Source: Serratia proteamaculans
Lineage (GTDB): Bacteria; Pseudomonadota; Gammaproteobacteria; Enterobacterales; Enterobacteriaceae
Direction: 5' to 3'
Length of the DNA: 64,000 nucleotides
Assembly: GCF_013337185.1 (NCBI RefSeq)
Contig: NZ_SWDE01000001.1
Coordinates: forward strand, 1,860,001-1,924,000
Shown: positions 1 to 64,000 of the stretch, one piece after another
How positions within the stretch are numbered: the stretch's first letter is position 1
Layout of the letters: each line of letters starts with the position of its first letter
Position numbers and translations under genes: made by a program
Notes under the pieces: generated by a model
Databases searched by the model: none
The model's input: the letters and a program-made list of their open reading frames with translations, nothing else
Told to the model about the DNA's origin: nothing

Positions 1-692
1 GTACACAGCGAATGGGTGATCCCTTCCAGCGCATCGGAAATGCAGTGGGTGAAATCGTACATCGGATAGATGCACCATTTGTTGCCGGTCTGGTGGTGTT
101 CAGCAAATTTGATACGGTACAGCACCGGATCGCGCATCACGATAAACGACGAAGCCATGTCAATCTTGGCACGCAGACAAGCGGTACCTTCGGCGAATTC
201 ACCGTTACGCATTTTTTCAAACAGCGCCAGGTTCTCTTCCACACTGCGGCCACGGTACGGGCTGTCTTTACCCGGCGCAGTCAGGCTGCCGCGATATTCA
301 CGGATTTGCTCAGGCGACAGTTCGTCGACGTAAGCCAGGCCCTTGCTGATCAGCTCCACCGCATAGTTGTGCAGTTGATCGAAGTAATCCGAGGAGTAAC
401 GAACGTTGCCGCTCCACTCAAAGCCCAGCCACTCGACGTCATGTTTGATTGACTCAACAAACTCGATGTCTTCTTTCACCGGGTTGGTGTCATCAAAACG
501 CAGGTTGCATTGGCCCTGATAATCGCGAGCGATGCCGAAATTCAGGCAGATGGATTTCGCATGGCCGATATGCAGATAGCCATTTGGCTCCGGCGGGAAA
601 CGGGTATGGACTGACGTGTGTTTCCCGGACGCCAGATCTTCATCAACGATCTGACGGATAAAATTGGTTGGGCGGGCTTCAGCCTCACTCAT
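1..692 (-). CDS. glnS: Glutaminyl-tRNA synthetase, N-terminal part (cut by window edge)
   Basis: Class I synthetase that charges tRNA-Gln with glutamine in the cytoplasm. About 230 N-terminal residues are present; the rest lies beyond position 1. The class I HIGH motif is visible at residues 41-44 (context [10 protein letters not shown]), followed by the GlnRS-typical RFDDTNP segment. The ATG at 692 is preceded by a GAGGAA ribosome site. It lies downstream of nagE on the same strand but behind the nagE terminator, so it probably has its own promoter in 693-837. Three tRNA-Gln genes lie about 10 kb away. Identity is secure by near-identity to the E. coli protein as I recall it. Confidence 0.97.
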
Positions 693-837
693 TTCACTAT
701 TCCTCAATGCAAAGCGCTACTCATAACCGCCTATGTTCCAACAAGCCACGTCCGGAAACAACCGTTTGTTTCACGAAAAATGCGGAGCATTGCACCACAA
801 CAGGTCAAGGCGCTATTACGGGACAACCGCTGCCCAT

Positions 838-869
838 AAAAAAGCGGGAAGAGATTGCTCTCTTCCCGC
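838..869 (-). terminator. Rho-independent terminator of nagE
   Basis: Read on the minus strand, a perfect 10-bp stem (GCGGGAAGAG with CTCTTCCCGC, 6-nt loop) is followed by six T. It lies 65 bp past the nagE stop and separates nagE from glnS. Confidence 0.9.
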
Positions 870-933
870 CAAAGGTAGGGTGCGTTCCGTCATGACTCGT
901 TAAACACCCTGGGTACTACTCAGGTAAAACGGT

Positions 934-2880
934 TTATTTCTGGATCTCGAACAGTTTGGTCTGGCCGGCTACCACAGAACCGGTCGCCAGCGCCGTCAGG
1001 CCGGCGTAATCGTCAGAGTTGCTGACCACTACCGGGCTGATCATCGAGCGGGCATTGGCGTTCAGGAACTCCAGATCCAATTCAAGGATTGGCTGGCCGG
1101 CTTTCACCTCAGCACCCTCTTCAACCAGACGTTTGAAGCCCTGACCGTTCAATGCCACGGTGTCGATCCCCATGTGCACCACAATCTCCGCACCCTTGTC
1201 GGTTTCCAGACAGAAAGCGTGGTTGGTGTTGAAGATTTTCACGATGGTGCCATCTGCCGGAGCAACTACGATTTTGTCGGTCGGGCGAATCGCCAGGCCG
1301 TCGCCTACCGCTTTGCTGGCAAAGGCTTCGTCAGGAACCTGATCCAGGGCCACGACTTCACCGGTCACCGGAGCCACCAGCGACTCGAAGGCCACCTTCG
1401 GCGCATTAGGCACGGCCTGCGATTTAACGGTATTCACGCCAGGAGCCGGCGCCACTTCTGCCGCAGGCACTGGGCCGGTAGCAATCACCGCACGCATGCC
1501 GTCAGCAATGGCTTCGGCTTTGGAACCCACGATAACCTGAACGGTTTGTTTGTTCAGTTTCACTACGCCGGAAGCACCCAGGCGCTTACAGCTGGCATCC
1601 AGCACTTTGGAAGAATCTTTAACGGTCAGACGCAAACGGGTGATACAGGCATCAATGCCGGTCAGGTTGTCAGAACCGCCGATGGCACCAATATAGCTGC
1701 GAGACAGTGCACGCAGGCCTTCATCGGTATTGCTGTTGGCTTCCGGTGCGACGACATCGTCAGACGCATCTTCACGACCCGGAGTTTTCAGGTTGAACGC
1801 ACGGATAATGATAGAGAACAGGACGAAGTACACCGCGAAGGCAACCAGGCCCATCAGAACAAGCATCCAGACGTTCTTGCTGGCAGCTGGCAAGTTGTAC
1901 ATCAACACATAGTCGATGGCACCTGCAGAGAAGGAGAACCCGGCGTGAATGCCCAGCAAGGTGGCTACAAACAGGCTGATACCGGTCAAAATGGCATGGA
2001 CCAGATACAGCAGCGGAGCCAGGAACATGAACAGGAATTCAAGCGGCTCGGTCACACCGGTCAGGAATGCGGTCAGTGCAACGGACAGCAGCATACCGCC
2101 AACCATTGGGCGACGTTCTTTCGGCGCAGCGAAATACATCGCCAGTGCCGCACCCGGCAAACCGAACATCATGATCGGGAAGAAACCGGACATGAACATC
2201 CCGGCAGTGCCGTCACCCGCATAGAAGCGGTTGATGTCGCCGTGGAAGATGGTACCGGCAGCGTTGGTAAACTCACCAATCTGGAACCAGGCAATGGTGT
2301 TCAGAACCTGATGCAGGCCGGTTGGGATCAGCAGACGGTTAACGAAGCCGAAAATGCCGGAACCGATAGCGCCCATCGAAACAATCCATTCACCGCCTGC
2401 GTGGATCGCATTTTGTACCGGTGGCCAGATATAACCAAAGATGGCAGCAAGGATTAAACAGAAAAAGCCGGTAGCGATTGGAACGAAACGCTTACCGCCG
2501 AAGAAGGAGAGGAACTCGGGCAGCTTGATGCCGGACCAGCGGTTATAGACCGCACCGCCCACCAGGCCGGTAATGATACCCGCCAGCACACCCATATTGA
2601 TCGCCGGGTTAATGGTGACCATCGCCTTGGTCAGAATGAAGTAACCCACCGCGCCCGCCAATGCGGCTGAACCGGCATTGTCTTTCGACCAGGTTGCCGC
2701 CACACCGATAGCAAAGATTAACGCCAGGTTATCGAAGATTGATCCACCGGCCTGTGCGATGAATGAAATATTCAGTAAGTCAGGCTGGCCGAAGCGTAGC
2801 AAAAGCGCCGCCACGGGCAGTACTGCGATTGGCAGTTGCAACGACCTGCCCAATCTTTGGAAAAAGCCGAGTATGTTCAC
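934..2880 (-). CDS. nagE: PTS system N-acetylglucosamine-specific EIICBA component
   Basis: Inner-membrane transporter that takes up N-acetylglucosamine and phosphorylates it to GlcNAc-6-phosphate. At 648 residues it is the full EIIC-EIIB-EIIA fusion. The hydrophobic EIIC occupies roughly residues 1-360. EIIB carries the phosphorylated cysteine C412 in GIDACITRLRL. EIIA carries its phospho-histidine H569 in VVHMGIDT. It is divergent from nagBACD and shares a control region with NagC-like and CRP sites, so it should be induced by GlcNAc-6-P and sensitive to catabolite control. Its product feeds NagA and NagB. Confidence 0.97.
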   Translation of the reverse strand: MNILGFFQRLGRSLQLPIAVLPVAALLLRFGQPDLLNISFIAQAGGSIFDNLALIFAIGVAATWSKDNAGSAALAGAVGYFILTKAMVTINPAINMGVLAGIITGLVGGAVYNRWSGIKLPEFLSFFGGKRFVPIATGFFCLILAAIFGYIWPPVQNAIHAGGEWIVSMGAIGSGIFGFVNRLLIPTGLHQVLNTIAWFQIGEFTNAAGTIFHGDINRFYAGDGTAGMFMSGFFPIMMFGLPGAALAMYFAAPKERRPMVGGMLLSVALTAFLTGVTEPLEFLFMFLAPLLYLVHAILTGISLFVATLLGIHAGFSFSAGAIDYVLMYNLPAASKNVWMLVLMGLVAFAVYFVLFSIIIRAFNLKTPGREDASDDVVAPEANSNTDEGLRALSRSYIGAIGGSDNLTGIDACITRLRLTVKDSSKVLDASCKRLGASGVVKLNKQTVQVIVGSKAEAIADGMRAVIATGPVPAAEVAPAPGVNTVKSQAVPNAPKVAFESLVAPVTGEVVALDQVPDEAFASKAVGDGLAIRPTDKIVVAPADGTIVKIFNTNHAFCLETDKGAEIVVHMGIDTVALNGQGFKRLVEEGAEVKAGQPILELDLEFLNANARSMISPVVVSNSDDYAGLTALATGSVVAGQTKLFEIQK

Positions 2881-2990
2881 CTTAATATTCCCCCTAATGC
2901 CCTTTTATGAGCTTTATCATATTTTACGCAAGCGCCATCACACACTGCGATTAACTCTGGACGAACGACAACACGTGGAGTGTAAAAAAA

Positions 2991-3011
2991 TTATTTCGTA
3001 TCGCAAATTAA
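2991..3011. promoter_or_regulatory. NagC operator, nagE-proximal
   Basis: Imperfect palindrome TTATTT-N9-AAATTAA matches the TTATTT...AAATAA pattern of NagC boxes. It lies 111 bp upstream of the nagE start. Confidence 0.7.
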
Positions 3012-3023
3012 AACCTCCTTTTT

Positions 3024-3039
3024 TGTGATTTACATCACC
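3024..3039. promoter_or_regulatory. CRP-cAMP binding site
   Basis: TGTGATTTACATCACC matches the CRP consensus TGTGA-N6-TCACA in nine of ten informative bases. It lies between the two NagC boxes, as in the E. coli nag region, and would activate both divergent promoters. Confidence 0.85.
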
Positions 3040-3084
3040 AAAAAGCAGTCTTAAGCTGCCACATTGCTAGCCATCACACAAAAC

Positions 3085-3105
3085 TTATTTTATCATTAAA
3101 AAAAT
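3085..3105. promoter_or_regulatory. NagC operator, nagB-proximal
   Basis: TTATTT followed by TATCATT and an A-rich right half fits the NagC box. Its centre is 94 bp from the first box, suited to looping. Confidence 0.65.
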
Positions 3106-3214
3106 CATTGAACCTGAGACATCACGTGAGAATCATAAAGCTGAGTTAGGCTTAAGACTCTCGTTCAGGCTCGAACCAGTATAGCTTTAGTTTACTTACC
3201 CCAAGAGGTGTTAG

Positions 3215-4015
3215 ATGAGACTTATCCCACTGAAAGATACTGCACAAGTCGGCAAATGGGCCGCTCGCCATATCGTCCAGCGCATCAACGCATTCAAGCC
3301 TACTGCGGAGCGTCCGTTTGTGCTCGGCCTGCCTACCGGCGGAACCCCACTGGAAGCCTACAAACATCTGATTGCGATGCACAAAGCAGGTGAAGTAAGC
3401 TTTAAGCATGTGGTGACTTTCAACATGGACGAATACGTTGGCCTGCCGCAGGAACACCCGGAAAGCTATCATACCTTCATGTACCGTAATTTCTTTGATC
3501 ACGTTGATATCCCAAGTGAAAATATCAACCTGCTGAATGGTAATGCGCCGGACGTTGACGCCGAGTGCCGCCAGTACGAAGCGAAAATCAAATCTTACGG
3601 CAAGATCAACCTGTTCATGGGTGGCGTTGGCATCGACGGTCATATCGCGTTTAACGAACCGGCTTCATCGCTGGCATCCCGTACTCGCATCAAAACCCTG
3701 ACCGAAGATACCCGCATCGCCAACTCCCGCTTCTTCGGCGGTGATGTCAGCCTGGTGCCTAAATTTGCCCTGACCGTGGGCGTGGGCACGCTGCTTGATG
3801 CAGAAGAAGTGATGATTCTGGTGACCGGCCATGCCAAGGCACAGGCGCTGGAAGCCGCAGTGGAAGGCAATATCAACCACATGTGGACCATCAGTTGCCT
3901 GCAGTTGCATGCCAAGGCCGTTGTGGTGTGCGATGAGCCATCCACCATGGAACTGAAAGTCAAAACCGTTAAATATTTCCGCGAGTTAGAAGCGGAAAGC
4001 GTTAAGAGTCTTTAA
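3215..4015 (+). CDS. nagB: Glucosamine-6-phosphate deaminase
   Basis: Converts glucosamine-6-phosphate to fructose-6-phosphate and ammonia, the step that brings amino sugars into glycolysis. The 266 residues match the usual family length. The family segment [13 protein letters not shown] is present, as is FNMDEYVGL near residue 70. It is first in nagB-nagA-nagC-nagD. The ATG at 3215 has AGAGGTG upstream; an overlapping ATG-initiated frame at 3208 is not the gene. Expected to be repressed by NagC and activated by CRP. Confidence 0.97.
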
Positions 4016-4033
4016 TTCTTGCAGGGGGCTACG

Positions 4034-5173
4034 ATGTTCGCTTTAACCCACGGCCGTATTTATACCGGCCACGACGTACTTGACGACCACGCAGTTATTA
4101 TCGCTGATGGGCTGATTGAACGAGTCTGCCCGCTGGCTGAACTGCCGGCCGGCATTGAAACGCGCGATCTGGGTGGCGCTATCCTGGCCCCCGGTTTGAT
4201 CGACGTGCAGCTTAACGGCTGTGGCGGCGTGCAATTTAATGACTCGCTGGAGGCCATTTCGGAACAGACGCTGGAAATTATGCAGCGTGCCAACGAAAAA
4301 TCCGGCTGTACCAGCTATCTGCCAACGCTGATCACCAGCAGCGACGAATTTATGAAGCACAGCATCGAAGTGATGCGCGCTTATCTGAAAAAGCACCCCA
4401 ATCAGGCGCTTGGCCTGCATCTGGAAGGGCCGTACCTTAGCCCGCTCAAAAAAGGCACTCATAACCCGGCGTTTATCCGCAAACCAACCAGCGAGATGAT
4501 CGACTATCTGTGCGCCAATGCCGATGTGATCACCAAAGTCACGCTGGCGCCGGAAATGGTGGAGCCGCACTTTATCAAGCAATTGACGGAAGCCGGCATT
4601 GTGGTGTCCGCCGGTCACTCGAATGCCACCTACGATCAGGCCCGTATCGGTTTTGCCGCCGGTATCACCTTCGCCACTCACCTGTATAACGCCATGCCGT
4701 ATATCACCGGGCGTGAACCAGGCCTGATGGGGGCGATTTTCGACACGCCTGAGGTCTACACCGGCATTATCGCCGACGGCCATCACGTGGCCTGGGCGAG
4801 TATCCGTAACGCCAAGCGCATGAAAGGTGATAAATTGGTGCTGGTCACCGACGCCACCGCGCCGGCAGGTGCCGATATCGACCAATTTATTTTTGCCGGT
4901 AAAACAATATACTATCGTGATGGGCTGTGCGTGGACGAAAACGGCACCCTGAGCGGCTCAGCGCTGACCATGATTGACGCGTTAAAAAATAGCGTTGAGC
5001 ACGTCGGTATTGCATTGGACGAAGCCCTGCGCATGGCGACGCTGTATCCGGCGCGCGCTATCGGCGTGGACCACCGTTTAGGCACTATCGAGCCGGGTAA
5101 AGTGGCGAACCTGACGGCCTTTACCCGTGATTTTAAAGTCACCAAAACGCTCGTTAACGGTAACGAGGTTTAA
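4034..5173 (+). CDS. nagA: N-acetylglucosamine-6-phosphate deacetylase
   Basis: Removes acetate from GlcNAc-6-P delivered by NagE, giving the NagB substrate. Amidohydrolase-superfamily metal-site segments are visible: [32 protein letters not shown] and the catalytic TDATAPAG. Starting at ATG 4034 (MFALTHGR) gives 379 residues and places AGGGGG (4023-4028) at correct spacing; an upstream in-frame start at 4019 would overlap that site. It lies 18 bp after nagB, so the two are cotranscribed. Lowering GlcNAc-6-P also restores NagC repression. Confidence 0.97.
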
Positions 5174-5200
5174 TTTAATGAACAGCGAGTAAAATTATTG

Positions 5201-6421
5201 ATGAGTACTGGCGGACAGGCACAGATAGGGAACGTTGACTTAGTCAAGCAACTCAACGGCGCAGCGGTTTACCGCCTGATCGACCAGCAAGGTCCGATTT
5301 CGCGCATTCAAATAGCCGAACTGAGCCAGCTAGCGCCCGCCAGCGTCACTAAAATTACTCGCCAGCTGTTGGAGCGCGGGCTGATCAAAGAAGTCGATCA
5401 GCAAGCCTCCACCGGCGGCCGCCGCGCCATTTCCATTGTCTCCGAAACCCGGCATTTCCACACCGTGGCCGTGCGCCTCGGTCGTCACGACGCTACCATC
5501 ACCCTGTACGACATGAGCGGAAAATCGCTCGGTGAAGAACACTACCCGCTGCCGGAACGCACCCAGGAGACACTGGAAAATGCGCTGTTTATCGCCATTG
5601 CCCAGTTTATCGAAAACTACCAGCGCAAGCTGCGTGAGCTGATCGCCATCGCGGTGATCCTGCCTGGCCTGGTTGACCCAGCGCTGGGCGTGGTGCGTTA
5701 CATGCCGCACATCAGCGTCAACAACTGGGCGCTGGTCGATAACCTGCAGCAACGTTTTAACGTCACCAGCTTTGTTGGCCACGACATCCGCAGCCTGGCA
5801 TTGGCAGAGCATTACTTTGGCGCCACGCGCGACTGCGAAGACTCTATTCTGGTGCGCCTGCACCGTGGCACCGGCGCTGGCATTATCGTCAACGGCCAGA
5901 TATTCCTGGGCAACAACGGCAACGTCGGTGAGATTGGCCATATTCAAATTGATCCATTGGGCGAACGCTGCCACTGCGGCAACTTCGGCTGTCTGGAAAC
6001 CGTCGCCGCCAACGCCGCGATTGAACATCGTGTACGCCACTTACTGACCCAGGGTTACCCCAGCAAACTGACTCTCGACGATTGCAACATCGCTGCCATC
6101 TGCAAGGCCGCCAACCGCGGTGACCTGCTGGCCAGCGAAGTGATCGAACACGTCGGTCGCTACCTCGGCAAAGCCGTGGCTATCGCCATCAACCTGTTTA
6201 ATCCGCAGAAAGTGGTGATCGCCGGTGAAATTACCGAGGCGGAAAAAGTGCTGCTGCCGGCGATCCAAAGCTGCATCAATACTCAGGTGCTGAAAGACTT
6301 CCGCAAAAATCTGCCGGTGGTCACCTCCGAACTCAATCATCGCTCGGCGATCGGCGCATTTGCCCTGGCCAAGCGGGCGATGCTCAACGGCGTGCTATTG
6401 CAGCGATTGCTGGAAAGCTGA
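5201..6421 (+). CDS. nagC: NagC transcriptional repressor of amino-sugar genes
   Basis: ROK-family repressor whose inducer is GlcNAc-6-P. An N-terminal helix-turn-helix lies within about residues 15-70 (ISRIQIAELSQLAPASVTK). A ROK sugar-binding domain follows with the zinc motif CHCGNFGCLE and GHDIRSLALAEHYFG. The ATG at 5201 (MSTGGQAQIG) matches the E. coli N-terminus in position; a TTG directly before it is the only longer alternative. It lies 27 bp after nagA in the operon it represses, and probably also acts on the NagC-like boxes at nagE/nagB and upstream of chiC. Confidence 0.96.
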   Translation: MSTGGQAQIGNVDLVKQLNGAAVYRLIDQQGPISRIQIAELSQLAPASVTKITRQLLERGLIKEVDQQASTGGRRAISIVSETRHFHTVAVRLGRHDATITLYDMSGKSLGEEHYPLPERTQETLENALFIAIAQFIENYQRKLRELIAIAVILPGLVDPALGVVRYMPHISVNNWALVDNLQQRFNVTSFVGHDIRSLALAEHYFGATRDCEDSILVRLHRGTGAGIIVNGQIFLGNNGNVGEIGHIQIDPLGERCHCGNFGCLETVAANAAIEHRVRHLLTQGYPSKLTLDDCNIAAICKAANRGDLLASEVIEHVGRYLGKAVAIAINLFNPQKVVIAGEITEAEKVLLPAIQSCINTQVLKDFRKNLPVVTSELNHRSAIGAFALAKRAMLNGVLLQRLLES

Positions 6422-6488
6422 TCCGTCGCTTCAGGCAGGTGTGCTATCTTCGCGTTTTGCCTGCCGCCAATCATGAGAAACAGCAACA

Positions 6489-7241
6489 ATGACAATCAAG
6501 AACGTTATATGTGATATCGACGGCGTGCTGCTGCATGACAACACGCCAGTTCCCGGTGCCGACCTTTTCCTGGCACGCATTCAGGAACAGGGCATGCCGC
6601 TGGTCGTGCTGACCAACTATCCGTCGCAGACCGCGCAGGATCTGGCGAACCGCTTCGCCGCCGCCGGGCTGGAAGTGCCGGAAAGCGCGTTTTATACCTC
6701 AGCCATGGCCACCGCCGATTTCCTGCGCCGTCAGGAAGGCAAAAAAGCCTATGTGGTCGGTGAAGGCGCGCTAATTCATGAACTGTATAAAGCCGGTTTC
6801 ACCATTACCGACATCAATCCTGACTTCGTGATCGTCGGCGAAACCCGCTCCTACAACTGGGACATGATGCACAAGGCCGCCTACTTCGTGAATAACGGCG
6901 CGCGCTTTATTGCCACCAACCCGGATACCCACGGCCATGGTTTTGTGCCGGCCTGCGGTGCGCTGTGCGCCCCCATCGAGAAAATCACCGGCCGCAAACC
7001 GTTTTACGTTGGCAAGCCAAGCCCGTGGATCATCCGTGCCGCACTGAACAAGATGCAGGGGCATTCGGAAGAAACGGTGATCGTCGGTGACAACCTGCGC
7101 ACCGATATCCTGGCGGGCTTCCAGGCCGGTCTGGAAACCGTCTTGGTGCTGTCCGGCATCTCTACGCTGAACGATGTCGAAACCATGCCGTTCCGCCCGA
7201 GCTATATCTTCCCGTCCGTCGCCGATATCAATATTTTTTAA
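6489..7241 (+). CDS. nagD: NagD HAD-family nucleotide phosphatase
   Basis: HAD-superfamily phosphatase; the E. coli protein prefers UMP and other ribonucleoside monophosphates. Motif I is CDIDGVLLHD at about residues 8-17, motif II includes VVLTNYPSQT, and the late acidic motif is VIVGDNLRTDILAGFQAG. At 250 residues it has family length. It ends the nag operon, 67 bp after nagC, and a terminator hairpin follows at 7249. Its link to amino-sugar use is by operon position only. Confidence 0.95.
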   Translation: MTIKNVICDIDGVLLHDNTPVPGADLFLARIQEQGMPLVVLTNYPSQTAQDLANRFAAAGLEVPESAFYTSAMATADFLRRQEGKKAYVVGEGALIHELYKAGFTITDINPDFVIVGETRSYNWDMMHKAAYFVNNGARFIATNPDTHGHGFVPACGALCAPIEKITGRKPFYVGKPSPWIIRAALNKMQGHSEETVIVGDNLRTDILAGFQAGLETVLVLSGISTLNDVETMPFRPSYIFPSVADINIF

Positions 7242-7248
7242 TCACTGC

Positions 7249-7275
7249 GGTGGCCATTGCGGCCACCCTTTAATT
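7249..7275 (+). terminator. Terminator-like hairpin after nagD
   Basis: GGTGGCC-ATTGC-GGCCACC forms a perfect 7-bp stem followed by CTTTAATTT. The T-run is short, so termination may be partial and some transcription may read into chiC. Confidence 0.65.
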
Positions 7276-7293
7276 TAACCAGCTTGAATTAAA
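7269..7293. promoter_or_regulatory. NagC-like inverted repeat upstream of chiC
   Basis: The arms TTTAATT (7269-7275) and AATTAAA (7287-7293) are exact inverted repeats around an 11-bp spacer, similar in size and A/T pattern to the NagC boxes near nagE. It lies 127 bp before chiC. Assignment to NagC is inference. Confidence 0.45.
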
Positions 7294-7419
7294 TTTATTA
7301 TTGCCCAACAAAGGTTTCACTCCAGCCTCGTTAAAAAAGCGCACTCTATATTTACGCCCCGCCAATCACTGATATTGACGTCGTGCGGAAATAATCTTAC
7401 TTAAAATAACGAGGTTACC

Positions 7420-8874
7420 ATGAGCACCAATAATATTATCAATGCACCACTGGCAGATGACGCCGCTATCATGCCGGATATGGCCAATAAAAAAATCATG
7501 ATGGGTTTTTGGCACAACTGGGCCGCCGGTGCCAGTGACGGTTATCAGCAAGGCCAATTCGCCAATATGAATCTGACCGACATTCCGGCCGAATATAACG
7601 TGGTCGCCGTGGCCTTTATGAAAGGCGAAGGCATCCCCACCTTCAAGCCTTACAACCTGTCTGATGCCGAGTTCCGCCGTCAGGTTGGCGTGCTCAATAG
7701 CCAGGGCCGCGCAGTGCTGATTTCCCTGGGTGGCGCAGACGCGCATATCGAATTGAAAACCGGCGACGAAGACAAGCTGGCCAATGAGATTATCCGTCTG
7801 GTGGAAACTTACGGCTTCGATGGGTTGGATATCGATCTGGAACAAGCCGCCATTGGCGCAGCCAATAATAAAACCGTTCTGCCGGTCGCACTGAAAAAAG
7901 TAAAATCGCACTATGCCGCCGAAGGTAAAAACTTTATTGTCAGCATGGCGCCAGAATTCCCTTATTTACGCACCAACGGGACTTACCTGGATTATATTAC
8001 CGCGCTCGAAGGCTATTACGATTTTATCGCGCCACAATATTATAATCAGGGCGGTGATGGTATCTGGGTTGATGAAGCCAACGGCGGTAAAGGCGCCTGG
8101 ATCACCCAGAATAACGACGCCATGAAAGAAGACTTCCTGTATTACCTGACCGAAAGTCTGGTTACCGGCACCCGTGGCTATGCCAAAATCCCGGCAGCCA
8201 AATTCGTTATCGGTCTGCCAACCAACAATGACGCTGCCGCCACCGGCTATGTGGTCGACAAAATGGCGGTTTATAACGCCTTCGCACGTCTTGATGCCAA
8301 AGGTTTGTCGATCAAGGGCCTGATGACCTGGTCGGTAAACTGGGACAACGGCCGGAGCAAGGCCGGCGTGGCTTATAACTGGGAATTCAAAACTCGTTAT
8401 GCCGCGCTGATCCAGGGGGGGATCACGCCACCACCGGGAAAGCCTGATGCGCCAACCGCGCTGAATGCCACCGCGATCGCCGCAACGTCGTTGACGTTGA
8501 AATGGGCGGCTGCCAGCAGCGTCAATCCGGTGAGCCAATATACGGTTTACCGTAACGGTAGCGCTATCGGCCAGACCGGCGGCCTGTCGCTGCAAGACAG
8601 TGGCCTGACTCCGGCAACGCAATACAGCTACTTCGTTACCGCCACCGATAACCAGGGCAGTACCTCACTGCCGAGCAGCGCGCTGGCGGTGAAAACCGCA
8701 GACGGCGGCACACCTCCGGATCCGGGCACTGGCGAGTGGCAGAACAACCACAGCTATAAGGTCGGCGATGTGGTGACCTATAAAGGCAAGAAATACACCT
8801 GTCTTCAGGCACACACCTCTAACGCAGGCTGGACGCCGGATGCGGCCTTCACCCTGTGGCAGTTGACCGCCTGA
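7420..8874 (+). CDS. chiC: Endochitinase ChiC, family 18, with FnIII and chitin-binding domain
   Basis: Cleaves internal bonds of chitin outside the cell. The GH18 domain spans roughly residues 25-335; its DxxDxDxE signature DGLDIDLE is at 134-141 with catalytic E141. A fibronectin type III domain follows (about 345-425), then a C-terminal carbohydrate-binding module of family 5/12 with the aromatic pattern WQNNHSYKVGD...WTPDAAFTLWQL. No N-terminal signal peptide is visible, consistent with S. marcescens ChiC, which leaves the cell by a holin/endopeptidase route. It lies beside the nag operon, linking chitin hydrolysis to GlcNAc catabolism. Confidence 0.96.
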   Translation: MSTNNIINAPLADDAAIMPDMANKKIMMGFWHNWAAGASDGYQQGQFANMNLTDIPAEYNVVAVAFMKGEGIPTFKPYNLSDAEFRRQVGVLNSQGRAVLISLGGADAHIELKTGDEDKLANEIIRLVETYGFDGLDIDLEQAAIGAANNKTVLPVALKKVKSHYAAEGKNFIVSMAPEFPYLRTNGTYLDYITALEGYYDFIAPQYYNQGGDGIWVDEANGGKGAWITQNNDAMKEDFLYYLTESLVTGTRGYAKIPAAKFVIGLPTNNDAAATGYVVDKMAVYNAFARLDAKGLSIKGLMTWSVNWDNGRSKAGVAYNWEFKTRYAALIQGGITPPPGKPDAPTALNATAIAATSLTLKWAAASSVNPVSQYTVYRNGSAIGQTGGLSLQDSGLTPATQYSYFVTATDNQGSTSLPSSALAVKTADGGTPPDPGTGEWQNNHSYKVGDVVTYKGKKYTCLQAHTSNAGWTPDAAFTLWQLTA

Positions 8875-8883
8875 TAAGCGGCA

Positions 8884-8916
8884 ATGAGTTGCCGGAAAAA
8901 CTATCCGGCAACTCAT
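8884..8916 (+). terminator. Hairpin terminator of chiC
   Basis: Perfect 13-bp stem (ATGAGTTGCCGGA with TCCGGCAACTCAT, 7-nt loop) begins 9 bp after the chiC stop. It is followed by only a weak T-rich stretch. Confidence 0.75.
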
Positions 8917-9163
8917 CTATTTAGTAAAAAATTGCACATTCGTTAATTTTAGGCGTCATTAACTGAACATCCACTAATATTCGACCTACCCCAAACAACT
9001 ATTTTTCGGCGTAGCGCTAAAACGCTTGCATCCCCTGCCGCTTTTGACGCATTTTCATAAACACAACGCAGCAAAACCGCGCCATCACTGATGAGCCGAC
9101 CACGCTGCCTATAACAACCAAAACAACATCACAGTCTAAAAAAGTCGTTAGGAGAGTCGGTAT

Positions 9164-10828
9164 ATGTGTTCTATTTTCGGTGTGCTCGATCTAAAGTCCG
9201 ATCCCGTTGAACTGCGTAAGAAAGCGCTGGAGCTGTCCCGTCTGATGCGCCATCGCGGCCCGGACTGGTCCGGCGTTTACGCCAGCGATAAAGCCATTCT
9301 GGTGCATGAGCGCCTGTCGATTGTCGACGTCAACAATGGCGCCCAACCGCTGTACAACGCTGCGCACACCCACGTTCTGGCGGTTAACGGTGAAATTTAC
9401 AACCACCAGGCGCTGCGCCAGCAACTTAGCGATCGCTATGAGTTCCAGACCGGTTCCGACTGTGAGGTGATCCTGGCGCTGTATCAGGAAAAAGGCACTG
9501 ACTTCCTCGACGATCTGCAGGGGATGTTCGCCTTTGCCCTGTACGACGCCGAGAAAGACGCCTACCTGATTGGCCGCGACCATTTGGGCATTATCCCGCT
9601 GTACATGGGCCATGATGAATTCGGCAACCTGTATGTGGCCTCTGAAATGAAAGCGCTGGTGCCGGTTTGTCGCACCATCAAAGAATTCCCGGCGGGCAGC
9701 TACCTGTGGAGCCAGGACGGTGAAATTCGCGAATACTACCAGCGTGACTGGTTCGATTACGATGCGGTTAAAGACAACGTCACCGACGCCAACGCCCTGC
9801 GCAACGCACTGGAAGACTCGGTGAAAAGCCACCTGATGTCCGACGTTCCTTACGGCGTGCTGCTGTCTGGCGGCCTGGACTCTTCGGTGATCTCCGCCAT
9901 TACCAAAAAGTACGCCGCACGCCGCGTGGAAGATCAAGAGCGCAGCGAAGCCTGGTGGCCGCAACTGCACTCCTTCGCCGTCGGCCTGGAAGGTTCACCG
10001 GATCTGCGCGCTGCGCAGGAAGTGGCCAACCACCTGGGCACCGTACACCATGAAATTCATTTCACCGTGCAGGAAGGCCTGGACGCCATTCGCGACGTGA
10101 TTTATCACATCGAAACCTATGACGTCACCACCATTCGCGCCTCCACCCCGATGTACCTGATGTCACGCAAGATCAAGGCGATGGGTATCAAGATGGTGCT
10201 GTCTGGGGAAGGGGCGGACGAAGTGTTCGGCGGTTACCTGTACTTCCATAAGGCACCGGATGCTCGTGAGTTCCACGACGAAACCGTGCGCAAACTGCTG
10301 GCCCTGCATATGTTTGACTGCGCGCGCGCCAACAAGGCGATGTCCGCCTGGGGTGTGGAAGCTCGCGTGCCGTTCCTGGATAAAAAATTCCTCGACGTGG
10401 CGATGCGCATCAACCCGAAAGACAAAATGTGCGGCAATGGCAAAATGGAAAAACATATCCTGCGTGAATGTTTTGAGTCCTATCTGCCGGCCAGCGTGGC
10501 CTGGCGCCAGAAAGAGCAGTTCTCCGACGGCGTTGGCTACAGCTGGATCGACACCTTGAAAGAAGTCGCTGCCAAGCAGATCAGCGATCAACAGCTCGAA
10601 ACCGCACGTTTCCGCTTCCCATACAACACGCCGAGCTCCAAGGAAGGCTACCTGTATCGCGAAATTTTCGAAGAGTTGTTCCCATTGCCAAGCGCGGCCG
10701 AATGCGTGCCTGGCGGCCCGTCAGTGGCCTGCTCTTCAGCGAAAGCCATCGAATGGGATGAGTCGTTCAAAAAGATGGACGATCCTTCTGGTCGTGCAGT
10801 CGGCGTTCACCAGTCCGCCTACAAATAA
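9164..10828 (+). CDS. asnB: Asparagine synthetase B, glutamine-hydrolysing
   Basis: Makes asparagine from aspartate, ATP and glutamine. The N-terminal class II amidotransferase domain begins Met-Cys-Ser-Ile-Phe, so the cysteine becomes the N-terminal nucleophile after Met removal. The ATP-pyrophosphatase P-loop SGGLDSSVI lies about residue 232. Length is 554 residues, the usual size. TTAGGAGAG precedes the ATG. It is monocistronic, with a strong terminator 22 bp downstream. Confidence 0.97.
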   Translation: MCSIFGVLDLKSDPVELRKKALELSRLMRHRGPDWSGVYASDKAILVHERLSIVDVNNGAQPLYNAAHTHVLAVNGEIYNHQALRQQLSDRYEFQTGSDCEVILALYQEKGTDFLDDLQGMFAFALYDAEKDAYLIGRDHLGIIPLYMGHDEFGNLYVASEMKALVPVCRTIKEFPAGSYLWSQDGEIREYYQRDWFDYDAVKDNVTDANALRNALEDSVKSHLMSDVPYGVLLSGGLDSSVISAITKKYAARRVEDQERSEAWWPQLHSFAVGLEGSPDLRAAQEVANHLGTVHHEIHFTVQEGLDAIRDVIYHIETYDVTTIRASTPMYLMSRKIKAMGIKMVLSGEGADEVFGGYLYFHKAPDAREFHDETVRKLLALHMFDCARANKAMSAWGVEARVPFLDKKFLDVAMRINPKDKMCGNGKMEKHILRECFESYLPASVAWRQKEQFSDGVGYSWIDTLKEVAAKQISDQQLETARFRFPYNTPSSKEGYLYREIFEELFPLPSAAECVPGGPSVACSSAKAIEWDESFKKMDDPSGRAVGVHQSAYK

Positions 10829-10850
10829 TCGCCGGGCGTTTTCTTCCCTG

Positions 10851-10875
10851 GGCGGACCTTCGGGTCCGCCTTTTT
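10851..10875 (+). terminator. Rho-independent terminator of asnB
   Basis: GGCGGACC-TTCG-GGTCCGCC, an 8-bp GC-rich stem with a TTCG tetraloop, is followed by five T. Confidence 0.95.
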
Positions 10876-10980
10876 GTTGATGTTTTCAACCATTAATTGT
10901 CGGAATTGGTGATTTTATCGCCATACTGTTCACAACCCAGACAAACAACACATCCGGTCGCTTTTTCGGGAAAAAACTTG

Positions 10981-11009
10981 TTGACGCAAAACGGCCATAT
11001 ACGCATAAT
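10981..11009 (+). promoter_or_regulatory. Stringent-type promoter of the tRNA cluster
   Basis: -35 TTGACG (10981-10986), exactly 17 bp, then -10 CATAAT (11004-11009) and a GC-rich discriminator GCGCCCC. That discriminator is typical of rRNA/tRNA promoters controlled by ppGpp and DksA. Confidence 0.85.
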
Positions 11010-11048
11010 GCGCCCCGCAACGCCGATGAAGGTTGCGCGAAAAAAGAT

Positions 11049-11125
11049 GGCTACGTAGCTCAGCTGGTTAGAGCACATCACTCATAATGATGGGGTCACA
11101 GGTTCAAATCCCGTCGTAGCCACCA
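11049..11125 (+). tRNA. metT: tRNA-Met (CAT), elongator
   Basis: 77-nt cloverleaf with encoded CCA. The acceptor arms GGCTACG and CGTAGCC pair, and the anticodon loop CTCATAA carries CAT. First of six clustered tRNA genes ordered as E. coli metT-leuW-glnU-glnW-metU-glnV. Confidence 0.96.
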
Positions 11126-11135
11126 TCTTTTTTTT

Positions 11136-11220
11136 GCGGGAGTGGCGAAATTGGTAGACGCACTAGATTTAGGTTCTAGCGCCGCAAGGTGTGCGAGTTC
11201 AAGTCTCGCCTCCCGCACCA
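11136..11220 (+). tRNA. leuW: tRNA-Leu (TAG)
   Basis: 85-nt class II tRNA with a long variable arm and encoded CCA. Arms GCGGGAG and CTCCCGC pair; anticodon loop TTTAGGT gives TAG. Confidence 0.96.
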
Positions 11221-11250
11221 TTTCTTATCATCGGGTTGTAAGGCATCAGA

Positions 11251-11325
11251 TGGGGTATCGCCAAGCGGTAAGGCACTGGTTTTTGATACCAGCATTCCCT
11301 GGTTCGAATCCAGGTACCCCAGCCA
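11251..11325 (+). tRNA. glnU: tRNA-Gln (TTG), copy 1
   Basis: 75-nt tRNA. Arms TGGGGTA and TACCCCA pair; anticodon loop TTTTGAT gives TTG; CCA is encoded. Identical to the next copy. Confidence 0.96.
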
Positions 11326-11372
11326 TTTTTTAAATGGTTTGATGCAGTAAGAAGAAGTTGAAAATTTGTTGA

Positions 11373-11447
11373 TGGGGTATCGCCAAGCGGTAAGGCACTG
11401 GTTTTTGATACCAGCATTCCCTGGTTCGAATCCAGGTACCCCAGCCA
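11373..11447 (+). tRNA. glnW: tRNA-Gln (TTG), copy 2
   Basis: Exact 75-nt repeat of the copy at 11251; a tandem duplication kept as in E. coli glnU/glnW. Confidence 0.96.
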
Positions 11448-11484
11448 TCAACATCGTTGACTTTTAAAGTAAAATATCAAAAAT

Positions 11485-11561
11485 GGCTACGTAGCTCAGC
11501 TGGTTAGAGCACATCACTCATAATGATGGGGTCACAGGTTCAAATCCCGTCGTAGCCACCA
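11485..11561 (+). tRNA. metU: tRNA-Met (CAT), elongator, copy 2
   Basis: Exact 77-nt repeat of the tRNA-Met at 11049, with encoded CCA. Confidence 0.96.
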
Positions 11562-11580
11562 TATTTTACTGTTATACCAT

Positions 11581-11655
11581 TGGGGTGTCGCCAAGCGGTA
11601 AGGCTCTGGTTTCTGATACCAGCATACCCAGGTTCGAATCCTGGCACCCCAGCCA
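11581..11655 (+). tRNA. glnV: tRNA-Gln (CTG)
   Basis: 75-nt tRNA; anticodon loop TTCTGAT gives CTG. Last gene of the cluster here; E. coli has one more Gln copy. Confidence 0.96.
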
Positions 11656-11664
11656 CATTTAGAA

Positions 11665-11688
11665 AAGCCCGCTTCGGCGGGCTTTTTG
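11665..11688 (+). terminator. Terminator of the tRNA operon
   Basis: AAAGCCCGC-TTCG-GCGGGCTTT stem with TTCG loop and a T-run, 9 bp after the last tRNA. The symmetric A/T flanks suggest it also works for ubiF from the other side. Confidence 0.93.
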
Positions 11689-11739
11689 CTATTTTGCATT
11701 TGGTCAATAACCGGGCCCAGCAAGCTGAACCCATTTAAG

Positions 11740-12921
11740 TTATAAACCCAGCGCGTACTTCAACGCATTTTCCTTTAGCTTCCCCGCCCGCTGGGCCGCC
11801 ATCAACGCAAGATTGCGTGCCACGCTTAAGGGTGCCAAATTATTGCTAAAGGCGGTGTAAAACAGATCCATGCCGCTTTGCATCAGCAAATTATCGGTAC
11901 GGCGACGACGCTGATAACGCATCAGCACCGCTTCACTGCTCCAGTCCTCACCCTGTTCCCGCGCCTCACTCAATACCGCCAGCAAGGCGTCCACATCGCG
12001 ATACCCCAGGTTCACGCCCTGCCCGGCTAACGGATTAATGGTGTGCGCCGCGTCGCCGAGCAATGCCAGCCCCGGTAACACATAGCGCTGTGCATGGCGG
12101 CGCGCCAGCGGGAAAGATCCGGCGGCATGCACTTTCACCGTCCCCAAACGTGCGGGAAACGCCTCTGCGATTTCGCGCTCAAGCAGTGCTGGCGGCATCA
12201 CCTGCAACTGACGGATACGCTGCGGACTGTCGTACCACACCAGTGAAGCCCACTGATCATACAGCGGCAGAAACGCGCGTGGGCCGGAAGGGAAAAACTG
12301 CTGCCAGGTTACATCCTGCTGCGGCGCACCGGTCTCAACGGTGATCAGCATGCAGGACTGACGGTACTGCCAGCCGCTGGTACCGATGGCCGCCAGATTA
12401 CGCACCTGCGAGTTGGCACCGTCAGCCCCGACCACCAAACGCGCCTGTAGCGTCTCAGAAGAGTCCAGTGTCAATTGCCAATGGTCATCGCCCCGTTGCA
12501 GCGAACGCAGCCTGGCGGGGCAACAGAGCGTCAGATTGTCGCACTGCTCGAGTTGCTGCCACAGCGCCAGTTGCAAAATGCGGTTTTCCACCATAAAGCC
12601 CAGTTCCGGCAGGCCCAGTGAAGCGGCGTCAAACGCCACCCGCGCCGACGCCCACTCCCAGGTTTCCAACCGGCGGTACGGCGCGGTGCGCATCGCTTGC
12701 ACCGCCGGCCAGGCGCCGAGCTGTTTGAGCAACCCTACCGAGGTGCAGCCAATCGCGGAAATACGCAAGTCCGGCGGGCTTTGCACATCGAACGCTTGCG
12801 GCGCCTGATGTTCCAGCAATGCCACCGACCAACCGGCCTGCGCCAGCCCCAGCGCGGCGGCCGCGCCAACCATGCCACCGCCTACCACCACCGCGTCATA
12901 CCGTTTTTGAGAAGTGTTCAT
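11740..12921 (-). CDS. ubiF: 3-demethoxyubiquinol 3-hydroxylase (ubiquinone C6 hydroxylation)
   Basis: FAD-dependent monooxygenase of the ubiquinone pathway, acting at the membrane. The N-terminal dinucleotide fold AVVVGGGMVGAAAALGLAQ lies near residues 10-28. The second FAD motif LALLGDAAHTINPLAGQGVNLGYRDVDAL and the LVVGADGANSQVRNLA segment are family hallmarks. From the ATG at 12921 (MNTSQKRYD) the protein has 393 residues, close to E. coli UbiF; an in-frame ATG at 12978 would add 19 unconserved residues. The C-terminus LKYALGL matches E. coli. It is monocistronic and convergent with the tRNA operon. Confidence 0.94.
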   Translation of the reverse strand: MNTSQKRYDAVVVGGGMVGAAAALGLAQAGWSVALLEHQAPQAFDVQSPPDLRISAIGCTSVGLLKQLGAWPAVQAMRTAPYRRLETWEWASARVAFDAASLGLPELGFMVENRILQLALWQQLEQCDNLTLCCPARLRSLQRGDDHWQLTLDSSETLQARLVVGADGANSQVRNLAAIGTSGWQYRQSCMLITVETGAPQQDVTWQQFFPSGPRAFLPLYDQWASLVWYDSPQRIRQLQVMPPALLEREIAEAFPARLGTVKVHAAGSFPLARRHAQRYVLPGLALLGDAAHTINPLAGQGVNLGYRDVDALLAVLSEAREQGEDWSSEAVLMRYQRRRRTDNLLMQSGMDLFYTAFSNNLAPLSVARNLALMAAQRAGKLKENALKYALGL

Positions 12922-13117
12922 ATTGGCTAAATTTTCTTGGTTAATTATCGCCATCCCCACCGGCATGGCGTTTGGCATCAGTGTAACGGATTTTTAATTT
13001 GGCTTCAGGTCGCATGCCGTTTTCCCCGCGCTGGTCACAACGGCGTCAAATGTTTACAATAGCGCCCTGCATGTCGCGTATCGCAACTTTCGCTCCGCAC
13101 TGAGTAATGGCAAGTCA

Positions 13118-14542
13118 ATGACCAAAAAACTACATATCAAAACCTGGGGCTGCCAGATGAATGAATATGATTCATCAAAAATGGCGGACTTACTGGGAAG
13201 CACGCACGGTTATCAATGGACCGACAACGCTGAAGAAGCGGACGTGCTGCTGCTCAATACCTGCTCGATCCGCGAGAAAGCGCAGGAAAAAGTCTTCGCC
13301 ATGTTGGGCCGCTGGAAGCTGCTGAAAGAAAAGAACCCAGAGCTGATCATCGGCGTGGGGGGTTGCGTGGCCTCACAGGAAGGTGAACACATCCGCAGCC
13401 GTGCGCCCTGCGTCGACGTGGTATTTGGGCCGCAAACCCTGCACCGCCTGCCGGAAATGCTCAATCACGTGCAGGGGACCCGCAGCCCAATCGTCGACAT
13501 CAGCTTCCCGGAGATCGAAAAGTTCGACCGCCTGCCGGAGCCCCGTGCCGAAGGCCCAACCGCCTTTGTCTCCATCATGGAAGGCTGCAACAAATACTGT
13601 ACCTTCTGCGTGGTGCCTTATACCCGCGGAGAAGAAGTCAGCCGCCCAAGCGACGACGTGCTGTTTGAAGTCGCCCAACTGGCGGCGCAAGGCGTGCGTG
13701 AAGTCAACCTGCTTGGCCAGAACGTCAATGCCTATCGCGGGGCAACCTACGACGGCAGCATCTGCTCCTTTGCCGAACTGCTGCGCCTGGTGGCGGCCAT
13801 CGACGGCATCGACCGCATCCGTTACACCACCAGCCATCCGATTGAATTCACCGACGATATTATTGCGGTATACGAAGACACGCCGGAGCTGGTCAGCTTC
13901 CTGCATCTGCCGGTACAGAGCGGATCAGACCGCATACTGACCATGATGAAGCGCGCGCACACCGCACTGGAATACAAAGCGATCATTCGCAAACTGCGCA
14001 AGGCGCGGCCGGACATCCAGCTCAGCTCCGATTTTATTATCGGCTTCCCGGGGGAAACCCAGGCCGACTTCGAACAGACCATGAACCTGATTGCCGAGAT
14101 TAACTTCGACACCAGCTTCAGCTTTATCTACTCGTCACGCCCAGGTACCCCGGCGGCCGATATGGTGGACGACGTCAGCGAAGACGAAAAGAAACAGCGC
14201 CTGTATATCCTGCAGGATCGTATCAACCAGCAGGTGCTGCAGTTCAGCCGCCGGATGCTCGGCACCGTACAGCGCATTCTGGTGGAAGGCACCTCACGTA
14301 AAAGCGTGATGGAGCTGGCGGGCCGTACCGCCTGCAACCGCATGGTAAACTTTGAAGGCACGCCGGATATGATTGGCCAGTTCGTGGATGTGGAAATCAC
14401 CGAAGTCCTGACCAACTCACTGCGTGGTGCAGTGGTGCGTACCGAACAGCAGATGGATCTGCGCGTACATGAATCCCCGCAGTCGGTGATCGCCCGTACC
14501 CGCAAAGAAAATGCGCTGGGTGTCGGCCTTTACCAGCCCTGA
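13118..14542 (+). CDS. miaB: tRNA-2-methylthio-N6-dimethylallyladenosine synthase
   Basis: Radical-SAM methylthiotransferase that completes ms2i6A37 in tRNAs reading UNN codons. The N-terminal domain carries the first cluster cysteines starting with C12 in [11 protein letters not shown]. The radical-SAM CxxxCxxC is in [21 protein letters not shown]-terminal TRAM-like domain follows. Length is 474 residues, as in E. coli. A terminator hairpin array follows at 14566-14657. The adjacent tRNA cluster does not share transcription. Confidence 0.97.
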
Positions 14543-14565
14543 TGCTGTTTTAGTTTGACGCTAAA

Positions 14566-14593
14566 CGTGGCGGCCGCGCTTCCCGCCGCCACG
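14566..14593 (+). terminator. GC-rich hairpin after miaB
   Basis: CGTGGCGGC and GCCGCCACG form a perfect 9-bp stem 24 bp after the miaB stop. There is no T-run directly after it, so it is probably an RNA-stabilising or pausing element ahead of the terminator at 14619. Confidence 0.55.
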
Positions 14594-14618
14594 ATAACGA
14601 TGATCCTTATTATTTCTC

Positions 14619-14657
14619 TGTCGGGCCATGCGCCCGGCAATTTTCTTTTTTTTATTT
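14619..14657 (+). terminator. Rho-independent terminator of miaB
   Basis: TGTCGGGC-CATGC-GCCCGGCA stem (8 bp with one G-T pair) is followed by a very T-rich tract running to about 14657. Confidence 0.8.
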
Positions 14658-14685
14658 TTTTGATTGTTTAAAGAGGCGACATAGC

Positions 14686-15021
14686 ATGCAACTCCCACAC
14701 TGCCCGAAGTGCAATTCCGAATACACTTATCAGGACAACAACCTGTTTATCTGCCCTGAGTGCGCCCATGAGTGGAGCGACAGTGCCCCGGCGGAAGACA
14801 GCGATGCGCTGATTGTCAAAGATGCCAACGGCAACCTGCTGGCCGACGGCGACGCCGTGACCGTGGTGAAAGATTTGAAGGTCAAAGGCAGCTCTTCGAT
14901 GCTGAAAATTGGCACCAAGGTGAAGAACATTCGCCTGGTGGAAGGCGATCACAACATCGACTGCAAAATTGATGGCTTTGGCCAAATGAAACTGAAGTCC
15001 GAGTTCGTGAAAAAGAACTGA
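14686..15021 (+). CDS. yjdM: YjdM/PhnA-like zinc-ribbon protein
   Basis: Small cytoplasmic protein of 111 residues matching the YjdM (PhnA) family. An N-terminal zinc ribbon has two CxxC pairs, [10 protein letters not shown] and [10 protein letters not shown] (about residues 6-9 and 25-28). A compact beta domain follows ending in the family's [11 protein letters not shown]. Despite the old name, no phosphonate enzyme activity is established for this E. coli protein. AAGAGGCGAC precedes the ATG. In E. coli the gene lies near phn; here it stands alone between miaB and ybeZ with terminators on both sides. Confidence 0.9.
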
Positions 15022-15046
15022 TCTCAGCTTCTCTTCTCAAGTCATT

Positions 15047-15071
15047 ACGCGGCTGTTTTGGCCGCGTTTTT
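15047..15071 (+). terminator. Rho-independent terminator of yjdM
   Basis: ACGCGGC and GCCGCGT form a 7-bp stem around a 7-nt loop, followed by a T-run, 26 bp after the stop. Confidence 0.85.
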
Positions 15072-15083
15072 CCTCCGCCTGCC

Positions 15084-15111
15084 CTTGAAATTCACCGCCG
15101 ACGCACAGATA
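15084..15111 (+). promoter_or_regulatory. Possible heat-shock (sigma-32) promoter for ybeZ-ybeY-corC-lnt
   Basis: CTTGAAA at 15084-15090 is an exact sigma-32 -35 element. CACAGATA about 13 bp on is a partial match to CCCCATNT. The E. coli ybeZYX operon is heat-induced, which favours the reading, but the -10 match is weak. Confidence 0.35.
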
Positions 15112-15152
15112 GATCATGGGTAAACTTGCGCCCATGCGCCGCACCATGAATA

Positions 15153-15187
15153 ATTCAGGGTAGAGAACCTCAGGGTTTGCCCTGAAT
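15153..15187 (+). other. Stem-loop in the ybeZ leader
   Basis: ATTCAGGG (15153-15160) and CCCTGAAT (15180-15187) are perfect inverted repeats, about 50 nt before the TTG start. No T-run follows. It could affect mRNA stability or translation. Confidence 0.5.
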
Positions 15188-15235
15188 GCGCGTACCGAAA
15201 ATCAACCAGGCCCGATATGAGCCTTGAGGAATAGT

Positions 15236-16291
15236 TTGAACGTCGCAACACAAGAAATTTTGTTAGAGCCGGCAGACAATCAGCGATTGCTCAGCCTGTG
15301 CGGCCCGTTTGATGACAATATCAAACAACTCGAACGCCGGTTGGGCATTGAAATCAACCGCCGTGACAACCGTTTCAAGCTGGTTGGCAAAAACCTGTGC
15401 GTGGTTGCCGCCGCCGATATCCTGCGCCACCTGTATGTGGACACCTCGCCGATCCGCGGCGTGATCCCGGATATCGATCCGGAACAGATCCATCTGGCGA
15501 TCAAAGAAAGTCGGGTGTTGGAACAGGTTGCCGACAGCGTGCCGGATTACGGCAAAGCGGTCACCATCAAAACCAAACGCGGCATGGTGAAACCCCGCAC
15601 GCCGAACCAGGCGCAGTACATCGCCAATATTCTCGACCATGACATTACCTTCGGTATTGGCCCGGCCGGTACCGGTAAAACCTATCTGGCGGTTGCCGCT
15701 GCGGTAGACGCGCTGGAGCGCCAGGAAATTCGTCGCATTATGCTGACCCGCCCTGCGGTCGAGGCCGGTGAGAAACTGGGCTTCCTGCCGGGGGATCTGA
15801 GCCAAAAGGTCGATCCTTACCTGCGCCCGCTGTACGACGCCCTGTTCGAAATGCTGGGCTTTGAGCGCGTGGAGAAACTGATTGAGCGTAACGTGATAGA
15901 AGTGGCACCCCTGGCCTATATGCGCGGTCGTACCCTGAACGATGCGTTTATCATTCTTGATGAGAGCCAGAACACCACCATCGAACAGATGAAGATGTTC
16001 CTGACGCGCATCGGCTTCAATTCAAAGGCAGTGATTACCGGTGACGTGACGCAGATAGACCTGCCGCGCAACCAAAAATCCGGCCTGCGCCATGCCGTGG
16101 AAGTGCTGTCGGATGTCGAAGAACTGAGCTTCAACTTCTTCCATAGCGAAGACGTGGTACGCCATCCGGTGGTAGCCCGCGTGGTCATCGCCTATGAAGC
16201 CTGGGAAGCCGCCGAACAAAAGCGCAAAGACGCCATTGCCGAACAACGTAAACGCGAGGCGACCCTCGCCTCCGAGCAGGAGACACCATGA
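15236..16291 (+). CDS. ybeZ: PhoH-like ATPase YbeZ
   Basis: PhoH-family P-loop ATPase, partner of the YbeY nuclease in ribosome and rRNA quality control. The P-loop is [11 protein letters not shown] near residue 138, and the acidic segment is [12 protein letters not shown]. The chosen start is TTG at 15236, which places GAGGA (15226-15230) at normal spacing and lines up with the E. coli N-terminus. A TTG at 15224 would put the ribosome site inside the gene. That gives 351 residues. It overlaps ybeY by 4 bp (ATGA). Confidence 0.93.
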
Positions 16292-16761
16292 GTCAGGTGA
16301 TTTTGGATCTGCAGCTGGCCTGTGCAGACAACAGTGGCCTGCCGGACGAAGCCACCTTCCAGCGCTGGCTGGAAGGCGTGCTGCCGCAGTTTCAGGAAGA
16401 AGCGGAGGTCACCATTCGCCTGGTGGATGAAGCCGAAAGCAATGAACTGAACCTGACCTATCGTGGCATGGACAAACCGACCAACGTGTTGTCATTCCCG
16501 TTTGAAGCTCCCCCGGGTATCGAGCTGCCATTGCTGGGCGATCTGATCATCTGCCGTCAGGTGGTTGAACGGGAAGCGGTTGAGCAAGACAAGGCGCTGG
16601 AGGCCCACTGGGCGCATATGGTTGTCCATGGCAGCCTTCATCTGCTAGGGTATGACCACATCGAAGACGATGAAGCCGAAGAAATGGAGTCTTTGGAAAC
16701 CGAAATCATGCACGGACTGGGTTACCCGGACCCGTACCTGGCGGAAAAAGACCCCCTCTGA
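16288..16761 (+). CDS. ybeY: Endoribonuclease YbeY, rRNA maturation and ribosome quality control
   Basis: Metallo-endoribonuclease acting in 16S rRNA 3' maturation. The zinc-binding signature [11 protein letters not shown] is present near residue 114, preceded by the family segment [11 protein letters not shown]. Length 157 residues is normal. It is translationally coupled to ybeZ by an ATGA overlap, matching the functional pairing of the two proteins. Confidence 0.97.
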
Positions 16762-16845
16762 CGTCAGCTGATTTCCCCACAGCCCCTGTATGGGGCTGTC
16801 GCTGACTCCCCTAACTCTGACATGAGTGATATTAACTAAAACGCC

Positions 16846-17724
16846 ATGAGCGACGACCATTCACAAAGCAATGACAGCCCCAGTCCCAAGAAGGGGTTCT
16901 TTACTCTTATCCTTAACCAGCTGTTCCACGGCGAACCTAAAAACCGTGGCGATCTGGTAGAGCTGATCCGTGATTCCGAGCAAAACGACCTGATCGATCC
17001 CGATACCCGAGACATGCTGGAAGGCGTGATGGATATCGCCGAGCAGCGCGTGCGCGACATCATGATCCCGCGCTCCCAGATGGTAACGCTCAAGCGTAAC
17101 CAAACGCTGGAAGAGTGCCTGGACGTGATTATCGAATCCGCCCACTCGCGCTTCCCGGTGATCAGCGAAGATAAAGATCACATCGAAGGCATTCTGATGG
17201 CCAAGGATCTGCTGCCGTTTATGCGCGCAGAGTCCGAGGAATTCAGCATCGACAAGGTGCTGCGCACCGCGGTGGTGGTGCCGGAAAGCAAGCGGGTCGA
17301 CCGGATGCTGAAGGAGTTCCGCTCCCAGCGTTATCACATGGCAATTGTCATTGACGAATTCGGCGGCGTGTCCGGCCTGGTGACTATCGAAGACATTCTG
17401 GAACTGATTGTCGGCGAAATTGAAGATGAGTATGACGACGAGGACGACCTGGACATCCGCCAGCTCAGCCGTCATATGTATACCGTGCGCGCACTGGCGC
17501 CGATTGAAGACTTCAACGAAGCCTTCGGCACCCACTTCAGCGACGACGAGGTCGACACCATCGGTGGCCTGGTGATGCAAGCCTTCGGCCACCTGCCTGC
17601 ACGTGGGGAAACCATTGAAATCGAAGGTTACCTATTTAAAGTTGCGATGGCCGACAGTCGACGTATCATCCAGGTTCATGTAAAAATTCCGGACGATTCT
17701 CCGCAACCGAAACTGGAAGAATAA
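16846..17724 (+). CDS. corC: CorC/YbeX CBS-domain protein
   Basis: Cytoplasmic protein of 292 residues with two CBS domains (about 65-190, containing IMIPRSQM and [19 protein letters not shown]) and a C-terminal CorC-HlyC transporter-associated domain. The N-terminal membrane region of larger homologues is absent, as in E. coli CorC. It is linked to magnesium/cobalt homeostasis and, in recent work, to ribosome metabolism. It sits 84 bp after ybeY and 7 bp before lnt in the same operon. Confidence 0.95.
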
Positions 17725-17731
17725 ATCGAAC

Positions 17732-19261
17732 ATGGCTAAAGCCTTTTACCTTGATCGCCAGTGGGTTCGCGCCCTGCTGGCGCTGTTGACGGGTGCCAGT
17801 GGCACGCTGGCATTTTCCCCTTACGACATCTGGCCGGCGGCCATTGTCTCCCTGTTTGGCCTGCTGGCCGTTACCCTGAACCGCACCACCAAACAATCTG
17901 CCCTGCTCGGCTTCTGCTGGGGCTTTGGCCTGTTTGGTACCGGCATCAACTGGGTTTACGTCAGTATCGCCGACTTCGGTGGCATGCCGTTCTCCGTCAA
18001 TATCTTCCTGGTGGCACTGCTCGCCGCCTATCTGTCGCTGTATACCGGGCTGTTCGCCGGCTTGCTGGCACGCCTTTGGCCAACCACCCGCTGGTATCGC
18101 CTGGCCATTGCCGCGCCGGTACTGTGGCAGGTCACCGAGTTTTTACGCGGCTGGGTACTGACCGGTTTCCCCTGGCTGCAGTTTGGCTACAGCCAAATCA
18201 ACGGCCCGCTGAAAGGCGTGGCGCCGCTGCTGGGGGTGGATACCATCACCTTTATGCTGATGGCAATTGCCGGGTTGCTGGTGTACGCCGTCAATCAACG
18301 CCGCATCACGCCGGCGGTGGTGGCGATTGCGCTGCTGCTGTTGCCGTGGCCGCTGCGCCAGTTGCACTGGTATACCCCGCAGCCGGACAAGGCGGTCAAC
18401 GTCGCTATGGTGCAGGGCAATATCGCTCAGTCGATGAAGTGGGATCCGAAAGCGCTGGTCAGTACGCTGCAAACCTATCTGGATGAAACCCGTCCTTATA
18501 TGGGCAAAGCGCCGATCATCATTTGGCCGGAGTCTGCCATCCCGGATTATGAAGCCAGCCAGAACGGTTTCCTGACCATGATGGACGACCTGATGCGCGC
18601 CAAAAACAGCAGCCTGATCACCGGCATTGTTGACGTTCGTGCCACCCCGCAGGGCCAGCAAATCTACAACAGCGCCATCGTGCTGGGTGAAGAGACGCCA
18701 TACGTTTATCCGGCCAAAGACCGCTACAACAAGCACCATCTGGTGCCGTTCGGCGAGTTTGTGCCGCTGGAAACCCTGCTGCGACCACTGGCACCCTTCT
18801 TCGACCTGCCGATGTCCTCATTCAGCCGCGGCGATTACGTCCAGCCACAGCTCAGCGTGAAGGGCTATAACCTGACGGCGGCGATTTGTTATGAGATTGT
18901 CCTCGGCCAGCAGGTACGCGATAACTTCCGCCCGGACACCAACTTCCTGCTGACCATCTCCAACGATGCCTGGTTCGGTCATTCCATCGGCCCGTGGCAG
19001 CACTTCCAGATGGCGCGCATGCGTGCACTGGAGTTGGGCAGACCTCTGTTGCGCAGCACCAACAACGGCGTGACGGCCGCCGTGGACGCCAACGGCGAAG
19101 TGATTGCAGAGATCCCGCAGTTCACTCGCAAGGTGCTGGAGGTGAAAATGACCCCCACTACCGGCATTACGCCTTATGCCCGCTTTGGCGCCACGCCATT
19201 GTGGATAATCACCTTACTGCTCGGCGGTCTGGCGTTGGTCCTCGGCCTGCGTCGCAAATAA
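17732..19261 (+). CDS. lnt: Apolipoprotein N-acyltransferase
   Basis: Inner-membrane enzyme that adds the third acyl chain to the N-terminal cysteine of lipoproteins. About six N-terminal membrane segments lead into a periplasmic nitrilase-like domain. The catalytic triad is visible as E267 ([10 protein letters not shown]), K334 ([12 protein letters not shown]) and C386 (AICYEIVLG). Length is 509 residues. Lipoprotein substrates in this window include LptE and RlpA. It closes the ybeZ operon. Confidence 0.96.
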
Positions 19262-19338
19262 TCCCCCGGGGCGCTGCCATCGCGGCGCGCCCCGCATTAT
19301 TCCCCTCCTGCCATAAATCGTTAGAAAATCAATGTTTC

Positions 19339-19354
19339 TGGCACACTCCTTGCT
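19339..19354 (+). promoter_or_regulatory. Sigma-54 (RpoN) promoter
   Basis: TGGCACACTCCTTGCT matches TGGCAC-N5-TTGCW exactly, with GG and GC at the required 12-bp offset. Transcription would start near 19365 and run toward gltI, giving a leader of about 280 nt. Confidence 0.75.
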
Positions 19355-19432
19355 TTAGTTACTCCGTGATTTAGAACCGATTTACTTTTGCTGACGTTTC
19401 GTCGTATCTGTGCACAACCCGAGAGCATCACT

Positions 19433-19449
19433 GGCACCATAAGGGTGCA
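19433..19449. promoter_or_regulatory. NtrC-like binding site 1
   Basis: GGCACCATAAGGGTGCA contains the exact inverted repeat GCACC-N5-GGTGC of the NtrC consensus TGCACC-N5-GGTGCA. It lies downstream, not upstream, of the sigma-54 promoter. Confidence 0.65.
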
Positions 19450-19461
19450 TTGGGGTTTTGT

Positions 19462-19478
19462 TGCATTAATTTGGTGCG
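19462..19478. promoter_or_regulatory. NtrC-like binding site 2
   Basis: TGCATTAATTTGGTGCG matches the NtrC consensus well in its right half. Its centre is 29 bp (about three turns) from site 1, suited to cooperative binding. Confidence 0.5.
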
Positions 19479-19644
19479 CGTGGCGTCTCAAAAAAAGAAA
19501 CATTTTAGTTTCAATCTGTTCACAATCGGCTATTTTCTAACGGTTATCCGTTCTAAGACTATCTTTATACTTGAGCAATAAATCTCCATTTAGAATCTGA
19601 TGCTCTTTGTATTTGAGCCACCACAACAGCAAAGGAGTTGGACC

Positions 19645-20541
19645 ATGCAAATGCGTAAATTGGCGTTATCGTTACTGCTGATCGGGACGGCGGCTAACGT
19701 AGCCCATGCGGAAGAACTGACCGGTACGCTGAAGAAAATCAAAGACAACGGCGTGATCGTTGTCGGCCACCGCGAATCGTCAGTGCCGTTCTCCTACTAC
19801 GACAATCAGCAGAAAGTTGTGGGTTACTCCCAGGACTACTCCAACCAAATCGTTGACGCGGTTAAGAAAAAACTGAATGCCCCGGATCTGCAGGTCAAAA
19901 TGCTGCCGATCACCTCGCAGAACCGTATTCCACTGCTGCAAAACGGCACCTTTGACTTCGAGTGCGGCTCAACCACCAACAACCTTGAGCGCCAGAAACA
20001 GGCCGCCTTCTCCGACACCATCTTCGTGGTCGGCACCCGCCTGCTGGTGAAGAAAGGCTCTGACGTTAAAGATTTCAAAGATCTGGCCGGTAAACCGGTG
20101 GTAGTCACCTCCGGCACCACTTCGGAAGTGCTGCTCAATAAACTCAATGACAGCGGCAAAATGAACATGCGCATCATCAGCGCCAAAGACCACGGTGATT
20201 CATTCCGCACCCTGGAAAGCGGCCGCGCAGTCGCCTTTATGATGGATGACGCCCTGCTGGCCGGTGAACGTGCGAAAGCCAAGAAGCCGGACCAATGGGA
20301 AATCCTCGGTACGCCGCAGTCGAAAGAAGCCTACGGTTGTATGCTGCGTAAAGACGATCCTGAGTTCAAAAAACTGGTCGATGACACCATCGCTCAGGCC
20401 CAGACTTCAGGTGAAGCGGCAAAATGGTTTGATAAGTGGTTCAAACAGCCCATCCCACCGAAGAACCTCAACATGAACTTCGAACTGTCAGACGACATGA
20501 AGCAACTGTTCAAAGAGCCTAACGACAAAGCACTGAACTAA
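19645..20541 (+). CDS. gltI: Glutamate/aspartate ABC transporter, periplasmic binding protein
   Basis: Captures glutamate and aspartate in the periplasm for GltJKL. Starting at the ATG at 19645 (MQMRKLALS) gives 298 residues with a clear signal peptide ending ...ANVAHA-EE. The SBP family-3 signature VGHRESSVPFSYYDNQQKVV and the GSTTNNLERQ segment match E. coli GltI. The frame stays open upstream to 19600, but AAGGAG precedes 19645 and the signal peptide starts there. It is first gene of gltIJKL, likely under nitrogen control. Confidence 0.96.
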   Translation: MQMRKLALSLLLIGTAANVAHAEELTGTLKKIKDNGVIVVGHRESSVPFSYYDNQQKVVGYSQDYSNQIVDAVKKKLNAPDLQVKMLPITSQNRIPLLQNGTFDFECGSTTNNLERQKQAAFSDTIFVVGTRLLVKKGSDVKDFKDLAGKPVVVTSGTTSEVLLNKLNDSGKMNMRIISAKDHGDSFRTLESGRAVAFMMDDALLAGERAKAKKPDQWEILGTPQSKEAYGCMLRKDDPEFKKLVDDTIAQAQTSGEAAKWFDKWFKQPIPPKNLNMNFELSDDMKQLFKEPNDKALN

Positions 20542-20740
20542 TAAAACAAAGGCCAGGCCAACCTGGTCTTGTTGATGGCTGGGACAGACAGGAATGCGGG
20601 GGGCCGTTCCCCTCCCGCATTTTCCCCTTAACGCACCACCGATGCCCGCACAGATAAGTCAGCCCGACTGGCCGCGGTGCTATCGACGCGGAAAAGTCAT
20701 CAATCTTTAGGCGCTCTGCGCCCGCTTAACGGAGTTTGTT
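20542..20740 (+). ncRNA. gltI-gltJ intergenic region, position of sRNA SroC
   Basis: In E. coli and Salmonella this spacer yields SroC, a processed RNA that sponges GcvB. Here the 199-bp spacer has a strong hairpin at 20593-20624 (AATGCGGG with CCCGCATT plus inner G/C pairs, then TTTTCCCC) that could form the 3' end and also lower gltJKL expression relative to gltI. Sequence identity to SroC was not established; the call rests on position and structure. Confidence 0.4.
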
Positions 20741-21481
20741 ATGTCAATAGATTGGAACTGGGGTATCTTCCTGCAGCAGGCCCCGTTTGGGAATACCACT
20801 TACCTCGGCTGGATTTGGTCCGGCTTTCAGGTCACGGTAGCCCTCTCCGTCTGTGCATGGATTATCGCTTTCTTTGTCGGTTCGCTATTCGGTATTTTGC
20901 GTACCGTACCCAACCGCGTTCTTTCCACCCTCGGTACCTGTTACGTCGAACTGTTCCGTAACGTGCCGCTGATCGTACAATTCTTTACCTGGTATCTGGT
21001 GATCCCGGAACTGCTGCCGGCCAATATCGGCATGTGGTTCAAAACCGAACTCGATCCTAACGTGCAGTTCTTCGTTTCCTCCATGCTGTGCCTCGGGCTG
21101 TTTACTGCTGCCCGAGTATGCGAACAGGTACGCGCTGCCATTCAGTCACTGCCACGCGGTCAAAGAGCCGCCGGGCTGGCGATGGGCCTGACGCTGCCGC
21201 AAACCTATCGCTACGTGCTGTTGCCGAACGCCTATCGGGTGATTGTGCCGCCGATGACCTCGGAAATGCTTAACCTGGTTAAAAACTCCGCCATCGCTTC
21301 CACCATCGGGCTGGTCGACATGGCTGCGCAGGCCGGCAAACTGCTGGATTACTCGGCGCACGCCTATGAATCCTTTACCGCGATTACGCTGGCCTACATC
21401 GCCATCAACGCCGTGATCATGCTGTTTATGCGACTGGTAGAGCGAAAAGTGCAGTTGCCCGGCAATCTGGGGAGTAAATAA
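20741..21481 (+). CDS. gltJ: Glutamate/aspartate ABC transporter permease GltJ
   Basis: Inner-membrane permease of the HisMQ family, 246 residues with about five membrane segments. The cytoplasmic EAA-type loop ([19 protein letters not shown]) contacts the GltL ATPase. It overlaps gltK by one base (TAATG). CGGAGTTTG precedes the ATG. Confidence 0.96.
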
Positions 21482-22155
21482 TGTACGAATTTGACTGGGC
21501 ATCGATTGTCCCAAGCTTCCCTTACCTGCTGCAAGGTCTGTTGATCACGCTGAAGATCACCGTGACTGCCATCGTCTTCGGTATCCTCTGGGGCACCATT
21601 CTGGCCGTTATGCGCCTGTCGCCATTCAAGCCCATCAGCTGGTTTGCCGCGCTGTACGTCAACCTGTTCCGCTCGGTGCCGCTGGTCATGGTACTGCTGT
21701 GGTTCTACCTGGTGGTTCCAAGCTTATTGCAAAAGGTTCTGGGACTGTCGCCGAAAACCGATATTCGCCTGATCTCGGCTATGGTAGCCTTTTCCCTGTT
21801 TGAAGCGGCCTATTACTCGGAAATCATCCGTGCCGGTATTATCAGCATCTCACGCGGCCAGTCTTCCGCCGCGCTGGCGCTGGGCATGAGCCACTGGCAG
21901 TCAATGAAACTGGTTATTTTGCCGCAGGCGTTCCGCGCCATGGTGCCACTGCTGCTGACTCAGGGCATCGTACTGTTCCAGGATACTTCTCTGGTCTACG
22001 TACTGAGCCTGGCTGACTTCTTCCGTACCGCCTCAACCATCGGCGAGCGCGACGGCACCCAGGTTGAAATGATCCTGTTCGCCGGCTTTGTCTACTTTGT
22101 TATCAGTCTCGCCGCCTCGGCGCTGGTAAGCTATTTGAAGAAAAGGACTGTTTGA
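21481..22155 (+). CDS. gltK: Glutamate/aspartate ABC transporter permease GltK
   Basis: Second permease of the heterodimeric channel, 224 residues. The EAA loop is visible as [20 protein letters not shown]. Its start overlaps the gltJ stop and its stop overlaps the gltL start (TGATG), so the three are translationally coupled for equal stoichiometry. Confidence 0.96.
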
Positions 22156-22880
22156 TGATATCCCTGAAAAATGTTTCTAAGTGGTACGGTCACTTTCAGG
22201 TTCTGACCGATTGCACCACCGAAGTCAAAAAAGGTGAGGTGGTGGTAGTCTGCGGTCCTTCAGGCTCGGGCAAATCTACCCTGATCAAAACCGTCAACGG
22301 CCTGGAGCCGATCCAGCAGGGCGATATCCTGGTGAACGGTACCCCGGTCAACAACAAGAAAACCAATCTGGCGCAGCTGCGTTCCAAGGTCGGCATGGTG
22401 TTCCAGCACTTTGAGCTGTTCCCGCACCTGTCGATCATCGACAACCTGACGCTGGCACAGGTAAAAGTGCTCAAGCGCGATAAAGCCGCCTCCCGCGAGA
22501 AAGGCCTGAAGTTGCTGGAGCGCGTCGGCCTGACCGCCCACGCCAACAAATTCCCCGGACAGCTTTCCGGTGGCCAGCAGCAGCGTGTGGCTATCGCCCG
22601 TGCGCTGTGCATGGATCCTATCGCCATGCTGTTCGATGAGCCTACCTCGGCGCTCGATCCGGAAATGATCAACGAAGTGCTCGACGTGATGGTCGAACTG
22701 GCGAATGAAGGCATGACCATGATGGTGGTAACCCACGAAATGGGCTTTGCCCGCAAAGTGGCCAACCGGGTGATCTTTATGGACGAAGGCAAAATTGTCG
22801 AAGACCGCAATAAAGACGACTTCTTCAACAACCCAGAATCGGAACGTGCCAAAGACTTCCTGGCAAAAATCCTGCACTGA
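22155..22880 (+). CDS. gltL: Glutamate/aspartate ABC transporter ATP-binding protein
   Basis: ATPase powering GltJK. Walker A is GPSGSGKST (about residues 34-42), the ABC signature is [15 protein letters not shown], and Walker B is [12 protein letters not shown]. Starting at ATG 22155 ([12 protein letters not shown]) gives 241 residues and matches E. coli GltL. The hairpin at 22888 ends the operon. Confidence 0.96.
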
Positions 22881-22887
22881 TTTAACT

Positions 22888-22911
22888 GATGCGCTCCATT
22901 CGGGGCGCATC
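22888..22911 (+). terminator. Terminator-like hairpin after gltL
   Basis: GATGCGC and GCGCATC form a 7-bp stem around a 10-nt loop 7 bp after the stop, followed by a pyrimidine-rich but not pure T tract. Confidence 0.6.
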
Positions 22912-22991
22912 TCTCCCCTCCCGGCACTAAAAGCGCTTGTTTCTCCCTGGTTTTGATCCGATGCTCGGAGCATAACTACAAGGAGATAAAT

Positions 22992-23924
22992 ATGCCTCGC
23001 CCTATCATTATCGATTGCGATCCCGGCCTCGACGACGCCATTGCCCTTGCCATGGCACTGAGTTCACCGGAACTTGAAGTGAAAGCCATTACGACTTCTG
23101 CCGGTAACCAGACGCCGGAGAAAACCCTGCATAATGCGCTCGGACTGCTGACGCTGATGAAACGCGAAGACATTCCGGTTGCCGCCGGTGCTGCGGGCCC
23201 GCTAATGCGTGAGCTGGTGATTGCCGACTATGTGCATGGCAAAACCGGCATGGGCAATACCCATCTGCCAACGCCCACCCTCAAGCCGGTCAAACAAAGC
23301 GCCGTCGAACTGATCGCCAGCCTGCTGCGCAGCAGCCCGGAACCCATCACTCTGGTGGTGACCGGCCCGATGACCAATATCGCCCTGCTGCTGGCTCAAC
23401 ACCCGGAGCTGAAAGGCAACATCGAGCGTATCGTCTTTATGGGCGGCGGCATGAACGCCGGCAACACCACCCCGGTGGCGGAATTTAATATTTTCGTCGA
23501 CCCGGAAGCCGCCGAGATGGTGCTCAAATCCGGCGTGCCACTGACCATGGCGGGTCTGAACGTCACCCATCAGGCGCTGGTGCTGCCGCAGGATATCGAA
23601 CGGATCCGTCAGATCGATAACCCGGTGGCGCAGGCGGTGGCCGAAATGCTCGACTTCTACCTGCCGCTGTATCTCAGCCACCCGCGCGGGTTGCCCGGTG
23701 CCGCGATGCACGATCCCTGCACCATCGCCTGGCTGCTGGCGCCACAGCTGTTTGGCAGTATCGAACGCTGGGTCGGTGTAGAAACCAAAGGGGAGTACAC
23801 CCAGGGGATGACGGTGGTGGATATCTTCGGGCAAAACGGCAAAGCGCCTAACGTGGAAGTGCTGACCGATATCGATCGTGAAGGGTTTATCAATCTGCTG
23901 GCCGAACGCATCGCGCGTTATTAG
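22992..23924 (+). CDS. rihA: Pyrimidine-specific ribonucleoside hydrolase
   Basis: Cleaves cytidine and uridine to base and ribose. The calcium-binding nucleoside hydrolase signature [16 protein letters not shown] lies at residues 8-23. [18 protein letters not shown] and the late [11 protein letters not shown] carry further active-site residues. The ATG at 22992 (MPRPIII) has AAGGAGAT at good spacing; the 13 extra codons upstream are not conserved. The 310-residue length matches E. coli RihA, which also follows gltIJKL. Confidence 0.95.
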
Positions 23925-23997
23925 CAGCCGAGACTCGGACACAGCCAATATTCAGTTTTTTTGATTTAACTCAGCGAATTTTTACGCTATCACTGGC

Positions 23998-24770
<773 letters not shown>

Positions 24771-24787
24771 TGACGAGCTCCCTGCCC

Positions 24788-24813
24788 CGGCCCTTTCCGC
24801 TCGGGAAAAGGCC
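24788..24813. terminator. Hairpin between the convergent azoR and ybeL
   Basis: GGCCCTTTCC and GGGAAAAGGCC form an imperfect stem in the 58-bp gap between convergent stops. No strong T-run on either side, so it is a weak candidate bidirectional terminator. Confidence 0.45.
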
Positions 24814-24828
24814 AGGGTGCGGGAAAAC

Positions 24829-25311
24829 TCAAGGTTCGAAAGGCCGACGCTGAAACTGGTCATGGCCGCATTTCGGGCATAGCGGCAACACTTCCGGCGT
24901 GTAAAACGCCATGTGATGATGGCACTGCTCGCACACCAGATTCCCCAACCCGACCACCTCACCGCTGTGGTAAACGCCATGGTGGCTGACATCCTTGAAA
25001 ACTTCGCGCCATTCCAATTGGGTTTTGTCGGTAATGTCCGCCAGCTCCTGCCACAGGCTCTCTTTAATTACCCGCATAAAAACGCTGTCGGTAAATTCTT
25101 CCCGGCTTTCCTGGTAACTGCGCGCAAACTCTTCCAGATCGCGCCGTACCGCCAGGGTCACCTGCTCCACTTCATCGCGCGTCAGCTCACCGGCTTCGTT
25201 CAGCCGTTTTTCAGCGCTCGCCACCAGTGAATCAATATCACGTTCGCCATTTTTCAGGCGTTCGGTCAGAGATGCCACCAATTCGCGGTAGTACTGAGCA
25301 ACCTTGTTCAT
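24829..25311 (-). CDS. ybeL: YbeL-family zinc-ribbon protein
   Basis: 160-residue soluble protein of the YbeL (DUF1451) family, function unknown. The N-terminal two thirds is a charged helical region (TERLKNGERDIDSLVASAEK). The C-terminus is a zinc ribbon with two CxxC pairs, NLVCEQCHHHM and LPLCPKCGHDQF. GAGGAGAG precedes the ATG at 25311. It sits upstream of and divergent from leuS, as in E. coli. Confidence 0.92.
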   Translation of the reverse strand: MNKVAQYYRELVASLTERLKNGERDIDSLVASAEKRLNEAGELTRDEVEQVTLAVRRDLEEFARSYQESREEFTDSVFMRVIKESLWQELADITDKTQLEWREVFKDVSHHGVYHSGEVVGLGNLVCEQCHHHMAFYTPEVLPLCPKCGHDQFQRRPFEP

Positions 25312-25577
25312 AATCTCTCCTCGATGAACTTACGTGACAGGGCTTACCTCTTCAAAGTAGCTCTTATCATTTTAGCGGTAAATTGCTGATGTCACTTGGC
25401 AACGCACGGGATCCTCAAGATGTGAGTCATATCATGGCGGAGATTTTTTAAATACGCCGAGTCGGGCGCTTGGTGTTGTTGCCGAGAGGTCTTATCAGCT
25501 ATGCTATGCGGATCTATAAGTACTCAACAGAATGCTACGGATGTAGCTGTTTTACACCTACAGGACCACCAGCCGCC

Positions 25578-28160
25578 ATGCAAGAGCAATACCGTCCAGA
25601 AGACATAGAATCGAACGTACAGCTTCACTGGCAAGAGAAGCAGACTTTCAAGGTTACCGAAGACGCGAGCAAGGAAAAGTATTACTGCCTATCCATGCTG
25701 CCATACCCATCAGGCCGTCTGCACATGGGGCACGTTCGTAACTACACTATCGGCGACGTGATCTCGCGCTATCAGCGCATGCTAGGTAAAAACGTACTAC
25801 AGCCGATCGGCTGGGATGCGTTCGGCCTGCCGGCGGAAGGCGCCGCGGTTAAAAACAACACCGCTCCGGCTCCGTGGACCTACGACAACATCGAATACAT
25901 GAAGAACCAGCTAAAACTGCTGGGCTTCGGCTACGACTGGGATCGCGAGATCGCCACCTGCGATCCGGATTACTACCGTTGGGAACAGTGGTTCTTCACC
26001 AAGCTGTACGAAAAAGGCCTGGTCTACAAGAAGACCTCTGCGGTGAACTGGTGCCCACACGATCTGACCGTGCTGGCCAACGAACAGGTTATCGACGGCT
26101 GCTGCTGGCGCTGTGACACCAAGGTTGAGCGTAAAGAGATCCCACAGTGGTTTATCAAAATCACCGACTACGCCGACCAACTGCTTAACGATCTCGATAC
26201 GCTGGAAAGCTGGCCAGAGCAGGTCAAAACCATGCAGCGTAACTGGATTGGCCGTTCTGAAGGGGTGGATATCACCTTTGACGTGGCGGGCAGCGACGAG
26301 AAACTGACCGTTTACACCACCCGTCCGGACACCTTTATGGGTGCGACCTACGTTGCCGTTGCGGCTGGCCATCCATTGGCCCAGCTTGGCGCGGTAAACA
26401 ACCCGGCGCTGGCTGAATTTATCGAAGAATGCCGCAACACCAAAGTGGCCGAAGCCGAAATGGCAACGATGGAGAAGAAAGGCATGCCGACCGGCCTGTT
26501 CGCCATCCATCCGCTGTCCGGCGAGCAAGTGCCGGTTTGGGTCGCCAACTTCGTGCTGATGGAATACGGCACCGGCGCGGTAATGGCCGTTCCGGCTCAC
26601 GACCAACGTGACTGGGAATTTGCCACCAAATACGGTTTGCCGATCAAACCGGTAGTGCTGGCGCTCGATGGCAGCCAACCGGATGTCCAGGCAGAAGCGA
26701 TGACCGAGAAAGGCACGCTGTTCAACTCCGGCGAGTTTGACGGTCTGGATCACCAGGACGGTTTCAACGCCATTGCCGACAAACTGGTCGCCGAAGGCGT
26801 CGGCCAACGCAAGGTTAACTACCGTCTGCGCGACTGGGGTGTTTCCCGTCAACGTTACTGGGGCGCACCAATCCCAATGGTCACCCTGGAAGACGGCACC
26901 GTAATGCCGACCCCGGAAGACCAACTGCCGGTGATCCTGCCGGAAGACGTAGTGATGGACGGCATTACCAGCCCGATCAAGGCCGATCCCGAGTGGGCGA
27001 AAACCACCGTTAACGGCCAGCCGGCGCTGCGTGAAACCGACACCTTCGACACCTTTATGGAGTCTTCCTGGTACTACGCGCGCTACACCTGCCCGCAGTA
27101 CGACCAGGGCATGCTGGATCCGGCCGCCGCCAACTACTGGCTGCCGGTGGATCAGTATGTCGGTGGTATCGAACACGCCATCATGCACCTGATGTACTTC
27201 CGTTTCTTCCACAAGCTGCTGCGTGACGCAGGCCTGGTCGATTCCGACGAGCCGGCAAAACGCCTGCTGTGTCAGGGCATGGTATTGGCCGACGCCTTCT
27301 ACTACAGCGGCAACAGCGGCGAACGCGTCTGGGTTTCCCCGGTCGATGCCACCGTTGAGCGCGATGACAAAGGCCGCATTATTAAAGCTACCGATCCACA
27401 AGGTCGTGAACTGGTCTATGCTGGCATGAGCAAAATGTCGAAGTCGAAAAACAACGGCATCGACCCACAGGTCATGGTTGAGAAATACGGTGCGGATACC
27501 GTGCGTCTGTTCATGATGTTCGCCTCACCGGCAGAAATGACGCTGGAATGGCAAGAATCCGGCGTGGAAGGGGCAAACCGCTTCCTGAAACGCGTCTGGA
27601 AACTGGCCTACGAACACCTGGAAAAGGGTGCCGTACAGCCGCTGAACGTAGCAACGCTGACGGAAGATCAGAAAGCGCTGCGTCGCGATCTGCACAAAAC
27701 CATCGCCAAAGTGACCGATGATATCGGCCGTCGTCAGACTTTCAACACCGCCATTGCCGCCGTGATGGAGCTGATGAACAAGCTGGCCCGTGCTCCGCAG
27801 GAAAGCGAGCAGGATCGCGCTCTGCTGCAGGAAGCCCTGCTGGCTGTGGTCCGCATGCTGTATCCATTCACCCCGCACGTGTGCTTCTCACTGTGGCAGG
27901 CGTTGGGCGGTGAAGGCGATGTGGACACCGCAGCCTGGCCGCAAGCCGACGAGCAGGCGATGGTCGAAGACTCCAAGCTGGTGGTCGTACAGGTCAACGG
28001 CAAGGTCCGCGCTAAAATTACTGTGGCAGCTGATGCAACCGAAGAACAGGTGCGTGCGCGCGCCGCTGAGGAACATCTGGTCGCTAAATATCTGGACGGG
28101 GTTACGGTTCGTAAAGTGATCTATGTTCCGGGCAAATTGCTTAACCTGGTTGTGGGTTAA
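25578..28160 (+). CDS. leuS: Leucyl-tRNA synthetase
   Basis: Class I synthetase charging tRNA-Leu, with a large editing domain. The HIGH-type motif is [12 protein letters not shown] near residue 49 and [12 protein letters not shown] carries the KMSKS motif. The ATG at 25578 ([11 protein letters not shown]) gives 860 residues, the E. coli length; the frame is open 36 codons further up without conservation. The ribosome site is weak (AGGACC), and the 266-bp upstream region has no clear regulatory motif that I can name. It starts the leuS-lptE-holA-nadD run. Confidence 0.97.
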
Positions 28161-28174
28161 CACAAGGAGGAATT

Positions 28175-28735
28175 GTGCGACAACGTATTCTGACGCTGTT
28201 GCTGGGGTTGGCGGTGCTGGTCACCGCCGGCTGCGGTTTTCACCTGCGTGGCACCACGCAGGTACCCCCGGAAATGAAAACGCTGATTCTGGACAGCTCA
28301 GACCCTTATGGTCCGCTGACCCGTTCGGTGCGTGAGCAATTACGTCTGAGCGACGTGACCATTGTCAAAGATGCAAAACGTAAGGATCTCCCTTCCCTGC
28401 GCATCATTGGCGCCACTGAAAGCCAGGATACCGCCTCTATCTTCCAGGACGGTAAAACCGCTGAGTACCAAATGGTGCTGACGGTCCAGGCACAGGTGCT
28501 GATCCCGGGTCACGATCTGTATCCGCTGAACGTAAAAGTATTCCGTTCGTTCTTCGATAACCCGCTAACCGCACTGGCAAAAGATTCCGAACAGGAAATC
28601 ATTCGCCAGGAAATGCGTGAGCAGGCCGCCCAGCAACTGGTGCGTAAACTGCTGACGGTGCACGCGGCGGAAGAAGAAACGCAGCAGAAAGCCGCTGCGG
28701 CCGGTGAAAAAGCGGCCAGTCGCGTAGATCAATGA
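28175..28735 (+). CDS. lptE: LPS-assembly lipoprotein LptE
   Basis: Outer-membrane lipoprotein that forms the plug of the LptD/E translocon for LPS insertion. A lipobox (VTAGC, cysteine about residue 20) follows a short signal peptide. Start codon is GTG at 28175 behind AAGGAGGAA, a near-perfect ribosome site. Its 186 residues have family length. It overlaps holA by four bases (ATGA). Confidence 0.95.
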
Positions 28736-29766
28736 TCCGTATTTACCCTGAACAACTTGCCGCGCAGCTCCGAGAGGGGCTGCGCGCTTGTTATTTATTG
28801 AGTGGCAATGAACCGCTGCTGTTGCAGGAAAGCCAGGATCTGATCCGCCAAACGGCACAGCAACACCAGTTCACCGAGCACTACAGCATCTCGCTGGATG
28901 CCCATACCGACTGGGACGCCATTTTCAGCATCTGTCAGGCGATGAGTCTGTTCGCCAGCCGTCAGACGCTGTTGCTGATCTTCCCTGAAAACGGGCCGAC
29001 CGCCCCGATAGGCGAACAGCTGATCAAGCTGGCTGCGCTGCTGCATGACGATATTTTGCTGATACTGCGTGGGCCACGTCTGACCAAAGCGCAGGAAAAC
29101 AGCGCCTGGTTCAAGGCGCTCAGCCCGCACGGCGCTTACGTCAGTTGCCAGACACCGGAACAGGCGCAGTTACCCCGCTGGGTAGCCCAGCGCGCCAAAA
29201 CCATGAAGCTGGAACTGGACGACGCGGCCAATCAGTTGCTGTGCTACTGCTACGAGGGCAATCTGCTGGCGCTGTCGCAGGCGCTGGAACGACTGTCGTT
29301 GCTGCATCCGGATGGCAAGCTCACGCTGCCGCGCGTTGAACTGGCGGTCAATGACGCCGCGCACTTCACGCCATTCCATTGGCTGGACGCCCTGCTGGCG
29401 GGGAAAAGCAAACGGGCCTGGCATATCCTGCAACAGATGCAGCAGGAAGATGTCGAGCCGGTGATCCTGCTGCGCACCTTACAGCGCGAATTGCTGCAAT
29501 TGCTGAACCTGCAACGGCGCATGGCGTCAGTGCCGCTGCGTACGCTGTTCGACCAGTACAAGGTCTGGCAAAACCGCCGTAACCTGGTCACCCAGGCATT
29601 GCAGCGGTTATCCGGTGCCCAGCTACGGCAAGCGGTTCATCTGCTGACGCAGATTGAAATCACCCTCAAGCAGGATTACGGCCAGTCGGTCTGGTCGGAA
29701 CTGGAAACCCTGTCGATGCTGCTGTGCGGCAAACCTCTGGCCACGAGTTTTTCCGATGCCCACTAA
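28732..29766 (+). CDS. holA: DNA polymerase III delta subunit
   Basis: Clamp-loader wrench that opens the beta sliding clamp. 344 residues with the family's N-terminal [27 protein letters not shown] start (first ten residues as in E. coli) and an [19 protein letters not shown] stretch. It is not expected to have a functional P-loop, as is usual for delta. Coupled to lptE by overlap and overlapping nadD by 11 bp. Confidence 0.95.
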
Positions 29767-30418
29767 TTCGCAAGACACCACCGTCCTGCACGCCCTGTTC
29801 GGCGGCACCTTTGACCCAATCCATTACGGCCATCTGCGCCCGGTGGAAGCACTGGCGGCAGAGGTAGGCCTGAATCGGGTTACCCTGTTGCCGAACCATG
29901 TGCCGCCACACCGCCCTCAGCCCGAGGCTAACGCTCAGCAACGGCTGAAGATGGTTGAATTGGCGATCGCCGGTAATCCGCTGTTTGCGGTTGACGATCG
30001 CGAACTGCACCGCACCACGCCCTCCTATACCATAGAGACGCTGGAAGCCATTCGTAAAGAACGTGGCGCTGCATTACCGCTGGCGTTTATCATTGGCCAG
30101 GACTCGCTGCTGACGCTGCACAAATGGCACCGCTGGCAGTCATTGCTGGATACCTGCCACCTGCTGGTGCTGGCCCGTCCGGGCTACAATGACCGAATGG
30201 ACACGCCGGAACTGCAGCAGTGGCTGGAACAGCATCAGGTGACCGATGCCGCGCTGCTCAGCCGGCAGCCACAGGGCTATATCTACCTGGCCGATACGCC
30301 ACAGCTGGAAATTTCAGCGACGGAAATCCGCCAGCGTCGCCATCAGGGCCTCAACTGTGACGACCTGTTGCCGCGTTCGGTACAGCGCTATATCGAGTTA
30401 CAGGGTTTATATCGCTAG
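29756..30418 (+). CDS. nadD: Nicotinate-nucleotide adenylyltransferase
   Basis: Adenylates nicotinate mononucleotide in NAD synthesis. The nucleotidyltransferase signature [14 protein letters not shown] is near residue 15 and the late ISATEIRQR motif is present. The ATG at 29756 gives 220 residues, seven more than E. coli at the N-terminus, and overlaps holA by 11 bp. In E. coli cobC follows; here the next gene is rsfS after 188 bp without coding sequence. Confidence 0.94.
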
Positions 30419-30606
30419 CGAGAGCCGCATGATATACTGCGCCGCTATTTTTCAGGTATTCGCTGAAAACCCCGGAAACCTTAGCTGGCCGGGCAGTCAC
30501 CAGCTGGCTTTCAGCGGCATCCTGCCGACTTATCATTGATTCAGGCCGCAAAACGGGCAGTTGCCCGCCGCAGTCGAATGAACAGAACACTCCCGAGGGG
30601 GAACCT

Positions 30607-30924
30607 TTGCAAGGTAAAGCGCTCCAAGATTTCGTCATCGATAAAATTGATGACCTGAAAGGCCAAGACATTATCGCTCTGGATGTCCAGGGTAAATCCA
30701 GCATCACCGATTGCATGATCATCTGCACCGGTACCTCTACCCGTCACGTGATGTCGATCGCCAACCACGTGGTGCAAGAATCCCGTTCTGCGGGCATGGA
30801 ACTCTATGGCATGAAAGGCCAGGAAGCTTCCGACTGGATAGTGGTTGATTTGGGCGAAGTGATCGTCCACGTGATGCAAGAAGAAAGCCGTCGTTTGTAT
30901 GAGCTGGAAAAACTCTGGAGCTAA
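30607..30924 (+). CDS. rsfS: Ribosomal silencing factor RsfS
   Basis: Binds uL14 on the 50S subunit and blocks subunit joining in starvation. 105 residues from a TTG start at 30607 behind GAGGGGGAA, the same unusual start as in E. coli. The conserved N-terminal run begins [13 protein letters not shown] and the end is [11 protein letters not shown], nearly identical to E. coli. It is followed after 3 bp by rlmH. Confidence 0.95.
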
Positions 30925-30927
30925 GCG

Positions 30928-31398
30928 GTGAAACTGCAACTGGTCGCTGTCGGCACTAAAATGCCAGACTGGGTGCAGACCGGCTTTATGGATTATCTGC
31001 ACCGCTTTCCGAAAGATATGCCGTTTGAGCTGACCGAAATCCCGGCGGGCAAGCGCGGCAAGAATGCCGATATCAAACGCATTCTGGAAAAGGAAGGCGA
31101 GCAGATGCTGGCGGCGGTAGGCAAAGGCAATCGCATTGTCACGCTGGATATCCCCGGTACGCCGTGGGAAACGCCGCAGCTGGCGCAGCAGCTCGAACGC
31201 TGGAAGCAGGATGGCCGCAACGTCAGCCTGCTGATTGGCGGCCCGGAAGGGCTGGCCCCGGCGTGCAAGGCCGCAGCCGAACAAAGTTGGTCGCTCTCAC
31301 CGTTGACATTGCCGCATCCTTTAGTGCGCGTCCTGGTGGCTGAAAGCCTCTATCGCGCCTGGAGTATTACAACAAATCATCCTTACCACCGGGAATAA
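30928..31398 (+). CDS. rlmH: 23S rRNA pseudouridine-1915 N3-methyltransferase
   Basis: SPOUT methyltransferase acting on assembled 70S ribosomes. The knot segment [15 protein letters not shown] and the C-terminal [20 protein letters not shown] carry the cofactor and substrate residues. Start is GTG at 30928, 3 bp after rsfS, giving 156 residues. Its ribosome-linked neighbour rsfS is cotranscribed. Confidence 0.96.
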
Positions 31399-31436
31399 CC
31401 GGTGGTAACCGTGACAGAGTGAAATAAAGCAGCGGG

Positions 31437-33332
31437 ATGAAAATAGAACGTAACCCTTTTCGCGACTATACGGCTGAATCCGCCCTGTTTGTACGCCGCG
31501 CCCTGGTGGCGTTCCTGGTCATCCTGGTGCTGACCGGCACCCTTATCGCCAATCTGTATAACCTGCAAATCGTCCGCTTTGAGGATTACCGTACCCGTTC
31601 CAACGAAAACCGCATCAAACTGGTGCCGATCGCGCCCAGTCGCGGCATTATCTACGATCGCAACGGCACCCCGCTGGCGCTCAATCGCACCATTTATCAA
31701 CTGGAGCTGATGCCGGAAAAGGTCGATGACCTGAAGGCCACGCTACAGGCACTGCGTCCGGTGGTCGATCTGACCGATGACGACATCACCAACTTCGAGA
31801 AAGAGCGCAAACGCTCACGCCGTTTCGTCTCCATTCCGGTGAAAACCGCCCTGAACGAAGTCCAGGTGGCGCGTTTTGCGGTTAACCAGTTCCGCTTCCC
31901 TGGCGTCGAGGTCAAAGGCTACCAGCGTCGCTACTATCCTTATGGCTCCGCTCTGACCCATGTGATTGGCTACGTATCAAAAATCAACGACCGCGATGTT
32001 GAACGTCTGGATAAAGACGGCAAGCTGGCCAACTACGCAGCCACTCACGACATCGGCAAGCTGGGTATCGAACGCTATTACGAAGAAACGCTGCATGGCA
32101 AAACCGGCTACGAAGAGGTTGAAGTCAACAACCGCGGCCGGGTGATCCGCCAACTGCATGAACAGCCCCCTTCCGCCGGTCAGGACGTTTACCTGACGCT
32201 GGATCTCAACCTGCAACGCTATATCGAGCAGTTGCTGGTTGGCAGCCGCGCGGCCGTGGTAGTGAGCGATCCGCGCACCGGCGGCATTCTGGCGATGGTC
32301 TCTAACCCCAGCTATGATCCGAACCTGTTCGTTGATGGCATCTCCAGCAAAGATTATCAGGGGCTGCTCAACGATCCGAACCGGCCGTTGATTAACCGCG
32401 CCACGCAAGGGCTATATCCACCGGCATCCACGGTTAAACCGTACATTGCCGTCTCGGCGCTCAGTGCCGGGGTGATCACCAAAAACACCAGCCTGTTCGA
32501 TCCCGGTTGGTGGCAGTTGCCCGGCTCGGAAAAACGCTTCCGCGACTGGAAAAAATGGGGTCACGGCCGCCTGAACGTCACCAAGGCGCTGGAAGAGTCA
32601 GCGGATACCTTCTTCTATCAGGTGGCCTACGACATGGGTATCGATCGCCTGTCGACCTGGCTGACCAAGTTCGGTTACGGCGATTATACCGGCATCGATC
32701 TGTCCGAAGAACGTTCCGGCCTGATGCCGACCCGCGACTGGAAATTCAAGCGCTATAAAAAACCCTGGTATCAGGGCGACACCATTCCGGTGGGCATCGG
32801 CCAGGGCTACTGGACGGCAACGCCGATCCAGATGGCCAAGGCACTGACCACGCTGATTAACGACGGCAACGTCAAAACGCCACACCTGCTGCAGAGCACC
32901 CGCATCAATGGTGCGCTGGTGCCCTTTACCCAGGAAGAGAGCAAGCAGATCGGCGATATTCATTCAGGCTTCTGGGAAATTGCCAAAGACGGCATGTATG
33001 GTGTAGCCAACCGTCCGAACGGGACGGCGCGTAAGTACTTCTCGGATGCACCTTACAAAGCCGCGGCGAAATCGGGTACCGCACAGGTATTCGGCTACGA
33101 AACCTACAACGCCCACAAACTGGCGGAACACCTGCGTGACCATAAGTTGATGACCGCCTTTGCACCGTACAACAATCCAACGGTATCGGTGGCCATCATT
33201 CTGGAAAACGGCGGCTCCGGTCCGGCGGTCGGGACGATCACCCGTCAGATCCTCGACCATATTTTGCTGGGCGATAACAATACGCAATTACCATCTGAAG
33301 CCCCACTGCCACCAGGCGTAGAGGGTGATTAA
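31437..33332 (+). CDS. mrdA: Penicillin-binding protein 2, rod-shape transpeptidase
   Basis: Cross-links peptidoglycan during elongation, working with RodA. One N-terminal membrane segment (about residues 20-42) anchors a periplasmic dimerisation domain and transpeptidase. The active-site serine is S331 in PPASTVKP, the second motif is SAD (EESADTFFYQ) and the third is KSGTAQV. 631 residues, normal for PBP2. It lies 38 bp after rlmH and 8 bp before mrdB. Confidence 0.96.
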   Translation: MKIERNPFRDYTAESALFVRRALVAFLVILVLTGTLIANLYNLQIVRFEDYRTRSNENRIKLVPIAPSRGIIYDRNGTPLALNRTIYQLELMPEKVDDLKATLQALRPVVDLTDDDITNFEKERKRSRRFVSIPVKTALNEVQVARFAVNQFRFPGVEVKGYQRRYYPYGSALTHVIGYVSKINDRDVERLDKDGKLANYAATHDIGKLGIERYYEETLHGKTGYEEVEVNNRGRVIRQLHEQPPSAGQDVYLTLDLNLQRYIEQLLVGSRAAVVVSDPRTGGILAMVSNPSYDPNLFVDGISSKDYQGLLNDPNRPLINRATQGLYPPASTVKPYIAVSALSAGVITKNTSLFDPGWWQLPGSEKRFRDWKKWGHGRLNVTKALEESADTFFYQVAYDMGIDRLSTWLTKFGYGDYTGIDLSEERSGLMPTRDWKFKRYKKPWYQGDTIPVGIGQGYWTATPIQMAKALTTLINDGNVKTPHLLQSTRINGALVPFTQEESKQIGDIHSGFWEIAKDGMYGVANRPNGTARKYFSDAPYKAAAKSGTAQVFGYETYNAHKLAEHLRDHKLMTAFAPYNNPTVSVAIILENGGSGPAVGTITRQILDHILLGDNNTQLPSEAPLPPGVEGD

Positions 33333-33340
33333 GGTAGAAC

Positions 33341-34453
33341 ATGACTGAAAGCCAACAAAAGGGCTCGATCTGGACCAAAATCCATATCGACCCCACATTC
33401 CTGCTATTGATTCTGGCCCTGCTGGTCTACAGCGCGTTCGTAATGTGGAGCGCCAGCGGCCAGGATATGGGCATGATGGAGCGCAAGATCGGCCAGATTG
33501 TCATGGGGCTGATAGTCATGGCCGTCATGGCGCAAATCCCGCCGCGGGTTTATGAAAGCTGGGCGCCGTATTTATATATTTTCTGCGTGATCCTGCTGAT
33601 ACTGGTAGACGCTTTCGGTCAGATCAGTAAAGGCGCGCAACGCTGGCTGGATCTTGGCTTTGTGCGTTTTCAGCCGTCAGAGATCGCTAAAATTGCCGTG
33701 CCGCTGATGGTGGCGCGCTTTATGAACCGTGACGTCTGCCCGCCTTCGCTAAAGAATACCGCGATTGCGCTGGTGCTGATTTTCCTGCCGACCCTGCTGG
33801 TCGCCGCGCAGCCCGATTTGGGGACTTCAATACTGATTGCCGCCTCCGGCCTGTTCGTGCTGTTCCTGTCCGGCATGAGCTGGAAGCTGATTGCCGTTGC
33901 CGCCGTGCTGCTGGCGGCCTTTATCCCGGTGCTGTGGTTCTTCCTGATGCACGGCTATCAGCGCGACCGCGTGATGATGCTGCTGGATCCGGAAACCGAC
34001 CCACTTGGTGCCGGTTACCATATTATTCAGTCGAAAATCGCCATCGGCTCAGGCGGCCTGTCCGGCAAGGGCTGGCTGCACGGCACCCAGTCACAGTTGG
34101 AATTCCTGCCGGAACGCCATACGGACTTTATCTTCGCGGTCCTGGCCGAAGAGCTGGGGCTGATTGGGGTTCTGGTGCTGCTGGCGCTGTACCTGCTGGT
34201 TATCATTCGTGGATTGATGATCGCCGCCAAGGCGCAAACCACCTTTGGCCGGGTAATGGTCGGTGGCCTGATGCTGATTTTGTTCGTTTATGTGTTTGTT
34301 AACATTGGTATGGTCAGTGGCATTTTGCCGGTAGTTGGCGTACCTTTGCCTCTGGTCAGTTACGGGGGTTCGGCGCTGATTGTGCTTATGGCTGGGTTCG
34401 GCATTATCATGTCGATCCACACGCATCGAAAAATGATGTCCAAGAGTTTATAA
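33341..34453 (+). CDS. mrdB: Peptidoglycan glycosyltransferase RodA
   Basis: SEDS-family polymerase of the elongasome; partner of PBP2. 370 residues with about ten membrane segments. Family landmarks include [21 protein letters not shown] near residue 90, [20 protein letters not shown] near 250, and the C-terminal [11 protein letters not shown]. Cotranscribed with mrdA and rlpA. Confidence 0.96.
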
Positions 34454-34463
34454 GGGGTGAGTA

Positions 34464-35549
34464 ATGCGTAAGGAATGGCTTTGGGTCGGCGTCGTCGCGG
34501 TATTACTTTCCGCCTGTACCGCCCCGACCACGGAACAGCAAGCGCCACCGCAGCAGCCGTATAACGGCCCGGTGGTGGAGATCGGTGGCGTTGAGCCTCA
34601 ATATGAACCCTATAACCCTAATAACATGCAGGATTATAAGGTTAATGGCGACACTTACCGCATCGTCAAGGATCCGCAGAACTTCTCGCAGACCGGTCTG
34701 GCCAGCTCCTACGGTGAAGAAGCCCGGGGCAATACCACCGCGCTGGGAGAACAGTTCGATCCTAATGGCTTAACCGCCGCACACCCAACGCTGCCGATCC
34801 CAAGCTACGTACGCGTGACCAACCTGGCCAATGGCCGCCAACTGGTGGTGCGGGTTAACGATCGCGGGCCTTACACCCAGGGCCGCATTATCGATTTGTC
34901 AAAAGCCGTCGCCGACCGCCTGAACCTGTCCAACAATACCAAGGTCAAGGTTGATTTCATCAACGTGGCCCCGGACGGCACTCTGAGCGGCCCAGGCACC
35001 ATCGGTACTACCGTTGCCAAACAAAGCTATGCCCTGCCCGCACGCCCGGAACTCGGCTCCAGCGGCATGGGAACCCCAATGCAACAGGATGTCCCGGTTC
35101 CTAACGGCGCCGCAGTACGTCCGATTGACAACAGCAGCCTGAACACCGGCGACAACGCCCCGGTAACTACCACCGGCAACAGTCGCAGCGGTTTCCTGGG
35201 TGCGCCTAGCGCCGTACCGGCCGGCGTACTGGAAGGCTCAGAGCCTGAACCTACCGTCAGTGCCGCCGCCATTGCCGCACCGGTCGCGGCCACCGCCGCC
35301 GTTGCCGCCAATGCTTCTGCTGGTGGTAGCTATGTGGTGCAGGTCGGCGCGCTGAGCAGTGCTGAACGTGCGCAGACCTGGCAACAAAGCCTGAGCCAAA
35401 AGTTTGGTGTTCCGGGCAAAGTGGCCGCCAACGGCAGCGTCTATCGCGTACAGCTCGGCCCGTTCAGCAGTCGTCAGCAAGCGGTCGAACTGCAGCAGCG
35501 TTTGGCCAGCGAAGCGCAGCAACAATCTTTTGTCACTGCCGCACCTTAA
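34464..35549 (+). CDS. rlpA: RlpA septal-ring lipoprotein, lytic transglycosylase family
   Basis: Outer-membrane lipoprotein with lipobox LLSAC (cysteine near residue 18). A double-psi beta-barrel (about 75-170, with GLASSYGEEARGNTTALGE and VNDRGPYTQGRIIDLS) is followed by an Ala/Pro-rich linker and a C-terminal SPOR domain (about 285-355) that binds denuded septal glycan. In Pseudomonas the protein is a lytic transglycosylase; E. coli RlpA activity is unclear. 361 residues. Confidence 0.94.
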   Translation: MRKEWLWVGVVAVLLSACTAPTTEQQAPPQQPYNGPVVEIGGVEPQYEPYNPNNMQDYKVNGDTYRIVKDPQNFSQTGLASSYGEEARGNTTALGEQFDPNGLTAAHPTLPIPSYVRVTNLANGRQLVVRVNDRGPYTQGRIIDLSKAVADRLNLSNNTKVKVDFINVAPDGTLSGPGTIGTTVAKQSYALPARPELGSSGMGTPMQQDVPVPNGAAVRPIDNSSLNTGDNAPVTTTGNSRSGFLGAPSAVPAGVLEGSEPEPTVSAAAIAAPVAATAAVAANASAGGSYVVQVGALSSAERAQTWQQSLSQKFGVPGKVAANGSVYRVQLGPFSSRQQAVELQQRLASEAQQQSFVTAAP

Positions 35550-35589
35550 AACAACTGTCCGGCAGGCGAACGCGACTGATTAGCGTTTC

Positions 35590-35618
35590 TTTAGCTGAAA
35601 CATTTTCTTTCAGCTAAA
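35590..35618 (+). terminator. Hairpin after rlpA
   Basis: TTTAGCTGAAA and TTTCAGCTAAA form a perfect 11-bp stem with a 7-nt loop 40 bp past the rlpA stop. The A/T-ended stem supplies its own U-rich side. Confidence 0.7.
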
Positions 35619-35727
35619 GCCTGTAAAGCGCGTTTAGTCAGAGGATTGGCTAATGCCTGCCGGGATCTCATCTGTTATAGTGTGGCTCGTTTTTAATTTT
35701 ACCCTCATGGATGTTGTAGTCTCGATC

Positions 35728-36939
35728 ATGAAACAAGTAACTTCTTTTCGCTTAATCAAGAGCATAGCGCTCGGCACCGTTATCGCGATGAGTGCAACCT
35801 TCGTTGCGCATGCCGATGACGTTAATATCAAGACCATGATCCCAGGAGTACCGCAGATCGATGCGGAAGCCTACGTCCTGATTGATTACAACTCCGGTAA
35901 AGTTTTGGCGGAAATGAACGCCGACGCCCGCCGTGACCCTGCCAGTCTGACCAAAATGATGACCAGCTACGTCATCGGCCAGGCGCTGAAAGCGGGTAAA
36001 ATCGGCCAGGAAGACATGGTTACCGTGGGGCAAGACGCCTGGGCTACCGGCAACCCGGTATTCAAGGGTTCTTCGCTGATGTTCCTGAAACCAGGCGACC
36101 GCGTACCGGTCTCCAAGCTGACTCGCGGCATCAACCTGCAGTCCGGTAACGACGCCTGCGTGGCGATGGCCGACTACGTAGCCGGCAGCCAGGACGCGTT
36201 CGTTAACCTGATGAACACCTACGTCAGCAAGCTGGGCCTGCAAAACACCCACTTCCAGACGGTACACGGCCTGGATGCACAGGGTCAGTACAGTTCTGCG
36301 CGCGATATGGCGTTGATCGGCCAGGCGCTGATCCGCGACGTGCCGGACGAATACGCGATTTACAAAGAAAAAGAGTTCACCTTCAACAATATCCGCCAGA
36401 TGAACCGTAACGGTCTGCTGTGGGATACCAGCCTGAACGTGGACGGCATCAAAACCGGTCATACCGATGCGGCAGGTTACAACCTGGTCGCTTCTGCAAC
36501 CGAAGGCCAGATGCGTCTGATCTCTGCGGTGTTGGGCGGTCGGACTTATAAAGGCCGTGAGACCGAGAGCAAGAAACTGCTGACCTGGGGCTTCCGCTTC
36601 TTCGAAACCGTTGCACCACTGAAAGTGGGCAAAGAGTTTGCGTCTGAACCCGTATGGTTCGGCGATGCGGATCGCGTTGAGTTGGGCGTAGACAAAGACG
36701 TTTACCTGACCATCCCACGCGGCCGGATGAAAGATCTCAAAGCCAGCTACGTGCTGAACACCCCGGAAATTCATGCGCCACTGGCGAAAAACCAGGTTGT
36801 CGGCAGCATCAACTTCCAGCTCGATGGCAAAACCATCGATCAGCGCCCACTGGTGGTGATGAACGAAGTGAAAGAAGGCGGTTTCTTCAGCCGTATCGTG
36901 GATTACATCAAACTGATGTTCCACCACTGGTTCGGTTAA
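35728..36939 (+). CDS. dacA: D-alanyl-D-alanine carboxypeptidase, PBP5
   Basis: Trims the terminal D-Ala of peptidoglycan stem peptides. The ATG at 35728 ([11 protein letters not shown]) gives 403 residues with a signal peptide cleaved at AHA-DD. Active-site serine S73 is in SLTKMM, with SGN in LQSGNDACV and KTG in GIKTGHT. A C-terminal amphipathic helix ([14 protein letters not shown]) anchors it to the inner membrane. In-frame ATGs at 35653 and 35707 would put extra residues before the signal peptide and are less likely. Confidence 0.95.
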
Positions 36940-36982
36940 CAGTTGAAATGGGCGAAATTGCCCCCATATACTGATTAACATT

Positions 36983-37011
36983 AACTCCCGCTCCGGCGGG
37001 AGTTATAATTT
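36983..37011 (+). terminator. Rho-independent terminator of dacA
   Basis: AACTCCCGC-TCCG-GCGGGAGTT, a 9-bp stem, followed by ATAATTT, 43 bp after the dacA stop. Confidence 0.75.
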
Positions 37012-37050
37012 ATAGAATCGCTATACCGATAGCCGCACTCTGGAGCGCAC

Positions 37051-37314
37051 ATGAAAACTAAACTGAACGAACTGCTCGAATTCCCTTGCTCATTTACCTA
37101 CAAAGTAATGGGCCTGGCACAACCCGAGCTGGTGGACCAGGTGGTTGAAGTGGTGCAGCGCCATGCTCCCGGGGATTACAACCCACAGGTTAAACCTAGC
37201 AGCAAAGGCAATTACCACTCCGTGTCCATCACCATCACCGCCACCCATATCGACCAGGTGGAAACCTTGTATGATGAGCTGGGCAACATTGAAATTGTCC
37301 GCATGGTGCTGTAA
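37051..37314 (+). CDS. ybeD: YbeD, DUF493-family small protein
   Basis: 87-residue soluble protein with an ACT-like fold in E. coli; function unsettled, linked to lipoate genes by position. Sequence starts [20 protein letters not shown], as in E. coli. A terminator follows at 37338 before lipB. Confidence 0.95.
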
Positions 37315-37337
37315 TTCCAGCACAAAACCCTGCTTTT

Positions 37338-37379
37338 CAGCCCGGGCCAGAGCATCCTCTGCCCGGGTTGCGCATTTTT
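37338..37379 (+). terminator. Terminator of ybeD
   Basis: CAGCCCGGGC and GCCCGGGTTG pair over 10 bp (one G-T) around a 13-nt loop, followed by CGCATTTTTGG. Confidence 0.8.
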
Positions 37380-37448
37380 GGTCAGCTAAATGCTGGTCGC
37401 GGGCCAGAGCGCCCGGTATAATGGCGACACCACTTCTGTAACCTGACG

Positions 37449-38117
37449 ATGACTCTTTTGCAACCAGACAAGATCATTTTGCGTCAGCTGGGGTTGCAGC
37501 CCTATGAGCCTGTATCCCAAGCCATGCACAACTTCACCGATCGCCGAACCGAAACCACGCCCGATGAGCTGTGGCTGGTTCAGCATCAGCCCGTATTTAC
37601 CCAGGGCCAGGCCGGTAAAGCAGAGCATCTGTTAATGCCGGGTGACATTCCGGTTGTCCAGAGCGATCGCGGCGGCCAGGTCACCTATCATGGGCCGGGG
37701 CAGCAGGTGATGTACGTGATGATCGATCTGAAACGCAACAAGGTTGGCGTTCGCCAACTGGTCACGGCTATCGAAGATACCGTTATTAATACCCTCGCCC
37801 ACTTTCACATTGAATCGCGCGCCCGTCCGGATGCGCCTGGTGTTTACGTGGGGGAGCAAAAAATCTGTTCGTTGGGTTTGCGGATCCGTAAAGGCAGTTC
37901 ATTCCACGGCCTGGCCCTGAATGTGGCCATGGATCTCAGCCCCTTCCAGCGTATCAACCCTTGCGGTTACGCCGGTATGCAGATGGCGCAGGTCAGCGCG
38001 CTGGCGCCCGGCGTTGGCATAGAAGACGTACACCCAGTCCTGGTACAGGAATTTGTTCATTTACTCGGCTACCCGAAGGTCGAGCTTCGTAACTGGAACC
38101 TGCACGATTATGAGTAA
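37449..38117 (+). CDS. lipB: Octanoyl-ACP:protein N-octanoyltransferase
   Basis: First enzyme of lipoate synthesis; moves octanoate from ACP to lipoyl domains. The substrate segment [18 protein letters not shown], the lysine in [12 protein letters not shown] and the catalytic cysteine in INPCGYAGM are present. 222 residues. It overlaps lipA by 8 bp; the next pathway enzyme is thus coupled. Confidence 0.96.
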
Positions 38118-39075
38118 ACCAATTCAGATGGAACGCGGCGTCAAATACCGTGATGCAGACAAAATGGCGTTGATCCCGGTAAAAACGGTGGTCACTGAAC
38201 GGCAGGAGCTGTTACGTAAACCCGAGTGGATGAAAATCAAACTTCCTGCCGACTCTACGCGCATTCAGGGCATTAAAGCCGCAATGCGTAAAAACGGTCT
38301 GCATTCGGTGTGCGAAGAAGCTTCCTGTCCGAACCTGTCTGAGTGCTTCAACCACGGTACCGCCACCTTTATGATCCTCGGTGCCATCTGTACCCGCCGC
38401 TGCCCATTCTGCGACGTAGCGCACGGTCGCCCGGTGGCACCCGATGCCAACGAGCCGGAAAAACTGGCTCAGACCATCGCCGATATGGGTCTGCGTTACG
38501 TAGTAATCACTTCGGTTGACCGCGACGACTTGCGTGACGGGGGTGCCCAGCACTTTGCCGACTGCATCGCGGCTATCCGCGCTAAAAACCCGACCATCAA
38601 GATTGAAACGCTGGTGCCGGACTTCCGCGGTCGTATGGATCGCGCATTGGAGATCCTGACCGAAACGCCACCGGATGTGTTCAACCACAACCTGGAAAAC
38701 GTACCGCGCGTCTATCGTCAGGTGCGTCCGGGCGCTAACTACGAGTGGTCATTGAAGCTGCTGGAGCGGTTTAAAGAAGCGCATCCGCACATCCCAACCA
38801 AGTCTGGCCTGATGGTCGGTCTGGGGGAAACCAATGCGGAAATCGTTGAAGTAATGCGCGATCTGCGTCGCCATGGCGTGACCATGCTGACTCTGGGCCA
38901 GTACCTGCAGCCAAGCCGTCATCACCTGCCGGTTCAGCGTTACGTCAGCCCGGCCGAGTTCGATGAAATGAAAGAAGAAGCGATGGCGATGGGCTTTACC
39001 CATGCCGCTTGCGGTCCGTTTGTCCGTTCGTCCTACCATGCCGATTTGCAGGCAAAAGGGATGGAAGTGAAGTAA
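38110..39075 (+). CDS. lipA: Lipoyl synthase
   Basis: Radical-SAM enzyme that inserts two sulfurs into the octanoyl chain. The auxiliary cluster cysteines are in [12 protein letters not shown] and the radical-SAM CxxxCxxC in [15 protein letters not shown]. The ATG at 38110 ([10 protein letters not shown]) overlaps the lipB end; an open frame reaches 38053 but is within lipB. 321 residues, E. coli length. Confidence 0.97.
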
Positions 39076-39107
39076 TTATTTGTTACCTTTCCAACGGCGG
39101 AAACGGC

Positions 39108-39140
39108 AAAAAACGGATGTCCATGCGGCATCCGTTTTTT
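39108..39140. terminator. Bidirectional terminator between lipA and tatE
   Basis: AAAAAACGGATG and CATCCGTTTTTT form a perfect 12-bp stem with A- and T-runs on either side, placed between convergent stops. Confidence 0.93.
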
Positions 39141-39160
39141 ATTGCCCGGCAGAAAGCGGA

Positions 39161-39370
39161 TTAAACGTCTTTCTTTTCGACGCTCTGCGGGTTTGACTGA
39201 CTTTCTGCCGTATTTGCCGCTGGCGGAGTAGTATCATCACCCACCGCCTTTTTGAAGCCCTTCAGCGCAGCACCCAAATCCGCGCCCAAAGTACGCAGTT
39301 TGCTGGTACCGAACAGCAAGATGATCAACACCGCAATCACCAGAAGTTTGGTAATACTGATCCCTTCCAT
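39161..39370 (-). CDS. tatE: Twin-arginine translocase subunit TatE
   Basis: TatA paralogue of the Tat export system. Start at ATG 39370 ([11 protein letters not shown]) behind AAGGTGAG gives 69 residues; the longer open frame upstream is not conserved. One N-terminal membrane helix ([21 protein letters not shown]) is followed by the amphipathic helix and a polar tail. Same place as in E. coli beside lipA. Confidence 0.94.
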
Positions 39371-39589
39371 ACTCACCTTCTTATTCATATAGCGCTGCGG
39401 CCGCAGCGAGAAAACAAAACTTGCCTGAGGATATTTACCTACTTTCTGTAAGCCAAAACAACAGCAACATGTAACAGAGTGAGATCCCGCGCCAATATGC
39501 AACTTTAAATAGCTTTGCCGCGATTCAGACTATTCTGAGTTTATAAGCCGCATGGTACGCTGTCCTCTTGCTCATCATGGAGTTGCCGG

Positions 39590-40651
39590 ATGTATACGCC
39601 ATCAGTCATTGATACCCGACGTTCCGGCCTCAGCTTCGCCAGACGCACCTACCTGCCACGCATCGTCGGCCTGGGGGTCGGTTTTATCTGCGTGTTCTCG
39701 GTGCTTTATACGCAGCAGACCTCCCCCTGGGTTTGGAGTCTGCTGATTTTCCACGGTTTTATCTGGCCACACCTGGCTTACCAATGGGCACGCCGCTCCG
39801 TTATGCCCTTCAAGGTTGAAATCCGCAACCTGCTGATCGATTCGTTTTTCGGTGGGCTGTGGGTGGCGGTAATGGCCTTCAATGCGTTGCCGTCAGTAGT
39901 CATCCTGTCGATGATGAGCATGAACAATATTGCCTCTGCCGGTAAATCTCTGTTCTTTAAAGGATTGGCGGTGCAAGTGCTCAGCGCACTGGCGATAAGT
40001 GCTCTGCTGGGCTTCCCTTTTCAGCCGCAAAGCACGCCGCTGCAGACTTATCTGTGCCTGCCCATGATCTATCTCTACCCTATCCTATTGGGGTTAGTAA
40101 CCTACCGCACCGCCAAACGGCTGGCGGAGAAAAAACAGGAGTTGCTGCGCATCAGCATGCGTGACGGCCTGACCGGGCTGTACAACCGCCGCCATTGGGA
40201 ACATTTGCTGCATCACCAATTTGACAGCTGCCGCCGCTATCAGCACAGCGCGACCCTGATCCTGATGGATATCGATCGCTTCAAGACCATCAACGACAGC
40301 TTCGGCCATGCGCTGGGGGATGAGGCACTGGCGGTACTGGCGGAAGAGTTGCTAATCGGTCTGCGCGCCGTGGATATTGTCGGACGTTACGGTGGCGACG
40401 AGTTTGGTGCCGTGTTGCCCAACACCAGCGCCGAACAGGCCAGCATAGCCCTGTTGCGTATTCAGGAACGGCTGAACGAGATTGTGTTCCGCGAAGCACC
40501 GCAGTTAAAACTGAACATCAGTGCCGGCATTGCGGATTATCACGGCGATATGAAAGGCTATCTGGACTGGTTAAAAGCCGCCGACAACGCGCTGTACCGG
40601 GCGAAGAACAAGGGGCGCAACCGCCTGGAGCTGGCCGTACACGACCACTGA
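39590..40651 (+). CDS. Diguanylate cyclase with MASE2 membrane domain
   Basis: Makes cyclic-di-GMP. About six membrane segments in residues 25-185 resemble the MASE2 domain of AdrA/DgcC. A GGDEF domain follows (about 195-345): DIDRFKTINDSFGHALGD, then the active-site GGDEF in RYGGDEFGAV. The inhibitory I-site RxxD is intact as RAVD exactly five residues before GGDEF. The C-terminal signature ADNALYRAKNKGRN is present. It is divergent from tatE and precedes the crcB riboswitch. Confidence 0.92.
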   Translation: MYTPSVIDTRRSGLSFARRTYLPRIVGLGVGFICVFSVLYTQQTSPWVWSLLIFHGFIWPHLAYQWARRSVMPFKVEIRNLLIDSFFGGLWVAVMAFNALPSVVILSMMSMNNIASAGKSLFFKGLAVQVLSALAISALLGFPFQPQSTPLQTYLCLPMIYLYPILLGLVTYRTAKRLAEKKQELLRISMRDGLTGLYNRRHWEHLLHHQFDSCRRYQHSATLILMDIDRFKTINDSFGHALGDEALAVLAEELLIGLRAVDIVGRYGGDEFGAVLPNTSAEQASIALLRIQERLNEIVFREAPQLKLNISAGIADYHGDMKGYLDWLKAADNALYRAKNKGRNRLELAVHDH

Positions 40652-40753
40652 CACCAGAGGAACAATTTTCTCTTTCCCGTCACTTTTGATACTACAAACC
40701 AGGCATCATCGGGTGTAAGATCCCGCCAGCGCGGCAAACAGCGGCGCCGAACG

Positions 40754-40804
40754 ACGGAGATGACATTCCTCCTTAACCGCCTTCACGGGCTGATGATGTC
40801 TACG
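40754..40804 (+). ncRNA. Fluoride riboswitch (crcB motif)
   Basis: The aptamer core reads GGAGATGACAT, TCCTCC, AACCGCC, GGGCTGATGATGTCTAC in order, matching the crcB-motif consensus. GACAT and ATGTC can form the long-range pairing. It lies 81 bp before crcB, the expected target. A second hairpin follows at 40801-40826. Confidence 0.9.
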
Positions 40805-40826
40805 TAACCTCTCGGAGAGGTGCGTA
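40801..40826 (+). promoter_or_regulatory. Hairpin after the fluoride aptamer, possible expression platform
   Basis: TACG...ACCTCT-CGG-AGAGGT...CGTA forms a two-part stem. Its first bases overlap the closing CTAC of the aptamer, so the two structures compete. The crcB ribosome site (AAAGGC near 40869) is outside the stem. Confidence 0.5.
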
Positions 40827-40884
40827 GCATTGCGCCTGAACCTTTCTGAGCTTGTCCCCCATTTAATGAAAGGCAGTTTCGACC

Positions 40885-41268
40885 ATGTTGAGTTCTTTAC
40901 TGGCAGTTTTTATTGGCGGCGGTATGGGTAGCGTTCTGCGCTGGGCCATAAGCATGAAGATGAATCCACTTAACGCGCACATCCCGCTGGGGACGCTGGC
41001 AGTCAATCTGCTGGGTGGCTTTATTATCGGTTTGGCTATCGCCATCTTCACCCGTCTGACGCACCTGGATCCCACCTGGAAGTTGCTGATCACCACCGGT
41101 TTTTGCGGTGGCTTGACCACCTTTTCCACTTTCTCTCTGGAAGTGGTGTATTTGCTGCAGGATGGCCGTTTCGCCTGGGCGTTGACCAATATGTTGCTCA
41201 ATCTGGCTGGCTCACTGGCGATGACCCTGCTGGCATTTATGCTGGTGGTGTGGATTAACGGGCAATAA
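40885..41268 (+). CDS. crcB: Fluoride ion channel CrcB/Fluc
   Basis: Small inner-membrane fluoride exporter that works as an antiparallel dimer. 127 residues with four membrane segments. The family motifs [10 protein letters not shown] (start), [12 protein letters not shown] and [17 protein letters not shown] are present; the last holds the phenylalanine box and sodium site. Regulated by the fluoride riboswitch upstream. Confidence 0.95.
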
Positions 41269-41282
41269 TTTAATTTCGGCGT

Positions 41283-41315
41283 CTTAATGTTTCCTTAATC
41301 TGCGCTGAGCATAAT
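41283..41315 (+). promoter_or_regulatory. PmrA/BasR-type box and promoter of the small membrane peptide
   Basis: CTTAAT-GTTTC-CTTAAT at 41283-41299 is an exact direct repeat with 5-bp spacing, the PmrA (BasR) consensus. A -10 CATAAT (41310-41315) lies 10 bp further and no good -35 is present, as expected of an activated promoter. A perfect inverted repeat CTCATCCAGT/ACTGGATGAG follows at 41316-41341. Confidence 0.6.
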
Positions 41316-41348
41316 CTCATCCAGTATCCCCACTGGATGAGAACTCAG

Positions 41349-41444
41349 ATGTTTAGCCTGCCAAAAACGCCCGCTGAAGTGACCGCCACCCTGCTGTGCC
41401 TGCTGATTGTGGGTGCCTTCATCAAGGTTTATCTGTTCGCCTGA
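41349..41444 (+). CDS. 31-residue single-pass membrane peptide, PmrR-like in size and control
   Basis: ATG at 41349, TGA at 41442-41444. The N-terminus MFSLPKTPAEVTATL is polar, followed by a hydrophobic helix (LLCLLIVGAFIKVYLF) to the C-terminus. GGATGAGA upstream is a fair ribosome site. It has its own promoter with a PmrA-type box. In Salmonella, PmrA activates PmrR, a 30-residue membrane peptide that inhibits LpxT; length, topology and control fit, though sequence similarity is weak as I recall it. It lies where E. coli keeps pagP near crcB and cspE. Translation is inferred, not shown. Confidence 0.55.
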   Translation: MFSLPKTPAEVTATLLCLLIVGAFIKVYLFA

Positions 41445-41482
41445 AGTTAACTCCTGCAAACCCCTCCTTTACAGTTACGCTC

Positions 41483-41528
41483 TTGCCTATTGCCATTGTT
41501 GCATTACAATTGAGAATGAACGTTCGCA
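41483..41528 (+). promoter_or_regulatory. Promoter and operator of the tetR-type regulator
   Basis: -35 TTGCCT (41483-41488), 16 bp, -10 TACAAT (41505-41510). The palindrome TGAACGTTCG (41517-41526) overlaps the start site and resembles TetR-family operators with a GAACGTTC core. It suggests autorepression and control of the downstream MFS gene. Confidence 0.55.
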
Positions 41529-41570
41529 CCCAGAAGGCGAACCGCATTTCACTTGGCAAAGGATCGGGAC

Positions 41571-42167
41571 ATGATATCCACCAGCGACAGCAGGCAGGCC
41601 AAAGCACAGGCCCGCCGCGATCAGATTGTCGACGCCGCAAAACTCTGTTTTCGTCAGCACGGTTTTCACGCCGCCAGCATGGCGGAAATCGCGCAGGGTT
41701 CCCAGCTTAGCGTCGGCCAGATCTACCGCTACTTCGACAATAAAGATGCGATCATCGAAGAGATCGTTAACCGTATCATCGCCAGTAAAATGCGGCGGCT
41801 GGAAGATCTTGGCGATCATATCAACCTGATCGCCGGTACCCTGGCGGCGCGCACCCTGTTTCAACAGCCGGGTGAGAGCGAAACCGACCATATGCTGATG
41901 CTGGAGGTCACCGCCGAGGCTACCCGTAACCCGATAGTGGCCAAAATGCTCAGCGATGCCGAAACGCGGTTGTTCCACCATGTTTGCCAAAACCTGCAGC
42001 GAATTTACCCGCACTTCAGCGAGCAGGAGATCGCCGCCCGAGTGGAGTTTGTCGCCGTATTAAGCGAAGGCACCGGTTACCGCATACTGACCACACAAAA
42101 AGCCGATATCAGCCTGCTGAACGGCCTATACCAACAAGCTATCTCTCACCTGTTCAGGAAACCTTAA
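41571..42167 (+). CDS. TetR/AcrR-family transcriptional regulator
   Basis: 198 residues from ATG 41571 (MISTSDSRQ). The N-terminal helix-turn-helix spans about residues 15-65 with SMAEIAQGSQLSVGQIYRYFDNKDAI, the classic TetR pattern. The C-terminal ligand domain is unassigned. The frame stays open from a TTG at 41553, but AAAGGA upstream suits 41571. It lies 5 bp before an MFS efflux gene, so it most likely represses that pump and itself. Confidence 0.9.
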   Translation: MISTSDSRQAKAQARRDQIVDAAKLCFRQHGFHAASMAEIAQGSQLSVGQIYRYFDNKDAIIEEIVNRIIASKMRRLEDLGDHINLIAGTLAARTLFQQPGESETDHMLMLEVTAEATRNPIVAKMLSDAETRLFHHVCQNLQRIYPHFSEQEIAARVEFVAVLSEGTGYRILTTQKADISLLNGLYQQAISHLFRKP

Positions 42168-42172
42168 TCCTT

Positions 42173-43363
42173 ATGACCAGACAACTTGCCAGACAACGTC
42201 TGGTGTACGCACTCGTGCTTGGCCTGCTCGCCTCACTGGGCCCGCTGTGCATCGACCTCTACCTGCCCGCCCTGCCGGAGATGGCCGGCGATCTGAATAC
42301 CTCTACCGCTACCGCGCAGCTCAGCCTGACCGCCGGCCTGCTCGGTTTGGGTGTCGGCCAGCTGATTTTTGGCCCCTACAGCGACAAGCTCGGCCGTATG
42401 CGCCCGCTGCTGGTGTCGCTGACGCTGCTGCTGGTCGCCTCACTGTGGTGTGCACTGGCCCCCAATATCGATCAGTTGCTGATTGCCCGTCTGTTGCAAG
42501 GGCTGGCCGGCGCCGGTGGTGCAGTCATTTCTCGCGCTATCGCACGTGACCTTTATTCCGGGCATGAACTGACGCGGTTCTTCGCCCTGCTGATGTTGGT
42601 CAATGGCCTGGCACCTATCGTTGCGCCGGTATTGGGCGGTGCCATGCTGCAGTTTATGGACTGGCGCGGGATTTTCGGCGTGCTGGCGGCCATTGCCGTG
42701 CTGTTATTCACGCTTGCCAGCCTGAAGTTGGATGAGTCATTGCCTGCCGAACGCCGCAGCCAGGGCGGTATTTTTGCCATGTTGCGGTCACTGGGCGGAT
42801 TGCTGACCCAGCGTCAGTTTATGGGCCTGTGCCTGACGCAAGGTTTTGTAATGGCCGGCATGTTCGCCTATATCGGCGCCTCTCCTTTCGTGCTGCAGCA
42901 GATTTATGGCCTCAGCCCGCAGATGTTCAGCCTGTGCTTTGCCATCAACGGCGTCGGACTGATTATTTCCGCGCAGATCGCCAGCCGCCTGAGCATACAT
43001 TTTGGTGAAAGGAAGGTATTGAAAGGAGGGCTAACACTGGCGGCGATTTCTTCGCTGCTGTTGCTGTTGGCAGCCAGCCTGCACGCGCCGTTGGCACTGC
43101 TGATGGTGCCGCTGTTCTTCTCGGTGGCGGTGATCGGTATTGTCGGCCCTACTGCGTCTTCATTGGCGATGCAAAGCCAGGGCGATAAAGCGGGTAGCGC
43201 CTCTGCGCTGATTGGCGTGAGCATGTTCGCACTAGGTGCCTGCAGCGTGCCCTTGACGGGGCTGGGCGGCACTTCCAGCGTCTCAATGGCACTGACCATT
43301 GTTGGCTGTTACGCCGTCGCCATCACGCTGTTTAAACTGCTGGTACGCAAAGCGCAGGCATAA
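42173..43363 (+). CDS. Bcr/CflA-family multidrug MFS transporter
   Basis: Proton-driven drug efflux protein with twelve predicted membrane segments, 396 residues. Family landmarks are DLYLPALPEMAGDL near residue 30, LGVGQLIFGPYSDKLGRMRP (the MFS loop 2-3 motif), and RLLQGLAGAGGAVISRAIARD (motif C-like). Start ATG 42173 lies 5 bp after the TetR gene, so both are cotranscribed. The substrate is not known. A bidirectional terminator separates it from cspE. Confidence 0.92.
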   Translation: MTRQLARQRLVYALVLGLLASLGPLCIDLYLPALPEMAGDLNTSTATAQLSLTAGLLGLGVGQLIFGPYSDKLGRMRPLLVSLTLLLVASLWCALAPNIDQLLIARLLQGLAGAGGAVISRAIARDLYSGHELTRFFALLMLVNGLAPIVAPVLGGAMLQFMDWRGIFGVLAAIAVLLFTLASLKLDESLPAERRSQGGIFAMLRSLGGLLTQRQFMGLCLTQGFVMAGMFAYIGASPFVLQQIYGLSPQMFSLCFAINGVGLIISAQIASRLSIHFGERKVLKGGLTLAAISSLLLLLAASLHAPLALLMVPLFFSVAVIGIVGPTASSLAMQSQGDKAGSASALIGVSMFALGACSVPLTGLGGTSSVSMALTIVGCYAVAITLFKLLVRKAQA

Positions 43364-43384
43364 AGCGACGGAAAAAAGGCAATA

Positions 43385-43410
43385 AAAAACCCGCTCAGTG
43401 AGCGGGTTTT
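43385..43410. terminator. Bidirectional terminator between MFS gene and cspE
   Basis: AAAACCCGCTC-AGT-GAGCGGGTTTT, an 11-bp stem with A/T ends, between convergent stops. Confidence 0.93.
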
Positions 43411-43429
43411 AAGAATTTCGGCTGTAGCA

Positions 43430-43639
43430 TTAGATAGCGATAACGTTAGCAGCAGATGGGCCTTTGGCACCGTTCGTGATTTCAAATTCTACACGCTGGC
43501 CTTCAGCAAGAGTTTTGAAACCATTGCTAGCGATGGCAGAGAAGTGAACGAAAACGTCCTTGCTACCATCTTCCGGAGTAATGAAGCCGAAGCCTTTGGA
43601 TTCATTAAACCACTTAACGCTACCTTTAATCTTAGACAT
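43430..43639 (-). CDS. cspE: Cold-shock-family RNA chaperone CspE
   Basis: 69-residue cold-shock domain protein that melts RNA hairpins and acts as a transcription antiterminator. RNP1 KGFGFITPE and RNP2 VFVHFSAI are intact. It differs from E. coli CspE at only a few positions. Start is ATG 43639 (MSKIKGS) behind AAAGGTAAG. Confidence 0.96.
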
Positions 43640-43985
43640 CAAACTTACCTTTAACGTGAATGAAAGACACTAAACATGTGTCCAATACAGTACAGCAATT
43701 AGACGGGATTTTGTCCACAACCTGGATCACATAAAATCGATAAAGAGTGAAAAAGTCCGTGTCCTTCGGTGTAAATCGCTTACCCCCCTTGCCATTGTCT
43801 CTGCAGGTAGTCCAATCCTCTTCAAACCACGTCGAACAACGGTCGAACGCCTGTTTCACCCGCCGTCATCCTGCCTTGCCGGCGTGATGCAGACACAATC
43901 GCTATGTAATATAACCAGATAGTCTTTTTGCTTCCGGCCGCCCTGCACTAGGGTTAGAGCTTACTAACCACTGTGAGCCAAGACT
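43640..43985. other. cspE leader and M20 upstream region, no gene seen
   Basis: 346 bp between divergent cspE and the M20 gene. It must hold the cspE promoter and leader and the M20 promoter. An open frame on the minus strand here (75 codons ending at 43632) has no protein-like character. I see no strong operator. Confidence 0.5.
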
Positions 43986-45149
43986 ATGACCAGCCAACTG
44001 GCCGAAAAAATCATCGCCTACCGCCGTGAACTGCATCAGAACCCTGAGCTGTCCAACCACGAATTTGCCACTACCGCCCGCCTGACCCGCTGGCTGGAAG
44101 AGGCCGGTATCCGTATTCTTCCGCTGGAGCTGAAGACCGGCGTGGTGGCTGAAATCGGCAGTGGCAAGGGGCCAATCATTGCGCTGCGTGGGGATATTGA
44201 CGCCCTGCCGATTGAAGAAATTTCCGGTGTGCCGTTCAGTTCGCAAAACAGCGGCGTGATGCACGCCTGCGGACATGATTTTCACACCTCGGTGATGCTG
44301 GGCGCGGCGCATTTATTGAAAGCGCGCGAAGCCACCCTGCCCGGCACGGTACGCATTTTCTTCCAGCCGGCGGAGGAAACCTTCAACGGTGCCCAGCACC
44401 TGATCGACGCCGGGGCGCTGGATAACGTGGCGGCGGTATTCGGTCTGCACAACGCGCCGGAGCTGCCGACCGGTACCTTTGCCACCCGCGCCGGAGCGTT
44501 TTACGCCAACGTCGATCGCTTCCAGATCCTGATCACCGGCAAGGGGGCGCACGCCGCCAAACCGGAGCAAGGGGTGGACACCATCGTCACGGCCAGCCAG
44601 ATTGTCAACGCGCTGCAAACCCTGCCCAGCCGCAGCTTCAGTTCGCTAGAGTCGTTGGTAGTGAGCGTCACGCGTATTGAGGGTGGTAACACCTGGAATG
44701 TTCTGCCACAGACCGTAGAGCTTGAAGGGACTGTACGGACCCATAGCGATAAGGTTCGCCGCCAGGTGCCGGATAAAATTCGCCAGGTGATTAACGGCGT
44801 CGCCGCATCCCTTGGCGCACAAGCGGAACTACGCTGGCAGGCCGGCCCACCGGCGGTGGTCAATGATGCACGCTGGGCAGCCTTCAGTAAAACCGTCGCC
44901 GCCGAAGCCGGCTACCGGGTGGAAGAGGCTGAACTGCAGATGGGCGGGGAAGACTTTGCGCTTTATCTGCACCACGTGCCGGGCGTGTTTGTCAGTATTG
45001 GTTCGGCCAGTGAATTTGGTCTGCACCACCCGCGCTTCAACCCGGATGAACAGGCGATTTTCCCGGCCTCGCAATATTTCGAACTGTTGGCTGAGCGCAC
45101 GCTGCAGCAATTAGTCACCACCCCGGAAAAAGCCACCAGCGAGGCATAG
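43986..45149 (+). CDS. M20-family amidohydrolase (N-acyl amino acid deacylase), YxeP-like
   Basis: Di-zinc peptidase/deacylase of 387 residues, in the HipO/AbgA/YxeP branch. Metal-binding residues are in ALRGDIDALPI, MHACGHDFHTS and QPAEE, with a late histidine in GLHHPRF. The dimerisation domain begins near residue 180. In Bacillus YxeP removes the acetyl group after the monooxygenase step of S-(2-succino)cysteine salvage; the neighbouring genes here support a similar role. A terminator-like hairpin follows, so it may be a separate transcript from the genes after it. Confidence 0.85.
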   Translation: MTSQLAEKIIAYRRELHQNPELSNHEFATTARLTRWLEEAGIRILPLELKTGVVAEIGSGKGPIIALRGDIDALPIEEISGVPFSSQNSGVMHACGHDFHTSVMLGAAHLLKAREATLPGTVRIFFQPAEETFNGAQHLIDAGALDNVAAVFGLHNAPELPTGTFATRAGAFYANVDRFQILITGKGAHAAKPEQGVDTIVTASQIVNALQTLPSRSFSSLESLVVSVTRIEGGNTWNVLPQTVELEGTVRTHSDKVRRQVPDKIRQVINGVAASLGAQAELRWQAGPPAVVNDARWAAFSKTVAAEAGYRVEEAELQMGGEDFALYLHHVPGVFVSIGSASEFGLHHPRFNPDEQAIFPASQYFELLAERTLQQLVTTPEKATSEA

Positions 45150-45170
45150 AACTCGGCCGGTTATTATTTC

Positions 45171-45205
45171 GCGGCGCAGTGTATTCTGCGCTGCGAGTTA
45201 TTATT
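45171..45205 (+). terminator. Hairpin terminator after the M20 gene
   Basis: GCGGCGCAG and CTGCGCTGC form a 9-bp stem (one G-T) with a 6-nt loop, followed by a T-rich tract, 21 bp after the stop. Confidence 0.65.
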
Positions 45206-45334
45206 TTCCCCTCGGTTAGATTTGCCAATTTCAACATTAGAATATGCGGTTTTGTTGTTTTACATCCTGATGGTGCTCGTCAATAGTGGAGCTCTAAAGA
45301 TAGCGCCACACCGGCACTTAACAGGGTGAAAGCA

Positions 45335-46660
45335 ATGAGCAACAGTGCGAAAGAACAACGACAATTGCGCCTTGGCGCCATTTTGCATGGTGCATCGGGA
45401 AATATGTCTGCCTGGCGACATCCGGACGCCACTGCCGATGCCAGTATTAATCTCGATTTTAATATTGCCACGGCAAAAAAAGCCGAACAGGGTAAATTGG
45501 ATTTCGTATTTGTAGCCGACGGCTTATATATCAATGAGAAATCTATCCCACATTTTCTCAATCGTTTTGAACCCTTAACCCTGCTTGCCGCACTGTCCGC
45601 CGCCACCGATAAAATCGGGCTGGTGGGCACCTTATCCACCTCGTACAGCGATCCCTTTACCGTTGCGCGCCAGTTCGCCAGCCTGGATCACCTCAGCAAA
45701 GGCCGGGCCGGCTGGAACGTGGTGACCTCACCGCTGGAAGGGTCGGCAAAGAACTTCTCGCGCGCCGAGCATCCTGAACACAGCCTGCGCTACCGCATTG
45801 CCAGCGAATACCTCGACGTCACCAAAGGATTATGGGACTCGTGGGAAAGCGACGCTTTTGTGCGCAACAAGAGCAGCGGTGAATTCTTCAGCGCCGGTAA
45901 ACTGCATACCCTGAATCACCAGGGCGAGTTCTTCTCGGTACAGGGGCCATTGAATATCGGCCGCACGCCACAAGGACGGCCGATTCTGTTCCAGGCCGGC
46001 GCTTCGGAAGACGGCAAGCAATTGGCAGCCAAACACGCCGACGCCATTTTCACCCACCATGAGAGCCAACAACAGGCACAGGCGTTTTATCAGGACGTTA
46101 AAAAGCAGTTGGTGGAACAAGGTCGTGAACCGGATGACCTGCGGATCTTTCAGGGCGTCAGCGTGATTGTCGGTGACGACAATGAAGACGTGGAGCGCCA
46201 GTATTGGGAAACCGCCCGCCTGGTCAGTATCGAAAATGCCCTTAACTACCTTGGCCGCTATTTCGAGCACTATGATTTCGCCCGTCATCCGCTCGATGAA
46301 CCCTTTCCGGACGTCGGTGAACTGGGGCAAAACAGCTTCCGCAGCACCACCGACGCCATCAAGCGCAATGCCCGCGAACGCAATCTGACGCTACGGGAAG
46401 TCGCGCTGGAAGCCGCCTCGCCTCGCCCGGTATTTGGCGGCACGCCGGAAGCGGTGGCGGACGGCCTGCAAAACTGGTTCGACACCCAGGCAGCCGACGG
46501 TTTCATCATCAGCGGTGGCACGCCAAATTCATTCGGCCACTTTGTCGATCGCGTGGTGCCGATCCTGCAGCAGCGCGGCCTGTTCCGCAGCGATTACAGC
46601 GGTGACACGCTGCGCGACCACCTGGGTCTTAAGCTGCCTGCCAATCAGTTCACGCAATAA
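45335..46660 (+). CDS. LLM-class flavin-dependent monooxygenase, YxeK/NtaA-like
   Basis: Uses reduced FMN from a separate reductase and oxygen to oxidise a small substrate. 441 residues of the bacterial-luciferase-like NtaA/SnaA/DszA family. Typical segments are [46 protein letters not shown] and [30 protein letters not shown] precedes the ATG at 45335. First of a run with GNAT, permease and ATPase genes. In B. subtilis, YxeK breaks down N-acetyl-S-(2-succino)cysteine; substrate identity here is inferred from neighbours. Confidence 0.88.
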
Positions 46661-46688
46661 CAATAATAATTTCTCAGGGATATCCGCT

Positions 46689-46742
46689 ATGCGAACAACC
46701 TTTAGCGTCCTGCCCACCCAACGAAATGACCTGGGCGATTAG
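46689..46742 (+). CDS. Possible 17-codon mini-ORF before the GNAT gene
   Basis: ATG 46689 to TAG 46740-46742 encodes MRTTFSVLPTQRNDLGD. CAGGGAT at suitable spacing upstream is a fair ribosome site, and its stop overlaps the AGGAG of the next gene. It could couple GNAT translation to the operon or be the remnant of a lost gene. Confidence 0.3.
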   Translation: MRTTFSVLPTQRNDLGD

Positions 46743-46752
46743 GAGCATACAG

Positions 46753-47280
46753 ATGGCAAATGACGTTTTTATCCAAACGCTGCCAAGCGATCCGCTGGTC
46801 CAGCCGGTGATCGCCGGGCTATTCGGTGAGTATCGCCAACGCTATGGCGACTATTTTGGTGACCAGGAACAGGAAGCGCTGGATTTGTACGCCCCGCCGC
46901 AAGGCGCCTTTATCGTGCTGTTGCGCGCCGGGGAGCCGATCGCCATGGGGGCCTTCAAACGCTACGATCCGCAAACTGCCGAGCTGAAACGCATCTGGAC
47001 ACGAACCGATCTGCGCCGTCAGGGCCTGGCACAACGGGTATTGCAGCAACTGGAAACGCTGGCGCAGCAACAGGGTTACCGCCAGCTCTACCTGACCACC
47101 GGCTTTCGCCAGCCGGAGGCGGTGGGCTTGTATTTGAGCAACGGCTATCAGCCGCAGTTCGATACCAGCGTCGATACTGAAGTCTATAGCCGCCCCCCTT
47201 ACGATGGCCGGCTGCCATTTCGCAAAAGCCTGATAACAGCGGACGCACTCTGTTGCGTGCCGGAAAGGAAGATTGCCTAG
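46753..47280 (+). CDS. GNAT-family N-acetyltransferase, YxeL-like
   Basis: 175-residue acetyl-CoA-dependent acetyltransferase. The acetyl-CoA loop is IWTRTDLRRQGLAQRVLQQL (Arg/Gln-x-x-Gly-x-Gly/Ala pattern) near residue 95. The ATG at 46753 has AGGAG at 46741-46745. In the Bacillus yxe operon YxeL acetylates S-(2-succino)cysteine as the first step. Its position between the monooxygenase and an amino-acid ABC transporter supports the parallel. Confidence 0.85.
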   Translation: MANDVFIQTLPSDPLVQPVIAGLFGEYRQRYGDYFGDQEQEALDLYAPPQGAFIVLLRAGEPIAMGAFKRYDPQTAELKRIWTRTDLRRQGLAQRVLQQLETLAQQQGYRQLYLTTGFRQPEAVGLYLSNGYQPQFDTSVDTEVYSRPPYDGRLPFRKSLITADALCCVPERKIA

Positions 47281-47328
47281 GGGGCATTCCCCCTTCCTCA
47301 CCCTTTTATCTGTTTCAGGAGAGTTGTG

Positions 47329-48216
47329 ATGTCCAAACAAGAAGTCTTAAAAGTGGTTCCCGCACGGTACCCGCTGCGACTGGCTGGTGCGTTGTTCACG
47401 GTGTTTATTCTGGCGGCGATCCTCCAGTCTGTGGCGACCAACGAACGCTGGGAATGGGGGGTATTCGCCGAATGGTTCTTTGCCCCGGCGGTATTATCAG
47501 GACTGGGGCAAACCCTGCTGCTGACGCTGCTCGGCACGCTGTTCAGTATCCTCTTCGGGACGCTGCTGGCCCTGGCGCGGTTATCGCGCTCTTACCTGCT
47601 GGCTTCGCTGGCATGGGGTTATATCTGGCTGTTCCGCTCGCTGCCGCTGATCCTGGTGCTGATCGTTCTGTATAACTTCTCTTATCTGTACGATTCCATC
47701 TCACTGGGCATCCCCTTTACCTCGCTGGTGTTCGCCAGCTATCCGACCATCGATATCCTCAGCCAGTTCTCGGTGGCGGTACTGGGGCTGACGCTGGTGC
47801 AGTCGGCCTATACCGCAGAAATCATCCGCGGCGGCATTATCGGGGTCGAGTATGGCCAGCATGAAGCGGCGGCGGCACTGGGCCTGCCGGGCTATCGCCG
47901 CACTTTCCGCATTATTTTGCCCCAGGCGCTGCGCTCAATCATTCCGACCGGCTTCAATGAAATTATCAGCCTGGCAAAGGGCACTTCGATTGTCTACGTG
48001 CTGGCGCTGCCGGAGCTGTTTTATACCATTCAGGTGATCTACAACCGCACCCAGCAGGTGATACCGCTGCTGATGGTCGCCACCGTCTGGTACCTGTTCA
48101 TCACCACCGCGCTGTCGGTCATTCAATATTACATCGAACGCTATTTCGCCCGGGGCGCAGTGCGCGAACTGCCGCCAACGCCATGGCAGAAACTGGCCGG
48201 CTGGTTAAAACGTTAG
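47329..48216 (+). CDS. Polar amino acid ABC transporter permease
   Basis: 295-residue HisMQ-type permease with an N-terminal extra membrane segment. The EAA loop is visible as VEYGQHEAAAALGLPGYRR near residue 180. CAGGAGAG precedes ATG 47329; a GTG one codon earlier is a poorer start. It appears to serve as a homodimer, since no second permease gene is here. No substrate-binding protein gene is found in the cluster, which is unusual for an importer. Confidence 0.9.
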   Translation: MSKQEVLKVVPARYPLRLAGALFTVFILAAILQSVATNERWEWGVFAEWFFAPAVLSGLGQTLLLTLLGTLFSILFGTLLALARLSRSYLLASLAWGYIWLFRSLPLILVLIVLYNFSYLYDSISLGIPFTSLVFASYPTIDILSQFSVAVLGLTLVQSAYTAEIIRGGIIGVEYGQHEAAAALGLPGYRRTFRIILPQALRSIIPTGFNEIISLAKGTSIVYVLALPELFYTIQVIYNRTQQVIPLLMVATVWYLFITTALSVIQYYIERYFARGAVRELPPTPWQKLAGWLKR

Positions 48217-48225
48217 GAGGATCCC

Positions 48226-49053
48226 ATGTCCGAAGCCATTGATTATTATGCCCTGCGCGAAGCGGCGGTACACAGCATCGTGCCAGTACCGGCGCGCGGC
48301 CTGATTGAAATCAGCAACGTGAGCAAATTTTTCGGAAAACACAAGGCGCTGGACGACGTCAGCCTGACGCTGCAGCCGGGCACCGTCACGGTGATCCTCG
48401 GGCCTTCCGGCTCCGGCAAGTCCACCCTGCTGCGGGCCATCAACCACCTGGAGCGTGTTGATGAAGGCTTTATCCGGATCGACGGCGACTATGTCGGTTA
48501 CCGGCGCAAAGGTGACAAGCTGTATGAGCTAAAAGAGAACGCCATTCTCAAGCAGCGTATCAACGTCGGCTATGTGTTTCAGAACTTCAACCTGTTCCCC
48601 CATCTGACGGTACTGGAGAACATCATTGAAGCCCCGATAGTGCATAAAATTTACTCGCGGGCCGAGGCCAAAGAGGTGGCTTATCAGCTGCTGGACACCG
48701 TCGGCCTGCGCCACAAGGCAGACGCCTTCCCGCGCCATCTGTCCGGTGGGCAACAGCAGCGCATCGCCATTGCCCGCGCTTTGGCGCTGAACCCGAAGGT
48801 GATTTTGTTTGATGAACCGACCTCGGCGCTCGATCCAGAGCTGGTCGGTGAAGTATTGGACGTCATCAAGGGGCTGGCAGATCTTGGCGTAACGCTGGTG
48901 GTGGTCACCCATGAAATTGGCTTTGCGCGCGAGGCGGCGGATCAGATTGTCTTTATGGTCGATGGGCAAATCGTTGAACAGGGCGATGCCCGTCGGGTGC
49001 TGAACCATCCGCAACACCCTCGCACCATCAACTTCCTCAATAAAGTGCTGTGA
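48226..49053 (+). CDS. Polar amino acid ABC transporter ATP-binding protein
   Basis: 275-residue ATPase for the preceding permease, 9 bp upstream. Walker [10 protein letters not shown], signature [15 protein letters not shown] and Walker [13 protein letters not shown] are complete. An N-terminal extension of about 25 residues precedes the ABC core, larger than in GltL. AGGAGGAT precedes the ATG. Ends the operon. Confidence 0.92.
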   Translation: MSEAIDYYALREAAVHSIVPVPARGLIEISNVSKFFGKHKALDDVSLTLQPGTVTVILGPSGSGKSTLLRAINHLERVDEGFIRIDGDYVGYRRKGDKLYELKENAILKQRINVGYVFQNFNLFPHLTVLENIIEAPIVHKIYSRAEAKEVAYQLLDTVGLRHKADAFPRHLSGGQQQRIAIARALALNPKVILFDEPTSALDPELVGEVLDVIKGLADLGVTLVVVTHEIGFAREAADQIVFMVDGQIVEQGDARRVLNHPQHPRTINFLNKVL

Positions 49054-49083
49054 CCAACGGGGCGTCAGCGGCGCCCCGCTCTG

Positions 49084-49593
49084 TTAGAGCAACGCGAAAC
49101 GGCGTTTTTCAGCGGTAAAATCCAGCGGTTTGATGCCACGCTGATTGCGATCCTGCTCGGTCAGTAGCGCCGGAGGAATAAACCAGGTCACTTCAAACAG
49201 TAACCCATCCGGATCGTGCCCATAGATGCTTTTGTGCACGCCATGATCTTCCTCCAACCCAAGAATGCCGCGCTGCGCCAACTGGTCGCGAATGCGCTCA
49301 AGTTCGTCCAGGCTGTCGACCTCCCAGGCCAAGTGGTACAACCCGGCCGGCGGCTCGTTTTCCGCCGGCGGCTCACCGTTGGCGCGAAATACCCCGGCCC
49401 GCTGCTGCCCCAGATTCTTGCTGAACAGCGCCAGATCGTGATCGTTATCCGAATCGGCCGCCTGGGTAAACACCGCTTTATCCGGGCTGCCTGAGGGCTT
49501 GAGCTTAAACCCCAGCACCTGATGATAAAAATCCGCGCTCTGCTGTACATCGCTGACATACAGCACCGCATGGTTTAGCCGTTTAATGCCCAT
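49084..49593 (-). CDS. VOC-family (glyoxalase/dioxygenase-like) protein
   Basis: 169 residues with two beta-alpha-beta-beta-beta modules of the vicinal oxygen chelate fold. Metal-ligand positions are visible in RLNHAVLYVSDV (His), GLYHLAWEV (His) and LLFEVTW (Glu). This fits catechol-2,3-dioxygenase-like or glyoxalase-like enzymes; substrate unknown. It is convergent with the ABC operon 30 bp away and may be unrelated to it. Confidence 0.85.
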   Translation of the reverse strand: MGIKRLNHAVLYVSDVQQSADFYHQVLGFKLKPSGSPDKAVFTQAADSDNDHDLALFSKNLGQQRAGVFRANGEPPAENEPPAGLYHLAWEVDSLDELERIRDQLAQRGILGLEEDHGVHKSIYGHDPDGLLFEVTWFIPPALLTEQDRNQRGIKPLDFTAEKRRFALL

Positions 49594-49747
49594 CGATTTT
49601 CCCTTTCAGAAATGAGTAAAGTCAGAAAGAAAATAGCATGTGGCGACAACCCCGCTAAATGCCGTAATCGCATTATCAAATGCCCGGCACGCAATCTGTC
49701 ACTGCAAGGCATTCCGCGCTATCATATGCACTGTATTGAGCGACTTT

Positions 49748-50239
49748 ATGAGAATGATGATGAACGGCAAGATAACGACTTTTTTTGAAGACAAAGGCTT
49801 CGGCTTTATTACCGATGAGAACGGGGAAAATCGTTATTTTCACGTGATTAAAGTGCAGAACCCGGAGCTGATTAAGAAAAACGCGGCGGTGACTTTCGAA
49901 CCGACCAACAACACCAAAGGCCCATCGGCGTTTGCGGTCAAGGTGCTGGCGTCGAGCAAGTACATCATCATCGCCAACGAAAGAATCAAGATCACCAGCA
50001 TCAAATCCTTCAACACCTTCACCAAAGAAGTGCCGGTGAAAGCGGATGTGGATAAAGAAAATACCGTGCTGTCGGTCGGCCTGTTGATGAACCGCATTCG
50101 CCCGCAGTCCGAAGAAGCGCCGCAAACCATGCAGACGCTGCGTATGCTGACCATCACCACCTTCCAGAACGACACCCATACCTTCTCTGAACATGAGATC
50201 GACATGGATGAAACCCTGAAAGTGCTGAAAAGCCTGTAA
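49748..50239 (+). CDS. Cold-shock-domain protein with a C-terminal extension
   Basis: From ATG 49748 the protein has 163 residues. An N-terminal cold-shock domain covers about residues 5-70 with an RNP1-like KGFGFITDE and a degenerate RNP2 (YFHVIKV). A further 95 residues, predicted beta-rich (KYIIIANERIKITSIKSF), are not a second CSD and I do not recognise them. Three further in-frame ATGs follow within 12 bases, so the exact start is uncertain. It is upstream of a 53-residue zinc ribbon. Confidence 0.8.
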   Translation: MRMMMNGKITTFFEDKGFGFITDENGENRYFHVIKVQNPELIKKNAAVTFEPTNNTKGPSAFAVKVLASSKYIIIANERIKITSIKSFNTFTKEVPVKADVDKENTVLSVGLLMNRIRPQSEEAPQTMQTLRMLTITTFQNDTHTFSEHEIDMDETLKVLKSL

Positions 50240-50284
50240 TCCCTTTTCAGGCGTATAAAAAACATTCTAAGCAATTTGATACCA

Positions 50285-50317
50285 CCTGTGTTAGCGTGGG
50301 CTTTCACCTGACACAGG
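50285..50317 (+). other. Hairpin upstream of the small zinc-ribbon gene
   Basis: CCTGTGT (50285-50291) and ACACAGG (50311-50317) form a 7-bp stem 10 bp before the ATG. No T-run follows directly; it could limit ribosome access to a gene that lacks a good ribosome site. Confidence 0.4.
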
Positions 50318-50327
50318 CCATTTTATT

Positions 50328-50489
50328 ATGTCTGATACCAGCAGTGTTAAAGGCTTTATCAACCGCTCTACCAAAATCGCCTGCCCGAAATGCGCCTACG
50401 TCACCACTCAAAAATGCTCGACGCTGCGGCAAAATGTCATGCTTATCTGCCCAAATTGCGGTACCGAGTTTGAACCCAAGCAGAACTGA
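50328..50489 (+). CDS. 53-residue zinc-ribbon protein (YnfU-like), copy 1
   Basis: ATG 50328 to TGA 50487-50489. Two CPxC knuckles, KIACPKCAY (Cys19, Cys22) and LICPNCGTEF (Cys41, Cys44), form a single zinc ribbon. The ribosome site is weak. A second, similarly built 53-residue gene lies 3 kb away at 53542, with the same spacing between the cysteine pairs and about one third identical residues. Function unknown; binding to RNA, DNA or protein is possible. Confidence 0.75.
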   Translation: MSDTSSVKGFINRSTKIACPKCAYVTTQKCSTLRQNVMLICPNCGTEFEPKQN

Positions 50490-50494
50490 AGCTC

Positions 50495-51955
50495 TTATTT
50501 AAACATGATGTGGCCAACGCTGTTGCCACTCACCGCGTTAAACGACTCTACCCGGTTACGTCCCTGCGACTTGGCGCGATAAAGCGCGATATCTGCCATA
50601 TTCATTAGCTGTTCCAAGGATTTAACTTCGTTCATCCCCAGACTGGCGACGCCAACGCTGATGGTGATATTCAACGGCACCTTGCCAGTGGGGTGCAAAT
50701 CGGCCTTTTGTACCAATTGCCGCAAATGTTCTGCCAGTGCCACTCCCTGCGCCGCCAGCGCTCGCGGCAGCATAATGGCAAACTCTTCCCCACCCAAACG
50801 GCCAAACAGCTGATCGTGCCGCAACTCGCGCCGCACAATATGAGCGAATGAAGCCAGTATCTGATCGCCCGCCAGATGCCCATGGGTATCATTAATCTGT
50901 TTAAAATGGTCAATATCGATCAGCAGCAGCGACACCGCCTCCTTCGATTTATGTTTGTGCTCCAGCAGTTCGCCAGCCTTGCGAGTCAGTGCGTTGCGCG
51001 CCAGTACGCCAGTCAGAAAATCGTGATTGGCGCTGTGCTCCAGTCGCCGCATCAGCTTGCGGTTAACGGCAATTGAGCTGGCAAGGATCAGCGGCCCCAT
51101 CACCAGCATGGCGATCCCCAAACGGGCTGACATCAGCGTGTCGAGGAAGGCAACGTGGTTGTTCGGCGTTTCATACAACATCAGGTTGGCGGAAATACTG
51201 CTGATCTCGGTCATCCCCGTCAGCAACGTCAGCAAGGTCACCGTGAACAGTTGGTAGCGCACCGCACACCACAGCAGCGCAGGAATGGGGAATGCAATCG
51301 CCCCCGGACCGCCGATATACACACTGAACACCAATGAAAACAACAGCGCCAGCAGCGGCATACCGGCGCGCAGCTGCCAGTTGATTTGCATTCGCAACAG
51401 TTGTTTGAGACGCGGTGCCGCCAGCAGCACCGGCAACAACAGCAGGTTGGTCGAGAACTGCTCGCTGAACCAGGCTAACCAGGCGATAACGGCCGTGTTG
51501 TTGTACAGGCTGTCATTACGCAGTATCGATAAGGTCGACGCCACCGCCGCGCTACTCAGGCTGGCGGTAAACATATAAAGGATTGTCTGGGGCTTGCCCA
51601 TCCGGCGCTGCGACTTTGGCAGCAGCGACATCACGCCGTAACCGGTGGCAATCAGCGACATATTGCAGGCGTTCAGCCACATCGCCAGCGACAGGCTCTC
51701 GCCGTTGGCCAAATCGGCGCCGATCATGCCAATATAGATGGCCAGCCAACCGGATGGCCTGGCATAAGCAGGTTTACGTAATAACAGGCCGAGCAAAATC
51801 GCATTCACCGGCCAAAACAGCGAAAGCGATCCTATTGGACGGGTAAAAATACCCAGCAGGGAAAGCAAAAAGGCCAGCAGAAAAAGCGTTATCAGCTGGA
51901 TAGCCGCAGGCAAGCCATGTTTGTCGCTTATTCTGGCGTTCATCGCCTTACCCAT
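50495..51955 (-). CDS. Diguanylate cyclase with MASE1 membrane sensor domain
   Basis: 486 residues. The first ~310 form eight or more membrane segments of the MASE1 type. The GGDEF domain follows with DIDHFKQINDTHGHLAGD and active-site GGEEF in GRLGGEEFAIM. The I-site position reads RHDQ rather than RxxD, so product inhibition may be lost. C-terminal ADIALYRAKSQGRNRV is typical. ATG 51955 is used; an internal Met at residue 5 is possible. Confidence 0.9.
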   Translation of the reverse strand: MGKAMNARISDKHGLPAAIQLITLFLLAFLLSLLGIFTRPIGSLSLFWPVNAILLGLLLRKPAYARPSGWLAIYIGMIGADLANGESLSLAMWLNACNMSLIATGYGVMSLLPKSQRRMGKPQTILYMFTASLSSAAVASTLSILRNDSLYNNTAVIAWLAWFSEQFSTNLLLLPVLLAAPRLKQLLRMQINWQLRAGMPLLALLFSLVFSVYIGGPGAIAFPIPALLWCAVRYQLFTVTLLTLLTGMTEISSISANLMLYETPNNHVAFLDTLMSARLGIAMLVMGPLILASSIAVNRKLMRRLEHSANHDFLTGVLARNALTRKAGELLEHKHKSKEAVSLLLIDIDHFKQINDTHGHLAGDQILASFAHIVRRELRHDQLFGRLGGEEFAIMLPRALAAQGVALAEHLRQLVQKADLHPTGKVPLNITISVGVASLGMNEVKSLEQLMNMADIALYRAKSQGRNRVESFNAVSGNSVGHIMFK

Positions 51956-52294
51956 ATATTTATAATATCCAGAGCAATTCTATGCATATTCCCTCGCCCG
52001 GCATAATGCAAATGACATAAAAACCAGAGGCAGACTTAAAAAATACAGGCAGATCAATCACAAAGATACATTCACTTTTATTTAACGGAATGTTCTTAAC
52101 TCAAGCCGTCAACGGCAGAGTACATGACAAAAATAATGTTCAACGATATCTAACAGCATAGCGTAAAGCATCGCCAATCAGCACAACGCAAAAACCATAA
52201 AAATAAAAAGGGTATTTTACTTGCTGCACGAACCATTCTGTTGATTATTATTTTTCAGCCAGTGAGTCCTGACAACAATTAAATTCGGGAATAT

Positions 52295-52319
52295 AAAAAA
52301 AGCCCGCACAGTGCGGGCT
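52295..52319 (-). terminator. Minus-strand terminator 2 (possible sRNA 3' end)
   Basis: AGCCCGC-ACAGT-GCGGGCT stem followed on the minus strand by seven T. It lies about 120 bp beyond the terminator at 52417. Confidence 0.85.
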
Positions 52320-52416
52320 CGCTTGAAGAGCAGCTAATTGACAGTTACGACACAGCCATTGCATGACCGTGTTGCTGCTCATTGTATCGCCGGAAGCTTA
52401 AGCCCACCTTAGCAAC
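52320..52416 (-). ncRNA. Candidate small RNA between two minus-strand terminators
   Basis: The stretch between terminators can fold: GAGCAGC near 52380 pairs with GCTGCTC near 52330, enclosing ACACGG/CTGTGT. An RNA of about 100 nt ending at the 52295 terminator fits. I do not recognise it as a named sRNA and no promoter is evident. Confidence 0.35.
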
Positions 52417-52440
52417 AAAAAACCCGGTCTAGGAACCGGG
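52417..52440 (-). terminator. Minus-strand terminator 1, after the flavodoxin-like gene
   Basis: CCCGGT-CTAGGA-ACCGGG stem with six T on the minus strand, about 100 bp after the 52541 stop. Confidence 0.85.
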
Positions 52441-52540
52441 AATGTTTGTACGAAATGCAGTGTTAGCCCAAGCAGGCTAATAACATTCACCACTTTACGC
52501 TGCAATTGTGTAGAAAAAATGAGCGCAAGGGGAACGACTA

Positions 52541-53092
52541 TTAAGCCAGTTTGGCGGCAAAACCCGCCACGCGCTGCCCGTAAAGGCTGGCCGTTTCCAA
52601 ATCGCCAGACAACATTTCATCCACACCGGCGTCGGCAGGCGTTTGCACCAGCAGCCCTACCGAGCCTCCCAGGTTGTTGATATCGGTACGCTGCGCCGAC
52701 TTGGTATTCGCGGGCATCAGCCCCAGGCTGACCCACAGGCCGCCATGCTGCGAGGCCAGAGTTTGCAGAGCGATCAGCGTAACCTGCTTATCACCGTTCA
52801 GGCTGGCGCTGTTGGTGAACCCACCAAAAACCTTGTCCTGCCACTTACGGCCGAACCAGGCTTTTGAACTGGCATCGGCAAACTTTTTAAACTGCCAGGA
52901 CGGGCCACCCATATAGGTCGGCGAACCAAAGATAATGGCATCCGCCTCATCGAGTTTTTGCCAGGCTTCATCGCTGATATTGCCTTCCTGATCGATAGCG
53001 ATCAGTTCCGCTTGCGCGCCCTCGGCAACAACCTTTGCCAAACGCTCGGTGTGGCCGTAGCCGGAATGAAAAATAACCACTGTCTTCGCCAT
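52541..53092 (-). CDS. Flavodoxin-fold NAD(P)H quinone reductase-like protein
   Basis: 183 residues from ATG 53092 (MAKTVVIFHSGYGHTERLA). The FMN phosphate loop is HSGYGHTERLAK at residues 9-20; GSPTYMGGPSWQFKKFADAS and the GGFTNSASLNGDKQ segment bind the isoalloxazine ring. It resembles WrbA and flavodoxin-family reductases. The frame extends 23 codons upstream without conservation. It is a single-gene unit with a leader reaching toward 53161. Confidence 0.87.
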   Translation of the reverse strand: MAKTVVIFHSGYGHTERLAKVVAEGAQAELIAIDQEGNISDEAWQKLDEADAIIFGSPTYMGGPSWQFKKFADASSKAWFGRKWQDKVFGGFTNSASLNGDKQVTLIALQTLASQHGGLWVSLGLMPANTKSAQRTDINNLGGSVGLLVQTPADAGVDEMLSGDLETASLYGQRVAGFAAKLA

Positions 53093-53541
53093 TAGGAACT
53101 CCCAGATCGTTGCAGTAGAGTGCCGACGGCACCCGAGGATAGTCCTATCCAATCTAATCAACTGACCCTGGGGTGAATACCAAATTTATCTGACAGAGTT
53201 ATTCAAAAAAACCGGACGCTCGCACAAAAAAAATCCCGCTCAAGGCGGGATAAACTTAACAGGGATGGGGTAATACACTACAGGGAATGGATAACACACA
53301 ACATCATCGGGTAGGACTACACTACCAATCCCAATGTATAGAACTGTCATCCCTGAGTAAGTTTGCTCCGGCAGATGTAACGCCGGATGGAAATGTGACA
53401 TTTTTACTCTGTACTTCCTTACTCCAGACCACCACAATCCCCGCGTCACGCTCACAAAAATGATTAATAAACAATCAATAAAGGGCTATTGCCGGTGCCG
53501 AATGGTAGAGTGAGGTTCCCTACATCTACCCGGTGAAAGAT
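53093..53541. other. Intergenic region with a structured minus-strand RNA candidate
   Basis: 449 bp between the flavodoxin-like gene (minus) and the second zinc ribbon (plus). 53093-53200 should hold the flavodoxin promoter. 53225-53420 has several inverted repeats ending in a minus-strand terminator. A 71-codon minus-strand frame overlaps it but is poor in charged residues and unconvincing. Confidence 0.55.
53222..53420 (-). ncRNA. Candidate structured small RNA, minus strand
   Basis: On the minus strand the order is hairpin CCGGC/GCCGG (near 53370), CAGGGATG (near 53350), hairpin GGTAG/CTACC (near 53320), CATCCCTG (near 53266) that can pair with the earlier CAGGGATG, then terminator ATCCCGC-CTTGA-GCGGGAT with eight T (53229-53251). 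I cannot name a known sRNA with this order. Confidence 0.4.
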
Positions 53542-53703
53542 ATGTCTATCTTTGATGCCCTTAAGATGTTCAGCAGCACAACGGTAAAAGTGACGTGTCC
53601 AGAATGCGCTCACGTGTTTGAGCAAAATAGCCGCAAAGTGCGTAAAAACATCACCCTGATTTGCCCCAAATGCGGCCACTATTTCCTTCCTGACGAAAAA
53701 TAG
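53542..53703 (+). CDS. 53-residue zinc-ribbon protein (YnfU-like), copy 2
   Basis: ATG 53542 behind GGTGA, stop TAG 53701-53703. Zinc knuckles VTCPECAHV (Cys19, Cys22) and LICPKCGHYF (Cys41, Cys44) sit at the same residues as in the copy at 50328. Basic residues lie between the pairs (SRKVRKN). Its 3' end is 22 bp from the stop of the convergent metallohydrolase gene. Function unknown. Confidence 0.8.
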   Translation: MSIFDALKMFSSTTVKVTCPECAHVFEQNSRKVRKNITLICPKCGHYFLPDEK

Positions 53704-53725
53704 TGCCTTCAACGCTTCATCGCCT

Positions 53726-54667
53726 TTAGTGCGAAAGCTGAGTGGTATAGTTGGCGGCAACCCAGCGGTAGCCGTTGCCCTCGGCCTTCACGTGCCCCAG
53801 CCCGGGGAATGAGATATGGGCTGCGGCCACCCAATCGCCCTCACGCGCCACCTGTGCCAGAATACGCTCTCGGGTTTGCACTGCCTGCTGCTGGTTCACA
53901 TCAAAATGGATCGCCACCTCAGGGTCCGGCATTTGCACCGCCTTGGCGTGAATGATATCGCCCCACAATACCAGCGTTTGCCCTTCGCTTTCGACCCGAT
54001 AGACCACGCTACCCGGCGTGTGGCCCGGTGCCGGTAGCGCCTGGATACCGTCCACTACTTTTAATGGCGCAGTGAAAGTTTTCAGCTTACCAGCGGCGAT
54101 CACCGGGTTAAGCGAATCTGCCGACTCCTTGAAGGTATGCCTCTGGCTCGCCTCCACCTTGTTGAGATTGGCCGTGTTCAGCCAAAAATCCACATCTTTT
54201 TTATCGACATAAATCAGTGCATTAGGAAATGCCGGTTTGCCGTTTAACGACACTCCGCCAGAGTGATCGCCATGTATGTGGGTTAACAGTACCGCGTCCA
54301 GGGTTTCCGCTGGGTACCCTGCCGCACGCAGGTTTTCCAACAGGTGCCCACCGGCTTTGCCGAATAGCGGTCCGGCCCCCGTATCAACCAACACTCGCTG
54401 CTTGCCGGTATCAATCACAAAGGTGTTGATTGAAGTTTCCGCCTGCGGCGTCATCGCCTCCTGGGCCATCCTTTGTTTCAGCTCCTGCGGCGAGATATGG
54501 GTCAACAATTTATCGAGCGGAATGGTCACCGTGCCGTCGGACACGGCGGTAATGACAAATTTACCCAATGGCATGCGGTAATAACCCGGTGCCTGGACCT
54601 GCACATCCGCCGTGGCAGCACCCGTCAACAGTAAGCCGGCAATTGCCAGCGCAGAAAGCAGCTTCAT
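53726..54667 (-). CDS. Secreted MBL-fold metallohydrolase
   Basis: 313 residues with an N-terminal signal peptide ending at about GAATA-DV. The metallo-beta-lactamase-fold zinc motif HxHxDH is present as LTHIHGDHSGG near residue 132, with later ligands in LPAPGHTPGSV and VLWGDIIHAKA and near-C-terminal AAHISFPGLGH. Related proteins include lactonases and other hydrolases; beta-lactamase activity is not implied. GGGGATG precedes the ATG. Divergent from a LysR regulator that likely controls it. Confidence 0.88.
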   Translation of the reverse strand: MKLLSALAIAGLLLTGAATADVQVQAPGYYRMPLGKFVITAVSDGTVTIPLDKLLTHISPQELKQRMAQEAMTPQAETSINTFVIDTGKQRVLVDTGAGPLFGKAGGHLLENLRAAGYPAETLDAVLLTHIHGDHSGGVSLNGKPAFPNALIYVDKKDVDFWLNTANLNKVEASQRHTFKESADSLNPVIAAGKLKTFTAPLKVVDGIQALPAPGHTPGSVVYRVESEGQTLVLWGDIIHAKAVQMPDPEVAIHFDVNQQQAVQTRERILAQVAREGDWVAAAHISFPGLGHVKAEGNGYRWVAANYTTQLSH

Positions 54668-54736
54668 AACATCCCCTTCAGTTAGAAAAATGCGTCGCCT
54701 TTAACGCTGACGGAGATTATGGTAGCGGCAGTTAAC

Positions 54737-54760
54737 ATCATTCAAATTGATTGGAATGAT
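54737..54760. promoter_or_regulatory. Inverted repeat at the LysR start, probable regulator site
   Basis: ATCATTC and GAATGAT are exact inverted repeats with a 10-bp spacer, ending one base before the LysR ATG and 70 bp before the divergent metallohydrolase gene. It fits autoregulation and control of the neighbour. Confidence 0.55.
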
Positions 54761-54761
54761 T

Positions 54762-55694
54762 ATGAACATCAGAGAAAATGATTTTAGTCGTATCGACCTG
54801 AACCTACTGACGGTGCTGATGGTACTGTTTCGCGAACGCAGCGTGTCGCGGGCGGCAGAAAAGCTGTATCTGGGGCAACCGGCCGTCAGCGGTGCATTGG
54901 CACGCCTGCGTGACATGTTCAATGACCCACTGTTTATCCGTACTGCTCAGGGTATGGAACCCACTCCAAGGGCGCAAGCGCTGGTGCTGGCATTGACCCC
55001 CTTGCTCGAAGAGATGCAGCAGGTGCTATTCCAGCCCCCCAATTTCGTTGCCGCCACGGCGCAACACAGCTTCCGGATAGGCATGGTCGATTGGGTCGAA
55101 ATGTGGCTGATGCCCGCGCTAATGGCTGACCTGAAACAGCAGGCACCCGGTATCACTCTAAACGTGGTGGCCACCGATCCATTCCAGGACAGTGATGCGC
55201 TGGAACAGGACCGTATTGATCTGGCCATTTCCGTCGCACCATCGGGGCCTAAATGGCTGCAGCGAGAAGTGTTGACCAAGATGCGCTTCTGCACTTTGTG
55301 GCATCCGGGACAGCTAAACCTGCCTACCCCGCTGCCGCTGGCGGATTACATTACTAACGTCCATTTGCTGGTTTCCTACCGTGGCGCAAACACCAGCGCT
55401 ATCGATGAACAGCTGACCACTCATGGGCTGCAGCGTTCGGTGCGTTACACCAGCCCGCACTTCGCCACACTGCCGCTGATCCTGCAGCGTAGCCCTGCAC
55501 TGGCCACCGTACCTGCAGGGCTGGGCAAAATCTGGAGTCAGGATTACGGCCTGAAGCGCAGCGAGCTACCGCTGGATCTCCCGCCTTTCGAAGTGGCCAT
55601 GCTGTGGCATCACAAACGCAGTCAGGATCCTGCGTTACTGTGGCTGATGGAGCGGATACGTGCACTGGCGGCATCCGCTTATCTGGCGGGGTGA
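54762..55694 (+). CDS. LysR-family transcriptional regulator
   Basis: 310 residues from ATG 54762 (MNIRENDFSRIDLNLL). The N-terminal winged helix-turn-helix covers about residues 12-70 (SVSRAAEKLYLGQPAVSGALARLRDMF). A periplasmic-binding-like effector domain follows. Two in-frame starts at 54747 and 54756 are possible. It faces the MBL hydrolase gene over a 94-bp shared control region. The inducer is unknown. Confidence 0.92.
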   Translation: MNIRENDFSRIDLNLLTVLMVLFRERSVSRAAEKLYLGQPAVSGALARLRDMFNDPLFIRTAQGMEPTPRAQALVLALTPLLEEMQQVLFQPPNFVAATAQHSFRIGMVDWVEMWLMPALMADLKQQAPGITLNVVATDPFQDSDALEQDRIDLAISVAPSGPKWLQREVLTKMRFCTLWHPGQLNLPTPLPLADYITNVHLLVSYRGANTSAIDEQLTTHGLQRSVRYTSPHFATLPLILQRSPALATVPAGLGKIWSQDYGLKRSELPLDLPPFEVAMLWHHKRSQDPALLWLMERIRALAASAYLAG

Positions 55695-57223
55695 ACCACA
55701 AACAGGCGCGATTCGAACCCACCACTTTTAAAGGTACGGGTATTAACCCACCCCGACGGTGAGCGACCAAAATCCTGATTGAAATCGCCCCCGCTGACCA
55801 ACCATACCCGCCGATGGTTCGCGGCCAGAGCTTTGAGATTATCGACGTAGGTTTGAGTCGCCCGATCGTGAAAGAAAGTCCCAAATCCATAGGCATTGGG
55901 TTTACCGGAAATACCATTGGGTTTTCTCGGGGTGTACAACAAAGCGCGATAGTCTTTTTTGTTGTAATAGACATAACTCAAATAATTGAACATGTTGCTG
56001 ACGACAACCGCATCGCCAGGCTGATAACCACTGTTGATATAGTGCACCATCCCCTTAAACTGATCTTTATCCGATAAATAATCATCACGTAGCCCACTGC
56101 CAAACAGCAGGCTAAAAAACACCAGCAACGAAACTCCACGCAGCTTGCTTTTACTTTCTGTAATCAGGATCGCCAAAATGATTGGGATACCTAACGCAGC
56201 AAAAAATAAATAGCGATCAACAAATAGCGGCATCCGCCAGGAAATCGCAAACAGCAGCAAGACCGGAACAAATACGCCACTGAGCAGCAATAGCTTGAAT
56301 TTGTTCTCAACACCACGCGAAACCAGCAGCAAAGCAGATAACCCAACGAAGAAGGCCGGCAGCAACAGGAAAATACCCCAGAAATAATTGCGGCCGTCAT
56401 CCCCGGTTAAAAAACGCCAGAACATGGCGGGCAGATCGCTCCATGCCACTTGTGGGATCCAGCCGACGTCCCCGCCGACTCTTAGCTCCGCAATATGAGC
56501 CAGCAAATTCAACAACACCAGCAACCAGGGGATATAAGCCAGCCCGATGGCCAGATTGGCCAGCCACCACGTCGATTGTTTTAAATAACAAACCGGCTCA
56601 TCGCGCCGACAGGACAGTACCAACAGCACCACCCAGTGGGTCACCAGAGCAAAAATGGTGAAGTAGTGAGTATACAAACTCAGTGTCATCAACACCGCAT
56701 AGGCCGCCAGATAACGACGGTTGGCAGGCGCCTTCAACCACATCACCAGTGCCATGGTCGCAGCGATGATCAACATCCCCATCAGCGCATACATGCGCGC
56801 TTCCTGACTGTAACGCACCGCCATCGGCATAATTGCCATCAGGCCACCGGCCAGCAACGCTGCCCGTTCATTGGCCAGCCAACGGGTTAGTTTGATTACC
56901 AACGCCACCGTAACGACGCCAAACAGCATACTGAGGGAGCGCACCGCCAGAATGCTGTCGCCAAACAACAGCATCCACCCATGCAGCAGCAGATAATAAA
57001 GCGGAGGATGTACGTCAAAGGATGCATGGTAGAGCAACGCCGACAGGTCATAGCGGCTGGTCAACACGCTGGACGCTTCGTCACACCAAAAATATTTGTT
57101 GGTTAGAGAAATGCCCCGAATCACGGCCGCAAACATCACGATCAAATACACGTATTGTTTATAGCCAATACCTTTTAATCTGTTGCTCGCCAGGGGGGCA
57201 TTTGATATTTGTTGCAGTGACAT
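55679..57223 (-). CDS. PMT/ArnT-type membrane glycosyltransferase
   Basis: 514 residues from ATG 57223 (MSLQQISNAP), with about 11-12 membrane segments. The GT39/GT83-type catalytic start KYFWCDEASSVLTSRYDL (acidic residue in the first periplasmic loop) and HPPLYYLLLHGW are present. It likely moves a sugar from a polyprenyl-phosphate donor to a periplasmic acceptor. Its stop overlaps the LysR 3' end by 16 bp, convergently. No other cell-surface genes are adjacent, so acceptor and donor are unknown. Confidence 0.85.
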   Translation of the reverse strand: MSLQQISNAPLASNRLKGIGYKQYVYLIVMFAAVIRGISLTNKYFWCDEASSVLTSRYDLSALLYHASFDVHPPLYYLLLHGWMLLFGDSILAVRSLSMLFGVVTVALVIKLTRWLANERAALLAGGLMAIMPMAVRYSQEARMYALMGMLIIAATMALVMWLKAPANRRYLAAYAVLMTLSLYTHYFTIFALVTHWVVLLVLSCRRDEPVCYLKQSTWWLANLAIGLAYIPWLLVLLNLLAHIAELRVGGDVGWIPQVAWSDLPAMFWRFLTGDDGRNYFWGIFLLLPAFFVGLSALLLVSRGVENKFKLLLLSGVFVPVLLLFAISWRMPLFVDRYLFFAALGIPIILAILITESKSKLRGVSLLVFFSLLFGSGLRDDYLSDKDQFKGMVHYINSGYQPGDAVVVSNMFNYLSYVYYNKKDYRALLYTPRKPNGISGKPNAYGFGTFFHDRATQTYVDNLKALAANHRRVWLVSGGDFNQDFGRSPSGWVNTRTFKSGGFESRLFVVHPAR

Positions 57224-57469
57224 AGCCACATTCCACCGGATTGCTCCACACAATGTGGAGACGCCGCGTCATCATTGCCGAGAGCGAGTAAATGGCGACT
57301 CAATCAATAGATAAAAGTCAGTGAAATCTCTTGGCAAAGCACCGACTTTACGGGCATGGGCCAGATGCAGGCTAAACTAAGGTTTCCGAACTTTGCACGC
57401 TGATAAACCAGCCTGAGTTCCGCAAAGCAGACCGGTTGTATCGACAGGATGAAACATGGGAGCACCGAG

Positions 57470-58159
57470 ATGCACAGAGAACGACACAGTATTGAAAAGA
57501 TAGGCTGGCTCAGAGCCGCGGTCCTTGGCGCTAACGATGGCATCGTCTCTACTGCCAGCCTGCTGTTGGGGGTAGCATCCGCCAATGTCACTCACCAAAG
57601 TATTCTGTTGACCGGCATTGCCGGTTTGGTTGCCGGTGCAATGTCGATGGCAACCGGTGAATATGTTTCGGTGTCTTCTCAGTCAGATACCGAGAAAGCC
57701 GCCCTGGCGGAAGAACAGGCCGAGCTGGATGCCGACTTTCAGGGTGAATTTCGCGAGCTAACCGCAATTTATGTCCATCGGGGCCTGGACGTCGCGCTGG
57801 CGAAACAGGTGGCAGAAAAACTGATGAGCCATGATGCTTTGGCAGCACATGCGCGCGAGGAATTGGGCATTTCAGAAATCACCACCGCTCGCCCTTTGCA
57901 GGCTGCTCTGACTTCTGCCGCCAGTTTCTCGACGGGGGCCATATTGCCTTTATTGGTGGCTGCGATTGCCCCGGCCCAGTGGGCGATCCCCGCCATTGCC
58001 CTTTCTGCATTGATTTCTCTGGCTATTCTGGGGGGGATTGCCGCCAAGGCCGGTGGGGCACCGATAGGTCGCGGTATTATTCGCATTACTTTCTGGAGCG
58101 CCCTGGCGATGGGTGTTTCATCAGGTGTCGGTGCACTTTTTGGTTCGATGGCCGGCTGA
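57470..58159 (+). CDS. VIT1/CCC1-family transporter
   Basis: 229 residues from ATG 57470 (MHRERHSIEK) behind GGGAG. Family signature GWLRAAVLGANDGIVSTASLL at the N-terminus, GAMSMATGEYVSVSSQSD in the first membrane hairpin, and three C-terminal membrane segments. Homologues move iron or manganese out of the cytosol. An in-frame ATG at 57449 has no spaced ribosome site. Convergent with the next gene. Confidence 0.9.
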   Translation: MHRERHSIEKIGWLRAAVLGANDGIVSTASLLLGVASANVTHQSILLTGIAGLVAGAMSMATGEYVSVSSQSDTEKAALAEEQAELDADFQGEFRELTAIYVHRGLDVALAKQVAEKLMSHDALAAHAREELGISEITTARPLQAALTSAASFSTGAILPLLVAAIAPAQWAIPAIALSALISLAILGGIAAKAGGAPIGRGIIRITFWSALAMGVSSGVGALFGSMAG

Positions 58160-58189
58160 GGTCGGCGCCCCTGTGAGTCCCCATTCTGG

Positions 58190-58771
58190 TTATAAACTAA
58201 TGACGCACACTACCGGTAATGTATTCAAAATAATTCCCCAGGTAATACTGGAACGTAAAATAGTCTCGGCGGCTATTGCAGGCGCTATTTTATCCGTTAG
58301 TCCTTCAGCCTTTAAATATTCAGCCAAACGTTCGAGATTGCCATTAAATTCCTTCATCAGTGACTTTAACGCCTTTGGCAACAATGCCACCAGCGAAGGA
58401 ATTTCAACGGGTTTAAACCCACGCAACAACTCGACCAGTTCGCCGTAACGAAGACCGCTAAAGATATTCTTCAGTAGAGAGTTATCCAATTTCGGGGCCA
58501 GCAGGTGTTGAATATCCGGTTCAAGCAAGCACCAAAATGCCCTGGTTGCGTGACCTTTTCCCATCTCGTCCAGGGTCGATAGAATATCCTTTACGTTTAA
58601 TTCATTAATGGTCTGCCGTATTGCAGTTTGGTTAGCCAACCATACCGGACCGCAGCATTTCCCGACGTAGGGCGAGTAACCAAGGATATCCTTAACTAAT
58701 TCAAAATTATTGCTCAACAACGCCCCCAACTCCTGGCGGCTTGCAGTTTCCATTCTGGCTTTAAATACCAT
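58190..58771 (-). CDS. Uncharacterised alpha-helical protein, 193 residues
   Basis: I do not recognise this protein. It is predicted all helical, leucine-rich (LLRGFKPVEIPSLVALLPKA), with a hydrophobic C-terminus (ITWGIILNTLPVVCVISL) that could be a membrane tail. No catalytic motif is visible; two adjacent cysteines lie near residue 38. GAGAG precedes the ATG. It is at the left edge of the A+T-rich block that carries the SIR2 gene. Confidence 0.65.
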   Translation of the reverse strand: MVFKARMETASRQELGALLSNNFELVKDILGYSPYVGKCCGPVWLANQTAIRQTINELNVKDILSTLDEMGKGHATRAFWCLLEPDIQHLLAPKLDNSLLKNIFSGLRYGELVELLRGFKPVEIPSLVALLPKALKSLMKEFNGNLERLAEYLKAEGLTDKIAPAIAAETILRSSITWGIILNTLPVVCVISL

Positions 58772-59249
58772 GACACTCTCGGCTCAGTCCCTGTAGATGC
58801 GCAGAACCATATCAATACAGTCGTATTTAAAAAAGACACTTTGCCAATATTTACAAAGCTGCACGGTGCCCGATCAGGGCCCTACAAGATTCGATTGCAT
58901 CAAGTATTGATATGTTTTATATGGATAAAATCGTGTTCGATAAAACTTATACCAACGTTTATTCCAACAGATAAATTTGTCAGAAAATACAACCCATTAT
59001 CGATGGGACAACATGCTCGGGTACCCGAGGCCATTTCCATAGGCAGTTTTATGATGTGAGCTCACCTGGTTGATGCAACTTATCCTTAAGCAATAATAGC
59101 TACTATTGAAATTCAAAATGTGAATCGTGCTGCATCTATTTTGAGACATGCCACTGAAATAACAAAGAATTTCCACCATAGGTATATCCATAACATCGTG
59201 GAAAATAGTAAAATCTGAGAATCAATCAATACTTAGATAAGTCGGGCTC
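58772..59249. other. A+T-rich spacer upstream of the SIR2 gene
   Basis: 478 bp without a convincing gene; a 72-codon plus-strand frame at 58841 lacks a ribosome site and protein-like composition. Composition is clearly lower in G+C than the core. No tRNA end, integrase or flanking direct repeat is visible. The SIR2 promoter must lie near 59150-59240. Confidence 0.55.
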
Positions 59250-62200
59250 ATGAGATTCCATGCCGAAGGTCCAGCTATACCGGACATCCTCCTAGAACGC
59301 TGTGATGCAGGTAGGGTAGTATTTCTATGTGGTGCCGGAGTTTCGTTGCCTTCAGGGATGCCAACCTTTGTAGACCTCACTCGGTACGTAATTGAATATT
59401 TTGACCCACCACACGACTCAGAAATCATGGCTGCATTTCGCCCATGGCTTCACGACCAATCTTCGGCAAATGTCCCCCTCGACCAAATTTTCAACCTTCT
59501 TCATCTGGAATATGGCAAAGATGAGGTAAATGCTTTGGTTACAAAGCGTCTAGGGGCTTCAAGGGCTGACATAGAGGTTGGACGAGAGCATTCTCTGATT
59601 AAACGAATCTCCTCAAACCAGAGTGGAACTCCACAGATTGTCACGACGAACTTTGACCGACTGTTCGAGGTTAACCAAGAGCAAAATAACCTAACTCGAT
59701 ATGTTCCGCCTGCTTTCCCAGATCTGAATTTCGGTTCAACAATTGAGGGAATTACATATCTTCACGGTCGTCTGGTCAACGAAAACGCTGTAAGTCATCC
59801 TTATGTGCTGAGTAGTGCAGACTTTGGACGAGCTTACCTTTCAGAAGGATGGGCGACCAACTTTATCAAGCTTCTTCTGGAACGATACATCGTTGTTTTG
59901 GTCGGTTACCAGGCAGAAGACCCACCAGTTAAGTACCTCCTTCAAGGTCTCAATCATGATGGTCAGTTTGATCGTTCCAGACTTTTTGCATTTGATCGTG
60001 GCCTTGCCGAGGAGATTGAAGCCAAATGGCGTGACAGAGGAGTCACTGCCATAGCCTATTCCGATCATCCGCTCCTTTGGAAGAGTATGGAAGCATGGGC
60101 TGAGCGAGCAGATAATCCGCGTCGGTGGCGAGCTTCTGTGATCGCTAAAAGTCAACAAGACCCGAAAGTTCTAGCTCCGTACGAACGTGGTCAAGTTGCT
60201 CATATACTACGCACTGCACAAGGTGCGAAATTGTTCTCTGAAGCTATTCCTCGCCCCCATCCAGAATGGATTTGTGTGATGGATGCGAATATTCGGTCAG
60301 CCAAACAGAAAAAAAGATATTCCGAGCTTGATGACAACGATGCAGAGACCTTCGATCCGCAAGAGGCTTATGGACTCGATGACGATCGGCAAGATATCTC
60401 TGACGATGAACGCAAACATGGGGTCAGTAACGATAATCTCCTTGAATGGCGTGGCGAAGACGATAACCCGTCAGATTACCATCGCTTGGCTGGAGGATTT
60501 GAGACAATCCCGAAAAGGCTAGGTCATATCATGACTTGGTTTAGTGAATCTCTTGATAGCCCGGTAATGGCTTGGTGGGCTATTCGAAAAATTGGGCTTC
60601 ATCCGCTACTGCTGCAGAAGCTTGAACGCAACATTGAGTTTTCAGCATCTACCCACAAACGTGCCCGTCATCTATGGAGCTTAATTCTCGAATACCATAA
60701 TGATCCCCGTAATCGCCGATATGACGTCGACTGGCACGACTTAAAAGCTCGAATTAAAACCCAAGGCTGGACAGCTGGTGTTCTACGAGAATTTCGTAGG
60801 GTTATGACACCACGGTTGGAGATAAAATCGCCATATGGTTTGGGAGAAGTCAGACCGCCAAGTGACACTTGGGAGGAGACCCATTTTAGCAAACTAGGTC
60901 AATTTGAAGTTGTTTTCACCGAAAGACACGATGTGGATTTAGACGTACCCGACAATGTATTGCTGCAGGTATTTAGTGCCCTAGAAGAGCAACTAATCAT
61001 TGCCGCAGGATTGCTGGAGGATATTGAGACTTTCTACTTCCCAACTCCAAGCTGTTATCCAGAGCGTGCAGTGGAAGGAGAAGAGTATTTCTCGAAAGGT
61101 GCTGATGTACTGGTATGGTTTGTACAACTTTTTGACCGAGTCGCTGGAAAGTGGCCAGAGTTGGCCAATGCGCACGCAACAACTTGGCCAGTAGCAGAGC
61201 CATTTTTCTTCCGAAAACTTAGATTGTATGCCTTCAGTAAAACAGACGTCTTTAGGGCTGATCGTGTAGTCAACGAAGTTTTTTCTTTAGAACAAAATAG
61301 CTTCTGGGACACAAATATTACCCGCGAACTTTTATTTTTGCTGACAGATCGATGGGAAGAATTCTCCCAAAAGAACCAGAATCAAATTATCGAGCGCATT
61401 CTGACAGACCCATTTCAATTACCTTATGATACGTCTGATGACGAACTCCCGAAAGCTAGGGAAGTGTTAGCTGCAAGATACACTCGCTATCTCGAATTAC
61501 ATGGTTGTGAACTGAGCGCGATTCATAGTGATCGTCTCAACACAATGATCAAAGGTATTCCTGATTGGGATGACGGCTGGGCTACCTCTGTGGTCATTAG
61601 TTGGGGGTCTCGATCGGCCTGGGTCGGTACGGACGAAAAAACTGATTTAGTCTTAGACCTTCCTCTAAATAAGATAATCCCAAAAGCAAAAGAGGCGCTA
61701 CAGCGGGAGGATTACCAATTTACGAGGAAACGTCCCTTTGTTGGTTTGATCAAAGAAAATCCACGTAAAGCATTGGCTGCACTTACGATTGCGGCGAAAA
61801 ATGGCGATTATCCTAAGGAATTCTGGTCTCCAATGATAAGTGAATTACCTGCAGATATTAAACCAAGGCTGAGACGAGTGTTCCTTAATCGCATAACGCA
61901 GTTACCAGCGACAGCTTTAGTCGAACTACGACATGTATTAAGTAGTTGGCTTGAACAAAACTTAGTTATGACGATTAAGTTTGATGATGGTCTTGGTTGG
62001 GCAGTTTACGATCATGTCATCGGAGGCATTCTGAGTGGTGGAGCTAATGCTACGGAAAGTGGTTTCGGCGAAATTTTCCGGAATGGAGAGGTAGTTATAC
62101 AGTCCAGGCGCACATTCGGCCACGCAATCAACGGCCCTGTAGGCAAGTGTGCCCAAGCTCTTTTTCAAGCAATACCAGGAGAGGAAGCGGAAGCTGGTTC

Positions 62201-63062
62201 GCTTATTCCGGATTCTATTAAGTATCGCCTTGAGCGTCTTTTTATAGCACCCGGAGAAGGTGCAGACCATGCTATAGCTATAACGGCTCGTAATCTAAAT
62301 TGGCTAATGTTTGTTGATCCTGTATGGGTAAAGGAAAGGATTATACCGATGTTGGATTTAAAGCATCCAGCTGCAGAACCGGCATGGAATGGTTATCTTT
62401 ATAGTGAAGGTATGCCTTCAAATGCAGTAGCTGAGCTTATCAAACCTAGTTTTCTTAACCTTTTCACTTGGCTCGAGCATCTGTCTTGGGAAAAAGACCT
62501 TTCAGTTCGTGCCTCTCAATGGCTTGGTTTAATGAGAGTGTTTCGCTCTGATGAGTCATGTGGCCTGTCGAGAAATGAAATGCGCTTCGTTTTGCGATCA
62601 TTATCAGATGAGGCGAGAAATCGTTTTATTTCTTGGTTGGGTTTGGTTGGGCAAAAAAACGATAATGGCTGGATCAAACATGTTATCCCATTAATCAGTG
62701 AGGACTGGCCCAAAGAACGCCGATACAGGACAACGGCTTCGGTGAAGGCGTGGATAGGTTTACTTGATGACACCGAAGATAACTTTCCTGCTGTCTACGA
62801 AGCAGTGAAGACACTCTTGGTGCCAATCGAGACATTTGATTACCAGTTCTACCGTTTCACTCGTGATTTCGGTGGTAAAAAACCAATTACCATGCTTTTT
62901 CCTACAGTGACTCTTGATCTAATGGATAAGATAACACCAAAGAGGCTTACCCGACCCCCAGGTGAGTTACAGAAGATACTTGGCCTAATTGAAGAGACAG
63001 AACCAAACCTAATCAAGGATTCGCGGTACTTACGGCTTATTGAGCTTGTTGAGAAAAGCTAG
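59250..63062 (+). CDS. Large SIR2-domain protein, probable anti-phage defence sirtuin (Dsr1-like)
   Basis: 1270 residues. An N-terminal SIR2 NAD-binding domain (about 20-290) shows GAGVSLPSG at 28-36, TTNFDRLFE at 132-140 (the NFD triad), the catalytic-type histidine in YLHGRL (H172), and LVGYQAEDPPV at 217-227. The remaining ~950 residues are helical, solenoid-like, with a middle stretch (AEPFFFRKLRLYAF near 650) like the DUF4020 region of long defence sirtuins. No P-loop NTPase is seen. Known relatives deplete NAD after phage sensing and stop growth. A+T-rich, transferred-looking. No clear ribosome site before the ATG. Confidence 0.82.
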   Translation: MRFHAEGPAIPDILLERCDAGRVVFLCGAGVSLPSGMPTFVDLTRYVIEYFDPPHDSEIMAAFRPWLHDQSSANVPLDQIFNLLHLEYGKDEVNALVTKRLGASRADIEVGREHSLIKRISSNQSGTPQIVTTNFDRLFEVNQEQNNLTRYVPPAFPDLNFGSTIEGITYLHGRLVNENAVSHPYVLSSADFGRAYLSEGWATNFIKLLLERYIVVLVGYQAEDPPVKYLLQGLNHDGQFDRSRLFAFDRGLAEEIEAKWRDRGVTAIAYSDHPLLWKSMEAWAERADNPRRWRASVIAKSQQDPKVLAPYERGQVAHILRTAQGAKLFSEAIPRPHPEWICVMDANIRSAKQKKRYSELDDNDAETFDPQEAYGLDDDRQDISDDERKHGVSNDNLLEWRGEDDNPSDYHRLAGGFETIPKRLGHIMTWFSESLDSPVMAWWAIRKIGLHPLLLQKLERNIEFSASTHKRARHLWSLILEYHNDPRNRRYDVDWHDLKARIKTQGWTAGVLREFRRVMTPRLEIKSPYGLGEVRPPSDTWEETHFSKLGQFEVVFTERHDVDLDVPDNVLLQVFSALEEQLIIAAGLLEDIETFYFPTPSCYPERAVEGEEYFSKGADVLVWFVQLFDRVAGKWPELANAHATTWPVAEPFFFRKLRLYAFSKTDVFRADRVVNEVFSLEQNSFWDTNITRELLFLLTDRWEEFSQKNQNQIIERILTDPFQLPYDTSDDELPKAREVLAARYTRYLELHGCELSAIHSDRLNTMIKGIPDWDDGWATSVVISWGSRSAWVGTDEKTDLVLDLPLNKIIPKAKEALQREDYQFTRKRPFVGLIKENPRKALAALTIAAKNGDYPKEFWSPMISELPADIKPRLRRVFLNRITQLPATALVELRHVLSSWLEQNLVMTIKFDDGLGWAVYDHVIGGILSGGANATESGFGEIFRNGEVVIQSRRTFGHAINGPVGKCAQALFQAIPGEEAEAGSLIPDSIKYRLERLFIAPGEGADHAIAITARNLNWLMFVDPVWVKERIIPMLDLKHPAAEPAWNGYLYSEGMPSNAVAELIKPSFLNLFTWLEHLSWEKDLSVRASQWLGLMRVFRSDESCGLSRNEMRFVLRSLSDEARNRFISWLGLVGQKNDNGWIKHVIPLISEDWPKERRYRTTASVKAWIGLLDDTEDNFPAVYEAVKTLLVPIETFDYQFYRFTRDFGGKKPITMLFPTVTLDLMDKITPKRLTRPPGELQKILGLIEETEPNLIKDSRYLRLIELVEKS

Positions 63063-63230
63063 CGCATACAATTGTAACAATAGTTATTAATCATCGCTCA
63101 ACTAAATATTTTCGGTATACAAGAGCGAGCTAACTCAGGTGCTGGCTAAGAGCGAGGTGCAGGCGTGAACATTTGGCCAAGGAGACGTCTTTAACCGTTC
63201 CGTCTGACAACGCGAGTAATTTTGACGAGC

Positions 63231-63953
63231 TTATTCGAATTGCTCAAGTATGCCATGTAACCCAATAAACTTTATTTTTAAATCATGGTCATGCCTAAGA
63301 ACAGTCTCTAGTGAGTTCCGTTCATAAATTATTGGTTGCGCTTGTAATGAGCCGTTCCATGATGGCAAAAGTAGAATGGCGGATGTTTCCAAATCAATAC
63401 CCCACCAATCGTTAATATAGCTATTTAAGAAATTAACAAGAGCTTTTATCGCAATAAAAGCATCCTTATCAGTATATGTTTCAGGATCAAGGGATATGCC
63501 TGATAACTTACTTTTTACTGCTTCGAAGTTGCCATTAGACTGATGTAGGTAGACAGTCTTGCCTTCACTTGGTGTAGTCTCTATTGTATCAGATATCAAT
63601 TTAATCTTAGGGTGTACTAATGCATTACGTTGTTCTAATAGTTCTCTGATTATTTGTGTTTGAATGACTCCTCGAGGCAGAGCTGTTTCTTTGTGCCACT
63701 GAAGGGTGTAGTCTAATTTATCAAGTGTAGAGAACCTATCAATTTGGCCTTTTATCTTTTGCGTTATTTCGATAGACGATAAAAAGCAGTTAGCCGCAGC
63801 TTCAAGTGCATAGTTAATTGAAAGAACACTCGATTTCGCAAGCGTCTTTTTGATGTGTGTTTTTTGTTCCATTACGGATAACTCATAAAGAGTTATTGCA
63901 TCAGAAAATATTTCAAAGAAACTATTCTTTGTTATTTCCACTGTTCTTATCAC
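63231..63953 (-). CDS. Helical protein with HEPN-type R-x4-H motif
   Basis: 240 residues from a GTG start at 63953 behind AAGGATAG. The helical N-terminal half holds RNALVH at residues 109-114, the R-x4-H pattern (with Asn after Arg) of HEPN ribonucleases and HEPN-like defence proteins. The C-terminal half is unassigned. Convergent with the SIR2 gene over 168 bp of non-coding DNA. A cut at the window edge prevents seeing further partners. A HEPN call rests on one motif plus helical context. Confidence 0.6.
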   Translation of the reverse strand: MIRTVEITKNSFFEIFSDAITLYELSVMEQKTHIKKTLAKSSVLSINYALEAAANCFLSSIEITQKIKGQIDRFSTLDKLDYTLQWHKETALPRGVIQTQIIRELLEQRNALVHPKIKLISDTIETTPSEGKTVYLHQSNGNFEAVKSKLSGISLDPETYTDKDAFIAIKALVNFLNSYINDWWGIDLETSAILLLPSWNGSLQAQPIIYERNSLETVLRHDHDLKIKFIGLHGILEQFE

Positions 63954-64000
63954 GAGCTATCCTTATTGTGTAATGTAGATATAATCGATAGTGAAAGTGC

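What the first reader, a model, noticed from the sequence alone, without database searches (positions are those of the whole stretch)
59250..63062. Long SIR2-domain protein, likely a single-gene NAD-depleting phage defence
Seen: a complete SIR2 triad set (GAGVS, TTNFD, H172) at the N-terminus of a 1270-residue protein, in A+T-rich DNA unlike the flanking core. Known: long SIR2 proteins (Dsr1, Dsr2, ThsA, Avs5) act by NAD depletion after phage sensing. Inference: this is a Dsr1/DUF4020-like sirtuin; the ~950-residue solenoid would be the phage sensor and may recognise a trigger not yet described.
Basis: partly seen in the sequence, partly recalled or inferred. Interest (0 to 1): 0.8.

Follow-up and report, generated by a model that had tools for sequence, protein, structure and literature searches.

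The report
Divergent Dsr1-type phage-defence sirtuin gene
This gene very probably makes a bacterial immune protein that breaks down the cell's NAD when a phage infects; it is a distant branch of a known defence family, carried on a mobile island beside a second known defence system, so it is useful but not surprising.

The parts
59250..63062 (+). Dsr1-like SIR2 protein, 1270 aa
   Evidence: ORF; PADLOC Dsr1 E=7.7e-86; NCBIfam Dsr1 360 bits, cut-off 1400
59250..60119 (+). SIR2 NADase domain, residues about 1-290 (GAGVS 28-32, TTNFD 132-136, H172)
60120..63059 (+). C-terminal alpha-solenoid, residues 291-1270, presumed phage sensor; three stretches within about 355-419 have pLDDT under 50
   Evidence: AlphaFold2 models; generic ARM/HEAT matches only in the rows shown; less conserved than SIR2
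58881..64000 (.). left part of the A+T-rich island inside the window (the island continues to about window-equivalent 68.9 kb at tRNA-Arg)
   Evidence: homology to same-genus genome G397 ends at window 58880 and resumes near the tRNA; composition
63231..63953 (-). p240, 240-aa gene of unknown family, convergent with the SIR2 gene; beside it in the close copies seen
   Evidence: no match in Pfam, PADLOC, NCBIfam or PHROGs at the limits used

Best explanation
A Dsr1-type antiphage sirtuin of a diverged subfamily. The C-terminal solenoid (residues 291-1270) holds the N-terminal SIR2 domain inactive, probably in an oligomer; during infection it binds a phage-made protein, the SIR2 pocket opens, and NAD+ hydrolysis that needs N134, D136 and H172 starves phage replication. 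Shown here: the ORF, family membership at superfamily level, kept catalytic residues, predicted SIR2 and solenoid folds, purifying selection, a mobile island with a known defence system. Inferred: NADase activity, oligomerisation, sensing by the solenoid, identity of the trigger, and whether the cell dies or survives.
Against: No activity or phage data. NCBIfam equivalog cut-off not met. The model is weak around the active site (pLDDT block means 55-70 for residues 131-180), so the pocket itself is not shown. The solenoid taken alone does not list DSR2 among the rows shown, so DSR2-like sensing is an analogy. Several relatives (L008, L009, L020) have no obvious defence neighbour. 0 of 50,697 phage records match by tblastn.
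Confidence: 0.85

Rival explanations
1. It is part of a multi-gene system: SIR2, p240, OloB and OloA work together, with p240 or the Olokun pair modulating or triggering the sirtuin.
For: The four-gene block in the same order is found in the window genome, same-genus genome G394 (L096), Yersinia proxima (L005) and E. coli. p240 and OloB relatives occur in exactly the same 5 of 5426 E. coli genomes as the SIR2 gene; OloA in those 5 plus a 23% piece in a sixth. All 9 close p240 copies seen (the window's own and 8 others at about 80-96%) lie beside an intact or broken copy of this SIR2 gene. In the order sample only the window genome (1 of 394) has an OloB match.
Against: Relatives at 84-85% identity in Edaphovirga (L004) and Y. 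nurmii (L006) have no p240 or Olokun match on the stretch held, but RADAR-like genes; L008, L009, L098 and L103 also lack them on the stretches held. p240 at 53% identity occurs without the SIR2 gene on the stretches held of a V. parahaemolyticus plasmid and genome G160. The E. coli copies carry one element type, so they are not independent. SIR2 and p240 are convergent, so they share no operon.
Confidence: 0.15
2. It stops phages without killing the cell, as reported for DSR1, so 'abortive infection by NAD depletion' would be the wrong label even though the SIR2 site is active.
For: [quoted passage not shown] 2022 (PMC10952713, passages read).
Against: The window protein is only 21-23% identical to three Dsr1-annotated proteins; the outcome need not carry over. 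The primary paper was not read.
Confidence: 0.3
3. It is a housekeeping or regulatory NAD-dependent protein deacylase with a scaffold domain.
For: Weak NCBIfam hits to NAD-dependent deacylases, E about 0.1.
Against: Those hits cover about 20 residues around GAGVS and are far below cut-off. The domain falls in Pfam SIR2_2, the subfamily of ThsA, DSR1 and DSR2 (PMC12700824, passage read). Patchy, mobile distribution.
Confidence: 0.04

Closest known systems
Dsr1 (defense-associated sirtuin 1; NCBIfam NF041818, PADLOC Dsr1)
   Same: Near-equal length (1263-1279 aa in three annotated proteins), N-terminal SIR2_2, alignable end to end, kept NAD-site motifs
   Different: 21-23% identity; 360 bits against the equivalog cut-off of 1400; separate clade with long branches; 15-28% identity per block to L012 after residue 425
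DSR2 (Bacillus; PDB 8wyb and others)
   Same: N-terminal SIR2 fold followed by a long alpha-solenoid; equivalent catalytic N, D and H
   Different: Shorter (1005 aa); the family profile matches only about 30 residues of it, E=0.003; the solenoid alone does not list DSR2; the tail-tube trigger was shown for DSR2, not for this protein
ThsA, Avs5, KomC and SIR2-HerA effectors
   Same: SIR2 domain fold
   Different: Other sensor parts or partner subunits (partly recalled: SLOG in ThsA; STAND ATPase in Avs5)
Olokun (OloA/OloB), the neighbouring system
   Same: Shares the island; its genes match PADLOC OloA and OloB
   Different: A separate system; OloA here is 860 aa against a 596-position model

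Membership tests
Dsr1, broad sense (PADLOC) | Profile match over N- and C-terminal parts | tested here: met
   PDLC04167 E=7.7e-86, best stretch 653-1268; PDLC02183 E=1.4e-76, best stretch 1-340. Dsr1-annotated L012 as control scores 643 and 1616 bits, the window 287 and 256. PADLOC's own thresholds were not at hand
Dsr1, strict sense (NCBIfam equivalog NF041818) | Score at or above 1400 bits | tested here: not met
   360.1 bits; Dsr1-annotated controls 1674 and 2098
Dsr1 | N-terminal SIR2 with GAGxS, TTNxD and HG motifs | tested here: met
   No Pfam DUF4020 match, but two Dsr1-annotated proteins also have none; no paper of the library holds 'DUF4020'
Dsr1 | Antiphage activity that depends on the SIR2 site | not testable with these tools
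   needs phage challenge
DSR2 | Match over the whole protein including the tail-tube-binding C-terminal part | tested here: inconclusive
   SIR2 part matches; solenoid alone does not list DSR2 in the 50 rows shown of either search
ThsA / Avs5 | SLOG (ThsA) or STAND ATPase (Avs5) domain (SLOG recalled) | tested here: inconclusive
   No such Pfam domain at E<=1; no dedicated search of the C-terminal part
Olokun (neighbour genes) | Adjacent OloA and OloB (definition recalled) | tested here: met
   OloA E=3.8e-69, OloB E=2.5e-52, adjacent with overlapping ORFs on the minus strand

The most novel reading that the evidence does not exclude
A deep sister branch of Dsr1 whose solenoid senses a phage protein other than those known, and which in enterobacteria acts as part of one four-gene mobile cassette (SIR2, p240, OloB, OloA), p240 being a new accessory or regulator of the sirtuin.
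Probability: 0.15. Interest if true: 0.6.

Novelty: new member of a known kind. Interest (0 to 1): 0.3.

Why it matters
No structure of a Dsr1-type protein turned up in the PDB copy by sequence: no match for the window protein, and only partial SIR2 or weak matches for the family profile. The subfamily is a natural contrast set: the SIR2 part stays close while the solenoid drifts, so comparing members against the same phages could show what Dsr1-type proteins sense. The recurring block with Olokun and p240 also gives a concrete case for testing whether neighbouring defence systems only travel together or co-operate.

Full report
What is there. The window's plus strand carries one uninterrupted frame from ATG 59250 to the stop ending at 63062, 1270 residues. 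It has an N-terminal SIR2_2 domain (E=3.9e-13) with GAGVS at 28-32, TTNFD at 132-136 and LHG with H172. In the two alignments (20 rows; 21 rows; 34 distinct sequences together) G28, A29, G30, S32, T132, T133, N134, F135, D136, H172 and G173 are invariant. The gene is 45.5% G+C; 551 same-length tiles in the first 58.9 kb of the window have a minimum of 50.7%. Codon comparison gives dN/dS 0.15-0.17 against five close relatives, so the protein is maintained.

Which family. Dsr1 profiles match both ends of the protein: PADLOC E=7.7e-86 (best stretch 653-1268) and 1.4e-76 (best stretch 1-340), NCBIfam Dsr1 E=2.5e-107. The NCBIfam score, 360 bits, is far below the equivalog cut-off of 1400, which Dsr1-annotated proteins from an E. 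coli and a Shewanella plasmid pass with 1674 and 2098; four other relatives score 338-400. Identity to three Dsr1-annotated proteins is 21-23% over the whole length. With the midpoint root, a Rhizobium protein and a clade with Vibrio and Zymomonas lie between it and Dsr1 proper (the tool warns of long branches). So it is Dsr1-like at superfamily level and a distinct subfamily below that. DUF4020 decides nothing here, since Dsr1-annotated proteins do not match it either.

Surroundings. The low-G+C stretch runs beyond the window. The window genome continues with p240 (63231-63953, minus strand), OloB and OloA (L002:8041-9555 and 9458-12040, minus; PADLOC E=2.5e-52 and 3.8e-69), an integrase fragment (L002:12518-12895, Phage_int_M E=5.3e-19), tRNA-Arg(tct) and a gene that I read as folD. 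In same-genus genome G413 the left-flank homology ends at window 58572 and resumes at window-equivalent 68894, with about 0.84 kb of other DNA between; in G397 it runs to 58880 and is followed closely by a copy of the tRNA end. The island is thus about 10 kb. The same site holds about 1 kb in G415 and about 15 kb in G411, so it behaves like a tRNA hot spot.

Relatives and their neighbours. The SIR2-p240-OloB-OloA block recurs in same-genus genome G394 on another contig (L096), in Yersinia proxima (L005) and in E. coli (L085-L087); in L085 an integrase and tRNA-Thr follow it. Of 5426 E. coli genomes 5 have the SIR2 gene (4 over at least 80% of the query), the same 5 have p240 and OloB, and OloA is in those 5 plus a 23% piece in a sixth. 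Of the four full-length E. coli copies three have no internal stop, two of these being annotated from a later start, and one has a stop at codon 642; the fifth is cut short next to IS1. The E. hormaechei plasmid copy lacks its first part and is interrupted by an IS3-family transposase gene. In Edaphovirga (L004) genes that match RdrA (E=1.8e-29) and RdrB (E=1.3e-25) follow, and Y. nurmii (L006) has alike ORFs there. The E. coli island holds PDC-M09 genes (L085) and, in L086, zorD. A relative at 64% identity lies between tail-fibre/baseplate genes and tail-completion/terminator genes on a viral contig (L103), and another (L102) has an integrase next to it. By contrast Alcanivorax (L008), Iodobacter (L009) and Niveispirillum (L020) show no obvious defence neighbour. 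The gene is patchy: own genome counted, 3 of 30 genomes of the genus (one only 30% identical) and 9 of 394 of the order, partial and distant matches included.

How it probably works. DSR2 forms an autoinhibited tetramer, binds the phage tail-tube protein with its middle and C-terminal parts, and then hydrolyses NAD; N133, H171, D135 and W59 matter for activity (PMC10981675, passages and section 10; PMC10973363 and PMC11087589, passages). The window protein keeps the N, H and D equivalents and the two-part layout. A review reports that DSR1 blocks phages without killing the cell (PMC10952713, passages; Garb et al. 2022 and Gao et al. 2020 were not read). I therefore expect infection-triggered NAD hydrolysis with an unknown trigger, and leave open whether the cell dies.

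Limits. No experiment. Neighbours were scanned with PADLOC only in chosen loci (2 beside the window gene, 4, 10), so the contexts are examples, not rates. The E. coli copies carry one element type, so their co-occurrence is not independent evidence of joint function.

Verdict. A sound observation, a sound interpretation, and a known kind of system. What is new is the diverged subfamily and its recurring company.

Noticed in passing
window 63231-63953 (-): p240: no family match. The 8 other close copies seen (about 80-96%) all lie beside this SIR2 gene; 53% relatives on a V. parahaemolyticus plasmid (L088) and in genome G160 (L135) do not, on the stretches held.
   Followed up: partly
L002:8041-12040 (just past the window end): Olokun pair; OloA is 860 aa against a 596-position model, and the OloB C-terminus also matches LmuA (E=2.8e-10).
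   Followed up: partly
L002:12518-13051: Integrase fragment beside tRNA-Arg(tct); in same-genus genomes the site holds about 1 kb or longer other DNA, in G397 and G412 with extra copies of the tRNA end.
   Followed up: partly
L004:9944-15384, L006:4945-9137: RADAR-like RdrA/RdrB genes directly downstream of the SIR2 relative in Edaphovirga and, by alike ORFs, in Yersinia nurmii.
   Followed up: partly
L085:4082-8931: Candidate defence genes PDC-M09A/B and an 840-aa protein with only a weak PDC-M09B match, in the E. coli island that carries the SIR2 block.
   Followed up: no
L005 versus window: Between the window and Y. proxima the SIR2 protein is 85% identical while p240, OloB and OloA are 96, 94 and 91%; against E. 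coli L085 all four are 80-82%. This hints at recombination or faster change in the SIR2 gene.
   Followed up: no
window 58190-58771 (-): 193-aa gene at the island edge with a below-cut-off MgtE_N match (E=0.0017); a full copy in G397 and part of one in G413, no match on the stretches held of G411, G415 and G394.
   Followed up: partly
L014:1378-3177: AAA-type ATPase (HEC-01A, GajA and Old profiles) next to the Rhizobium relative on a conjugative plasmid.
   Followed up: no
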